Shown in pieces: positions 1 through 43,564 of a DNA stretch of 43,564 nucleotides (within the stretch, counting starts at the first letter, position 1; every line of letters begins with the position of its first letter). Source of the stretch: a virus; the IMG/VR virus record IMGVR_UViG_3300017971_000115, positions 1 to 43,564 of that record; one strand, written 5' to 3'. The notes under the pieces were generated by a model that had not been told where the DNA came from, searched no databases, and worked only from the letters and a program-made list of their open reading frames with translations. The translations under genes and the position numbers were made by a program.

Positions 1-123
1 CATAGCTCCCGGTGACAGCCGGGATCGTGTGGCCAACCTCATAGGCAAACCAGAAATTCGCACGGGGGAGGGCGTCCACCCGGAGGAACAAGTCCCCGAG
101 CTCCTCACAGGTATAGGGATCGC
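1..123. repeat. Terminal direct repeat, left copy
   Basis: These 123 bases are identical to the last 123 bases of the window. They lie inside a protein-coding gene that reads through the join without a break. The simplest reading is assembly overlap of a circular or circularly permuted genome of 43,441 unique bases. A true short terminal repeat in the virion DNA cannot be excluded from sequence alone. Confidence 0.95.
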
Positions 124-220
124 CCGAGGCCTGGTTGGCCTGGTCAAACGCCATCGGGAGGGTGACCGCCCCGCCCACCAGGGCCGCGGCCGCGATCAGG
201 ATGTTTCTCAATCTGGTCAT
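1..220 (-). CDS. Exported cysteine-rich protein, N-terminal part (gene crosses the junction)
   Basis: This is the 5' part of a gene that continues at 43441 and ends at 42951; joined, it encodes 236 residues with no frame break. The ATG at 218-220 overlaps the stop of the preceding gene (ATGA), so translation is probably coupled. The first 24 residues form a Sec-type signal peptide: MTRLRN, then a hydrophobic core ILIAAAALVGGAV, then a polar region. The mature part holds 10 cysteines, an even number that suits disulfide bonding after export. I recognise no domain. It follows two other genes with signal peptides and precedes the lysis genes, so it is probably made late and sent to the periplasm or surface of the infected cell. 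A role as a virion protein is less likely but possible. Confidence 0.8.
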   Translation of the reverse strand, partial: MTRLRNILIAAAALVGGAVTLPMAFDQANQASGDPYTCEELGDLFLRVDALPRANFWFAYEVGHTIPAVTGSY

Positions 221-2226
221 GGTGCCACCACCGCCGGGTACAAGGTGAGGTAGTCAAAGTGGCCACTGGCACAAAATTGCCCGAGCCGGTTGCCGCACAA
301 ACGCGCCCTGGTGTAGGTGCTGGCGATCGCGGCATAAGGTCCGGCTGTGTTGTCGAGAATGCCGTCGACGTACAAGGCACCCTCCGCAAGGGACCAAGTC
401 CAACGCATCGCAACCTGAGAAACGCCCGAGATCCTGGTTGTCCCGGTGAGGCTCCCTTGGCTCACACCGCCGGCGATCACTGTCATCCCGGAGGCCTGGC
501 CGGTGGTCACATTGTAGGCGTACACCTGATCGGTTGTGCTGTAGTCCACGGCAAAGAGGTTTCCAGCAAAATAGGCCGTCGCCCCGATCGACTCGTAGCC
601 CACCTCGGCGGTGCCGTTTTGATTTGGCACGGAGCCAAGGTTTCCGTCATTGGCCACCCAGGATAGATCCTCATCCGCTCGCTGTGCGCTTGTGCTGGTG
701 GTTGCCATGTAGCTTGACACGGTGGCGTAGGTGTTAACTGAGGTGTTGTCCAGCTGGGCGCCACCGGCATAGACCATGATACCGGCGTCCGAGAAACTCC
801 GATCGCCATCCGACTCGGCGGCACAGATCTCGATCGTGTCAGTGGTTGAAACCGCATACCAGACCATGGATCCCCGGCATGTGGACCCGATCAGGTCGGC
901 CTGAAAAGCTCCGGACCCGGCGGTGCAAGTCGAGGCATTGAAGTAGGCACAGGTGGGGCCAGACCGACAGATCGCGACCCAATCCCTGGTCCCGGGCCTG
1001 GCGTGGACTGACAGAAACGTCCGGCGGGCGGAGGTGATGCCGGTAATCGCCTGGCTAACACAGTGGGTATCGTCATCAATCGTGCCCTGTAGGCCAGTGA
1101 GCCAGGCGGCTCCGCCCGGACCACTGGCCGACCCGCTTGTGCTCACCCTGGTCTGGGTCCAGCCGCTTCCGAAATTGTTGGACTGGATGATCAGATTCTC
1201 ACTGGTGGCCTCGGCCAGGTATCGGCCACCCTCCACCCGGGGCCAGTCCTCCCCTACCGTGTAATACAGGCCGCCCCTGGTCAGGGTGGCGGCCGTGCTT
1301 CGGTCGATCGTGGCTGGCGTTGCGGTACCGTCAGAGCTCTGAGGGTAGACCCCAGTGAGCTGGGCGTGGCGCTGGCGGGCCAGGGTGGCCATCGACGGGA
1401 GGCCGGAGGCTCCACAGGTGTAGGCCGCCAGCAATGCGATCTCATTGACCCCGCCACCGTTCCCACCGCTGAATTGCCCGATCGTGAATAGATCGGCGTT
1501 GGAGGTAGAGCCCAGGGCCGCCACGGACTGGGCCGATCCGCTTGCGTTGCCATTGACGTACCACCGAGCTGATCCGTCCTGGTCTGAGGCCAGGATCCCG
1601 TGGTACCAGGCGCCAGTGGCGATCGTTGCAGTCCCGGGGACTACCACACCACCAGAGTCCTCGAGCTGGGCCCGGATCACTGGGCCGCCGATTTGCCTGA
1701 TCACCCACCCCGGACCACCACCGCTATCGTTCTTTGCAAAGAGGACACCGCCAAAGGCTCCAACCTTGAACACCACCTCAATCACGATATCGGTGGACGA
1801 GAAGTCCAGATCGTAGGTGCCGGATGCGTCCGGTTGATAGCAGCGCTTGGCGGTCCCCGGGGCCTGGGCCGCTTCCGTGCCGTCCGCCAAAGGGGTCTCG
1901 AGCCCTAGCGTGAAATCACCTGCAAAGCATGCGGCGTCCAGGGTCTCCCCTACATCACCGCTCCAGGTGGTGGTGGTGGCGTCATCGCCCACGTACCGAA
2001 ACACGGTTGAGCACCCATCGATCGCGGTGGGGAGGGAGGAGGCCCCATAGCTGGCCGGAAAGTCCATTGAAAAGGACGGGAGGACCTCCGGGACGGTCCG
2101 GGCCGGGACATCCACCCCGATCCGCGGTGGGTTCAGCCGGCCACCGCCGATCCTGGGCTCGGAGCTCGAGCCACCAAGCTGAACGCTGGCCAAGGCCGCC
2201 CCCAGTAGGAGCATGGTCCGGATCAT
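217..2226 (-). CDS. Exported LamG/jelly-roll adhesin-like protein
   Basis: 669 residues. The N-terminus (MIRTMLLLGAALASVQLGG) looks like a signal peptide. Three beta-rich modules can be seen. Residues about 105-290 resemble a LamG/concanavalin-like fold (WVIRQIGG, ARWYVNGN, LFTIGQFSG). Residues about 340-520 resemble the jelly-roll found in phage spike and fibre proteins (ENLIIQSNNF, GGAQLDNTSVNTYATVSSY). Residues about 540-669 look like a second LamG-like unit (ALYVDGILDN, GHFDYLTLYP). There are 12 cysteines, unusual for a cytoplasmically assembled virion part. It overlaps both neighbours by 4 bases. Carbohydrate or surface binding is inferred from the folds. The position after the tail fibre would fit a receptor-binding protein, but the signal peptide and cysteines argue for export. 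Confidence 0.75.
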   Translation of the reverse strand: MIRTMLLLGAALASVQLGGSSSEPRIGGGRLNPPRIGVDVPARTVPEVLPSFSMDFPASYGASSLPTAIDGCSTVFRYVGDDATTTTWSGDVGETLDAACFAGDFTLGLETPLADGTEAAQAPGTAKRCYQPDASGTYDLDFSSTDIVIEVVFKVGAFGGVLFAKNDSGGGPGWVIRQIGGPVIRAQLEDSGGVVVPGTATIATGAWYHGILASDQDGSARWYVNGNASGSAQSVAALGSTSNADLFTIGQFSGGNGGGVNEIALLAAYTCGASGLPSMATLARQRHAQLTGVYPQSSDGTATPATIDRSTAATLTRGGLYYTVGEDWPRVEGGRYLAEATSENLIIQSNNFGSGWTQTRVSTSGSASGPGGAAWLTGLQGTIDDDTHCVSQAITGITSARRTFLSVHARPGTRDWVAICRSGPTCAYFNASTCTAGSGAFQADLIGSTCRGSMVWYAVSTTDTIEICAAESDGDRSFSDAGIMVYAGGAQLDNTSVNTYATVSSYMATTSTSAQRADEDLSWVANDGNLGSVPNQNGTAEVGYESIGATAYFAGNLFAVDYSTTDQVYAYNVTTGQASGMTVIAGGVSQGSLTGTTRISGVSQVAMRWTWSLAEGALYVDGILDNTAGPYAAIASTYTRARLCGNRLGQFCASGHFDYLTLYPAVVAP

Positions 2227-2687
2227 GGGGTCAGAATCGAAGCACTGGCCGAGGCCACCGAGCCGGTCCCGTCCGCCGGATCATCCAGGTAGCATCGGAG
2301 GCGAGGAGCTCGAGCCTTGACCAGGGTCTCCCAGACCGTGATCGCTCCGTCGATCTCGTAGGTGGCCCGGCCTTTGGTGCAAACCGCTGGGCTTGCGTCG
2401 GTGCAGTGGGGGATCCAGCCCCATACCGTCCCATCCGTGGACTCCTGACAGCTGACCGCCACATCCTCAGAGTCCCCTGGGGTCACGGACCAAATGAGCA
2501 GGACCTCAGTGGCCCAGCCCTGTGGCCCGTAGAGGGAGATCACATCCGTGACAGGGGTGTCCGCCAGGTCCTCGCCATTGATGCCGAGATCATCGATGAT
2601 CCGGAAAGCTTGGGTTTTGGCGCCGGCGCTCACGGCCGTGAGCAGGATCGCAAGTCCAAAGAGGATCGCGGGGTAGATTCTGGACAT
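2223..2687 (-). CDS. Small exported protein with four cysteines
   Basis: 154 residues. The start at 2687 is chosen over an in-frame one 16 codons upstream because AGGAGG sits 7 bases before it and because it places a clean signal peptide first (MSRIYPAILFGLAILLTAVSAGA). The mature part is about 130 residues with four cysteines (SCQES, HCTDA, VCTKG, RCYLD) and reads as a small beta-sandwich. No family is recognised. Its stop overlaps the start of the LamG-like gene. It is the first of three consecutive genes with signal peptides, which suggests one exported module rather than three unrelated genes. Confidence 0.75.
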   Translation of the reverse strand: MSRIYPAILFGLAILLTAVSAGAKTQAFRIIDDLGINGEDLADTPVTDVISLYGPQGWATEVLLIWSVTPGDSEDVAVSCQESTDGTVWGWIPHCTDASPAVCTKGRATYEIDGAITVWETLVKARAPRLRCYLDDPADGTGSVASASASILTP

Positions 2688-2740
2688 GGGTGGACCTCCT
2701 GGCGGGAGAATCCCCGACAGGTCCGCCCGGGTCAAGGACG

Positions 2741-4351
2741 CTAGATCCGCTGGGCTGTCATGGCCAGGATCTCAGAGGTGATCGCGGCATTTGCGATCGT
2801 GAATTCGTTGGTCACCACCAGGCTATTGCCCACATTGGTGGGGAGGGCCAAGGTGGTGTAGCCGGAGTCCGTCATCACCTGGCTTGTGGCGTTGATCGGT
2901 TGGAAGGTAGTGGCGGCCCCGGCCAGATAGGCCGTGTCCTTGGTGTGGACCATCGCCCCGCCACCAGCCCCGATCGTGTGGAACCTCAGGAACATTTCCA
3001 ACATATGGGTGTACCGATCGGTGCTGGGGAGGCTCTGGCCACCACCCAAAACCGTGGCCAGGTCATACATCAGAGTCCCGGTGAGGCCACCCCAGCGGAT
3101 CCTGTGACGGTAGACCACCGGGCCGCCACCGGCCTGGTGGCTGAGGCGGAGCCAGATCCTCAGGAGGAACATGGCACCGACCCAGATCCTGTTGGCCGGG
3201 AATGCGACGCTACCGCCGGTCAAAACCTGCTCTGCGGTGTAGTTTCCATCCGGGGTGCCGGACTGGTTTGCAAATGCCGAGCAAACCCGCTCGGCCCCAA
3301 ACACGCTTTGGTGGCTGACCTGATCGGCCCGATCGGACTGGACCCATACGCCACCAACGGCCCCGGAGGTGGGTGAGGTCTGAGGGACCACCCGGAGGGC
3401 GGACTTGATCGCGTTTTCGGCCTCGGCCTCAACCCCGTGTCCGTTGAGGCTGTGAGCGTAGAGCGCCCCGGCCCCGGCGGCCGCGTTGTCATCCACCTCG
3501 AGGGCGTCCGCCGAGTCCCCTGACAGGTTGGTCACGGCCATCCGCCTGGACGCGATCAGGGCCTTGGCTGACCCATCCGCCCGGAGGTAGTCCGTTGGAT
3601 TCCGGAGGGCGCCACCGGCCCCCTGGCCGCCATCGATTGCGGCGATCACCGCATCGCCGTAGCCGTCCCCTCGGGCGGTACCGCTCTTGAGGGTAGCCGT
3701 CCCCCCGTTGGTGTCCGTGCCAGTGGCCGCCCCGCCCTGGGTTGCTGCTACGCCGCCAGCCGCCCCGCCTGGGCCGCCATCGCCACCGACCACAGAGGCC
3801 GCCCCGCCCGGGTTGGTGGTTGCTCCTGTGCCACCCTTGAGGGTGGCCAGACCAGCTCCGCCGGTCCCGCCGGCGCCTCCGGTGATCTCGGCGTCCCCAC
3901 CGCCACCAGCGCCAGCGCCAGCGCCAGCGGTCAGGGTCAGATCACCACCGTTGCCAGCGGTGTCCGCATCGCCACCGGTGAGCTCCACCGCCCCGCCTGT
4001 CCCCACCCCGGCCGCTGCTCCACCGATCACCTTGGCCGCCCCGCCGTTGCCTGTGGTGATGGCATCACCGCCGGCGATTGCCATTGTCCCGCCGGACCCT
4101 GGATCCGTGACCACCGGGGCCTGGATTAGGAAGTCCTCGGCATCCCCTCCGCCACCGTACAGGCCATCAAGCCCCCGCTCATCCCACCAACGGGTCCACT
4201 CGCCACAGAAATACTGGAGCCAATTGAAGTAGGAGCTCGGGGGCGCCTCATTGAGCGCCCAGCCCAGGGACTTCTTGGCCGCGTTGGGCTCGGTCTGGTT
4301 GGTGAGGCTGGTGTTCCACTCGGGGATCTTTGCTGGTTTGCTGGTTGCCAT
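2741..4351 (-). CDS. Tail fibre with glycine-rich 16-residue repeats
   Basis: 536 residues. The N-terminal 60 residues (PEWNTSLTNQTEPNAAKKSLG, APPSSYFNWLQYFCGEW, WWDERG) match the baseplate-attachment segment common in phage tail fibres. Residues about 86-235 hold roughly nine units of about 16 residues of the form GGxAxIxGGxxxxxxGx, for example GGAVELTGGDADTAGN. A glycine-packed shaft, either polyglycine-II-like or a short beta-helix, is inferred. The C-terminal 300 residues are non-repetitive and probably form the tip. It starts 4 bases after the baseplate gene's stop, with GGGGA as ribosome-binding site. It is the likely host-recognition fibre. Confidence 0.85.
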   Translation of the reverse strand: MATSKPAKIPEWNTSLTNQTEPNAAKKSLGWALNEAPPSSYFNWLQYFCGEWTRWWDERGLDGLYGGGGDAEDFLIQAPVVTDPGSGGTMAIAGGDAITTGNGGAAKVIGGAAAGVGTGGAVELTGGDADTAGNGGDLTLTAGAGAGAGGGGDAEITGGAGGTGGAGLATLKGGTGATTNPGGAASVVGGDGGPGGAAGGVAATQGGAATGTDTNGGTATLKSGTARGDGYGDAVIAAIDGGQGAGGALRNPTDYLRADGSAKALIASRRMAVTNLSGDSADALEVDDNAAAGAGALYAHSLNGHGVEAEAENAIKSALRVVPQTSPTSGAVGGVWVQSDRADQVSHQSVFGAERVCSAFANQSGTPDGNYTAEQVLTGGSVAFPANRIWVGAMFLLRIWLRLSHQAGGGPVVYRHRIRWGGLTGTLMYDLATVLGGGQSLPSTDRYTHMLEMFLRFHTIGAGGGAMVHTKDTAYLAGAATTFQPINATSQVMTDSGYTTLALPTNVGNSLVVTNEFTIANAAITSEILAMTAQRI

Positions 4352-4354
4352 GGG

Positions 4355-4933
4355 TTAGGTCCCCTCGATTGCGGTGGTCCAGAAATAGGAAGTGGAGTCG
4401 AATCTCGATCCCAAGTAGCCATCCAGGAAAAAAGGCCGGGTGCGCTCATAGTAGTGGAATAGCCACCGAAAACCGGTGGCCCTCGAGCTCCTCAGGAGCG
4501 AGGCCACAAAGGGCCCGACGCCTGGAGGGATGGCCACATCCACCACCGTGACAGTCCCGGCCGCCGGGTACTCCTCCACGGCCTGCACTGTGGCGGCTCC
4601 GGCATAGACGGCCGCGATCACCCCAATGATGTCCTCGATCGTTCCACGGCTCAGGTTAGCCAGGACCTGGCCTCTGAGGATCGAGCGGTATTGATCGTCA
4701 TCCAGATCCGGCCGCTCCCGCCCGATGATACTCCCGATCACGTCCAGGTTGACCCCCTCCGCTGTGTCGAGGGTCCGCTCAAACGCCAGCTTGAGGAGCT
4801 CGAGGTCCAGCTCCTGGGACTGGGCCGAGGCCGCATCGATCACGGCCTGGATATTGGGGAGCGTTTTAAATTGCTCGAGGAGGGCGTCCCGTGCGTCACC
4901 CTGGTGATCGTTGTTCGCTTCGAGGACTGACAC
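4355..4933 (-). CDS. Baseplate protein, gpI/DUF2612-like
   Basis: 192 residues from a GTG start preceded by AGGA; the next ATG would remove conserved sequence. The helical N-terminal half contains a typical baseplate stretch (LDVIGSIIGRERPDLDDDQYRSIL), followed by VLANLSRGTIEDIIGVI and a small beta-rich domain. Known proteins of this type follow the J-like wedge protein and link the baseplate to the fibres, as in P2 gpI and Mu gp48. The position directly between the J-like protein and the tail fibre supports that role. The exact family name is an inference. Confidence 0.8.
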   Translation of the reverse strand: MSVLEANNDHQGDARDALLEQFKTLPNIQAVIDAASAQSQELDLELLKLAFERTLDTAEGVNLDVIGSIIGRERPDLDDDQYRSILRGQVLANLSRGTIEDIIGVIAAVYAGAATVQAVEEYPAAGTVTVVDVAIPPGVGPFVASLLRSSRATGFRWLFHYYERTRPFFLDGYLGSRFDSTSYFWTTAIEGT

Positions 4934-4941
4934 GGCCGGTC

Positions 4942-6447
4942 CTAGGTCGGGACAACGGGTGTGGCCACCACGTTGATATTGCCATCGATGATCGTCGCGA
5001 TCTCATCCTCATCAATCGGGACGTTGGCCTCAGTTACCGGGGAGGGTGCGTCCCCAACGTCCAGATCGGTGACATCATAGACGCCAGCCACCCCGGACAC
5101 GGCCGCCTTGACCTTGGCCGCGATCACATCCCCATCGATCCTGAGGCCATTGACGTAGGCTGAGATCGCATCCTTGACCGCCTGGTCCCCGGCATAGTCA
5201 GCCGCGATCACATCCACATCGACATTGACGTAGATCGGGACCTCGGTGGCCCAGTCCCATCGGATCGTTTTGGTGAGGCCCTGGGAGTCCACGATCCCCT
5301 GGCTCTGGGCCCCGTTGGTCTCACCGCCGGCGGGCTTGTTGTCAAAGATCACCTGGGCCACGGAATCAGCCAGCGCCACGGGAGCAGCTACCACCGATCG
5401 GGAGCTGTGGGGCTCCAGACCACCGGCCGCGGTGTCCGTGTTGTTTTCGTAGACCCTGGCATCCTCCACCCCGGAGATCGCCAGGAGCTGGGCCCGGATC
5501 GTCTCAGTTGTGGAGCTCCCCTGCCGCTCGAGCTCATCAAACCGCCTGCCCCTCAGCTCGGCGTTGGTCTCCTCATCCGCCCCGACCGTTGAGTCAACGC
5601 CATCAAACCCGTTGATCGCTCCGGTCTCGAATCCCAGGCCGGTGGCGGTTGAGCTCACATCGATATCGAGTTGGGAGCTGGCGCCCTCCGTGTCGCTCGC
5701 GATCTTGACCCGGCCGGCGTCGGGGGTTGCTGTCACCCCGGTGATGTCGGTCTCGATCACAGCGGCCACCTCTGCGGCTGTGGCATTGGCGATATCGGCA
5801 AAGTCCGCGGTATTGAAAGTGGCGGTTTGGTTGCCTCCGCCATCCACCGCCACCACCAGGGTCTGGCCATCGGCGAGGGTGAAGGGCTGGGAATTGCCAG
5901 ACCACTTGACCGCCGGGAGATCGTCATTGCTCACGGCCAGCCAGCCAGCCACAGGGGTATCGATCACAGTGAGCGAGCCCTTGTTGGCCACCGTGGAGCT
6001 CCCTGGCTCCGTGGCGGTCCAGCTCCCGGCCACCCACTTTCGGGCGGTGCCGGCGTTGCTGACCGCTGCGTCCAGGCCAAACTTGGAGGCCTCGACATTC
6101 TGGACCGAGGCCTCCTTGGCCGCCGCCACGGTTGTCCCGGGCTCGAGCTCGAGGGCCGCGGTTGCAGTGGTCGGGGTGGCGTCCGCCCTGCTCACCCCGG
6201 TCAGGGCGGCCAGGGCGTCTAGCTGGGCATCGTTGGCCTGCTCCGGATCCATGGCGGCCCAGAGGGACTCCCCGAGCTCCCAGAGCTCACCGATCCGATC
6301 GGCATAGATCCCGAGGATCACGCCCAGGATTGAGTCAGCCTGGGTGTTGATCTCGGCCCCGAGCTCCGCCTTGATGGCGTCCGCCATTTCCTCCCGGATC
6401 TCGGAGCTTGTCTTGTTGGTCCAGCCTGTGGCGTCCAGTCCTGGCAT
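4942..6447 (-). CDS. Baseplate J-like wedge protein
   Basis: 501 residues. The N-terminus (GLDATGWTNKTSSEIREEM, ADSILGVILGIYADRIGELWEL) and the central stretch GADEETNAELRGRRFDELERQG are hallmarks of the baseplate J family (P2 gpJ, Mu gp47, T4 gp6). The C-terminal part (VPIYVNVDVDVIAADYAGDQ, VYDVTDLDVGD) forms the usual alternating beta-alpha domain. Residues about 170-275 look like an extra inserted beta domain. It would form the baseplate wedge around the hub. It lies between the gp25-like and gpI-like genes, the standard contractile-tail order. Confidence 0.93.
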   Translation of the reverse strand: MPGLDATGWTNKTSSEIREEMADAIKAELGAEINTQADSILGVILGIYADRIGELWELGESLWAAMDPEQANDAQLDALAALTGVSRADATPTTATAALELEPGTTVAAAKEASVQNVEASKFGLDAAVSNAGTARKWVAGSWTATEPGSSTVANKGSLTVIDTPVAGWLAVSNDDLPAVKWSGNSQPFTLADGQTLVVAVDGGGNQTATFNTADFADIANATAAEVAAVIETDITGVTATPDAGRVKIASDTEGASSQLDIDVSSTATGLGFETGAINGFDGVDSTVGADEETNAELRGRRFDELERQGSSTTETIRAQLLAISGVEDARVYENNTDTAAGGLEPHSSRSVVAAPVALADSVAQVIFDNKPAGGETNGAQSQGIVDSQGLTKTIRWDWATEVPIYVNVDVDVIAADYAGDQAVKDAISAYVNGLRIDGDVIAAKVKAAVSGVAGVYDVTDLDVGDAPSPVTEANVPIDEDEIATIIDGNINVVATPVVPT

Positions 6448-6456
6448 TGGAGGACC

Positions 6457-6828
6457 CTAGAGGATCACAAAGGCATCCGCAAAGGTGAACGGCCCATCGA
6501 TATCATCCGCGATCCCGGTCCAGTAGATCGAGGCCCGGCGGCTGGTGGGCTCGTATTCGAACCGGAGATCATAGACGTCCCGCATCCCCTCGATCCCGAG
6601 GACAGCCTGGCGGGTGGCCGATATGATCACCGACCGGCGGATCGGTTTGACCCCCAGGATCCGCTGGTAGTAGGGCATGCCTTCCCGTTCATCATAGAGC
6701 CACTCGCCCCGGAAAAATCGGAACCTGATCCGGGCCTGTTGGGCAATGCGGGCCAGCCCGTCCACCAGGGTGAGCTCACCGCCAGTGAACTCCAGATCGT
6801 TGGTTGACTCGTTGAGCTTGAGGTCCAT
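6457..6828 (-). CDS. Baseplate wedge protein, T4 gp25/Mu gp46-like
   Basis: 123 residues, the usual length for this family. LVDGLARIAQQARIRFRFF, RGEWLYDEREGMPYYQRILG and RRSVIISATRQAVLGIEGM match the gp25/GP46 baseplate fold. The protein nucleates sheath polymerisation at the baseplate. It begins 2 bases after the spike gene's stop (AGGTG as ribosome-binding site). The gene also shows the genome's GATC bias clearly: eight of its nine Ile-ATC codons follow a codon ending in G. Confidence 0.9.
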   Translation of the reverse strand: MDLKLNESTNDLEFTGGELTLVDGLARIAQQARIRFRFFRGEWLYDEREGMPYYQRILGVKPIRRSVIISATRQAVLGIEGMRDVYDLRFEYEPTSRRASIYWTGIADDIDGPFTFADAFVIL

Positions 6829-6830
6829 TG

Positions 6831-7751
6831 CTACACCTGGGCCGAGACTGTGGAGGAGCCTACGGCCGTTGGTGGAATCGGGATCGGCTGTTGGAATGTG
6901 GTGATCCCAACGTCCACAATCTCACCGCCGCCCGCCGGGGGCGGGGGCTCGGCGGTATATGTCCCTATGCTCGAATGGGTGTGTAGGTTGTACGCCGCCA
7001 CCTGGGCTGTCATCTCAGCTTTGATAATCGCGAGCTCCGCCAGAACCTTGGCGCCCAGGGCGACCGAGTCCAGGCCGCCGGCCGCCGACCCGAGCTCGAT
7101 CGCGGCCGCGCTCACTCGGACTTGCTGGCCAGATGAGCTCCCGAGGGTGGCCGCGTCCGAGCTCACCGCCAGGCTGTGGCCGATATCGGTGCCGAGCTTG
7201 GCGTTGCTCGAGTCCACATCCAGCCGGTGGCCGGCGTCCGTGCCGAGTCTGGCGCTGGCCCCGTCCTGGGGGATCTTGAGCCGGTGTCCGCCATCCTTGC
7301 CAATGATCAGATCATTGGCGTCCGAATCGAGAAAGGGGGCCGCAAGCGGGCGGCCGCCCGGGATGGCAAAGCAATCGGTCAGATCGTGGATCCGGTTGTC
7401 CTGGGCCTGCACTGGGGCCCCTGGGGGTGAGCTTTTCCAGGCATCGATATCCCGTGCAGCAAACACCAGGACCACCGGGTCACCCTTCTGGAGGGGAAAA
7501 CTGGCGTGGAAGCCACCACCGGAAGGCTGGATCACTGGGACGTTGGGGATCTTGGGTAGCTCGTCCTGCTCCTCACCGTCCAGGAGCAGGCGCCAGCCCT
7601 TGACCGCCGGGACCACCTCCGCCGATTGCTTGCTGGCATCGTAGCTGTCCACGTAGCCGGGGAGGCTGGTCCACATCGACTCCGAGAAAGTCCGGAAGAT
7701 CAGGCGGAAGGCCTCGGCCAGGTCTGGTTGGGTTGTTCCGGTCTCGGTCAT
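6831..7751 (-). CDS. Baseplate spike protein, gp138/gpV-like
   Basis: 306 residues. The ATG at 7751 is preferred because it overlaps the upstream stop (ATGA) and has GGAGG/GAGG just upstream. The N-terminal OB-fold domain shows the gp138-type pattern: IPNVPVIQPSGGG, FPLQKGDPVVLVFAARDIDAW. Residues about 150-225 are a regular run of roughly 20-residue strands (GHRLKIPQDGASARLGTD, GHRLDVDSSNAKLGTD), as expected for a trimeric beta-helical needle. It would be the membrane-piercing spike at the end of the tail tube. A histidine-bearing C-terminal tip was not resolved. Confidence 0.9.
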   Translation of the reverse strand: MTETGTTQPDLAEAFRLIFRTFSESMWTSLPGYVDSYDASKQSAEVVPAVKGWRLLLDGEEQDELPKIPNVPVIQPSGGGFHASFPLQKGDPVVLVFAARDIDAWKSSPPGAPVQAQDNRIHDLTDCFAIPGGRPLAAPFLDSDANDLIIGKDGGHRLKIPQDGASARLGTDAGHRLDVDSSNAKLGTDIGHSLAVSSDAATLGSSSGQQVRVSAAAIELGSAAGGLDSVALGAKVLAELAIIKAEMTAQVAAYNLHTHSSIGTYTAEPPPPAGGGEIVDVGITTFQQPIPIPPTAVGSSTVSAQV

Positions 7752-8581
7752 AGGGGCCTCACCTCCAGATCGCAATACCAGTCCGGTCCGTGGCTGTCCC
7801 CGGTGTAGGTTGACCTCACCACCCGATAGAACCCGTCGATCTCATCCGACTCGATCTTGACTCGCCTGGCCGGGTCCAGGCCCGGCTGGATCAGGGCTCG
7901 AGCTCTGACAATCCCCTTTTCGCCGGCCTCGGGGCTACCCACCAACCCTGTCCCCTCCGAGAGGACAACGGCCTCACCAGGCAAGGGCTCGCCCGGCTTG
8001 GTAATCACCAGCTGCTCGTCCTGGATACTCCACTCGAGGCCGGCCGCCTTGGTGAGTCGATCGATCATCTCGCGGCCGTTGCCCCTGAGGACAATCCCCT
8101 GGGAAAACTGGGTGAGCGCTCGGGTGAAATTCCCCTCGTTGAAGGCCTCGATCGCGTTGCCTACCCCCACCCCGAGATCATCCTTTACCGTGTTGAACAC
8201 ATCGGCCAGCCGGGCGCCGGCCGCGAATGAGGCCGAGACCCTGGCCTTTGCCAGCTGGTCCGCTCCGTCCTCGGTCTCGAGGGTGGTGACCCGATCCGAG
8301 CCGTTCCGTTTGGTGGTGGTTTTGGAGATCCGGCCCTTGAAGATCTGGGGCCGGGCGGTGCCATAGCCCGCCTCGAGCTGGGCTACCGTATCGTCATCGG
8401 CGAGGAGATCCCGGCTGGATCGGTTGAGGTTGTAGACCTGGATCGAGGCCCCGTTGGCATCGGGGCTGTGGGCTCGCTCTACCTTGAACACCACCCGGAG
8501 CTGTTGAACCTCGATCGCCAAGGTCCCGGCCTGGCCAGCCACCAGGCGCCACGTCCTACCGTAGAGGGGGAGGTCAGCCAC
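7748..8581 (-). CDS. Baseplate hub protein, gpD/Mu gp44-like
   Basis: 277 residues from a GTG start that overlaps the upstream gene by 8 bases. The first 110 residues form the hub's first barrel domain (LRVVFKVERAHSPDANGASIQ, QIFKGRI). Next come a helical part and a C-terminal beta domain (AAGLEWSIQDEQLVITKPG, GFYRVVRSTYTGD, WYCDLEVRPL). This matches the phage late-control/hub family that holds the spike. Position between the plug-like and spike genes agrees. Confidence 0.88.
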   Translation of the reverse strand: MADLPLYGRTWRLVAGQAGTLAIEVQQLRVVFKVERAHSPDANGASIQVYNLNRSSRDLLADDDTVAQLEAGYGTARPQIFKGRISKTTTKRNGSDRVTTLETEDGADQLAKARVSASFAAGARLADVFNTVKDDLGVGVGNAIEAFNEGNFTRALTQFSQGIVLRGNGREMIDRLTKAAGLEWSIQDEQLVITKPGEPLPGEAVVLSEGTGLVGSPEAGEKGIVRARALIQPGLDPARRVKIESDEIDGFYRVVRSTYTGDSHGPDWYCDLEVRPL

Positions 8582-8918
8582 CGAGCTCGGCCTCCAGGGT
8601 CTCCCGCTCCCAGTAGAGCAAAATCACCCTCGAGCCCAGATCATCCCGGCCGGGGTCCACGTAGCCGCCGGCGGTGTCCACCACTTGGATCTCACCCGGC
8701 GGCCTGGTGTCACCCACCACCCGGCGGATCGGTAGAGCACCGATCACCAGGCGGTAGCCCGTGATCAGGGCCGTCCCCTCGTTGGTGTAGATCGAGCAGA
8801 ACCATGCTTGATCCCGATCGTTCCAGTCGGTCTCGATTGCGTAGGTGCTCCCCTCGAGCTCCACCAGCTGGCGAGCATGCGGGTCGGTGGAGTCAATCGG
8901 TAGGCGTAGGACGGCCAT
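8574..8918 (-). CDS. Baseplate plug-like protein (Pam3 gp18-type)
   Basis: 114 residues, beta-rich: PIDSTDPHARQLVELEGSTYA, WFCSIYTNEGTALITGYRL, GSRVILLYWERE. It resembles the small plug domain described in the baseplate of cyanophage Pam3, which sits between the Dit-like and hub proteins, and the gene order here is the same. It starts 1 base after the upstream stop and its stop overlaps the hub gene. The family name comes from recall, so the match is only moderately secure; a small tail or baseplate component is well supported. Confidence 0.7.
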   Translation of the reverse strand: MAVLRLPIDSTDPHARQLVELEGSTYAIETDWNDRDQAWFCSIYTNEGTALITGYRLVIGALPIRRVVGDTRPPGEIQVVDTAGGYVDPGRDDLGSRVILLYWERETLEAELGG

Positions 8919-8919
8919 G

Positions 8920-9618
8920 TCAGAACCCCAATCCTAGGAGATTGCTCGTCCCCTCGCCGGCCAGATTGAACAGGGCCGATCCGTTGCCTTTCTCGGCCTC
9001 GGTGGCCACATCCGTCCCCTTGTTCCCCTTCCCTTTCTGGGGGCTCGTCCGTGTGGACTGAGGGATCGGCGCCTCCACCACCCCGGTGGTGGCTGTCTGG
9101 AGCTCCACCAGCCTGATCGAGGGGTGGATCGCCGAGGACCGCTGGGCATCCCTCGGGGTGGTGATCGACTCGATGACAACGGACTCATACTCCTTGAGCT
9201 GGTCCACCAACACCAACGGGGTCCCGAGCTCCCTCCACCTGTCGAGCTGCTCCCAGGCCTGCTCGGCCCTGGGGTCCACCGTGAGGGCCTCGATGCCCAA
9301 TGACTCAAAACCCGACGGTTGCGCGGCTGAGGCGATGCTATCCAACGAGAGCCCGGCCGCGGCCACCCCGGCCAGGGCCTCGAGCCCTGGGAGCTTGGCC
9401 GGGTAATTTGTGACAATCGCCTCCCCGAGGGTGATGCCCCTCGGTTCTGGTCTCGAGTGATCGGCTGGCGAGGCGCCGGCCTCAACGGGGTAGCGGGTAA
9501 CGGTGTTGCGGCCCTCATGGGTGACGGACAGGACGGCATCAAAATCGATCCACTCAATGTCCGAGTTTTGCTGATCGCCGGTGCCTACCACGGCCTCAGG
9601 ATTGTAGAGGGTGACCAC
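8920..9618 (-). CDS. Dit-like tail/baseplate protein
   Basis: 232 residues from a GTG start with GGGAGGT 5 bases upstream. The N-terminal half carries the Dit-like signature: a target stretch (DAVLSVTHEGRNTVTRYPVE, DHSRPEPRGITLGEAIVTN), then WEQLDRWRELGTPLVLV and YESVVIESITTPRD. The C-terminus is glycine-rich and probably disordered (STRTSPQKGKGNKG). In related phages this protein forms the ring joining tail tube to hub. It follows the tape measure gene by 3 bases. Confidence 0.85.
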   Translation of the reverse strand: MVTLYNPEAVVGTGDQQNSDIEWIDFDAVLSVTHEGRNTVTRYPVEAGASPADHSRPEPRGITLGEAIVTNYPAKLPGLEALAGVAAAGLSLDSIASAAQPSGFESLGIEALTVDPRAEQAWEQLDRWRELGTPLVLVDQLKEYESVVIESITTPRDAQRSSAIHPSIRLVELQTATTGVVEAPIPQSTRTSPQKGKGNKGTDVATEAEKGNGSALFNLAGEGTSNLLGLGF

Positions 9619-9621
9619 TGG

Positions 9622-11145
9622 CTACCTCCCAAACCCGCCGCCACGGGCCTGCAATACGAGCTGGCGGATCGTGCGCCTACTGGCGTCCGCCAGCGCCTCA
9701 TTGGTCCCCCGGCGGGCGGCCTGGCGGACCTGATCGGGATCCGAGCTCTCACCCACGTTGATGGTCTGGTTGACGGTCGGATTGTTGGCCACGTTGGTGG
9801 TGGCCCCGGCCGTGGCGCCAGGCCCAAACATCGGGAGGCCGCCGGCCTCGAGCCTCGCCTCCGATGCCCCCAGAACCCCGGGGAGCTGTTGCTTGAGGAA
9901 CTCCACGAGCTGGGGTGAGGCGCCGGCCTGTTGGGCCTGTTGCTCGAGGACCGCCGATTGCAGGCCGCGAGTCCCGCCGGTGAGAAACCGGCCGATGATT
10001 CCACCCACCCCCTTGAGACGATCGAGGAGCTTGAGGGTGGTCTGGATGATCTTCACAAACCACACATCATCCGGGTTGATCGGGCTCTCGAGCATGTCCC
10101 TTTTGAGCTGGGTGATCCACTCGAGCCACAGGCCGAGGAGCGAATTCTCCCCCTTGAAGAACTTGATCAGATCCTCAAACACCGCGATCAGGATCAGGAC
10201 CGCCACCCCGGTGGTCCCAAAGAGCAACACCAGGGCGGTGAGCACAGCCACCATCCCGATCAAGCTCTTGGCCACAGGGCCAGCCCACTCCCCGATCGCT
10301 CGGAACCCATCGGCCACCGTCATGGCCACCTCAGCCAGGGCCTTGAGCCAGTTGATCGCGGTCCGGATCCCCATCATCACCCGATCGGCAATGAGCTGGC
10401 GGTTGGCCTTGAGCCACTCGATCGTGGCCTTGGCGCTCTCGGTCAGAAACGGGAGGAGGTCTCGGGCAATGATGTTCTTGAGGCCCCTGGTCACCTGACC
10501 CATGCGGGCCATGGTGTCGGTGTAGTCCACCGAGGCCTTGATCAGATCCTGATCGAGCACCCCGCCGAGGTCCCTGGCCTCCTGGCGCATGGCCTCGAGC
10601 TCCTCCTTGCCTCCCTGGAGGGTGTTGACGAACGCCACCCCCTCGGAGTCAAAGAGCTTGAAGGCCAGCCGGACTCGGTCCCCTTGGCCCTTCACGTTCT
10701 TGAGGCCCTCCGCCACATCACCCAGGAGCTCGTCCGTTGGTCTCAGCCGCCCCTGGTTGTCCTTGAGCTGGACCCCGAGCTCCTTGAGGGCGTCCTTGGC
10801 CTCACCGGTTCCCCTGGCCGCCTCGGCCGCCCGGCGGCCGAATCGTTGCAAGGCCATATCGGTGGTGTTCTGTGCCACCCCGGTGAGCTCGGCAGCAAAC
10901 CTGAGCTCCTGGAGGGCGTCGGTGGCGATCCCCAGCTTGCCTGAGGTCTTATCGATCGCGTCCCCAATCTGGGCGGTTTCGGTCGCAATCCCTCGGAGGG
11001 CGTTGGCCACTGTCCCGGTGGCGAGGACACGGGCCAGGCTACTGATCCCGCGCTTGAGGTTGCCGACTTTGGAGTCAACGTCCTTGAATGACCCTTTGTC
11101 CGTCCCGAGTCCGAATAGGGTGATGATCTCACGGACAACTGGCAT
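9622..11145 (-). CDS. Tail tape measure protein
   Basis: 507 residues, short for a tape measure, implying a short tail. The N-terminus is helical (FGLGTDKGSFKDVDSKVGNLK, GISSLARVL). Residues about 200-260 are amphipathic. Residues about 285-330 contain two hydrophobic helices (SLIGMVAVLTALVLLFG, VAVLILIAVFEDLIKFF), as usual for insertion into the host membrane. The C-terminus is rich in Gln/Ala/Thr. It starts 2 bases after the end of the frameshifted chaperone frame. Position before the Dit-like gene is canonical. Confidence 0.92.
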   Translation of the reverse strand: MPVVREIITLFGLGTDKGSFKDVDSKVGNLKRGISSLARVLATGTVANALRGIATETAQIGDAIDKTSGKLGIATDALQELRFAAELTGVAQNTTDMALQRFGRRAAEAARGTGEAKDALKELGVQLKDNQGRLRPTDELLGDVAEGLKNVKGQGDRVRLAFKLFDSEGVAFVNTLQGGKEELEAMRQEARDLGGVLDQDLIKASVDYTDTMARMGQVTRGLKNIIARDLLPFLTESAKATIEWLKANRQLIADRVMMGIRTAINWLKALAEVAMTVADGFRAIGEWAGPVAKSLIGMVAVLTALVLLFGTTGVAVLILIAVFEDLIKFFKGENSLLGLWLEWITQLKRDMLESPINPDDVWFVKIIQTTLKLLDRLKGVGGIIGRFLTGGTRGLQSAVLEQQAQQAGASPQLVEFLKQQLPGVLGASEARLEAGGLPMFGPGATAGATTNVANNPTVNQTINVGESSDPDQVRQAARRGTNEALADASRRTIRQLVLQARGGGFGR

Positions 11146-11147
11146 CG

Positions 11148-11764
11148 CTACCGCCTTGGTTTTGGCTGGTCCCTGGACCTGGCGAGCTCCATCCTATCGA
11201 GGAGCTCGTTGGCCTCGTGGACCTGTGCAATATCCCAGTGGGTGTCAATCTCCGCAAGCCCGCTAGCGAGCCCACCCAGGATCAACCGCCACTTGTACCA
11301 GCGGGCTCCTCGGGGGAGTTGGAAGGATCCGCCCCCGCCCCGGCCAATTTGGCGGTTGCCCAGGTACGGATACCTGATAGCTCGTCGAAAAAATCCGAGA
11401 AATTCACCTCCACCGCAAAGATCACCACCTTGATCATATGGGCGGGCCGGCCGAGAAAATGCTGCTGGGCGGTCTCCCGATCGAGGAGCCCGGTCCCATG
11501 AGCAAACACCTTGGCCAGCATGGTGTGGACCACCCGCTTGACCTTGGCCTTGTCGGTGGACGCCACAAACTCCCGGAGGCCTACCGCCACCGCTCCCTGG
11601 AGCTCGGCGTCCGTGGCGTCATCCTTGCCCAGGATCTCGGCCAATGCCGGGACAATCATGCCTTGGAGATCAACCGCGATATCGAGGGCCGTGTCCGGGT
11701 CCAAGTAGTGGACCTCATAGGTGGTGCCGGCGATCTCGCGCTGTTTGGTTTGGTTCTGACCCAT
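11148..11764 (-). CDS. Tail assembly chaperone, -1 frameshift fusion (gpG-T type)
   Basis: Predicted 205-residue product made when ribosomes slip back one base at T TTT TTC (11387-11393). The first 126 residues are shared with the unshifted protein. The 79-residue extension has no start codon of its own. It reads as real protein: RRAIRYPYLGNRQIGRGGGG, then WYKWRLILGGLA, then IDTHWDIAQVHEANELLDRM, ending at TAG 11148-11150. That end resembles the T domain of lambda-type and Mu-type GT chaperones, which guides tube assembly around the tape measure. The extension stops 2 bases before the tape measure start, exactly where GT products end in tailed phages. Confidence 0.88.
11282..11764 (-). CDS. 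Tail assembly chaperone, unshifted form (gpG type)
   Basis: 160 residues, the main translation product. The N-terminal part (EIAGTTYEVHYLDPDTALD, LQGMIVPALAEILG) is a typical tail chaperone domain, followed by a helical centre (DKAKVKRVVHTMLAKVFAHG) and a short tail after the slip site. It should bind the tape measure during tail assembly and be absent from the virion. It lies between the tube gene (gap of 43 bases) and the tape measure gene. Confidence 0.87.
   Translation of the reverse strand: MGQNQTKQREIAGTTYEVHYLDPDTALDIAVDLQGMIVPALAEILGKDDATDAELQGAVAVGLREFVASTDKAKVKRVVHTMLAKVFAHGTGLLDRETAQQHFLGRPAHMIKVVIFAVEVNFSDFFDELSGIRTWATAKLAGAGADPSNSPEEPAGTSGG
11387..11393 (-). promoter_or_regulatory. 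-1 ribosomal frameshift site T TTT TTC
   Basis: On the minus strand codons 124-126 of the chaperone gene read GAT TTT TTC, giving the heptamer T TTT TTC in the correct phase for tandem -1 slippage. Both tRNAs can re-pair (TTT TTT). The -1 frame is open for 79 codons to the TAG just before the tape measure gene. I did not identify a downstream stimulatory pseudoknot. Confidence 0.85.
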
Positions 11765-11807
11765 CTATCTACCCCGAGTCAGCCCCAACCGCTTGGCGAG
11801 TTGGGGG

Positions 11808-12248
11808 CTAGGTTGGCTGTGGTGGCGGCTGTCCCTCCCCGTCCAGCGGGAGGAGCTCGTCCGTTACGATCGTCCACTCGCGGGTACCTGGCATAGCGCC
11901 ATACTCGCGGGTGGGCTCCCTCTGGATCCAGGCGGTGGGCGCCACAAAGAGTGAAGTGCCGGACTTGTCCTTGACCAGGAGGGGGCGGACCCCGGCGCCG
12001 GTGGCTCGGTCGAGCTTGGCGAGGGCCGAAAGCAGCGGGTTGGACTTGGAGGAGGCGGCCAGAATGAATGAGATCGTAGCGGACTTGTCATTGATGATCC
12101 CACGGGTGCCCTGGCCATCAACGCCCATGAAAAGCTGGGCGTTGTCCGCGTTGGGATCGATCCTCACAAAGGTGTCATCGGCATAGCCCTCGAGGAGGAT
12201 CTCACCGAAGGTGATCAGGACCTCCTTGGGGTCGTAGTGATTGAGCAT
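11808..12248 (-). CDS. Tail tube protein (DUF3277-like)
   Basis: 146 residues beginning HYDPKEVLITFGEILLEGYAD, then VRIDPNADNAQLFMGVDGQ and TISFILAASSKSNPLLSAL. This matches the DUF3277 family of myovirus tube subunits, found just downstream of DUF3383 sheath genes. It would form the inner tube through which DNA passes. AGGAGG lies 8 bases before the ATG. The C-terminus is proline-rich and probably unstructured. Confidence 0.88.
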   Translation of the reverse strand: MLNHYDPKEVLITFGEILLEGYADDTFVRIDPNADNAQLFMGVDGQGTRGIINDKSATISFILAASSKSNPLLSALAKLDRATGAGVRPLLVKDKSGTSLFVAPTAWIQREPTREYGAMPGTREWTIVTDELLPLDGEGQPPPQPT

Positions 12249-12287
12249 GGATCATCCTCCTCGGTTGGGTCGGTTGTTGTCGCTTGG

Positions 12288-13616
12288 CTAGGCGCTCACG
12301 GTGCCCTGGATCACCAGCTTGTGGATCGCTCCCTGTACGGTGCCCGAGAAATTGACCCCGGTGAGCGTGCGGCTGGTTTTGTCCGCGGCCGAGACATTGG
12401 CGGCCAGCGGGACCACCACCGTGAGATCGTCATTGAGGGCGGTGTTGGCCACGCCCTCGGCCCAGGGCCCTCGGATCTTGGCCTCGACTCCGGCGATTCC
12501 GAGGTCCGTAAAGGGGACTTTCTCGGCGTTGGCCAGGAGGAGATACTCCTCCTCCTGGATCCGGGCCTTGAGCCACTCGATTGTACGGGTGACATCAATG
12601 TAGTCCCCGGCCCCTGTCTTCCCTTCGAAGGTGATATTCCGGCCAGCCACCTCGGCATACCAATTCCCGTTTTTGGCCTCGAGGTTGGTCTTGTGGGTAG
12701 CCGTGAGCGGGACCGCCGAGACATTGCGGATCGTCTTGTAGGCCCAGGTCTGAGCTCCAGGATCGCGCGGGAAGATCCGACCCATCCAGCCAGCGGCCAG
12801 GTGCTCATAGGGGCGGTCCGAGTAGGCGCCAAACACAAAGGCCCGGCCGGCGGTCTTTTGATCGTCGATCACGTCCCCACCGCCCACCGCGGTGGTGATC
12901 GCGTCCGTGTCACCGGTGGTGAACCCGAAAAGCTTGCGGTTGCTCTCGGCCCAGGCGGCCGTGGCGTTGATGATCGCCTCCGAGGGTGCATCGATTGCGA
13001 GCCCAAACCAGTCCCCATCGGCGGCTAGGATCGCGGCCAGGTCCGTGGCCATGCCTGGATCGGCGTTGGTGGCTGTGCGGGCCCAGAGGTGGCCGCCGCC
13101 CTCATCATAGGCACGGAGGCTGAACACCTCGCCGGCGTTGTCAGCGGTGAGGACTAGATCGCTGGTACCACCGCTGGCCGTGACCTCGAGGCTGGCGTCC
13201 GCATTGATGGCCGATAGCAGAGCTCCGTGGATCTCGGCGTCGGTGGGCGTGTCGTCCGAGGTGTACTCAAACGTGGTGATCGTCCCGTCCTTGTCCGCAA
13301 GATCCACCAGATACTTGGTGAGCGCCTGTGGCGTGGCCACCAGGGTTTCGACGTGAGCGTTTGGGGTCTCGGCCAGGCGGCCCACCTTGAATGACGGGGG
13401 CGCCGGGACCTGGGACATGATGGCCTGAGCAGCCAGATAGGCCTGGTGGCCAGCGGTGAACCCATCGGTCAGCATGTCCGCCGGGTTGGTGTAGGTCCGG
13501 ACCCGCTCGGGAAACACCGTATGGTAGGCCGCGATCAGCGGGGTCCCGAATCCCTGCCGAGAGATCCCGGCGGTCTGGGCGACGATCGATACCTGTACCA
13601 GTGAGTCGAGGGACAT
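12288..13616 (-). CDS. Tail sheath protein (DUF3383-like)
   Basis: 442 residues. The start at 13616 has AGGAGG at ideal spacing; an in-frame start 26 codons upstream would extend into the neighbouring gene. The N-terminus (SLDSLVQVSIVAQTAGISRQ, FGTPLIAAYHTVFPERVRTY) and the C-terminal beta domain (VVVPLAANVSAADKTSRTLTG, VQGAIHKLVIQGTVSA) fit the DUF3383 contractile sheath family. Its presence defines the phage as contractile. It forms the outer tail cylinder and is followed by the tube gene. Confidence 0.92.
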   Translation of the reverse strand: MSLDSLVQVSIVAQTAGISRQGFGTPLIAAYHTVFPERVRTYTNPADMLTDGFTAGHQAYLAAQAIMSQVPAPPSFKVGRLAETPNAHVETLVATPQALTKYLVDLADKDGTITTFEYTSDDTPTDAEIHGALLSAINADASLEVTASGGTSDLVLTADNAGEVFSLRAYDEGGGHLWARTATNADPGMATDLAAILAADGDWFGLAIDAPSEAIINATAAWAESNRKLFGFTTGDTDAITTAVGGGDVIDDQKTAGRAFVFGAYSDRPYEHLAAGWMGRIFPRDPGAQTWAYKTIRNVSAVPLTATHKTNLEAKNGNWYAEVAGRNITFEGKTGAGDYIDVTRTIEWLKARIQEEEYLLLANAEKVPFTDLGIAGVEAKIRGPWAEGVANTALNDDLTVVVPLAANVSAADKTSRTLTGVNFSGTVQGAIHKLVIQGTVSA

Positions 13617-13627
13617 GGGGGATCCTC

Positions 13628-14653
13628 CTAATCGTGGACCACAAGGGCCAATTGGCGGGCGGTGAGGCTCAGGGCTGTATCTGCTTTGGCCCACACCTCG
13701 AGGTAGTTGTTGGTCACCAGATCAGCGGGCCAGGACACCGAGCAGGGATCCTCATGGTCCGCTGTGTGAGTAGTGAACCCCTGAATCGAATCGGTGAGGA
13801 TCACCCCATCCTTGGCCAGCGCCACTTGGACGTTGGCTCCCTGGACGTCAGAGACATAGGTTCCCTCGGCATGAGCGATCACCGTCCTGGTGATCGCCCC
13901 GTCATACTGGAGGCGGCCGTCCGCTGGCATGCTGAATTCCACCAGCCCAACCGCGTCCGTTGTCCCGGCCACCTTGGCCCAGTTGGTCCCATCGAGGGCG
14001 GTAGCCGCCGGGGTACTGACTCTGATCGCCCCGCGGATCACGCTTCCACCGCCCATGCTGATCGGGATTCTGCCATTGGTGCCATAGAGATCCTCGGAGT
14101 CCTCCCCGTCGATTGTGGCTCCGATCACCACATCACGGATCCAGGACTCAGCCCCCTGGCTACCAGGATCCCAAACGCTCACCAACCCTGTTCTGATATC
14201 GAACCCTCGCCGATCGAGGGTGCCGGCATCTAGGGCCGTGCGTCGATTCTGGACTGGGCTGAGTTGCTCGAGGATCGAGAGCCCGGCCTCCCGGAGGGCG
14301 TCCCGAATTGGCCGCCGCTCAAGCGAGCTCTGGAGCTCCGAGGCTATCGCCAGGGCGTCGGTGGCGTGGCTGTAGGGCTGACCTTCGAAACTCTGGAGGA
14401 CCTCCACAGATACCGTCATCTCGCGATCACCACGGGTGATCACCCTGACATCACCGGAGGGGCCTGGCTCGTCATAGACGTAGTCCACATCATGGCCGAG
14501 GCGCATGGGGCCGGCCACCACATCGATGGTCACATAGGGGTAGTCCCGCCTCGGAGCCTCCTGGCCCGCCCACAGCACAGGGAGCGCCACCGTGTTGGTG
14601 ATCCAGTCCGCCAGCCCGTTTTTGAGGGTGACCCAATCCGCGATCGAGACCAT
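13628..14653 (-). CDS. Neck/tail terminator protein with extra C-terminal beta domain
   Basis: 341 residues. The first 170 resemble the phage neck terminator family: LPVLWAGQEAPRRDYPYVTID, then TVSVEVLQSFEGQPYSHATD, LREAGLSILEQLSPVQNR and RRGFDIRTGLVSVWD. Those proteins cap the tail tube and join it to the head. Residues about 205-341 form a separate beta-sandwich (NWAKVAGTTDAVGLVEFSMP, NNYLEVWAKADTALSLTA) that may be surface-exposed decoration. It lies between the head-closure gene and the sheath gene. The two-domain design is uncommon for a terminator protein. Confidence 0.75.
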   Translation of the reverse strand: MVSIADWVTLKNGLADWITNTVALPVLWAGQEAPRRDYPYVTIDVVAGPMRLGHDVDYVYDEPGPSGDVRVITRGDREMTVSVEVLQSFEGQPYSHATDALAIASELQSSLERRPIRDALREAGLSILEQLSPVQNRRTALDAGTLDRRGFDIRTGLVSVWDPGSQGAESWIRDVVIGATIDGEDSEDLYGTNGRIPISMGGGSVIRGAIRVSTPAATALDGTNWAKVAGTTDAVGLVEFSMPADGRLQYDGAITRTVIAHAEGTYVSDVQGANVQVALAKDGVILTDSIQGFTTHTADHEDPCSVSWPADLVTNNYLEVWAKADTALSLTARQLALVVHD

Positions 14654-14655
14654 TC

Positions 14656-15012
14656 CTAGCGCTCCTGCCTTGCTGCGATCGATCGGTGGTAGCCACCGTG
14701 GACCGCCCAGGGTTGGGTATCCACGATCTCCCAGGTGTCCCCGTTGCGCTCGTAGGTGTCACCCACCCGGCCAGTCCTGGGGTCGGTGGCTAGGAGCTCG
14801 TCCTCGCAGTAGACCACCTGGAGCGCTCGCTGGCGGATCCCCTCCGGGAGCTGGTCCGCCTCCCGATCACTGGCGGATTGGATCGATGCGACGATCCCAA
14901 AGGTAGAGGTTGCGCCGGGGTAGTAGATCCCGCGCTCCCAGGTCCCTGGCGCCGATCGGGTGATCGTGGCTGGCTCGCTCTCGGCCAAGATCGCCTCGAG
15001 TAGGATCGACAT
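14656..15012 (-). CDS. Head-closure/connector-like protein
   Basis: 118 residues. The pattern (GTWERGIYYPGATSTFGIVAS, LPEGIRQRALQVVYCEDEL, VGDTYERNGDTWEIVDTQPW) is that of small beta-barrel head-closure or minor head proteins that sit under the portal. The evidence is family resemblance plus position between two neck genes. A more exact name cannot be given. Confidence 0.65.
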   Translation of the reverse strand: MSILLEAILAESEPATITRSAPGTWERGIYYPGATSTFGIVASIQSASDREADQLPEGIRQRALQVVYCEDELLATDPRTGRVGDTYERNGDTWEIVDTQPWAVHGGYHRSIAARQER

Positions 15013-15570
15013 CTAGCCGCCCTCCGATTGGCCCCGCCGGCGGACCTCCCAGGTGATGGAGTTGATCATCTGGCCTGTGTCGATCAGCGGCTTGAATATC
15101 CTGGGCCCCTTGTGCTTCTTGTCTGGCCCTCGGCGGGCCGCCTTGGTGGCCTCGGCCAATGGCGGCTGGAGGCCCCGCCTGATCCTGTTCTGGATCTGGG
15201 CCACCGTTTTGGCCCCGATCAGGCCAAGGGCCTGATCATGGGATAGCTTGCCCTCGAGGACTTGCTCCGTGAGCTTCCGGATCAGAGCTCTGATCTTGCC
15301 GCGGTTCTCATCCACATAGGCCCGGAGCCAGGAGCGCTCGGGGACCCGGCCATCCTGGGTACCAAACTCGTGGGCGGCCGCCACCAGGACGTTGGTGATC
15401 TCCTCATCAATGATCGTCTCACCGTTGGGGCCGATCCCCTCCTTGCCAGCCGAGGCGGCCTCACCAAAGATCCCGATTGCCACCAGGCGCGAGTTTTTGG
15501 TGTTCATCCACCGGCGCCGGAGCTCTTTGTAGCCCTGATCCACGTCCTTGGTGGTGCCGATCCCAGGCAT
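15013..15570 (-). CDS. Neck/tail-completion protein (HK97 gp10 or virion-morphogenesis type)
   Basis: 185 residues. Two landmarks fit: VAAAHEFGTQDGRVPERSWL with a following helix, and the C-terminal KPLIDTGQMINSITWEVRR. Both are characteristic of proteins that join tail to head in Mu-like and HK97-like phages. The C-terminal third is basic (ATKAARRGPDKKHKGPR), possibly for DNA contact. It is packed with no gap against the head-closure gene. Confidence 0.8.
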   Translation of the reverse strand: MPGIGTTKDVDQGYKELRRRWMNTKNSRLVAIGIFGEAASAGKEGIGPNGETIIDEEITNVLVAAAHEFGTQDGRVPERSWLRAYVDENRGKIRALIRKLTEQVLEGKLSHDQALGLIGAKTVAQIQNRIRRGLQPPLAEATKAARRGPDKKHKGPRIFKPLIDTGQMINSITWEVRRRGQSEGG

Positions 15571-15572
15571 GC

Positions 15573-15962
15573 TCAGATTCGCCGATCTGCAAACACCGAC
15601 TCACGGGAGAACAGGTAGAGCTGGCCGGCCTGGGTCGATTGGAGCATAGCGTCCGAGAGGGCTCCCCCAACACCGCCGGCCATGAGCCCCCCGAATGTGA
15701 CGGACACACGATCAACCGTCCGGCCCGTCATCGGGAGGGCGGTGGCCATCCCGCCACCACCGGCGGCCGCGGCCGCTTCCCTCCGGCGGGCGAGCTCCGA
15801 GAAGTGGGCGGCCAGGAAGGTGATCCCGTCCTCGGACTTGCCACCCCAGGCCTCGGCGTTGTGGTGGCGCTCCGCTACCGCGATCCACGCCTCGATCGTG
15901 GCGTCCGCCATCGATGCGAGCTCGGGAAATAGGGCCTTGACCTCGGTTGCTGTGACGGACAT
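15573..15962 (-). CDS. Head-tail adaptor (DUF4054-like)
   Basis: 129 residues, helical: VTATEVKALFPELASMADATI, WIAVAERHHNAEAWGGKSED, ITFLAAHFSELARRREAAAA, then a glycine-rich loop and LYLFSRESVFADRRI. This is the pattern of DUF4054 adaptors, which dock on the portal ring. Its place at the head of the neck gene cluster fits. Confidence 0.8.
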   Translation of the reverse strand: MSVTATEVKALFPELASMADATIEAWIAVAERHHNAEAWGGKSEDGITFLAAHFSELARRREAAAAAGGGGMATALPMTGRTVDRVSVTFGGLMAGGVGGALSDAMLQSTQAGQLYLFSRESVFADRRI

Positions 15963-15971
15963 GGGCCCAGG

Positions 15972-16376
15972 CTACTCTTCGGCCTCGCTCCCGTCCAGCG
16001 CCTTGAGCTGGGCCTCGATTGCGCTGATCACTCCCGACCGACCCTTGGCCGCGCTTTCGGCGCCCTTCCACTCGGCGAGCAGGCGCCGATCGAGACAGGT
16101 TTTGATCAGGCCTACCGCCTTGGTGACCTTGAGCTCTGTGATGTCCACCGATTCGGACTGGACGAGCTCGAGGAGCTCCTCCGAAAATCGCCAGGTGACA
16201 AACTTGGAATCCTTGACCGCGGCCCAGTCCGCCGCATCCACCCGGTTGAGTCCCGGAAGCCAGCGGAGGACCCTGGCCTCTCGGGTTTTCGGATCGATCA
16301 GGGTCGGGTGGAGGAGGCGGGCCTCATGGTTGATGATCAGAACCTGGGCGGGCTCACCGGTGGCCTTCTGCGGCAT
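15972..16376 (-). CDS. Hypothetical protein, first gene of the neck/tail operon
   Basis: 134 residues from the ATG at 16376. That start is chosen because an SD-like AGAGGTG precedes it by a few bases; a start 17 codons upstream would lie inside the promoter leader. The sequence is mixed alpha/beta (AQVLIINHEARLLHPTLID, KFVTWRFSEELLELVQSES) with a helical end (GVISAIEAQLKALD). No family is recognised. The start abuts a perfect palindrome (16379-16393) that covers the ribosome-binding site, so a bound repressor or hairpin could control it. It may be a minor head or neck protein. Confidence 0.7.
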   Translation of the reverse strand: MPQKATGEPAQVLIINHEARLLHPTLIDPKTREARVLRWLPGLNRVDAADWAAVKDSKFVTWRFSEELLELVQSESVDITELKVTKAVGLIKTCLDRRLLAEWKGAESAAKGRSGVISAIEAQLKALDGSEAEE

Positions 16377-16378
16377 GG

Positions 16379-16393
16379 TACACCTCTGGTGTA
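16379..16393. promoter_or_regulatory. Palindromic operator before the neck/tail operon
   Basis: TACACC-TCT-GGTGTA, a perfect 6-3-6 palindrome ending 3 bases before the start codon and containing the ribosome-binding site on the minus strand. The same element occurs before four early genes (31394, 37831, 39469, 40668) and, degenerate, before the Cro-like gene (26734). Repressor binding is inferred. In RNA the arms could also pair and hide the ribosome-binding site. Confidence 0.65.
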
Positions 16394-16413
16394 TGGGTTG
16401 ATAGTCGGGGCCG

Positions 16414-16441
16414 ATAATACTCGCCACAGGGGGCCACGCAA
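16414..16441 (-). promoter_or_regulatory. Sigma70-like promoter for the neck/tail operon
   Basis: On the minus strand TTGCGT (16436-16441), a 16-base spacer and TATTAT (16414-16419) form a good match to a housekeeping promoter. It lies just after the capsid terminator and about 40 bases before the first neck gene. Transcription would start near 16407 and pass through the palindrome at 16379-16393. Confidence 0.6.
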
Positions 16442-16461
16442 GCGCGAGAGCCTATACGCAA

Positions 16462-16494
16462 AAGCCCCGGGTCAGCCTGAGCCAACCCGGGGCT
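16462..16494 (-). terminator. Intrinsic terminator after the capsid gene
   Basis: A perfect 10-base stem AGCCCCGGGT / ACCCGGGGCT with a 13-base loop, followed on the minus strand by TTTTGCG. It begins 25 bases after the major capsid stop and precedes the neck/tail promoter. It should reduce read-through from the strongly expressed head operon. Confidence 0.8.
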
Positions 16495-16518
16495 ATCACG
16501 CCTGCCAGGCAATCGTGG

Positions 16519-17460
16519 CTAGATGTGATCCATATAGATCGCGCTCAGGGGGTAGTAGAACGAGATCCCGCCATAGCGGCTGTGGGTCGGGACCTTGTAG
16601 CTGAGGTTGATCTGCTGGACTGGAAGGATCTCGTATTCCTGGGGGATCTCCATTTGGAGCTTGTCCGGATCCCGCCGGTAGACCACCATCCGCGGGCCGG
16701 TCCCGGTGGCGTCCGCCAGCCGTAGCCGGTTCCAGCTCCCGATCGAGGAGATCCAGGGGGACTCCTCGAGGAACCATCGGCGGATCGTCATGCTCAGATC
16801 GGTGAGCCGCTTTTGGGCAATGTAGTTGAACTCCCGGGTTGGCAGGATGATCGTGTCCGGCTCCTCCACCTCGTTGGTGGTCTCGAGGATGGTCGAGACG
16901 GCCAGGTTCATATCGTTGAGGATCTGATCCGGGGTTTTGCCATCGGCGATCCAGGCCTTGCCAGCGCCAGGATCCAGGGCCGAGATCGTGGGAACGTTGG
17001 GGTGGTTGAGGAACCCGCTCAGGCCGGCGTTGGTGTCACCGACAGAAGCCAGCCGCTCCTCGAGCTCGGCGTTGGCTCGGGCCGCCGAGTTGGCCTGCCG
17101 CTGCTCGAGCCGCTTGCCACTCTTGGCCGAGGCCCGGACATCCTGGAGGGAATACGAGAACGCGATCCCCAGGCTGTGGACGGGGGCCGAGAACTTTTTG
17201 CCTTTGATATTGGCCAGCGGGAGATCGTCCGCATAGTTTGCGATCAGCTTGGCGGTGCCCACCTGATCGTACTGGGTGTAGGCAATCGACTCGGCGCCCG
17301 GATCGGCATCGTTGGACACCGGGATAAATTCCCGGTGCTTGAGGAGCCGGTGCATGATGTCATAGCTCTTGGCCTTGAGGTGCTCGAGCTCGGTGACAAA
17401 GTGGATCTGGGTGTTCTCATCCAGATTGCTCAGGTGCAGGTGCTCAGGGGTCGGTGCCAT
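16519..17460 (-). CDS. Major capsid protein (DUF2184-type, HK97 fold)
   Basis: 313 residues. The pattern (FVTELEHLKAKSYDIMHRL, FSAPVHSLGIAFSYSLQDV, RASAKSGKRLEQRQANSAA, AGLSGFLNHPNV) is typical of DUF2184 capsid proteins, with the long E-loop region near residues 75-95 and a C-terminal IYMDHI end. GGAGG precedes the ATG. It follows the cement gene and is closed by a terminator, consistent with high expression. No N-terminal cleavage domain is obvious; the scaffold is separate. Confidence 0.93.
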   Translation of the reverse strand: MAPTPEHLHLSNLDENTQIHFVTELEHLKAKSYDIMHRLLKHREFIPVSNDADPGAESIAYTQYDQVGTAKLIANYADDLPLANIKGKKFSAPVHSLGIAFSYSLQDVRASAKSGKRLEQRQANSAARANAELEERLASVGDTNAGLSGFLNHPNVPTISALDPGAGKAWIADGKTPDQILNDMNLAVSTILETTNEVEEPDTIILPTREFNYIAQKRLTDLSMTIRRWFLEESPWISSIGSWNRLRLADATGTGPRMVVYRRDPDKLQMEIPQEYEILPVQQINLSYKVPTHSRYGGISFYYPLSAIYMDHI

Positions 17461-17490
17461 CGGTGTGATCCTCCAGTTGGTTGGCTAGGT

Positions 17491-17506
17491 GTCGGGATCC
17501 CCTGGC
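17491..17506. repeat. 16-base direct repeat, copy 1 (capsid leader)
   Basis: GTCGGGATCCCCTGGC lies in the 73-base gap between the cement and capsid genes and recurs exactly at 18437-18452 in the gap before the cement gene. It contains the palindrome GGGATCCC. On the minus strand it reads CAGGGGATCCCGAC, similar to the leader AGGAGATCCCGAC of early transcripts. Its role is unknown. Confidence 0.85.
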
Positions 17507-17533
17507 GTCGTATCTGGTTGCTGGTTGCTGGCC

Positions 17534-18403
17534 CTAGAGGACCTCGAAAGTGGCGTTGATCTCGCCGGCGGTCAGCGCTGCCCCCGAGTTGTAGAGGGTG
17601 AACACCGCGGTAATGGCCTCGCCAGGTGCCGCGAATACATCCGCCACCTTGTTGAGGGCCGTTGGGGTGCCCTGGGTGATCCCGCCGTCAACCGCTACAT
17701 CACTGTCCCAGGTTGCCAGGACGGTGGTGCCGGCCTTGAGCTCGATCACCCAGTGATCGGTGGCGTCCTCGGCGGTGACACCGGCCGAGAGCTGGACCGA
17801 TTGGAGGCGCATCTGGCGCCCAACCGGGGCCGCCCCCATCAAGATCGTGGTGGTGGCGCTCAGAGCTCCCACCTGCTCAACCTGGGTCATCAGGTCAAAC
17901 CCGCCGAGCTCGTCCGTGAGCTCGAGGACCGCCAGCGCATCCTTGGCCACCGTCGATCGGAACTTGGCGCCCTTCACGTGGCGCCGGGTGTTGGTATCGT
18001 CATCGGCACCCCAGCCACCCTTGGTGGTCTGGGTGACATCCGCCACGCCATCGGCGAACCGACAATATGCGTCATCGCCATCGGTGACCGCGGTCTCAGC
18101 CGTGACAATAATGTGCCCCTTGACCAGGACGTCCCCAGTCTTGTCCGCCGGGACCACCTGCTCGGTGTCCGTGGCGTTGTCATAGGCATAGGTGTGGAGG
18201 GTTGCGCCTCGCACGTCCTTGTAGCCGGCATCCAGCTCCTCAAACGTGCCATCCAGCTTGTCCACCACACCGAGGCCAAAGGCCACACCGGCGGACTCCG
18301 AGTTGATCAGGGAGATCGACTCCTTGAGGGTGGTTTTGGCGAGCATCCCGGGGAAACCGAGATCGAGATCGTTTTGGTAGCTTGCGGCTGTGGTCTGGCT
18401 CAT
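17534..18403 (-). CDS. Capsid cement/decoration protein
   Basis: 289 residues. The N-terminal 150 residues (LGFPGMLAKTTLKESISLIN, SAGVAFGLGVV, DVLVKGHIIVTAETAVTDGD, DDAYCRFADGVADV) match the structural cement family found next to DUF2184 capsid genes. The C-terminal 100 residues are an added beta-sandwich (RLQSVQLSAGVTAED, HWVIELKAGTTVLATWDSDV), perhaps exposed on the capsid. It would stabilise the shell after expansion. Ribosome-binding site GAGAGG. Confidence 0.82.
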   Translation of the reverse strand: MSQTTAASYQNDLDLGFPGMLAKTTLKESISLINSESAGVAFGLGVVDKLDGTFEELDAGYKDVRGATLHTYAYDNATDTEQVVPADKTGDVLVKGHIIVTAETAVTDGDDAYCRFADGVADVTQTTKGGWGADDDTNTRRHVKGAKFRSTVAKDALAVLELTDELGGFDLMTQVEQVGALSATTTILMGAAPVGRQMRLQSVQLSAGVTAEDATDHWVIELKAGTTVLATWDSDVAVDGGITQGTPTALNKVADVFAAPGEAITAVFTLYNSGAALTAGEINATFEVL

Positions 18404-18436
18404 GGGTTGCCTCTCAGGTTTAGATCAATCGGTATC

Positions 18437-18452
18437 GTCGGGATCCCCTGGC
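18437..18452. repeat. 16-base direct repeat, copy 2 (cement leader)
   Basis: Exact copy of GTCGGGATCCCCTGGC at 17491-17506, here in the 74-base gap between the protease/scaffold and cement genes. Both copies lie upstream of highly expressed structural genes, which suggests a shared leader or RNA-processing element. A recombination relic is the alternative. Confidence 0.85.
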
Positions 18453-18477
18453 CTCCTGCTAGCTGGTTGGTGCCGCG

Positions 18478-19164
18478 CTACTTGTCCGAGCCCAGCGGCT
18501 TGCGGCTGGCCGCGTGGGTATCGCGGATCATGCGAGCTCGGGCGGCCTCGGCCGGCGAGCTCTTGGCGAGCTCCTCGAGCTCACTGTCCTCAACGAGCTC
18601 GTCCCGCCGGAGGCGGAGGAAAATCTCATCCGCATCGGTGGACCCGGCGCCGGCGCCCCCGCTCGGGGGCGTGCGGGTTTCAGCGGCCCGCTTGCGTGCG
18701 TCCTTGCTGGTGTCGGTCGAGAGGATCCCAACCGCTCCCTCAAAACGGCCGTTGAGGTAGTCCTCACTCACGTCCGTGAGGTCCGCCTTGGAGTCCGCCA
18801 AGAGGATCACTCGCTCCTTGATCTCCTTGTCGGTCAGGGCGGTGATGTCCACTCGATTGGCCTCGGTGGTGTCCACGTTGAGCAGTGGCTCCGCTGTGCG
18901 CTCAAGCCTGAGGCGCGCATCAACGAAGTCCTGGATCCGCTCGGGCTTGTCGGAATCGGTGACCTGCTCCTGGAGCTTGGTCCGTTCCACCTCGAGGGTG
19001 TCCGCGCGGGCCTTCTGCTCATCAATTGCCTTGCGTGCGTCGGTGAGCTGGCTGTCCAGTGATTCGAGCTTGGTGTCTCGGTCCGTGATCGCCTTGGTGA
19101 CCGCCTGGGCCAGGCTATCGGACTCCACCTCATAGGTGATTCCGTCCACTGTGATCTTGATCAT
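18478..19164 (-). CDS. Capsid scaffold protein from an internal start
   Basis: 228 residues, same frame and stop as the protease gene. AGGAG lies 9 bases before the ATG at 19164, and the product begins MIKITVDGITYEVESDSLAQ, where the scaffold domain starts. Residues 20-110 are predicted coiled coil, as in scaffolds of many phages, and the C-terminus is helical and charged. Lambda C/Nu3 is the classic precedent for a scaffold nested in a protease gene. Capsid assembly needs many scaffold copies per protease, which this layout supplies. Confidence 0.7.
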   Translation of the reverse strand: MIKITVDGITYEVESDSLAQAVTKAITDRDTKLESLDSQLTDARKAIDEQKARADTLEVERTKLQEQVTDSDKPERIQDFVDARLRLERTAEPLLNVDTTEANRVDITALTDKEIKERVILLADSKADLTDVSEDYLNGRFEGAVGILSTDTSKDARKRAAETRTPPSGGAGAGSTDADEIFLRLRRDELVEDSELEELAKSSPAEAARARMIRDTHAASRKPLGSDK

Positions 19165-19839
19165 GGCTCTGGGCTCCTTGTCTGTTGCTGGCTCAGTCGG
19201 GCTTGCGGTGTCCACCATTACCGCAGAGCCCGAGTCTAGTCTAACCTGTGCATCGGGTCCGGCCCGTCCGGATCGAGTGAGCGCTACGTGGTTGTAGCGG
19301 ATCTGGCGCTGGATGCCGTCATAGGGGATCCCGTTCCAGACCCCGGGGGTGGGATCGAGATCCCGGCGATATCCGGCCGAGAGCTCCCGGCGGCTACCGC
19401 TCTTGGCCTCGGCGATTGCCAAGGCATTGTCGATCCTGAGATTGGCGATCACGTGATCACCCTCTCGCTCGATCGTGTCCCCGAGGGAACCGATCACCAG
19501 CTCCTTGGCGTTGTCGGTTGTTACCGGGGTCCCGAGGGGCTCGGGGTGCTCTCGGGTCAGCGGTGCGAGGGCCAAGCTCTGGAGGCTGTCCTCACTGAAC
19601 ACCTCCTCAGGGAGGCGGAGCTCCCGGCGCTCCGAGCCATCCGCCAGGCGGTAGACGAAAACACCGATCCGGGTGATGGCGGCCGGCGCCTTGAGCATCC
19701 CGTTGGGTAGGAACTCAGCCCGGCGGATGTCCCCGGCATCGTAGACCAGGCCCGGGGGGGAAGGATTGGCCTGGTCTACGATCAGGGATCGGTGATCTGT
19801 CTGGCCGTGCATGCGCCAAACGTACCGAGCCAGGGCCAT
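18478..19839 (-). CDS. Prohead protease-scaffold fusion (DUF2213-like)
   Basis: 453 residues from the ATG at 19839; an ATG at 19812 is nearly as likely, and neither has a strong ribosome-binding site. Residues up to about 215 match DUF2213 proteases: GVFVYRLADGSERRELRLPE, LAPLTREHP, SLGDTIEREGDHVIANLRI, AKSGSRRELSAGYRRDLDP and IRYNHVALTRSGRAG, whose His and Ser are likely catalytic. The rest is an acidic coiled-coil scaffold (LDSQLTDARKAIDEQKARAD). The protease matures the head and removes the scaffold. An internal start makes the scaffold alone. Confidence 0.82.
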   Translation of the reverse strand: MALARYVWRMHGQTDHRSLIVDQANPSPPGLVYDAGDIRRAEFLPNGMLKAPAAITRIGVFVYRLADGSERRELRLPEEVFSEDSLQSLALAPLTREHPEPLGTPVTTDNAKELVIGSLGDTIEREGDHVIANLRIDNALAIAEAKSGSRRELSAGYRRDLDPTPGVWNGIPYDGIQRQIRYNHVALTRSGRAGPDAQVRLDSGSAVMVDTASPTEPATDKEPRAMIKITVDGITYEVESDSLAQAVTKAITDRDTKLESLDSQLTDARKAIDEQKARADTLEVERTKLQEQVTDSDKPERIQDFVDARLRLERTAEPLLNVDTTEANRVDITALTDKEIKERVILLADSKADLTDVSEDYLNGRFEGAVGILSTDTSKDARKRAAETRTPPSGGAGAGSTDADEIFLRLRRDELVEDSELEELAKSSPAEAARARMIRDTHAASRKPLGSDK

Positions 19840-19924
19840 GGCCACAAGCCTGATCAGCTGGTGGGAGCCCCCAGGAGCGGGGGGTCCGGGCGGGAGCTCC
19901 GGTAGATCGCCCCCGGGGGATCCC

Positions 19925-20146
19925 TCAAGGTGCCAGCTGGACCTCGGCCGCCTCAACCGCATTCGCCAGCGCATTGACACCGGCATTGCCATGGTTCTGG
20001 ACAGTCATCATTGCAAAGGTCTGGGCGGTGTCCTCCGTCCAGAGCCCAGCCGCCACCCAATCGGTGGCGAGGCTGAGGAGCTGGTCCAGGTTGACCGGAT
20101 CCAGCCGGTCAAACCGCTCGGCGAGCTCGCGTCTACTTGCTGGCAT
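19925..20146 (-). CDS. Small helical protein between MuF and protease genes
   Basis: 73 residues with GGGGA as ribosome-binding site, starting 6 bases after the MuF stop. The sequence is amphipathic-helical: SRRELAERFDRLDPVNLDQLL, SLATDWVAAGLWTEDTAQTF, AVEAAEVQLAP. No family is recognised. Small helical proteins at this position in related phages are usually minor head or assembly factors, but that is only context. Confidence 0.6.
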   Translation of the reverse strand: MPASRRELAERFDRLDPVNLDQLLSLATDWVAAGLWTEDTAQTFAMMTVQNHGNAGVNALANAVEAAEVQLAP

Positions 20147-20154
20147 GGCGTCCC

Positions 20155-22317
20155 CTACATCACCCGGGTGGCCAGCTCCTTTCGGAGCTCCTCCCTGATC
20201 GCCTTGGTTACAGCCCGCCCGGCCGAGTCGATCCGAAATTTCCTCTCGGCCTCGATCTCGGGCTGGGCAAACGGTGAATCTAGCTTGCTCGAGGGGTGGC
20301 CAGTGAGCCGCTTGGCCAGGGCGTTATCGGTCCGAGCTCGGCGGAGCTTGTCATCAAAATCCGCGGCCGCTGCTTTCTCGGCCTTGGCCACCTTGGCCTT
20401 GAGCCTCGGGAGCTGGCGGGCGAAATGGTGGAGATAGCCCTCCTCGGAGTCGATCACATCCCCCGCATGCTTTCGCATGTCGAGCGAGGCCTTGCGGGCG
20501 ATCTTGGAGGCCTTGGCCGCGTCGATCTTTCCCCCCAGTCCTTTCTGGACCGCATTGGTGAGGCCCTGAACCAGATCACGGTAGCCGCCCCGGGCTTTCT
20601 TCTCGGCCATCACTGAGGCCGCCTCGTTGGTGATCTTCCAACCCCCGGCCACTTTCTCGGTGAGCTCCCGGGCGGCCAGCTCTGTGGTGGCCTCCTCGAG
20701 CTTGGCCCCGATCCCCTTGTAGACCCCGGGCCCAAAGTGGCTATGACCGTGGACCGACTCGTGGACCATCACGTGGAAGGATTGGACCTGTGGAGGATTC
20801 CAGCGCTCGGGGGGGGAGCTCAGAAAGCTATTTGAGGCGCCGAGGATCCCCCGCTTGGTGGCGATCTCACCCGTGTCCGTTGAGTGATAGGCGGCCGCTT
20901 TCATCCGGTTGAGCTCGTTCCCCTTGAATGAAAGCCTGTCATGCTCGGACCCGGCCCCGCTCCGCTTGGTGTTCATCATGGCGCGGATGCGAGTGAGCCG
21001 GTTGTTGGCCGCCTTGGTGGCGTTGGACTCGAGGCTCACGTCCCCATCCACCACAAAGGACTCACCGAGCCGGTGGAGCTCCTTGATCGTTTCCTCCGGG
21101 GTGGCGTTGCCCAGTTGCATGTTGTCCAGGAGATCCCTGGTTTGCTTTTCGGACTCGCGGGCCGCCACGTTGATCAGGTCCCGGTTGGCCAGCTTGGACT
21201 CGGCGTTGAGGTTGTTGAGCTGTTGGCGCCAGGCGATCTGTTGCTTCTTGGTGAGCTTGCGGGGGGTGGCCGCTCCCTTCTTGAAGGCGCCCAGGATCTT
21301 GCGTGGGTCAAAGGGGCCACTGGGTGAGGTGGTTTGGCCGGAGTAGTCCGGGGCCGCCTGCTTTGGGAGCTCCGAGGGTAGCAGATGGCGCTGGGCCTTC
21401 TTGGGTTTGGGCTGGGCTCGCCTGGTCTTGGGTCCGGCCTTCCGCTTGTTGTCAATGCCGGGGATCCAGGGCTCGGCCGTGCAACGGCATTGATAGTCAC
21501 CGCCCGGGTTCTCCCTCCGTCCGGTTTTCGGATCGACCACCGGGGGCTTTTTGTACTGGTAAACCTTGCCATTATCCGAGGCCGCCCCCAGCTCCCGGTG
21601 GCGCATCCTGACCCGATCATCCTGAGAGGTGCGCCAGAGGTAGGACGCGATCCCCAGCTCCTTGTGGCGCTGCTCGGTGATCTCGGCGTTGAGCTTGGCG
21701 GTCTGGTCCCTGGCAATGAGCTCGGCCTTGGACCGGATCACCCCGTATCTGGCCATCACCTCCTTTTGGATCACCGAGGCCCGGCGCCCCTTTCTGACGT
21801 TGGTGAGGACGAGCTCCTCGATCGATTTGAAGTAGTCCGCCGGGATCGACTTGATCAGATTGACGTTGGTGGTTGTGAACCCGGCGGCCAGGCCGGCCAG
21901 GTCCGGATCCCTCAGGACGTCAATGCCATAGAGGACATGTAACTGGTGGAGGTTCTTGTCCTTGTTGACATCATAGGTCCGGTTGTAGCGGTCCTTGACC
22001 AGCGCCCTGACCTCGGCGTCCGAGATCCGCCGGCCGTAGGCAAACCGGAGCCCCTCCATCACCCGGGTGAGTTGATCGGCCCAATCGTCCAGGTCCACCG
22101 TGAGGGAGTCCGCCAGGTTGGCGGACCGGACGAGCTCGGGGATCAGCGGGAGGAGCTCGGCGAGGATCAGATCATGGGCGGGCTTGAGGATCCGCTTGTT
22201 GATCTCGGCCCGGTACTGGCGCCAGACCACATTGGGGATCTCGGTGTCCGGGACTCGGTCCGGCCTGATCCCGGGATTGAACCCGGGTTGATTCTGGAGG
22301 GCTGTGATCGAGCTCAT
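20155..22317 (-). CDS. MuF/SPP1 gp7-like head protein with C-terminal HExxH domain
   Basis: 720 residues. Residues 1-290 are the head-morphogenesis domain: ARDQTAKLNAEITEQRHKEL, LWRTSQDDRVRMRHRELGA and a Cys/His end near 270-283 (PGGDYQCRCTAEPW). A basic linker follows. Residues about 450-560 contain VMVHESVHGHSHFGPG, so H519-E520-x-x-H523 is a zincin-type metal site, with E541/E542/E546 as candidate third ligand. The far C-terminus is charged and helical. MuF proteins often carry C-terminal effector domains delivered with the DNA, so an injected protease is inferred. Structural self-processing is the alternative. No clear ribosome-binding site is seen; a strong hairpin precedes the start. 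Confidence 0.8.
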   Translation of the reverse strand: MSSITALQNQPGFNPGIRPDRVPDTEIPNVVWRQYRAEINKRILKPAHDLILAELLPLIPELVRSANLADSLTVDLDDWADQLTRVMEGLRFAYGRRISDAEVRALVKDRYNRTYDVNKDKNLHQLHVLYGIDVLRDPDLAGLAAGFTTTNVNLIKSIPADYFKSIEELVLTNVRKGRRASVIQKEVMARYGVIRSKAELIARDQTAKLNAEITEQRHKELGIASYLWRTSQDDRVRMRHRELGAASDNGKVYQYKKPPVVDPKTGRRENPGGDYQCRCTAEPWIPGIDNKRKAGPKTRRAQPKPKKAQRHLLPSELPKQAAPDYSGQTTSPSGPFDPRKILGAFKKGAATPRKLTKKQQIAWRQQLNNLNAESKLANRDLINVAARESEKQTRDLLDNMQLGNATPEETIKELHRLGESFVVDGDVSLESNATKAANNRLTRIRAMMNTKRSGAGSEHDRLSFKGNELNRMKAAAYHSTDTGEIATKRGILGASNSFLSSPPERWNPPQVQSFHVMVHESVHGHSHFGPGVYKGIGAKLEEATTELAARELTEKVAGGWKITNEAASVMAEKKARGGYRDLVQGLTNAVQKGLGGKIDAAKASKIARKASLDMRKHAGDVIDSEEGYLHHFARQLPRLKAKVAKAEKAAAADFDDKLRRARTDNALAKRLTGHPSSKLDSPFAQPEIEAERKFRIDSAGRAVTKAIREELRKELATRVM

Positions 22318-22325
22318 GGTTGGTT

Positions 22326-22352
22326 GGGTGGGGCCTGGTCAGGGCCCCACCC
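22326..22352. promoter_or_regulatory. Strong hairpin before the MuF start
   Basis: GGGTGGGGCC and GGCCCCACCC are perfect 10-base arms around a 7-base loop, ending 8 bases before the MuF ATG on the minus strand. No free Shine-Dalgarno lies between hairpin and ATG; the only candidate is in the stem. It could lower MuF translation or act as a weak terminator, although no T-run follows. Confidence 0.6.
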
Positions 22353-22387
22353 GGTTGGCTTGCTGCGATCGATCTGGGGGCTGGCCC

Positions 22388-22576
22388 TCACTCCGCTCGG
22401 GTGATCACCGTCACCCGGTGGGCTTTGCCGTTGCGGATCTCCGTCCGGGTCTCAAACCGGTAGCCGGCCGGGGCGGGCTCAATCTTCCGGCTCCTGGTCC
22501 GGGTCCTCGGCGTCGGGGTCCGGCTCGGGGTTTCCGTTTCCTTGCTCGTCCGGGTTGGCTTGCGGGTTGTTCCCAT
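22388..22576 (-). CDS. Small basic protein overlapping the portal C-terminus
   Basis: 62 residues from the ATG at 22576, preceded by GGGAG at 8 bases. The first half overlaps the low-complexity portal tail in another frame and is Thr/Arg/Pro-rich. The last 31 residues lie beyond the portal stop and read like folded sequence (AGYRFETRTEIRNGKAHRVTV). No family is recognised. The gene would otherwise leave a gap of about 160 bases. Overprinting makes it uncertain. Confidence 0.45.
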   Translation of the reverse strand: MGTTRKPTRTSKETETPSRTPTPRTRTRSRKIEPAPAGYRFETRTEIRNGKAHRVTVITRAE

Positions 22577-24278
22577 TGCTGGAGCTCCCTTGGTCTGGTC
22601 CGTTGCCACCGACCCTAGCAGCCATTTCGGCCGCCCGTCGACTCCGCTCCTCCTGGGCCTCCTCCACCCCCTCGAGCATTTCGTCCGCCTGCTCCTCGGT
22701 GAGGCCGAGGCCGGTGACCAGGAGAACCCGGGCCGCCTGGCTGGTGATCTCGCCAGCCAGGGCCTTGGCCGCTATGGCTGTGCCGGATTGGAGCTGGCCA
22801 CCTGATAGGGTGGTCTGAGGATCGAGACCGACCCCAAACCCCTCGAGGTCCAGGTCCCCGCTTTGGTCCCCATCCTCCTCGAGCTCGGGATCAACCTGGA
22901 GCTCGGTCCCGTAGGCATCACCACCGTAGCGGCTGGCCCGGACCTCCTCGGCCGCCAGAACCCCGGAGGTGATCCGGATCTGATCGGCCTGGGCATCCCT
23001 GGCTCGGTTCTCACTGTTCTCGGTCTCGCTCGGCGTCCACAGTGGCCTGGGCACCACTTGCCAGCTGTCTGGCTCATTCCCGGCCGCCTTGTAGAGCAAG
23101 GACACCAACCGGGTGGCCTGGGGTGTGAGGTTGCGCTCCTGCTCGCCCTCGATCCCATTGTAGTATTGCTCGAGGTCCGATTGGCCCTGGTCCCCCAGTC
23201 CGGCGGTGGCCTTCCCAAACAGGATTTTTTCCGGCATGTCCACCGCCCCGGTGAGCTCGTCCCGCAATCGATCGAGGAGCTCGGGGAGGCCGGTGATCGG
23301 GGTTTGCTTGCGCTCGAAACTCTCGGATGGGTCCAGCGGGATCAGCCTGGCCACCGAGCGGGCCAAGTCCAGAAACTGGAGCCGCTGGATCACCAGCTCA
23401 TCCTTGTCCTCGGCCAGGAGCTTGGCGAGGTTCTGGATCGTCATGGTCGCTTGCGCGAAGTCCGTGATCAGGTGGGCGGCCGAGTCAATGCCTGTGGCCC
23501 AGTCTCGGATGATCCCATAGACGCGGGTGATCACGGAATCGGCCCAGCCACTGAGCTCTACCTGGCGCCGGTAGCTCGTCCGGACCCCATCCCATCTGAG
23601 AATCCGGGTCTCGTGGATTTTCTGGATCGGCACCCCGCCGGTGGGGTTGGTGACCCGGTTGGTGAGCTGGTAGATCTCGGGCTTGCCACTCCGAGGATCG
23701 TCCGGGGCGTCGGGGTAGTATGTCTGGATGTCCACGTCCCCTCGGTCGAGGACTCGGAGCCAGTTGATCGACCGGATGGCATCCTCATTGAGAGGCTCGA
23801 TCGCCTCCCGACCGTCATTGATCCCCATCACACAGATCGCGCCACCGTAGAGCCTGCTCCAGGCGATGCCGTCCGTGAATAGGGGTTTCGCCTCGAGGCG
23901 CCTGAGCTCGGCCTGCATATCGTCCGCCTGGTCCCGGCGCCCATCCACCTCGATATCAAACCAGCGCCTGGTTTGATCCGAGGCCGGGCGATCGGTGATC
24001 CTGGCAACACGCCAATCCCCCGCATACAGGAGATCGAGCTGGTTGGTGGCCAGCCGTGTGGGGGTGCCAAACTCGGCCCGCATCCGCTTGTCGCGCAATC
24101 TCTGACCCAGCCCGGTGAGGATATTGGTCCAGCCGTCCGTGTTGAGCTTCCCGTTGGAGTCAACCAAAACCTCGAGGCCCTCGGCCTTGAGCTGGTCCAG
24201 CCGCTTGAGGCCCTCGGCCTTGGTTTTTGGCTGGGTGGTCGGTGTGGTCATGCGGGGTCGGTGGGTCGCCTGTGCCAT
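22479..24278 (-). CDS. Portal protein (DUF1073-like)
   Basis: 599 residues; a start at codon 10 (MTTPTTQPK) is equally possible. The core shows portal features: DWRVARITDRPASDQTRRWF, SRLYGGAICVMGINDGR, KIHETRILRWDG, RVYGIIRDWATGIDSAAHLI, and the stem/clip region FGKATAGLGDQGQSDLEQYY. This matches the DUF1073 portal family. It forms the dodecameric DNA gate and motor dock. The last 130 residues are acidic and glycine/asparagine-rich, probably disordered. Gene order terminase-portal-MuF is canonical. Confidence 0.92.
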   Translation of the reverse strand: MAQATHRPRMTTPTTQPKTKAEGLKRLDQLKAEGLEVLVDSNGKLNTDGWTNILTGLGQRLRDKRMRAEFGTPTRLATNQLDLLYAGDWRVARITDRPASDQTRRWFDIEVDGRRDQADDMQAELRRLEAKPLFTDGIAWSRLYGGAICVMGINDGREAIEPLNEDAIRSINWLRVLDRGDVDIQTYYPDAPDDPRSGKPEIYQLTNRVTNPTGGVPIQKIHETRILRWDGVRTSYRRQVELSGWADSVITRVYGIIRDWATGIDSAAHLITDFAQATMTIQNLAKLLAEDKDELVIQRLQFLDLARSVARLIPLDPSESFERKQTPITGLPELLDRLRDELTGAVDMPEKILFGKATAGLGDQGQSDLEQYYNGIEGEQERNLTPQATRLVSLLYKAAGNEPDSWQVVPRPLWTPSETENSENRARDAQADQIRITSGVLAAEEVRASRYGGDAYGTELQVDPELEEDGDQSGDLDLEGFGVGLDPQTTLSGGQLQSGTAIAAKALAGEITSQAARVLLVTGLGLTEEQADEMLEGVEEAQEERSRRAAEMAARVGGNGPDQGSSSNGNNPQANPDEQGNGNPEPDPDAEDPDQEPED

Positions 24279-24299
24279 GGGCCGACCCTACACCGGTGG

Positions 24300-25895
24300 C
24301 TATGCCTTGGCGAGCGCCTCAGTGGCACTCAGACTGTGGCGCTCCGTCCTGAGCCAGTTGATCAGCTGGGTGAGGGCGTCAACATGATCGTCCGAGGTGT
24401 AGCGGGGGAACCGGACGAGCTCGGCGATCACCTCACCAACCCAGCTACACTCGGCCGGGTGTGGCAGATAGACATTCCCCGCGCGGAACCATGGTGAGCA
24501 GGCCTCGAGCCTCTGGATCTTGTCCCCTTTCGGGTTGACCAGAATGAGGCCCGGGACCGACTCCCGGAGGTCATCCTCGATTGCTTCCCCGTTGGCCTTG
24601 GCCTCGATCAGGTGGCCGTGGAGGGGCCAGTCCCCATCCGCCTTGAGGAGCTCCTCCTTGGAGCGAGCAAACCCCCAGCGGCCTCGGTGGCGATCGAGCA
24701 GGTAGACGTTGGCCCCCTGCACCCCCCAGATCTGACCCACCACCCAGGAGCTCGAGGAGCTCTGGCTCCGCCCAAACCTGAAATCCCAGGAGGCCAAGAT
24801 CATGTCGAGGGTGTCCAGGTCTGGGCGCCGGCGCTGCTCGAGGTGGACCACCTGGCCGCCCTGGATGTAGACGGACTCCCTCGGTGGCTCGGACCGCCGG
24901 ACGAAATGGTGCCGGACCTCCTCCTCCTTGATCAGGTTGCCCCCTGTGGGCGTTGGGTCCTGATCGTGCTGGGCGGCGTATCCGCTGGGGCCGAGGTTGA
25001 GCCGCTCCTCCTCGAGGACTGTGGCCGGAAAGCGGGCCGCAAACAGGAGCTCACCCTCCTCGGTCCTTGGGTCCTCCCCGATCGGGGTGGTGCATCGGCG
25101 CCGGGGGTTGAACTCGGACGGCAGGCAAACGTGGGTATAGCCGCCCCGCCTCAGAACCCGCCCGGATAGGTCCCGCTCATCCGAGCGCTGACCGCTCACG
25201 ATCAGGGCGTCCCGCTCGGGCTCGTCCAGGCGGTTGCTCATCCGGGAAAACCACCAGAAAGCCACATCCTGGAACTCGGCATCCGTGGGGTGGGCCTTGA
25301 TATTGTGTGGATCGTCCACCGCCACACAGTTGGCCCGGAGCCCGGTCCCGGCTGATCCCGGGCTGGTGATCTCCCGCCACCCGGTGGCGGTGTTCCCAAA
25401 CTTGGTTTTGAGGTTCTGATCTCGGCGGAGCTCCCAGGGTGGTCGGAAGGTCTCGCGGTACCAGTCCGAGGTCACCAGATCGCGGCATCGGAGCGAGTCC
25501 CGGATCGCCAAGCTGCGATCGTAGGACGCAAACACCGCCCGCCACTGGGGCCGATGGAGCCAGACCCAGGCCGGCCAGAATACGCAAAGGGTGAGGGACT
25601 TGGCTGTCCCCGGCGGTATGTTGACCAGGAGGCGCCTGATCTCGCCTCGGTGGACGGCCTCGAGGTGGGAGCAGTAGAAGTCGAGGTGCCAATTCCAAAC
25701 GAGCTGCTTACCTGGCTCGAGGATATGCCAGCCCTGGCGGACAAAGCTGGCGAGGGACTCACGGGCCGCTAGCTCGGCGGATCCCCTATTGCGCTCCGCT
25801 CTCCTCCGTGCCAGCTCCGCTTGGACCTCCACCGGGCTGGCCGTGACTATCAGCCCCCTGGACTCCGAGGAGCTTGGCAACGAGCTCGAGCTCAC
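24300..25895 (-). CDS. terL: Terminase large subunit
   Basis: 531 residues from a GTG start that overlaps the small terminase by 110 bases; the true start is uncertain because no good ribosome-binding site is visible. The ATPase motor shows Walker A near 94-101 (PPGTAKSL), Walker B near 190-195 (CVAVDDP) and the coupling region SGQRSDERDLSGRVL. The RNase-H-like nuclease shows three acidic sites: D371 (ASWDFRFG), E431 (IEAKANG) and D503/D506 (SDDHVDAL). It packages DNA into the prohead and cuts it. The packaging strategy (cos or headful) cannot be read from this protein alone. Confidence 0.95.
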   Translation of the reverse strand: MSSSSLPSSSESRGLIVTASPVEVQAELARRRAERNRGSAELAARESLASFVRQGWHILEPGKQLVWNWHLDFYCSHLEAVHRGEIRRLLVNIPPGTAKSLTLCVFWPAWVWLHRPQWRAVFASYDRSLAIRDSLRCRDLVTSDWYRETFRPPWELRRDQNLKTKFGNTATGWREITSPGSAGTGLRANCVAVDDPHNIKAHPTDAEFQDVAFWWFSRMSNRLDEPERDALIVSGQRSDERDLSGRVLRRGGYTHVCLPSEFNPRRRCTTPIGEDPRTEEGELLFAARFPATVLEEERLNLGPSGYAAQHDQDPTPTGGNLIKEEEVRHHFVRRSEPPRESVYIQGGQVVHLEQRRRPDLDTLDMILASWDFRFGRSQSSSSSWVVGQIWGVQGANVYLLDRHRGRWGFARSKEELLKADGDWPLHGHLIEAKANGEAIEDDLRESVPGLILVNPKGDKIQRLEACSPWFRAGNVYLPHPAECSWVGEVIAELVRFPRYTSDDHVDALTQLINWLRTERHSLSATEALAKA

Positions 25896-26487
25896 GATCG
25901 GATAGGTCCTTGAGCTTGGCCGGATCGATCACCGTCGCCCCGGCCGGGATAGGTCCGCCATCCGGTCCGCTGTGCTCCACCCGATGCACCCCGCGATAGC
26001 GTTGATTCCGGAGGCTGAGGCGCCAGCTGTGGGCCTGCCATGGTTTGGCCTTGCGGATGGCCCGGAGATCGTCCCGATCGGCCTGTGCCTCGGCGCCCCG
26101 GAATGCCGCAGAAAATCGCACAAGGGGAGCAAGGTGGGGGTTTGGCTGGGCCTCCGGGTCCTCGTCCAGGCGCCTCCGCTCCTGGTCTCCTTGGCGTAGC
26201 CAGCTCCTCACCACCGAGGCCGAGACCTCGGCGAGGGCCGCCCCGGTCTCGAGAAACTCCCCGGCCTTGGCGCTGGCGATCAGGGTGTTCTTGACCTTGG
26301 TGGTGAACAGGGAGGGCCGGCCCCGTGGCTTCTGTACCCTGGGCCGTGCTGGCGCCTTCTTGGCGCCCTTCTTGGCACCCTTCTTGGCGGAGCGCTTGGA
26401 TCGGGTTTTCCTGGTGGTGGCCTTCTTGGCCTTCTTGCGGGTGGTGGCCTTCTTGGTGGTCCGCTTCCCCGCCTTTGCCCGTGGCAT
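25786..26487 (-). CDS. terS: Terminase small subunit with histone H1-like tail
   Basis: 233 residues. Residues 1-55 are almost only Lys, Arg, Ala and Thr (TTKKATTRKKAKKATTRK, AKKGAKKGAKKAP), like bacterial H1-type proteins. Residues about 57-135 form a helix-turn-helix DNA-binding domain (KNTLIASAKAGEFLETGAA, LAEVSASVVRSWLRQGDQER). A central helix and a flexible C-terminus follow. Small terminases recognise the packaging site and load the motor; the lysine tail would add non-specific DNA affinity. The start overlaps the Cro-like gene's stop (TGATG). The assignment rests on domain and position before terL. Confidence 0.82.
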   Translation of the reverse strand: MPRAKAGKRTTKKATTRKKAKKATTRKTRSKRSAKKGAKKGAKKAPARPRVQKPRGRPSLFTTKVKNTLIASAKAGEFLETGAALAEVSASVVRSWLRQGDQERRRLDEDPEAQPNPHLAPLVRFSAAFRGAEAQADRDDLRAIRKAKPWQAHSWRLSLRNQRYRGVHRVEHSGPDGGPIPAGATVIDPAKLKDLSDRELELVAKLLGVQGADSHGQPGGGPSGAGTEESGAQ

Positions 26488-26720
26488 CAGGAGCCCGGTG
26501 GCGTGATCCAGTCCTTGGGCTGGATCCCGGTGATGTCCTCGAGCTCAACCGCCTGCTCGAGGCTCGGTTGGCGCCGGCCCATGAGGACATGGGAGAGCCC
26601 TTGGGGGGTGATCCCTAGGTCTCTGGCCAGCTGGGCCTGGGAGATCTCGGGCTGGGACTGTAACCAGGAGTGTAGGCGCTCACGGCCCAGGCTGGTTTTG
26701 ATTGTGCGTTGCTCTGGCAT
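26487..26720 (-). CDS. Cro/YdaS-like helix-turn-helix regulator
   Basis: 77 residues. Residues 27-48 form a classic HTH (SQAQLARDLGITPQGLSHVL), followed by MGRRQPSLEQAVELEDITGI and PKDW, the pattern of XRE/Cro and YdaS-type regulators. A half-conserved copy of the genome's palindrome (26734-26748) sits 14 bases upstream, suggesting autoregulation. It is the only obvious small DNA-binding regulator, so it is the best candidate to bind the TACACC-N3-GGTGTA sites. Its place directly before terS suggests it is made at the early-to-late switch. Confidence 0.85.
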   Translation of the reverse strand: MPEQRTIKTSLGRERLHSWLQSQPEISQAQLARDLGITPQGLSHVLMGRRQPSLEQAVELEDITGIQPKDWITPPGS

Positions 26721-26732
26721 GGTGCCCCTATC

Positions 26733-26903
26733 CTACACCACGGGTTTACGGGTGGCCAGGGTGGCGGCCTCCAGCGCCTTGCTCTTTGACTCGTATGGGC
26801 CTGTTGCATAGCCGGGCTTTGAAATGTGCCACCAATACCAGCCAGGAGATCCCCACCCCATAGTTGCCGGGGTCGGCCCTTTGAACAAAAACACCAGAAT
26901 CAC
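26733..26903 (-). CDS. Small unknown protein (GWYWW-type)
   Basis: 56 residues. The GTG at 26903 overlaps the upstream stop (GTGA), with AGGAG 10 bases before it. The central stretch SPGWYWWHISKPGYATGPYE, followed by SKSKALEAATLA, resembles a small domain found in many phage early genes. Function unknown. The last codons overlap the operator-like site before the Cro-like gene. Confidence 0.65.
   Translation of the reverse strand: MILVFLFKGPTPATMGWGSPGWYWWHISKPGYATGPYESKSKALEAATLATRKPVV
26734..26748. promoter_or_regulatory. Degenerate operator upstream of the Cro-like gene
   Basis: TACACC-ACG-GGTTTA matches the 6-3-6 palindrome found at five other sites with one mismatch. It lies 14 bases before the regulator's ATG and overlaps the end of the preceding small gene. 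Autoregulation is inferred from position. No clear -35 box accompanies it. Confidence 0.45.
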
Positions 26904-27130
26904 TCCCCAGGTTCTCCTGCTCCCCACTCAGATTGTCTGGGGAGCGACTCCCCGTAGCGCCGATAGGCCTCCTTGAGCTTTTTGACCGCATTTCGCATCC
27001 GGTTTCCGGCGTGCGTCTCATTCGAGGAAGCATGCCGGCGGGCCTCTTCGGCCTCATGCCATGCCTTGGCGGCCTCGTTGACCGCCTTTTGGGCGTTGAT
27101 CAGGTTCTGGGTCGGGTCGTCTTCTGTCAT
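26900..27130 (-). CDS. Small coiled-coil protein
   Basis: 76 residues, almost entirely charged helix: NLINAQKAVNEAAKAWHEAE, EARRHASSNETHAGNRMRNA, VKKLKEAYRRYGESL. The ATG overlaps the upstream stop (ATGA). No family is recognised. It is one of a run of small translationally coupled early genes. Confidence 0.7.
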   Translation of the reverse strand: MTEDDPTQNLINAQKAVNEAAKAWHEAEEARRHASSNETHAGNRMRNAVKKLKEAYRRYGESLPRQSEWGAGEPGE

Positions 27131-27381
27131 CGCTCCGGCCTCCCAAGCTCATCCCATCGGGCATTGAGGGCCCTGATCAAGGTATCGATCTCGGAGATCT
27201 CCTCCCGACAGGCGCCGATCTTGGCGAGCGAGTCCGCGGTGTCCCCTGGCTCCTTGTCGATCTGGATCTTGATCTGACCGATCCGGGCCATCACCGCGGC
27301 CGCGGCCTTGCCGAGGAGCTCACGGTCCACGTGGCCAGTGGGGTCTGGTGGGCTGTCAAATCCTGGGAGAGTGATCGCCAT
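27127..27381 (-). CDS. Small helical protein of unknown function
   Basis: 84 residues from the ATG at 27381, preceded by GGAGG at 7 bases; a much longer in-frame reading upstream has no ribosome-binding site and low-complexity sequence. Content is helical (HVDRELLGKAAAAVMARIGQ, KIGACREEISEIDTLIRALN). Its stop overlaps the next start. No family is recognised. Confidence 0.7.
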   Translation of the reverse strand: MAITLPGFDSPPDPTGHVDRELLGKAAAAVMARIGQIKIQIDKEPGDTADSLAKIGACREEISEIDTLIRALNARWDELGRPER

Positions 27382-27382
27382 G

Positions 27383-27661
27383 CTATCGCCTCCGGTGCTC
27401 GTCCCGATCGGGACAGGTTGAAAAGTGGGAATGGTGGCGCCTCTGGTTGCGAGCCTCGGCCCTGGCGGCCCGGGGTGATTTGCTTTTGACGTGGATCGCT
27501 TCAATGCGATCGTGTCGCCTGAACAGGTAGAACAGACCACCCGGGGCGTCCTCATAGTCACAGCACATGGGCTTCCCGGCCTCCGTCACCACCCACACAA
27601 TCGGGGCCTTGCAGGTCCTGCACTGGGCCTTGGTCCCCGGCGGATCCCTGTGTCGCGTCAT
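27383..27661 (-). CDS. Small zinc-ribbon-like protein
   Basis: 92 residues from the ATG at 27661, which overlaps the preceding stop (ATGA). It begins with a Cys-x2-Cys knuckle and a typical phage pattern (AQCRTCKAPIVWVVTEAGKPM). CCDYED and C-terminal His/Cys residues (RRHHSHFSTCPDRDEH) could complete a metal site. Similar short proteins are common in phage early regions; their function is not known. Confidence 0.68.
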   Translation of the reverse strand: MTRHRDPPGTKAQCRTCKAPIVWVVTEAGKPMCCDYEDAPGGLFYLFRRHDRIEAIHVKSKSPRAARAEARNQRRHHSHFSTCPDRDEHRRR

Positions 27662-27795
27662 TGCTTGAGGTCCTGGATCCAGAGCCAGGTCACCACCGTG
27701 GCGGCCGTGATCACCATGCCGAGCCCGACCACCCCGAGGAGGATTAGCTCCTGCCACCCGAGACACACTTGCCAGTTGATCACTGTGATATCCAC
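27658..27795 (-). CDS. Small membrane protein
   Basis: About 45 residues from a GTG at 27795, with GGGAG 5 bases upstream; a GTG at 27783 that overlaps the methyltransferase stop (GTGA) is the alternative. One transmembrane segment is evident (LILLGVVGLGMVITAATVVTWL) with a short cytoplasmic end. It fills an otherwise empty gap between the methyltransferase and the zinc-ribbon gene. Function unknown. Much longer upstream readings in this frame are shadows of the methyltransferase gene. Confidence 0.5.
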   Translation of the reverse strand: MDITVINWQVCLGWQELILLGVVGLGMVITAATVVTWLWIQDLKQ

Positions 27796-28316
27796 GGCCA
27801 CTCCCTCACGGCCAGCGATCTCACCAGGAAGGTGGACCGCCGGGGGTTTCTGAACCTCGGCCCGAAAGCCACGATCATGGTATCGCGATCCGCTCCTCGG
27901 TGGTCTGGGTTTCCGTGGCCAGTTGGTTGGCCGTCCGGGGTGTCGAAATTGACCCGGCCGTCCGGGACCCAGATCGACCACCGCCGAGCAAGTCGGTGGT
28001 ACCACGTTTGGGAGCAGCCCACCGGGAGGACCAACACGGAGTGAACCCCGGCCCCGGCCTCGGCGTTTGCCTTGGCCACCCAATCCCCCGAGTCCCGAAA
28101 AGGCGGATTGCAGAAGGTGGCCTCCACCCACCGGCGGGCGAGGCCGTCCCCCTTGCTGGCCCCGTCATAGTATCGCCTGCACATGGCGTTGTGTGAGGCC
28201 GCGGCCGCGTCCAGGCGGAAGGTGAGGCGGAGCTCCCGCTCGAGCAGGCAGAACAGCCAGCGGGGGGTACGCCGGTCCTGGAGGCTCGGCGCTTTAGCTT
28301 GCGACAATGACGCCAT
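27780..28316 (-). CDS. dam: DNA N6-adenine methyltransferase (phage Dam-like)
   Basis: 178 residues from the ATG at 28316, overlapping the upstream gene by 23 bases. The family pattern is clear: RRTPRWLFCLLERELRLTF, then RLDAAAASHNAMCRRYYD, then the catalytic motif FCNPPF at residues 68-73 (usual form NPPY), then HSVLVLPVG. Phage enzymes of this family methylate adenine, often within GATC, to protect DNA from host restriction. The genome is strikingly rich in GATC. Specificity cannot be proved from sequence; the absence of an obvious target-recognition insert is usual for the family. Confidence 0.85.
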   Translation of the reverse strand: MASLSQAKAPSLQDRRTPRWLFCLLERELRLTFRLDAAAASHNAMCRRYYDGASKGDGLARRWVEATFCNPPFRDSGDWVAKANAEAGAGVHSVLVLPVGCSQTWYHRLARRWSIWVPDGRVNFDTPDGQPTGHGNPDHRGADRDTMIVAFGPRFRNPRRSTFLVRSLAVREWPWISQ

Positions 28317-28758
28317 GTAGCCTAGCCCATGCCTTCCCGAGCTGGGTGAGCTCAACCGGGTCCGTGCGGCCGCCCTCAACGATCAGGCCGGCCTTGCGCA
28401 TGGATCGGATCGCGTTGGCAAAGCGGGCCACCCTCTCGCGCTGGACAGGGCCGCGGGCCAGCTGTGCTACGAGCTTGCGCCTGGCGGGGACCATCCGGAC
28501 CTTGCCAGCAATCTCCTTGGCGCGCCTCTCGGCCCAGGCTGGATCCATTTCCAGCGGCCGGCCGGTCCCGGTCTCTGGTTTGGGTGGTGGATCGGGCTCC
28601 GTCGCCTGGGCGCCGGCCAGAACCGCGGTTCTGACGTAGTGGCCCAGCCCGGCCGCGTCCAGGTGGCTGAGGACCTCGTTACCGATCCGGAGCTCATTGG
28701 CTCGGAGCTCCTCCTTGAGGATATCGAGGGCGTCCCCCAGGTGGTCGGCGGCGCTCAT
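28294..28758 (-). CDS. Putative winged-helix protein
   Basis: 154 residues from the ATG at 28758, which overlaps the ParB-like stop (ATGA). The N-terminal third is helical (ADHLGDALDILKEELRANEL). A proline-rich linker follows. The C-terminal 70 residues look like a winged helix (RKLVAQLARGPVQRERVARF, ANAIRSMRKAGLIVEGGR, VELTQLGKAWARLHG). DNA binding is inferred. The coupling to a ParB-like gene suggests a shared DNA-related role. Confidence 0.65.
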   Translation of the reverse strand: MSAADHLGDALDILKEELRANELRIGNEVLSHLDAAGLGHYVRTAVLAGAQATEPDPPPKPETGTGRPLEMDPAWAERRAKEIAGKVRMVPARRKLVAQLARGPVQRERVARFANAIRSMRKAGLIVEGGRTDPVELTQLGKAWARLHGVIVAS

Positions 28759-30341
28759 TTGGATCGGCCCCCTTTCGCCTTCTTGGCGGCCTTCTTGCGG
28801 GCTGGCTTGGCGCCCTTGGGCTTTGCCTTCTTGGCTGCTTTCTCTTTGCGGTCCCGCGCGATCTCGGCCTTGGCTGCTCGCTTGAGCTCGGCCAGCTTGA
28901 ACCCCCAGATCTTGAGGGTGTCCGCATAGGCTCCGGAGTCCACCACCCAGGGCTGGGCCCTCGGGAGGAGCATCCCGCACAGGAGGCCCTTGAGCTGGGT
29001 GAGGGTGAGCTCCTCGAGCTCCTTGAGCATGGCGGCCCCACTGTCCCAGGGGTTGGCGCCGATATCGGCGGCCAGCTGGTCATAGTCCTGGGCGCCTGTG
29101 CCAGGATCATCCTCGAGCATCCGGACGATCCGCCGGAGGTAGTCAGCCGCCGCCTTGGTAGCGCTCGCCTCGGAGATCACCCGCTGGTTGCCGAGCCTCA
29201 CTGTGAGCTTGGCGATCTTGGTGCTGTCCGGGTTGGCGTTGCTGGCCTGGCTCTTGGTGGTCTCCTTGAGCTTGTGTCCGGCGTCCTTGAGCGCCCTTCC
29301 AAGCCCGGAGCGCTTGAGGAGGTGGCGGGGGCGCCCCTCGCCATCCCTGACAAGGATTGTCTCGGCCTTGCGTCCGAGCAGGCGCTTGTAGGTGCGTAGC
29401 TTCGGATCCTGGTGACAGATCGCCTCGGCGTCCAGGTAGTCTCGGGATACGAGGTGGGATCCACCGTAGGGGAATAGGGCCTTGGTCTCCTTGGTGTCCT
29501 GGATCACCTCGAGGCCCTTGGACCGGTGGCGCTCCTCCGCTCGCTCCCAGGCCGCCTCGGCCTTGTCTCGGTAGCATGTCGGATCCGTGCAAACGTCCGG
29601 ACGATCGACATCCCCAAAGAGCTCCGGCTGGTTGCCTGAGCGCTTGGGACAGGTGGTGCAGGGGCCGGCGCTGGTGATCAGCTCGGCGTCACCGGTTTTG
29701 AAGGGGGCGCCCTTGAGCAGGAGGGTGAACCGCTGGGTCAATTCCCATCTGGCATCACGATACGAGAGGACCCCATCCCCATCCTTGATCGCCTCGAGCG
29801 CTTGGTCCTGGAGCTCCTTGGGGATCCTGGCGATCAGCATGGCCACGGAGGCGCCAAACTTGTCCGCCAGGAAGGCCTCACGGACCGCCTCCCCCTGGAG
29901 CTCTCGGAGCTTGAGCCGGTCATAGACCGAGGTTCTGGACTTCCCGAGCTTGGCCGCGAGCTCGTCCGTGGTGATCTGGGAGCTGGCGAGCAGGCTAGCG
30001 TAGGCATCCGCCTCCTCGAGGGGATGGATATCGGCCCGCTGGCAATTCTCCACCACCTGGAGCTCAAGGGCCTCGGTGTTGGAGAGCTCCCGCACGATGG
30101 CCGGGATCTCCTTGAGCTTGGCCAGCTTGGCCGCCCGGTAGCGTCGATGCCCAAACACGATCTGGTAGGGGCCGGTCTTGTCTGGGTGATCGGTATCGCC
30201 GGCGGGCCGGACCGTGATCGGTTGGAGCACCCCCACCGACCGGATCGAGTCCGCCAGCTGGTTGAGGTCCCCGTAGCGCTTGCGTGGGTTGGTGGGTGAT
30301 TCCGTCAGCTGGGTGATCGGGATTGCCTGGGTGGTTGTCAT
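28755..30341 (-). CDS. ParB-like protein with cysteine cluster and lysine-rich tail
   Basis: 528 residues. The N-terminal ParB/Srx domain is clear (SPTNPRKRYGDLNQLADSIR, GVLQPITVRP, YQIVFGHRRYRAAKLA, ELQVVENCQRADIHPLEEA). It is followed by a KorB-type HTH (TTDELAAKLGKSRTSVYDRL). Residues about 225-275 hold four or more cysteines (PCTTCPKRSG, DVCTDPTCYRDK), probably binding metal. The last 35 residues are Lys/Ala-rich (AKPARKKAAKKAKGG). No ParA is present, so plasmid-like partition is doubtful; gene regulation or replication control is more likely. Confidence 0.82.
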   Translation of the reverse strand: MTTTQAIPITQLTESPTNPRKRYGDLNQLADSIRSVGVLQPITVRPAGDTDHPDKTGPYQIVFGHRRYRAAKLAKLKEIPAIVRELSNTEALELQVVENCQRADIHPLEEADAYASLLASSQITTDELAAKLGKSRTSVYDRLKLRELQGEAVREAFLADKFGASVAMLIARIPKELQDQALEAIKDGDGVLSYRDARWELTQRFTLLLKGAPFKTGDAELITSAGPCTTCPKRSGNQPELFGDVDRPDVCTDPTCYRDKAEAAWERAEERHRSKGLEVIQDTKETKALFPYGGSHLVSRDYLDAEAICHQDPKLRTYKRLLGRKAETILVRDGEGRPRHLLKRSGLGRALKDAGHKLKETTKSQASNANPDSTKIAKLTVRLGNQRVISEASATKAAADYLRRIVRMLEDDPGTGAQDYDQLAADIGANPWDSGAAMLKELEELTLTQLKGLLCGMLLPRAQPWVVDSGAYADTLKIWGFKLAELKRAAKAEIARDRKEKAAKKAKPKGAKPARKKAAKKAKGGRSK

Positions 30342-30598
30342 TGGGTCGGGCCCTCCTCGGCCTCGTTGTCTGGTTGGTGGTAGCGCTTGGCGAGCTCGAG
30401 CCAGAGGCCCTCGGCCGCATCAACGCTATCGGCTGCGGCCGTTGCAATGGAGGTGTCACCGTAGGGCCGATAGCCTGGCTCATTGAAATGGTGCGCCATG
30501 CACCTCACGGCCGCATCCGCCACAAAGTGGAGGCGATCCAGGCCGCATCCGTCCAGCTCGATCTCCTCGGGGAATCCGTTCTCAGTTGCATCCGTCAT
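30338..30598 (-). CDS. Unknown early protein, 86 residues
   Basis: 86 residues, acidic and helical (LDRLHFVADAAVRCMAHHFN, AADSVDAAEGLWLELAKRYH). Its stop overlaps the ParB-like start (ATGA), which indicates translational coupling. No family is recognised. Confidence 0.65.
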   Translation of the reverse strand: MTDATENGFPEEIELDGCGLDRLHFVADAAVRCMAHHFNEPGYRPYGDTSIATAAADSVDAAEGLWLELAKRYHQPDNEAEEGPTQ

Positions 30599-30812
30599 CG
30601 GTCTCGGTCTCCTGTAGTGCTCTGGCCATGCCTAGATCCTCATGCCCCCTGATCACGTGGACCATGGCACAGCCAATGGACTCCAGCGCATAGGCCAGCT
30701 CTAAGGCCGTGCCGCGCTTTGTGTGGGCTTTCGCGGCCTTGATCTCGTTGCGTGCCCAGCGGACTCGCTCCCCGGCCAATCTGAGGCGCCGGGCCCTTGC
30801 TGTCTCGCTCAT
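30582..30812 (-). CDS. Small helical basic protein
   Basis: 76 residues from the ATG at 30812 that overlaps the upstream stop (ATGA). A basic helix (ARARRLRLAGERVRWARNEI) is followed by a second helix (GTALELAYALESIGCAMVHV). No family is recognised. It overlaps the next gene by 17 bases. Confidence 0.65.
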   Translation of the reverse strand: MSETARARRLRLAGERVRWARNEIKAAKAHTKRGTALELAYALESIGCAMVHVIRGHEDLGMARALQETETDDGCN

Positions 30813-31357
30813 GCGGCCCATAGCTGCTCCCAATTGAACCGCCCCGCGAGGGCCTGGCGGATCGTGATCGTCTCGCCATCGAATCCCAAAACCTGGCCAT
30901 TGTAGACTTTGACCAGGCGAGGGACCTTGAGCTCCTGGCGCACAAAGAGCGAGCCCATGCGGGTGATCGACCACCGGCCAGAGGTGCGCTTCTGCCCCTC
31001 CTCGAGCTCCTCCTTGTTGAGGCTGGCCTCCTTGATCAGGTCCCAGTAGCGGAGCTTGGCAAAGTCCGAGGTTGGGTTGACGGATTGACCGGTGAGCTTC
31101 GCCTCGAGCTCACCGCGGATCTGGCGGACATCCACCGACCGGTGGAGCAGGGGGTCCCGGCGCTGGATGCGCTCGAGGACCACCAGCCCGGCGGCCATGC
31201 TTGCGTGGATCGTCCGGCTGTAGATCTTGCACAGCTGGCCGCAGCAAGGACAGTCAACCGCCTTGCCTTTGTGGATTGCGTCGGTGAGCTTGGCCTTGGC
31301 GTGGCCAAGGGGCTGATCGGGATCGAGGAGCTCCTCCCGGAGCTTGTCGGGTGTCAT
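30809..31357 (-). CDS. Zinc-finger early protein (CPCCGQ-type)
   Basis: 182 residues from the ATG at 31357, preceded by AGGAGAAAACCCGAC. A Cys-rich motif (VDCPCCGQLCKIYSRTIHAS, MAAGLVVL) near residues 34-60 is shared with a widespread but uncharacterised phage early family. The rest is alpha/beta with a likely helix-turn-helix (FAKLRYWDLIKEASLNKEEL) and a beta-rich end. It is the first gene behind an operator-bearing leader (31394-31408), so it should be among the genes controlled by the palindrome. Confidence 0.75.
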   Translation of the reverse strand: MTPDKLREELLDPDQPLGHAKAKLTDAIHKGKAVDCPCCGQLCKIYSRTIHASMAAGLVVLERIQRRDPLLHRSVDVRQIRGELEAKLTGQSVNPTSDFAKLRYWDLIKEASLNKEELEEGQKRTSGRWSITRMGSLFVRQELKVPRLVKVYNGQVLGFDGETITIRQALAGRFNWEQLWAA

Positions 31358-31393
31358 GTCGGGTTTTCTCCTGGTTGGCCGGCGGTGCCAGCG

Positions 31394-31408
31394 TACACTT
31401 ATGGTGTA
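31394..31408. promoter_or_regulatory. Palindromic operator before the zinc-finger gene
   Basis: TACACT-TAT-GGTGTA, one mismatch from the perfect 6-3-6 palindrome. It lies about 37 bases before the start codon at 31357. The leader that follows (GCTGGCACCGCCGGCCAACC, then AGGAGAAAACCCGAC) is nearly the same as that before the RecT gene. It is followed by a start codon with strong ribosome-binding site, as at 37831, 39469 and 40668. Confidence 0.7.
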
Positions 31409-31428
31409 TCCCACCCGCCGGTGGAAGT

Positions 31429-31977
31429 CTAGGCCTGGGCGTGGCGGATCTCCTCCCTCATGGTCGGGCGGTAGGGAGTGAGGACGATCTCCACCCTTGG
31501 CCTGTGTCGGTCCCGCATCCGGTCTGAGCCGTTGTGCGTGCGGATCCAGTGGTCATCCGCGATCACTCCGGCCTTGGTGAGCGCATCCTCAGGGGCCTGG
31601 TAGAGGTTGCTCGAGTCCCCCCGCTTCCCCTTGGGGAGCCAGCTCACGATCGCGGCATTGAGGAAAACCCCCTTGGGGATCGGCTGGCGCTGGACTCGCC
31701 ACCATTGGAGCTTGAGCTTCCCGATCGCCAGGTTGGTCCAGAGCTGGGCCACCTTGCTCGGTCTGGAGCTCGGCCTCAGGGAGGCCCCACAGCTGTGGCA
31801 ACGGAACCCGCGCTGGCCGCCCTTCCCGGGGAGGATCAGGAGCTCCCTGGTGTTCTTGAGGATCACCGGCTCACCGCTGATCACCAGCTCGATCCGGAAG
31901 TCTGACCAGTCCGTATAATGCCAGCCCTGGCGGTGCTCGAGGCGGCTACCAGAGCCAGCGGGATCTGAGGACGGCAT
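31429..31977 (-). CDS. rusA: RusA-family Holliday junction resolvase
   Basis: 182 residues from the ATG at 31977 (AGGA 8 bases upstream). The C-terminal half carries the RusA pattern: KGKRGDSSNLYQAPEDALTK, AGVIADDHWI, PRVEIVLTPY. The first and third catalytic Asp positions are present (GDSSN, ADD). The second is Ser, as I recall in other phage members. A Cys-x2-Cys knuckle (FRCHSCGAS) is inserted near residue 60. RusA cuts four-way junctions, here during replication or before packaging. It overlaps the metalloprotease gene by 32 bases. Confidence 0.78.
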   Translation of the reverse strand: MPSSDPAGSGSRLEHRQGWHYTDWSDFRIELVISGEPVILKNTRELLILPGKGGQRGFRCHSCGASLRPSSRPSKVAQLWTNLAIGKLKLQWWRVQRQPIPKGVFLNAAIVSWLPKGKRGDSSNLYQAPEDALTKAGVIADDHWIRTHNGSDRMRDRHRPRVEIVLTPYRPTMREEIRHAQA

Positions 31978-32470
31978 CGGGGTTTTCCTGGTGGCGCTCA
32001 AACCATCGGCGCATGAGGGGCTTGGGCCAACACCAGCCGTAGGAGGCCCAAAGGAGATTGACCGCCGAGTCGATCGACTTCCGGCCGTTGCGTATGTCGA
32101 GGAGGTAGGGCCGCCGCTCTACGAACCAGCGGCCACTGAACAGGGCCGGGAGCGGGAGGATCGTGTTGAGCAGGACCGTCCACCACAGGCCCAGAAAGCT
32201 GGAGCACTGGGCAACGTGGCGGAGCTCATGGGCGATGATCCCCGCGTCCTTGTCGGTCAGCGGGAGATCACGGAGGGCCGCCACCCAGATCACCGGTTGG
32301 CAGAATGGTAGGCGGTAGGTGTTCCACATCCGATCCCGCCACTTCTCGGAAAACCACCCGACCACCGACCACAGCCAGTGGCCCCGCTTGCTCCTGATCC
32401 TGGTTGAGTACCAGGCCAGCTCCGTCATCAGCGGTTGAGGGAGGGTCCCGTAGGGGTGTGGGGGCGTCAT
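31946..32470 (-). CDS. Putative membrane metalloprotease (HExxH)
   Basis: 174 residues from the ATG at 32470, which overlaps the preceding stop (ATGA). Residues 76-87 read AGIIAHELRHVA, giving H81-E82-x-x-H85; E118 (FVERRPYL) is a plausible third ligand. A hydrophobic stretch follows the motif (FLGLWWTVLLNTILPLPALF), so the enzyme may sit at the membrane. It is rich in Trp and Arg. Proteins with this layout occur in other phages and are annotated as peptidases, but their substrate is unknown. It is transcribed with early genes, which argues against a lysis role and for host takeover or defence evasion. Confidence 0.65.
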   Translation of the reverse strand: MTPPHPYGTLPQPLMTELAWYSTRIRSKRGHWLWSVVGWFSEKWRDRMWNTYRLPFCQPVIWVAALRDLPLTDKDAGIIAHELRHVAQCSSFLGLWWTVLLNTILPLPALFSGRWFVERRPYLLDIRNGRKSIDSAVNLLWASYGWCWPKPLMRRWFERHQENPDAVLRSRWLW

Positions 32471-32955
32471 GCTCTGATCTCCCGGTGGAAGGTGATCCGC
32501 CCGGCGGCTGGCTCCCAGCTCACCAGGAGGTTGCGCTCGAGCTCGATCCGATAGCTCCCCTCGGACTTGATCGCCCAGCTGCCCCTGAGGGTGAGCCGGA
32601 GATCCTGGGTGAGCTGGCTCTCCCCCCAGTCCACGATCATGGCCTCGGGCGCCAGCATGTCCTTGGTGGCTCCCTGGCGGCTGAGGGTGCCGAGGGCCTC
32701 CCTGCTCATCCCGGTGGCCTCGGTGATGGCGCCGGCGAAGAGCTCGGCCAGTCCGCTGGCCAATGCGATATCGGCCGCCATCCCCTCCTGGATCTTGGGC
32801 CTGACCTGGGCCTCCACCGCCTTTCGGAACCCGTCCACATTGGAGAACAGAGACCACAGGGCGTCAAAGAGGCGATAGGGCGGCCGCTTGCTTGGTCGCT
32901 TGTCCTCCTCGGTGAACTCGGCGCCGGCCTCTAGCAGGTCCTGGTGGATTGACAT
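32467..32955 (-). CDS. Unknown early protein, 162 residues
   Basis: 162 residues with AAAGGA as ribosome-binding site. Helical N-terminal half (PPYRLFDALWSLFSNVDGFR, ADIALASGLAELFAGAITEA) and beta-rich C-terminal half (QDLRLTLRGSWAIKSEGSYR, ELERNLLVSWEP). It is coupled to the metalloprotease gene by ATGA. No family is recognised; a partner or inhibitor of the protease is one possibility suggested only by coupling. Confidence 0.65.
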   Translation of the reverse strand: MSIHQDLLEAGAEFTEEDKRPSKRPPYRLFDALWSLFSNVDGFRKAVEAQVRPKIQEGMAADIALASGLAELFAGAITEATGMSREALGTLSRQGATKDMLAPEAMIVDWGESQLTQDLRLTLRGSWAIKSEGSYRIELERNLLVSWEPAAGRITFHREIRA

Positions 32956-32973
32956 GGGTGATCCTTTCTACTC

Positions 32974-33037
32974 GGAGGGCCCCAAGCCTGTGGTTTGGCC
33001 TGTCATCCGCGCCACCGTTTTGGCTTGGGGGCCCTCC
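32974..33037. promoter_or_regulatory. Long-armed stem-loop between early genes
   Basis: GGAGGGCCCCAAGCC (32974-32988) pairs with GGCTTGGGGGCCCTCC (33022-33037) with one bulged base, around a 33-base loop that holds the preceding gene's stop codon. On the minus strand no T-run follows, so simple termination is unlikely. It may be an attenuator, an RNA-processing site or a protein-binding structure. It lies about 20 bases before the next start codon. Confidence 0.55.
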
Positions 33038-33272
33038 TCGTTCTGTGGGCGTGGGCCGCCTCAATGAGCTCCGGGTAGCTCGGCAGATCCAGGGAGCTGG
33101 CTAGGCACATTTGGTACCGGTAGCCCGGGACAAGGACCTCCACGCAATAGGCCCCGTCCGGCTCACGCCTGTAGTATCTGGCCTCGAGCTCGTCCACCTC
33201 GAACCTCTGTGCTCCTTGGAGCATCGCCTCCGCCAGCCGCTGGGACTCCATCGCCCCGATCCCGTGTGACAC
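33003..33272 (-). CDS. Small basic early protein
   Basis: 89 residues from a GTG at 33272, preceded by AAGGAGG at 8 bases, overlapping the last base of the upstream TAG. The sequence has a helix (ESQRLAEAMLQGAQRFEVDE), a beta hairpin (YCVEVLVPGYRYQMCLASS) and a basic tail (RTRRAPKPKRWRG). No family is recognised. Confidence 0.65.
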   Translation of the reverse strand: MSHGIGAMESQRLAEAMLQGAQRFEVDELEARYYRREPDGAYCVEVLVPGYRYQMCLASSLDLPSYPELIEAAHAHRTRRAPKPKRWRG

Positions 33273-33760
33273 TAGCCAGCCCTCCTTGGATCGAGGTCCA
33301 CCCCGTGGGAGTTGTTCCAGATCAGCTTGAGCTCCCGGATCCGCCTGAGGTGGAAGTCCTCGAGGGACTCGTCCGGCCTCTGGCCTCCCTGCTCCCATCG
33401 CTCGATCAGCCGCTCCCACGGGCTGTCAGGATCCAGCTTTCGAGGCTGTCCGCCAGGGCTGTGGGTGTGGCGTTTGGGCGCCTGGATTGCGCCGGCCTCG
33501 GTGAGCTCCCGCTGGACCCGCCTGCAAATGAGGGCCAGCTCACCGGCGGAGGGGTACTTCTTGGGGTGGTGGTCCTCGGTGGGGGCGAGCTCACAGGCCC
33601 GCTCGATCGTGATCGGGTGGTACTTCTTGACCGCCTCCCAGTAGGCCGCGATCCGCCTCCTCCAATGGTCCTCATCGATCACGTAGTACGAGGGATAGCA
33701 GTCCCGCATGGCCCCCATCCCTCTGATCAACGCCCTGTGCCCTGCTCGCTCATCTGCCAC
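33272..33760 (-). CDS. Putative helicase loader (lambda P / G39P type)
   Basis: 162 residues from a GTG at 33760, which overlaps the upstream gene by 11 bases and has GGAGG 7 bases before it. The pattern YYVIDEDHWRRRIAAYWEAV, followed by ITIERACELAP and YPSAGELALICRRVQREL, resembles small phage helicase loaders, where a helical bundle is followed by a P-P/S-x-x-E-F/L motif. It follows a replication-initiator-like gene, the usual order. No phage helicase or polymerase was found, so it would recruit the host helicase. Confidence 0.55.
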   Translation of the reverse strand: MADERAGHRALIRGMGAMRDCYPSYYVIDEDHWRRRIAAYWEAVKKYHPITIERACELAPTEDHHPKKYPSAGELALICRRVQRELTEAGAIQAPKRHTHSPGGQPRKLDPDSPWERLIERWEQGGQRPDESLEDFHLRRIRELKLIWNNSHGVDLDPRRAG

Positions 33761-34553
33761 GGTTGGCCCTCCTCCTGTCCTGAGCCTCCAGCATATCAAC
33801 GATCCGATCCTCATCCTCGAGCTCTGCGGTCCTCCGGACGGCCTTGGCCGGTTTGGGCTTGCTGGCCCTCTCGCGGATGTCATCCAGCACGGGCCACAGG
33901 TAGGCCCAGCGCTTTCCCTTGCACCGAGTGAGGGCCTCGAGCTCGTGGGCCATGATCGGCAGGCGCCTGGATGCCTCAACCGTATCCACGGCCGTGAGGG
34001 CCCCCCAGCGCTTGAACCCCCAGGCCTCCAGTTGCTTGAGATCTGAACAGTCCCCGGATCCGCTCTCTCTCTCTCTTGGGACCGGATCGGATCGGGTCGG
34101 ATCGGATCGGGGTAGGTTTGCTAGCTTGGCGGTTGCTCTGGCTTTTGCCAGGCCACCAAGGCGCCCGGCCTCCGCTCGTTTCTGACGTAAGGCCGCGGTC
34201 TCGCTTGCCTTTGGCTGGTAGGCTAGAAAATCGTGGAGCCAAAACCCATCCGCCGGAGGGGCGCCCGAGCTGGCGCCGAGAGCGACCGGACACACAGGCG
34301 AGGAGCAGTCGAGAGCGCCGGGAGAGTCAATCGAGAGGTGAGCGAGGCCGACCCGAGCGAGCTCCGAAAGCGCCTTGAGCGGGTAGCGGGACTTGGGGAT
34401 CATTGGTCTCACCTGTGAGCTCGGGACCCACCCGTCCGTGGAATGCCGGTTGGCGTAGCAGATCGCCGAGACCCACAGCCGATAGGCCGCGTCCGAGAGG
34501 GCCGCGATCTTGGGGTGGTCCGGGTGGTTCGAGTCGAGCTTGGTCCAGGTCAC
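33750..34553 (-). CDS. Replication initiator-like protein
   Basis: 267 residues from a GTG at 34553 with GGGGG upstream, overlapping the preceding stop (GTGA). The first 130 residues match the winged-helix N-terminus common to phage replication organisers: TWTKLDSNHPDHPKIAALSD, AAYRLWVSAICYANRHSTDG, WVPSS, FWLHDFLAYQPKAS. A basic region follows (QKRAEAGRLGGLAKARATA), then a helical C-terminus. It probably binds the origin and hands over to the loader encoded next. The codons near residues 175-195 contain short direct repeats (TCGGATCG) that may be part of an internal origin, as in lambdoid O genes. Confidence 0.65.
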   Translation of the reverse strand: MTWTKLDSNHPDHPKIAALSDAAYRLWVSAICYANRHSTDGWVPSSQVRPMIPKSRYPLKALSELARVGLAHLSIDSPGALDCSSPVCPVALGASSGAPPADGFWLHDFLAYQPKASETAALRQKRAEAGRLGGLAKARATAKLANLPRSDPTRSDPVPRERESGSGDCSDLKQLEAWGFKRWGALTAVDTVEASRRLPIMAHELEALTRCKGKRWAYLWPVLDDIRERASKPKPAKAVRRTAELEDEDRIVDMLEAQDRRRANRGR

Positions 34554-34771
34554 AGGGCCCCCAGCAAAAACCCCAACCGCCGGCGCCTCTCGTTGTGTGG
34601 ACGAGTAAGGTGGGCGCCAGCGGTGGGGAAGTCTATCGGATGTTTTGGATCGTCCACACAGGGCCACCCTACAGGAGGGGCCGGCGGCTGTCTAGATCCG
34701 GGTGGTGAGCTCCACGGCCGCAGCCCAGGAGGGCTCCCGACGAGCCCGTAAACCACGGCCGTGGAGCCCAT
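34550..34771 (-). CDS. Small uncertain ORF
   Basis: 73 residues. It starts 3 bases after the upstream TAG with GGGGG 6 bases before the ATG, and its stop overlaps the next start (GTGA), as for a coupled gene. The protein is Pro/Gly/Arg-rich with no clear fold (VGWPCVDDPKHPIDFPTAGA). It is the only reading that fills this 220-base gap. It may be real or a leader for the initiator gene. Confidence 0.35.
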   Translation of the reverse strand: MGSTAVVYGLVGSPPGLRPWSSPPGSRQPPAPPVGWPCVDDPKHPIDFPTAGAHLTRPHNERRRRLGFLLGAL

Positions 34772-34774
34772 GAT

Positions 34775-35281
34775 CTACCCCCGATCATCGGTGGTGTCGA
34801 GGCTGTCCTTGCTCCACTGGCCCCAGCTTGTGGGCTGGTTGCTCCTCGACCTATGGATCACAATCTTGCCGAATCCACTGATCGCTGGGCTGGTGAGGAT
34901 CCTCTCGAGCTCATCCCGGTCTGAAATTGACCAGTCCACCGGGGCCGAGGACAGCCCGGCGGCCGCCAGCTCGGCCTGTTCACGGGTTGCAGGCGCCAGC
35001 AAGCCACCACCGAAAGCCTTGAGCCCGGTGGGTATGTGATCCAGGACGTGATCGGCCACCCACATCCCCTCCCCGGCCGGGTGTGGGTGAAACTCCATCC
35101 GGATCGCAAAGTAGCGGTTGACCACCTGCACTATCGAGGGGCTCCAGCAGAGGATCCGCTCCTCCCCGTCCGGGTGCTCGGCCCCGGCGCCATCATAGTT
35201 GGTGGCGTATGCTGCGACCCCCTTGATCTCCTGGCCACCGATCACCATGCGGACGGGGCCGCCTTTGGTTTGCCTGCTCAT
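34775..35281 (-). CDS. Unknown early protein, 168 residues
   Basis: 168 residues coupled by ATGA to the SMC-like gene upstream. Beta-rich in the first half (KGGPVRMVIGGQEIKGVAAY, FAIRMEFHPHPAGEGMWVAD) and helical later (SISDRDELERILTSPAIS). No family is recognised. Its tight coupling to the RecT/SMC pair suggests a role in recombination. Confidence 0.65.
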   Translation of the reverse strand: MSRQTKGGPVRMVIGGQEIKGVAAYATNYDGAGAEHPDGEERILCWSPSIVQVVNRYFAIRMEFHPHPAGEGMWVADHVLDHIPTGLKAFGGGLLAPATREQAELAAAGLSSAPVDWSISDRDELERILTSPAISGFGKIVIHRSRSNQPTSWGQWSKDSLDTTDDRG

Positions 35282-36546
35282 TGGCTCACCTCTTGGCCGT
35301 CCTCAATGTAGATCGTGGATCCGTCCTCGCCATCAACCGACTCGGCGCCATCGGCCACCCTAGTGATCAACACCAACCCACCGGCCTCGGCCGCGAGTCC
35401 TTGGAGGAGCTCGAGCCCCTTGGAGTCGAGGGCCGATCCCTCATCCACCAGGAGGATCTTGAGCTCGGGGTTGAGAGCAAACCCGATCGCGGTGGAGATC
35501 CGGATCGTCTCGGCCCCGCTCGCCTGGCTCAGTGGCACCCCATTATAGAGCACCGATCGGCCCTCAACCTCGAGGCCCTCGATCGGATACTTCACGGCCT
35601 CGAGGGCCTCGGCCTTGCGCTTGTCGAGGCCCTTGATCTCGATCGTGCGCTCATCAAGCTGGTACTGGAGCGCCTTGAGATCCTGATCGAGCTGGAACCG
35701 CCGAGCCTGGGCCCTCACCTTGGCGTTGTGCTCGTCCAGGCCGGCGAGCTCCTCACGGATCGCCTCGGTGTCCACGTCCTTGAGGTTGCTGGCCTCCTCG
35801 GCCGCAAGCTTCCCGGCTGCTCGGATCACATCGAGATCGCGCTTGGCCAGCCGGAGCTGCTCCTCGATCGCTTGGACCTTGGCAACCTCCTTTCGGGCTG
35901 TGTGGCGGAGCTCCCCGAGGGTGTCCCGTTTCTTTTGATTCTCCCGGTTGATCTCCTCGGCCGCCTGGAGCTCCTCCACCAGCTCGGCGGAGTTGCGCTC
36001 CTCGAACTCGTCCAGGCCGTGATCAGGGAGGGCCTCGAGCTCGGCCTTGGCCTGGCGTTGCTGGCGTCGGATCTCGGACTGCTCCTCCTTGAGGGTGGAT
36101 CGGTCCTCCTCAATCTCACCGAGGTCCAGCCCGCTCAGATCCGTGAGGATCTCCGCTTGCTTGGCCTCTGGCATTCTCGAAAAGGCCAGCGGGTCAAAGG
36201 TGAGATCACCCACCATGGCGTTGAGGGTGGCCTGGGCTGTTTTGGGGAGCGGGACCCCGTCCCGCTGGCTGACCTTGAGCCGGGCCCCGCTGGTGGTCTG
36301 GACCTTGCTGATCAGTAGGTTGGTGGTCTCGATAATCACCTCCGCCTTGGTGGCGCCCTTGCGTACAGGCCGCTCCGGGGCGTGCTTCGCCCCGCCCAGC
36401 GCCCACCTCAGGGCCTTGAGGGCGGAGGACTTCCCGGCCGCATTGGGTCCGGCCAGGGTGATCATCGGGCTCCCGTCCGGTGTCACCTCCAATGCCTGGA
36501 TCTTCAAAAAATCTCGGATAGTTAGCTCGATCAGGTGCTCGCTCAT
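35278..36546 (-). CDS. SMC/RecF-like ATPase
   Basis: 422 residues from the ATG at 36546. A longer start at 36654 would add 36 residues encoded by palindromic DNA and lacks a ribosome-binding site. Walker A is GPNAAGKS at residues 33-40, preceded by the typical LTIRDFLKIQALEV strand. Residues about 130-310 form a long coiled coil. The ABC signature-like stretch (PLSQASGAETIRIS) and Walker B (LKILLVDEGSALDS) lie near the C-terminus. Phage proteins of this kind assist recombination or DNA end processing. It lies between RecT and an unknown coupled gene. Confidence 0.82.
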   Translation of the reverse strand: MSEHLIELTIRDFLKIQALEVTPDGSPMITLAGPNAAGKSSALKALRWALGGAKHAPERPVRKGATKAEVIIETTNLLISKVQTTSGARLKVSQRDGVPLPKTAQATLNAMVGDLTFDPLAFSRMPEAKQAEILTDLSGLDLGEIEEDRSTLKEEQSEIRRQQRQAKAELEALPDHGLDEFEERNSAELVEELQAAEEINRENQKKRDTLGELRHTARKEVAKVQAIEEQLRLAKRDLDVIRAAGKLAAEEASNLKDVDTEAIREELAGLDEHNAKVRAQARRFQLDQDLKALQYQLDERTIEIKGLDKRKAEALEAVKYPIEGLEVEGRSVLYNGVPLSQASGAETIRISTAIGFALNPELKILLVDEGSALDSKGLELLQGLAAEAGGLVLITRVADGAESVDGEDGSTIYIEDGQEVSQ

Positions 36547-36561
36547 TTCCTGCTCGTTTCT

Positions 36562-36582
36562 CCCCTCCCGGGGCGGGAGGGG
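36562..36582. promoter_or_regulatory. Perfect hairpin before the SMC-like gene
   Basis: CCCCTCCCG and CGGGAGGGG form a perfect 9-base stem around a 3-base loop, ending 15 bases before the ATG on the minus strand. No T-run follows. With the neighbouring palindrome it makes the RecT-SMC gap the most structured intergenic region here. It could limit translation of the ATPase relative to RecT. Confidence 0.65.
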
Positions 36583-36595
36583 ACAGAAGTCTGGA

Positions 36596-36615
36596 GAAAT
36601 GTCCGGGGACATTTC
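36596..36615. repeat. Palindrome in the RecT-SMC gap
   Basis: GAAATGTCC-GG-GGACATTTC, with perfect 9-base arms and a 2-base spacer. Further TGTCC copies occur on both sides, giving imperfect tandem units of about 26 bases. It differs in sequence from the TACACC operator. A second protein-binding site is inferred. Confidence 0.65.
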
Positions 36616-36634
36616 CGGGGAGTTGTGTCCGGCC

Positions 36635-37795
36635 CTAGAACCCGGCCGCGTCATCGGTGCCCATCGGGGGAGGGCCTACCTCGGAGTAGTCCGCCAGGAC
36701 CTCACCGGTGGCCGGGTCCGTCACCAGCTGCCCCTCGATCACGTGGCCGTTGCCATTGGCTGGAGGTGCGTCCTCATCCGTAGGCAGGGGAGGCTCGGCG
36801 GGCTCCTCCTGGCGATCGAGCGGTAGGCCCTCCTGGTTGGGCCGACCATTGGCCGCCCGGCGCTCCTGGGGCCGCTGGCGAGCTCGGACCGGCTCGGCCT
36901 GCTCGCGCTTGTTCTTGAGGTTCTTGAGCTCCTTGAGCTCCACCCCGCGGGACCGCCCGGCCGGCGGGAGGGCTGGCCGGGACTCCTCCACCCGCTGGCG
37001 GATGGGATCTAGCTCGGCGTCATAGTAGGCCATGGCATCACCGCGATCCTCGATCGCCGAGAGCTGGGCCGCCCTCATGGCCGCCTGGTGGAGTAGTGGC
37101 AAGGTTTTACACAACCGCTTGACCGCCACCTTTTTGGCCATTTCGTCCGCCCAGTTACCCCATGCCGGCGAGTTGGCCGGGTTGCTATCGCGAGCCCGCT
37201 TGATCTGGTCCGTCCCCAGCCAGGCCGCGTCAAAGAGCTCACGATCTGGGGTGAGCGCCACCGCATAGGCGCACCTCACCGGGCCCCGCTCCTTTTCCGT
37301 CCCTATCAGCGGGACGTGGCGGACCTCGAGGGGGGCCTCCTGGAAGGTGAACTCTGGGTCATTCTCCCGGACCACTGAGGCCCGCACATGGCCCACCACC
37401 TCGGACCGGACGATCTTGAGCCAGCCACGATAGCCGGCCTGGGGGTTTGCCACCGTCCGCCCGGCCATTGGCCCTTTCTTGTGGGTGTAGGGGATGAGGT
37501 AGGCCTCACCGGCCACCCCTCCAACCTCGAGGCCCAGGCGCCCCATCTGGGCAACGGCCATCAAGATCGAGAGCGGATCACAGTTGAGGAGCTTCCCGGT
37601 GGGATCATTCACGGCCTCGGCGATGGCGATATTGATGATCCTGATCGCCTCGAGGTTGGGCGGGAGGACCGCCTCGATCAGCTCAACCCGTGGCTGGGCG
37701 GTGAGATAGTCACGGAGCTCCCGCCGTTTCCGGTTGAGCTCTCGGTCAGTCTGGGCCCCCTGGGGGGCGGATCGGTTCTGTGCTTTCTGAGTCAT
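36635..37795 (-). CDS. recT: RecT-family single-strand annealing protein
   Basis: 386 residues. The core is typical: CDPLSILMAVAQMGRLGLEV, GEAYLIPYTHKKGPMAGRTV, NPQAGYRGWLKIVRSEVVG, then AEMAKK-type region WADEMAKKVAVKRLCKTLPL. RecT coats single strands and anneals homologous DNA. The nuclease encoded just upstream supplies its substrate. The C-terminal 100 residues are Pro/Glu/Arg-rich and disordered. AGGAGAAACCCGAC precedes the start, and an operator lies 36 bases upstream. Confidence 0.92.
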   Translation of the reverse strand: MTQKAQNRSAPQGAQTDRELNRKRRELRDYLTAQPRVELIEAVLPPNLEAIRIINIAIAEAVNDPTGKLLNCDPLSILMAVAQMGRLGLEVGGVAGEAYLIPYTHKKGPMAGRTVANPQAGYRGWLKIVRSEVVGHVRASVVRENDPEFTFQEAPLEVRHVPLIGTEKERGPVRCAYAVALTPDRELFDAAWLGTDQIKRARDSNPANSPAWGNWADEMAKKVAVKRLCKTLPLLHQAAMRAAQLSAIEDRGDAMAYYDAELDPIRQRVEESRPALPPAGRSRGVELKELKNLKNKREQAEPVRARQRPQERRAANGRPNQEGLPLDRQEEPAEPPLPTDEDAPPANGNGHVIEGQLVTDPATGEVLADYSEVGPPPMGTDDAAGF

Positions 37796-37830
37796 CGTCG
37801 GGTTTCTCCTGTTGGCCGGCCGTGCCGGCG

Positions 37831-37845
37831 TACACTCATGGTGTA
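37831..37845. promoter_or_regulatory. Palindromic operator before recT
   Basis: TACACT-CAT-GGTGTA, one mismatch from the perfect 6-3-6 palindrome. On the minus strand it is followed by GCCGGCACGGCCGGCCAAC and AGGAGAAACCCGAC, the same leader as before the zinc-finger gene at 31357. No strong -35 box is visible. Repression of recT by the Cro-like protein is inferred. Confidence 0.7.
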
Positions 37846-37865
37846 TCAGGTCGGGTGGTTTGGAT

Positions 37866-38240
37866 CTAGGGCTCGGGGCCGACGATCGGATCTGTGGGCG
37901 GGTCTAGCCATGAGCAATCTGGGTCATAGTCGGGATCGTCCTCATCCATCCAGTCGGAGCAAACCGCATCCCGGAGATCCTCCCATACGTTCCCAAAGAA
38001 CCATCCACACTCAAACCGGTCATCACGGACCGAGGCGCATAGCTGGCAAGTCCGGTAGACCAACACCACCGGGCGCCTCATGTGCGGATCATAACAGGCC
38101 TCACACCGAAATGGCGCACCAGGGGGTATGACCCGATCGCACTCAATGCACTGCCGAGGCTCGGTTGACGTTTGGGCGTCAATGGCGATCAGGCTCTTGA
38201 AACAATAGTCCGGCTCAATGCAGACACACGCATCAGCCAT
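37866..38240 (-). CDS. Cysteine-rich zinc-binding early protein
   Basis: 124 residues overlapping the nuclease stop by 8 bases. There are more than ten cysteines in pairs: CIECDRVIPPGAP, FRCEACYDPH, YRTCQLCASVRDDRFECGWF, FGNVWEDLRDAVC. This resembles a zinc-finger family common in phage early regions (C-x2-C, I-P-P-G, then C-x2-C). The C-terminus is acidic. Function unknown; the position between recT and its nuclease suggests a link to recombination. Confidence 0.72.
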   Translation of the reverse strand: MADACVCIEPDYCFKSLIAIDAQTSTEPRQCIECDRVIPPGAPFRCEACYDPHMRRPVVLVYRTCQLCASVRDDRFECGWFFGNVWEDLRDAVCSDWMDEDDPDYDPDCSWLDPPTDPIVGPEP

Positions 38241-39435
38241 GATCAGCCTCGCCGAGCTCCAGCGGCTCCGCCCCGCTCACTTTCTCGATCCCCACCACTT
38301 GCTTGATGGGTCCTGGGATCTCGAGGATGGCCCCGGCCTGGCCGAGCTGGCTGAGGAGCTCACGCTTGGCGGCCGCCCCCTTGCCTTTCGGGACTCGGGA
38401 GGCGGCCAACTTGAGGAGCTTGTCCTTGCTGACCTTGACCACCCGATCGAGCTCCTCGGGACTGGCCACCACCTGATCGATCACGTGGGCGCCGGCTGAG
38501 AACGAGATCGGTTTGGTGATTCTCTCACCGTAGACCCAGGCGGTCCCATCCCCCAGGTCGATCGGGCCGCGCTCGAGCTCGGCCGCGATCAGCTTGTCCA
38601 CGTTGGCCACCACCCGCCTGAGCAACGTGAGCTGCTCCCGGATTGTGGTCCCGAGGATCTCGCGCGGAACTGGCTCGTCCCCCAGGACCATGGCGCACAG
38701 ATCGCGGATCGAGGACCGGACCCAGGCGGCCCGGAGCTCACAGGTTGGCTCATGCTGACAGAATACACAGTGAGGGCCGGCCCCCCACTTCCGGCCCACA
38801 TCCCCGGCCGCGGTGAGTAGCTCGTCCTGGAACCCGTCGATCGCCTGCTCGTCCAGCTGGACGATCTCACGGTCCCCATGGCGGAGCCAGATCTCCACAC
38901 CGAGGACCGCCCCGGTGGCTGGCATCCCATGCTCGTACACAGCGAGTAGAGCCCCGGCCTTGATCTGGGCCCGGTGGGTGGTCCGGCCGCGGCCGGTTTT
39001 CCAGTCCCCTACGCTGAGGAGCTCGAGCGCATCACCGAGGAGAGGGGCGGCCAGGAGATCCAGCCGCCCGGACAACACCACCTCGGCCAGCTCATCCCCG
39101 GCGAGCTCCACATTGCCGAGGCTGTGGGTGAGCTTGACCTCATCCCTACACTCGGGGAAGTAAACCCCGAGCTCCTCCCAGGCCTTGCTGGCGGCCCAGT
39201 GGATGTATCCGAGATCATCCGGATCGGCGCCGTAGCGGGACGCGATCTCCTCGAGGTCTGGCTCCCTCCCATGCGGGACACAGGCGGCCACCTCATGGCC
39301 ACTGCTCCCGCTCCGGGCCTCCGGGGAGCTTGGATCTTGTGCGAGCTCAGGCCGCTCCGGCGGTAGCGCCGAGCTCGGGCAGGCGAGGAAACGATCTGCG
39401 GCTGAGGGCCAAATCCTGATCTGACGTTCTGGCAT
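38233..39435 (-). CDS. PD-(D/E)XK exonuclease, Cas4/RecB-like
   Basis: 400 residues. The nuclease core shows GRLDLL (D126), VGDWKTG (D144, K146) and a QIKAGALLAVYEHG helix with Q157, the standard RecB motifs. C20 with C223, C226 and C232 (HCVFCQHEPTC) can bind a 4Fe-4S cluster as in Cas4 and AddB. It would resect DNA ends to give single strands to RecT. The C-terminal 150 residues form an extra domain with basic helices. The start has AGGAGAACCCGAC and an operator upstream. Confidence 0.87.
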   Translation of the reverse strand: MPERQIRIWPSAADRFLACPSSALPPERPELAQDPSSPEARSGSSGHEVAACVPHGREPDLEEIASRYGADPDDLGYIHWAASKAWEELGVYFPECRDEVKLTHSLGNVELAGDELAEVVLSGRLDLLAAPLLGDALELLSVGDWKTGRGRTTHRAQIKAGALLAVYEHGMPATGAVLGVEIWLRHGDREIVQLDEQAIDGFQDELLTAAGDVGRKWGAGPHCVFCQHEPTCELRAAWVRSSIRDLCAMVLGDEPVPREILGTTIREQLTLLRRVVANVDKLIAAELERGPIDLGDGTAWVYGERITKPISFSAGAHVIDQVVASPEELDRVVKVSKDKLLKLAASRVPKGKGAAAKRELLSQLGQAGAILEIPGPIKQVVGIEKVSGAEPLELGEADHG

Positions 39436-39468
39436 GTCGGGTTCTCCTGTTTGGTTGAGTGAGCACCA

Positions 39469-39483
39469 TACACCATACGTGTA
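39469..39483. promoter_or_regulatory. Palindromic operator before the exonuclease gene
   Basis: TACACC-ATA-CGTGTA, one mismatch, extended on both sides by CACC and GGTG into a longer imperfect palindrome. On the minus strand its centre contains TATGGT, the same -10-like hexamer as in the site at 40668. No -35 box is apparent. It lies about 35 bases before the ATG. Confidence 0.72.
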
Positions 39484-39495
39484 CGGTGCGAAAGT

Positions 39496-39535
39496 GGGGG
39501 CGCCGGAAGAGCATGTCAGAAAAACCGGCGCCCCC
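39496..39535. terminator. Hairpin, probable terminator, upstream of the exonuclease operator
   Basis: GGGGGCGCCGG and CCGGCGCCCCC form perfect 11-base arms with an 18-base loop. It lies between the stop at 39557 and the operator at 39469, so it would isolate the two early transcription units. On the minus strand only ACTTTC follows, so termination may be partial. Confidence 0.65.
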
Positions 39536-39556
39536 TGATCGGCTGTCGGTTGCCGA

Positions 39557-39817
39557 TCAAGATTCGGGTTGCCCTACTGGGGGTTGGTCTGGCTCTGGCC
39601 AGATGCGATCCACGGCCTCCTGGCCCCAGATCTCGATCATCCTGGCCCGGAGGGCCTGATCGTCATGCTCCGAGAGCACACAGATCCCACGGCCGCCGAG
39701 GATCCCCGAGCTCCCGCCGATCGCCTTGCCGTTGATCAGCTGGGCCACGTCCACCGAGTTGAGGCCCAGAAACACGATCTCACGGCCGTCCTTGGCGCCG
39801 AGCATGGTGGCGATCAT
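39557..39817 (-). CDS. Small early protein, 86 residues
   Basis: 86 residues from the ATG at 39817 that overlaps the upstream stop (ATGA). The sequence DGREIVFLGLNSVDVAQLIN, followed by GKAIGG, resembles a small phage family of unknown function. The C-terminus is acidic and proline-rich. It ends the first early unit, just before a hairpin terminator. Confidence 0.65.
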   Translation of the reverse strand: MIATMLGAKDGREIVFLGLNSVDVAQLINGKAIGGSSGILGGRGICVLSEHDDQALRARMIEIWGQEAVDRIWPEPDQPPVGQPES

Positions 39818-40188
39818 TGGCCCACCCCGGAGGATGCGCCGAGCACAGGCGGGGATCCAGCCCCAGCCCACTGGCCAACCTGGCCCCGGAGCTCGGCCGC
39901 CCGCTTGATGCGCCGGGCCTTGTCCTGCTCGCTCAGGCGGCTGGCCGTGTCGCGGATCTCGGTGAGCTCATCAATCACGGTCCCAAGTAGCTCCCACTGG
40001 AGCTTGTTCTCGGCCGCCAGGAGGGTGGCCGGGTCTCGGACCTGCTCCTCGATCTGGGCCATGATGGCTGTCTGCACCATGGGAGCAAACTCCGCAAATT
40101 GGCCCATGGTGATCGAGCAGTAGGTTGGAGCGAAGTCCAACACCAAGGACACCAGGCCCCGGTCATCCTTGACCAGTCTGAGGCTCAT
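39814..40188 (-). CDS. Unknown early helical protein
   Basis: 124 residues coupled by ATGA to both neighbours. Beta strand at the start (GLVSLVLDFAPTYCS), then helices (FAPMVQTAIMAQIEEQVRD, KLQWELLGTVIDELTEIRD). No family is recognised. It is the second gene of the first early operon. Confidence 0.65.
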   Translation of the reverse strand: MSLRLVKDDRGLVSLVLDFAPTYCSITMGQFAEFAPMVQTAIMAQIEEQVRDPATLLAAENKLQWELLGTVIDELTEIRDTASRLSEQDKARRIKRAAELRGQVGQWAGAGSPPVLGASSGVGQ

Positions 40189-40640
40189 AGCTGTGGCTCC
40201 ATCATGCCGGCGGCCGCCTTGTTGGCCTCGATCAGCTTGGCCAGGATCTCCTCCACCAGGGCCGCGCTGTCGTAGATCGCATTGGACTTGATCAGGCGCA
40301 TCACCCGGAGGAGCTCCTCCCTGAGCATGTCCCCGCGCTTGCGCTCCATTGCTGCTTGGCTGTGGGTGATCTCATCCAGGGCCCGCATGGCCTCGATGGC
40401 GTCTAGTAGCTCATCCCGCTCACGCACCAGATCGAGCACCATATCCCGCTCGGCCTCGAGGTCGGATTGCTTGTCCGCCCTGTCCGCTATGAGCTCCTCG
40501 ATCTGGCGGTCTCTGGACTCCCGGATCGCCTCCTTGCGGTGGGGGTGGGTGGCCGGTGGCGAGGCCGCCAGCGCCAACCGCTCGAGCTCGGCAGATATGG
40601 CGTTTGACTCGTTGGGCTCTAGGGCTCGGACTGTGGACAT
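40185..40640 (-). CDS. Coiled-coil protein, first early gene
   Basis: 151 residues, mostly heptad-rich helix (RQIEELIADRADKQSDLEAE, RDMVLDLVRERDELLDAIEA). AGGAGATCCCGAC precedes the ATG. It is the first gene behind the best promoter-operator in the genome (40668-40699), so it is probably transcribed first after infection. No family is recognised. Host takeover or DNA maintenance are both possible. Confidence 0.72.
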   Translation of the reverse strand: MSTVRALEPNESNAISAELERLALAASPPATHPHRKEAIRESRDRQIEELIADRADKQSDLEAERDMVLDLVRERDELLDAIEAMRALDEITHSQAAMERKRGDMLREELLRVMRLIKSNAIYDSAALVEEILAKLIEANKAAAGMMEPQL

Positions 40641-40667
40641 GGTCGGGATCTCCTGTTTGGGTGTCCA

Positions 40668-40699
40668 TACACCATAGGTGTATGCGCGGTCCCGGTCAA
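40668..40699 (-). promoter_or_regulatory. Early promoter overlapped by a perfect operator
   Basis: On the minus strand TTGACC (40694-40699), a 17-base spacer and TATGGT (40671-40676) form a sigma70-like promoter. The perfect palindrome TACACC-ATA-GGTGTA (40668-40682) covers the -10 box, so a bound regulator would block RNA polymerase. It separates the lysis gene stop (40704) from the first early gene (40640). Confidence 0.72.
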
Positions 40700-40703
40700 G
40701 ATC

Positions 40704-41357
40704 TCAGATCTCGAGCTCGGCCTGGGTGAGCGGGTCCGGTTGCGGCCCCCGCATCCCGGCGAACCGTTGCCAGGGGAACAACGGGCCCGGGTCCAGCTTG
40801 CGGCCCTCGGGGGTGGCGATCTCCTCATGCCCGATCAGCCTCAGTGGGTAGCCGGCCTCCCCGAGCTCGTTGAGGTAGCGCTCGAGCGCATCGATCTGCA
40901 CCTCCGGGTAGGGCTCCCACCAGCCCTCAACCTTGTGGCCGCCCGGGTAGGTGAGCGAAGCAAACACGGGATCGGGTCCCTTGTAGCGGTAGAACCGGCC
41001 GCCGAGCTCGTAGAAATATCCCGTGCCAAGGTTCTCCAGCATGAGGTGATTCCCGAGCTCGATCCCGATCGTGGCGGCATTGACCTGTGCTCCCCTGAGA
41101 TCCAGAGCCTTCCACCTGGACCGGCCCGCATGCCATGCCGATCGGCTGAGGGCCACTTGCTGGTAGACCGATCCGCCCCGCGAGATCGCCAGGTGCCAGC
41201 TCCGGCCCAGCGGTGAGGTGGCCGCCCAGGAGCAAAGGGACTGGGTCCGCCCGGCCGCGGTGGCGTGGATCACCTGGCCCAACACCTCCTGGCCGTGCCG
41301 ATCGCTGTGATCGAGATCCGGGATCCGCTGGTAGGGGTCGATCCAATCGGGGAGCAT
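40704..41357 (-). CDS. Endolysin, N-acetylmuramoyl-L-alanine amidase
   Basis: 217 residues from the ATG at 41357, which has GAGGAGG at 7 bases. The Amidase_2 zinc site can be placed as H31 (IHATA), H177 (IGHEEIA) and D189 (RKLDPGP), with E100 (IGIELGNH) as catalytic residue, as in AmpD. No signal peptide and no separate wall-binding domain are seen, so it needs a holin for release. It cuts the amide bond between the glycan and the peptide. It closes the lysis cassette. Confidence 0.92.
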   Translation of the reverse strand: MLPDWIDPYQRIPDLDHSDRHGQEVLGQVIHATAAGRTQSLCSWAATSPLGRSWHLAISRGGSVYQQVALSRSAWHAGRSRWKALDLRGAQVNAATIGIELGNHLMLENLGTGYFYELGGRFYRYKGPDPVFASLTYPGGHKVEGWWEPYPEVQIDALERYLNELGEAGYPLRLIGHEEIATPEGRKLDPGPLFPWQRFAGMRGPQPDPLTQAELEI

Positions 41358-41359
41358 GC

Positions 41360-41842
41360 TCAATCCTCCTCGCCGTAGATCTCCGAGATCGTCTGTTGGA
41401 GCTGGGCCCGCTTGGACTTGGCCTTGGGTCTCGCCGATCTGGTGACCGGTGAGGCCCTCCTCCTTGGCTCGGGCTTGGGCTCGAGCTCCACCACCATGGC
41501 CGGCGGTGGGGGCGCCTCGGCGGACAGGGTCCGGCGGGCCTCCCCTCGTTTGCCTGAGGCGAGAGCCTCGGCCGCCCCCTCGAGGCGGGCCAGCTGGACC
41601 TTGAGCTCAGTGATCGCCACCCACTGATCTCGGCGGCTGACCTTCACTCCGCTCACGGTATCGGCGAGGTCCTTGAGCTCCGACTTGAGGAGCTCGATCT
41701 CTGTGTGTTGCTTGGCGTTGATCTCGGCGTGCTTGTCATCCCGGGAGGTGTACGCCTCAACCCCCTGGCTCGCCACCCCGGCCAGCGCCATGGCCGCAGC
41801 CGCCCAGGTCACCGGCTGTTGCTTGATATGTTTGATCGGCAT
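41360..41842 (-). CDS. Membrane-anchored coiled-coil protein, spanin-like
   Basis: 160 residues from the ATG at 41842; the ribosome-binding site is weak. One N-terminal transmembrane segment (PVTWAAAAMALAGVASQGV) is followed by a coiled coil (KQHTEIELLKSELKDLADTV, VQLARLEGAAEALASGK), a PPPP stretch and a basic tail. This is the plan of an inner-membrane spanin or a holin-accessory protein. No lipoprotein partner is obvious nearby. Position directly before the endolysin supports a lysis role. Confidence 0.65.
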   Translation of the reverse strand: MPIKHIKQQPVTWAAAAMALAGVASQGVEAYTSRDDKHAEINAKQHTEIELLKSELKDLADTVSGVKVSRRDQWVAITELKVQLARLEGAAEALASGKRGEARRTLSAEAPPPPAMVVELEPKPEPRRRASPVTRSARPKAKSKRAQLQQTISEIYGEED

Positions 41843-41850
41843 GATCAACG

Positions 41851-42039
41851 CTACCAGTCCAGCCCGATCCCGGCCATCCCGTAGGGGTCCACCCGGCCAG
41901 AGCCCCACCGATGTTGAGCCCCGGCCTCGGCGTAGCCGTACCAGTGATCATCAAATCGGTAGCGAGCATGGATCCTGGCACCGATCCCGGATGCGTCCGC
42001 TAGCACCCCAGCCCGTAGAGTCCCGGCCCCGGCGGCCAT
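41851..42039 (-). CDS. Small beta-strand protein in the lysis cassette
   Basis: 62 residues. Alternating strands with aromatic ends (ARIHARYRFDDHWYGYAEAG, AQHRWGS, DPYGMAGIGLDW) look like part of an outer-membrane beta-barrel, including the terminal W. I recall similar short proteins beside lysis genes in other phages. The frame stays open upstream without another ATG, so the start is uncertain. A membrane-disrupting or outer-membrane role is inferred. Confidence 0.55.
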   Translation of the reverse strand: MAAGAGTLRAGVLADASGIGARIHARYRFDDHWYGYAEAGAQHRWGSGRVDPYGMAGIGLDW

Positions 42040-42065
42040 CCGCCGGGCCGCATCAAGCCCAGCCT

Positions 42066-42692
42066 CTACGGGATCGAAGGGTCCGCCGCAGCCGGGGCGG
42101 CTGGCGCCGGCGCCGGTGCTCCCGGGCGATTCGAGCCTTGCCCCCTCCGGTTGCTCTCGGCGATTGCATGGCCGATCCGGCTCTCAACATAGGCCTCAGG
42201 GCTGGCTACAAAGGACCTGAGCCGGTTGAGGTCTACGAGCTCGAGGCCGAGCTCCTTGGTGAGCTCCCAGAGCTCCGCCCACTCCTCGGGATCCACCTTG
42301 CCATCCGCGGTGGCTTTCTGGAGCCAGGCGGATCCATCCTTGCTGTGGAGGATCCGATCATAGGCCATGCCGGCGACACCAACGAGGATCTCATCCACGT
42401 GGGCCAGGAAGGTGATCCCTGTTTTGGCCTCGAGCGCATCAAACCAGATCCCCAGCTTTTCCTTGAGCCACTTCCAGAGCCCAAACCCACCGGCCAGGGC
42501 CACCACACCACCCACAGCCCAGGGGATCCACTGGAGCCAGGCCAGCCGCCCGGCCTCTTGGAGCTCCTCCGGTGGAGCATCCTGGCCCCAGAGTATCCTG
42601 GGGATCAGTACCGCCACCGCAAAGATCAGCGCTCCCACTAGCACCATTGCCCACCGTCTCACCGTCTCGATCATGTCCAGAGCTCCCGTCAT
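42066..42692 (-). CDS. Two-helix membrane protein, putative holin
   Basis: 208 residues from the ATG at 42692, with GGAGG 8 bases upstream; the longer in-frame reading has no ribosome-binding site. Two transmembrane segments are clear (WAMVLVGALIFAVAVLIPRI and WIPWAVGGVVALAGGFGLW). An EF-hand-like or helical cytoplasmic region follows (ATADGKVDPEEWAELWELTK) and an Ala/Pro tail. It lies among lysis genes and is the best holin candidate, though larger than usual holins. Confidence 0.6.
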   Translation of the reverse strand: MTGALDMIETVRRWAMVLVGALIFAVAVLIPRILWGQDAPPEELQEAGRLAWLQWIPWAVGGVVALAGGFGLWKWLKEKLGIWFDALEAKTGITFLAHVDEILVGVAGMAYDRILHSKDGSAWLQKATADGKVDPEEWAELWELTKELGLELVDLNRLRSFVASPEAYVESRIGHAIAESNRRGQGSNRPGAPAPAPAAPAAADPSIP

Positions 42693-42697
42693 GGTTT

Positions 42698-42949
42698 TTA
42701 CCTCCGCCGTTTTGGCTTGGATCCTATCCTTGCTTCGATCGTGGTGACGCGGTTGGCCAGATCCCTGGCCTCGGCCCGGAGCTCCGCCACCGCCTCGGTG
42801 TTGGTCCGGATCCGCTCGGAGCGCTGGGCATCTGCGATCCGGCCGCGGTTGTAGGCCTCTTGGGCGGCGTACAGGCCGCCGGCCGCTACCAGCCCGAGAG
42901 CGAGCCACCCCCTCAATCGCTCGTCCGATTTGCTCCCGCTTTCGCTCAT
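42698..42949 (-). CDS. Small membrane coiled-coil protein
   Basis: 83 residues starting 1 base after the exported protein's stop. One transmembrane segment (LRGWLALGLVAAGGLYAAQ) and a coiled coil (RIRTNTEAVAELRAEARDLA, NRVTTIEARIG) with a basic end. The plan resembles XhlA-type holin partners. A lysis or membrane role is inferred from position. Confidence 0.62.
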   Translation of the reverse strand: MSESGSKSDERLRGWLALGLVAAGGLYAAQEAYNRGRIADAQRSERIRTNTEAVAELRAEARDLANRVTTIEARIGSKPKRRR

Positions 42950-42950
42950 G

Positions 42951-43564
42951 TCAGTCCGGAAGGTCCAGATCGCTCAGGGGTGGGCCGCCTTCGTCCCCCC
43001 AGAATATGGCGGTGATCACCGCCGGGGCCCAGTCCGGTCCGTGTCCAAAGTCTGAGCAGGGATATTGGACGTCCGTGTCCTGGACTGTGCAAGGGGTGGT
43101 CCCTCCTTGGCCGGGCCCGTATAGCTTACCATGGCGACAATAGAGGCCGTCAGTCCGTAGCCAACACGGGTTGACCTCATTGAGCATGCTCGAGCAATCG
43201 GCCTGGGAGAAATGGTCTAGGCACAGGGTTTCCGCATCCTTCCAGGACTTGAGAAACCGGACCTTGCTGTCCGCCGCCCCGAGCTCGAGCCACCCCCGGC
43301 CGTAGTAAAGCGGGGAGTCCACCATCCGGATCACCCACCCGGAGGTGGGGGAGCTGTCCCAGTAGGGATAGGAGGCCTCGGCGTCGCAGTCCTCCTCGGC
43401 CGTGGCGAGGACACAGGCCCCGGTAGCGCAATCGCCGAGGACATAGCTCCCGGTGACAGCCGGGATCGTGTGGCCAACCTCATAGGCAAACCAGAAATTC
43501 GCACGGGGGAGGGCGTCCACCCGGAGGAACAAGTCCCCGAGCTCCTCACAGGTATAGGGATCGC
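42951..43564 (-). CDS. Exported cysteine-rich protein, C-terminal part (gene crosses the junction)
   Basis: Residues 33-236 of the gene whose start is at 220. The last 41 codons of this stretch (towards 43564) repeat the sequence at 1-123. The mature domain holds nine of the ten cysteines here (GDCATGACVL, EEDCDAE, ETLCLDHFSQADCSS, NPCWLR, LYCRHGK, TPCTV, YPCSDFG). It is rich in Asp, Gly and Trp and shows no lysine-rich DNA-binding character. The acidic, disulfide-ready make-up suits an extracytoplasmic protein. No family is recognised. Confidence 0.8.
   Translation of the reverse strand, partial: DPYTCEELGDLFLRVDALPRANFWFAYEVGHTIPAVTGSYVLGDCATGACVLATAEEDCDAEASYPYWDSSPTSGWVIRMVDSPLYYGRGWLELGAADSKVRFLKSWKDAETLCLDHFSQADCSSMLNEVNPCWLRTDGLYCRHGKLYGPGQGGTTPCTVQDTDVQYPCSDFGHGPDWAPAVITAIFWGDEGGPPLSDLDLPD
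43442..43564. repeat. Terminal direct repeat, right copy
   Basis: Exact copy of bases 1-123. It lies within the gene for the exported cysteine-rich protein, whose frame is continuous when the two ends are joined at this repeat. This supports a circular map with 43,441 unique bases. Confidence 0.95.

Follow-up and report, generated by a model that had tools for sequence, protein, structure and literature searches.

The tail fibres and receptor-binding proteins of phages normally remain in the cytoplasm until lysis. Among exported phage-encoded products are the superinfection-exclusion proteins T5 Llp and Cor; to our knowledge, the genes of superinfection-exclusion lipoproteins are not part of the tail operon. 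The closest known counterparts of the exported cassette described below are the fibres formed by the mosaic adhesive trimer (MAT) proteins of Bdellovibrio. These exported, phage-fibre-like proteins carry signal peptides, fall into S74 and non-S74 groups, and have a conserved beta-rich domain of about 130 aa directly after the signal peptide; they form a trimeric fibre with an adhesive tip, with a C-terminal Peptidase_S74 domain in the S74 subgroup (PMC10769870). PblA and PblB of the Streptococcus mitis phage SM1 are prophage-encoded and serve as adhesins on the bacterial surface, having left the cell by holin/lysin permeabilisation and attached to choline, with no signal peptide route (PMC2920869). 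Exported phage proteins also include the superinfection-exclusion lipoproteins of the Ltp type (PMC3952083). Searches of the open-access literature gave no account of a phage tail operon that carries a cassette of signal-peptide fibres.

The window analysed in this study is the whole 43,564-nucleotide stretch of the IMG/VR record IMGVR_UViG_3300017971_000115. Directly behind a tail fibre gene it carries three genes, A, B and C, whose products have exported-type N-termini. Like PblA/PblB, these proteins are phage-encoded, but PblA/PblB are freed by holin and lysin. They resemble the superinfection-exclusion lipoproteins in being phage products of exported type, although the lipobox cysteine is missing in A, B and C. 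With the MATs the likeness lies in a protein found at the corresponding position of a related locus (L149), which also combines a signal peptide with S74, whereas A, B and C are devoid of Peptidase_S74 (Pfam). The MATs, moreover, are proteins of a predatory bacterium and the cassette described here belongs to phage tail operons.

End-to-end comparison of the whole record revealed that positions 1-123 are exactly repeated at 43442-43564. We read this 123-bp repeat as circular closure of the assembly, i.e. the record of 43,564 bases represents a circle of 43,441 bp. The window is one genome of a contractile-tailed phage (myovirus), whose minus strand carries the genes of the sheath, tape measure, baseplate hub and wedge, major head protein, protease, portal and TerL. 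The part of interest, all on the minus strand, runs from the baseplate wedge (J-like) protein (4942..6447; phrog_6, 7.2e-48) and the DUF2612 baseplate protein (4355..4933; Pfam DUF2612, 4.9e-12) through the Gly-rich tail fibre of 536 aa (2741..4351), identified by N-terminal alignment and lacking a signal peptide, to A, B and C. These are followed by three genes of small membrane proteins with putative functions: a likely lysis-related protein of 83 aa with a charged, probably coiled-coil tail (42698..42949), a holin candidate of 208 aa (42066..42692), and an inner-spanin candidate of 163 aa with an N-terminal hydrophobic segment and a long charged tail (41360..41851). Next to them lies the gene of the endolysin, an N-acetylmuramoyl-L-alanine amidase (40704..41357; Pfam Amidase_2, 6.4e-18). 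The flanks named in an earlier note made from the letters of this DNA, a tail fibre and lysis genes, were thus as claimed. Attempts to name the host gave no match in sheath-alignment and A3-family scans of GTDB contigs, and the TerL and ParB matches (Aeromonas phage 56, Myxococcus phage Mx4 and Myxococcus plasmids) were too distant for this purpose; phage Mx4 has no exported proteins behind its baseplate genes.

Gene A (2223..2687, minus strand) encodes 154 aa with four cysteines and is preceded by a strong ribosome-binding site (Shine-Dalgarno sequence AGGAGG, 7 nt before the ATG at 2687). The ATG of gene B (217..2226, minus strand; 669 aa, 12 cysteines) overlaps the stop codon of A (ATGA), and the ATG of gene C in turn overlaps the stop codon of B, the overlap being 4 bp in each case. 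Since positions 1-123 are identical to 43442-43564, C crosses the join: its 5' part occupies 1..220 and its 3' part, past the join, 42951..43564 (both minus strand), ending at 42951 and giving a full protein of 236 aa with 10 cysteines. Analysis of the open reading frames bore out the coordinates, the cysteine counts and the coupling of the three genes that the earlier note had given. The modules it had proposed for B were confirmed in part, since the LamG (ConA-like lectin) domain was recovered above the Pfam cut-off (Laminin_G_3/LamG_3, residues 149-254, E 7.5e-7) and no profile confirmed the jelly-roll.

Export signals were evaluated with a home-made rule (positive n-region, uncharged hydrophobic stretch, small-x-small cleavage site). 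Gene A, assigned by its open reading frame and this rule, has a textbook Sec signal peptide (residues 1-23), MSRIYPAILFGLAILLTAVSAGA followed by cleavage before K, with a rule score of 9.8. The signal-peptide-like N-terminus of B also passes the rule, less strongly than that of A, and in that of C the n- and h-regions are in place and the cleavage site is poor. The claim of signal peptides on all three proteins therefore stands clearly for A, more weakly for B, and for C only as regards the n- and h-regions. A loose version of the N-terminal test was passed by only 4 of the 487 genes upstream of the fibre in related loci.

The trio also differs in composition from the structural genes of the phage. 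Cysteine makes up 26 of its 1059 residues (2.46%), compared with 11 of 6743 (0.16%) in the 21 head and tail proteins of the window phage (Fisher 4e-15). The counts in A, B and C are all even, which fits disulphides and is weak evidence by itself. A similar tendency was observed in related loci, where exported cassette proteins contain 1.18% cysteine vs 0.56% in the upstream tail genes (Fisher 1e-5).

The earlier note had proposed a search for the same trio in other phages. No homologue of A, B or C was detected in IMG/VR (8-mer pattern scans), in INPHARED (tblastn), among PDB sequences, or among 13,058 ORFs of the fetched loci, where phmmer --max gave nothing below E 0.1 and the fibre used as a control reached 1e-23; nor was a homologue of B found in 50 sheath-related records. 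Profile searches (Pfam, PHROGs, NCBIfam) added only the LamG domain of B. Matches of A to PDB entries (E >= 0.1) were put down to chance, as was a weak match of A to a kinase-inhibitor model (E 0.003, far below the cut-off). Structure prediction gave no model of useful confidence: the AF2 model of A is all-beta at low confidence (pLDDT 55.7), its mature part being probably an all-beta sandwich, and the model of C (pLDDT 34.8) is unusable. Foldseek placed carbohydrate-binding modules among the top matches of the A model, none of them significant.

As a marker for the same position in other uncultivated phages we used the N-terminal domain of the window fibre (EP..KK..GW...E.PP....NW), which is common to very many phages and was present in 77 ORFs of IMG/VR loci; the closest to the window fibre among the fetched-locus ORFs (phmmer) were those of L142/L170. 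The trio sits directly behind this KKxxGWxxxExPP-type fibre. The comparison covered 58 IMG/VR loci with genes behind the fibre, five places on either side, and counted genes with a signal peptide, without a lipobox and without a further membrane segment (by the home-made rule). Such genes made up 0 of 302 upstream of the fibre vs 19 of 205 downstream (Fisher 2e-8). By our reading, 12 of these 19 proteins, in six loci, are fibre-like; the other seven resemble lysis proteins or small exported proteins of other kinds. Some of the loci depend on each other (L111 nearly duplicates L160), and lysis genes naturally lie on the downstream side, so that 12 vs 0 is the fairer comparison. J-protein matches (L003-L006) were uninformative.

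Altogether, in at least seven other uncultivated phages the fibre gene is followed directly by one to four genes of signal-peptide proteins: L154 has an unbroken run of four, L182 has four among five genes, L240 has a run of three, and L149, L150, L243 and L245 have one or two each (L243 and L156 derive from the same record, as do L245 and L183). Two loci found through the sheath, L104 and L108, add one exported protein each; the L108 protein and the first one of L182 are members of a single family. Within the reach of the contigs, the loci with exported cassettes keep the baseplate J-DUF2612-fibre order of the window. Pairwise identities of no more than 24-73% between their fibre domains show that the phages with this pattern are diverse. 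The environmental myovirus ctsHD2 (MW202816) resembles the window phage in the sheath-baseplate-DUF2612-fibre-lysis order and in the fibre N-terminal domain, but what it encodes at this place are membrane proteins and one lipoprotein-like product, and none of the genes is of the exported fibre-like kind.

The trios of L182 and L240 are homologous one-for-one and in order (39-43% identity), with signal peptides kept. Their first proteins (about 160 aa) are 39% identical, the second (150-200 aa, 6-7 cysteines) 42%, and the third, long fibres whose head is Cys-rich, 43% across their first 165 residues; across four homologues the signal peptides have been retained despite diverged letters. The exported protein of L149 is a Peptidase_S74 tail fibre behind a signal peptide (Pfam 7.9e-10; PHROG tail fibre 4e-12), and an exported protein of 1324 aa in L182 ends in Phage_depo_C, a phage-depolymerase domain. 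Lipoprotein-type genes lie near the cassettes of L150, L243, L245 and L104 and in the record of L154, which suggests diderm hosts for those phages.

The trio appears to be an instance of a recurrent class of Sec-exported, often Cys-rich relatives of fibres and lectins encoded in the late tail operon; it is placed in this class by its position, signal peptides and composition, because no homologue of A, B or C turned up there. We propose to define the class by three features: a place directly behind the KKxxGWxxxExPP-type fibre, at least one gene (or several in succession) for a protein with a Sec signal peptide and no additional membrane segment, and at least one product with a domain of the fibre, lectin or depolymerase type. 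Such domains are LamG_3 in B, S74 in L149 and Phage_depo_C in L182. Sequence homology among the exported proteins is no part of the definition, although it would prove that they descend from a common ancestor. The late module of exported proteins postulated in the earlier note is supported, since successive genes for signal-peptide proteins occupy this place in other phages too. Its sharp distinction between the trio and tail fibres did not survive, given that an S74 fibre and a depolymerase-type protein are exported elsewhere and that LamG proteins of L089 and L142 lack a signal peptide. For the same reasons the trio looks like fibre/adhesin proteins that have acquired export, and the simplest reading is that the fibre/lectin proteins of this module have switched between cytoplasmic and exported forms across lineages.

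Our preferred explanation, to which we would give an even chance, is that A, B and C, as late proteins related to tail fibres and lectins, are exported by Sec, freed at lysis and bind surface glycans. The three proteins would be expressed late and together, and the host Sec system would carry them out of the cytoplasm. Loss of the signal peptide would follow in the oxidising periplasm, as would the formation of disulphides that are impossible in the cytoplasm. In diderm bacteria a soluble Sec-exported protein stays in the periplasm until lysis. Holin and endolysin would then open the cell and release A, B and C together with the virions. Once released, they may bind surface glycans as tips or side fibres docked on the finished tail or, alternatively, act as free lectins occupying receptors on debris. 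Docking is slightly preferred, because accessory receptor-binding genes are usually found at this place and because one of the exported proteins is an S74 fibre. The broader proposition, that across lineages part of the receptor-binding apparatus is built outside the cytoplasm, as disulphide-bonded fibre tips that are Sec-exported, folded in the periplasm and docked at lysis, is put forward more tentatively, and we would sooner doubt it than accept it.

A different, rather unlikely possibility is an action on the infected cell while it is still alive: the exported proteins would bind or mask the receptor from the periplasmic side or at the surface, and so stop superinfection or the loss of progeny to infected neighbours. 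Known phages use exported Ltp-type lipoproteins in this manner (PMC3952083), and proteins that are of exported type and fast-evolving (no homologues), such as A, B and C, are what host-specific factors would be expected to look like. However, neither a lipobox nor outer-membrane targeting was seen in A, B or C, and the trio lies in a late tail/lysis operon, with no promoter-like or terminator-like site in 1-5000, which leaves little time before lysis. Fibre proteins of the S74 type would also be an odd choice for such a task. Glycan binding after lysis is ranked higher because a soluble Sec-exported protein stops in the diderm periplasm.

Somewhat less probable still is that A, B and C are ordinary virion fibres assembled in the cytoplasm, their hydrophobic N-termini serving as segments for attachment or membrane contact. 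In favour of this, the signals of B and C are weaker than that of A, and LamG_3 proteins without a signal peptide are encoded in the same part of the genome in L089 and L142, both among the closest to the window phage by the fibre. These proteins resemble B in the LamG_3 domain and the neighbourhood, but they are not closely related to it, and they contain three cysteines (L089) and one (the available part of the L142 protein), compared with 12 in B. Against ordinary fibres, A and the proteins of the relatives show canonical n-, h- and c-regions, the signals persist while the letters diverge across four homologues, and the enrichment in cysteine makes little sense in the reducing cytoplasm.

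The trio might also belong to the adjoining holin/spanin/endolysin block and help to disrupt the envelope, which we regard as improbable. When the N-termini of 44 genes were ranked by hydrophobicity, the top six came from one contiguous run, A, B and C plus the three small envelope/lysis genes; the chance of such a run is about 5e-6 (39 out of 7.06 million), although hydrophobic N-termini are no surprise in lysis genes. The LamG lectin domain of B argues against a lysis role, as does the fibre-like character of the relatives' exported proteins, behind which separate lysis genes are found. Nor do A, B and C correspond to two-component spanins, in which a small lipoprotein is encoded within or beside an inner-membrane coiled-coil protein, all three being larger and without a lipobox; no lipoprotein spanin was found in the window phage, and the 41360-41851 product, a candidate inner spanin, fits that role better than any of them. 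Least of all do we favour moron cargo, i.e. secreted proteins of host origin that alter the adhesion or the surface of an infected cell or a lysogen and have no lytic role, which would suit exported, Cys-rich products and the slightly lower third-position GC of A and B (0.75 vs a mean of 0.81 in structural genes), but this difference is small, the genes are translationally coupled to one another in a late operon, and the recurrence of this position across many phages points to a function connected with the tail module.

If diverse uncultivated myoviruses repeatedly encode Sec-exported fibre, lectin and S74 proteins in their late tail operons, then in some phages either host-recognition parts are finished outside the cytoplasm or fibre-derived lectins work as free agents. 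Both options are relevant to how exported adhesins of the phage-fibre type, such as the Bdellovibrio MATs, arose. For annotation pipelines the consequence is that a signal peptide should no longer count against a structural gene.

Several further features of these regions are worth mentioning. Gly-rich repeats of the GGDxxxxGxGG type are common to tail fibres (2741-4351 in the window; L142:4100-6061) and the exported 1324-aa protein of L182 (L182:4983-8957), as if cytoplasmic and exported versions shared fibre shafts. In L150:5629-9678, L243:13541-14746 and L245:9752-12136 the motif LK(M/L)GK..S..DK...FDT.DG..N.KL occurs right after the signal peptide and marks a candidate common N-terminal domain of the three proteins. 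A small protein with 12 cysteines and no signal peptide, probably zinc-binding, is encoded at 37866-38240 of the window. A recurrent protein of 160-200 aa behind the fibre (L009:22387-22872, L131:1521-2243, L141:6046-6681, L089:5578-6135, L100:1379-1852) has a signal-peptide-like start followed by membrane segments, i.e. it is holin-like with an exported N-terminus. Finally, L095:2504-2956 (plus strand), which runs against the direction of the tail genes, encodes a lipoprotein-like protein of 150 aa that holds 13 cysteines.
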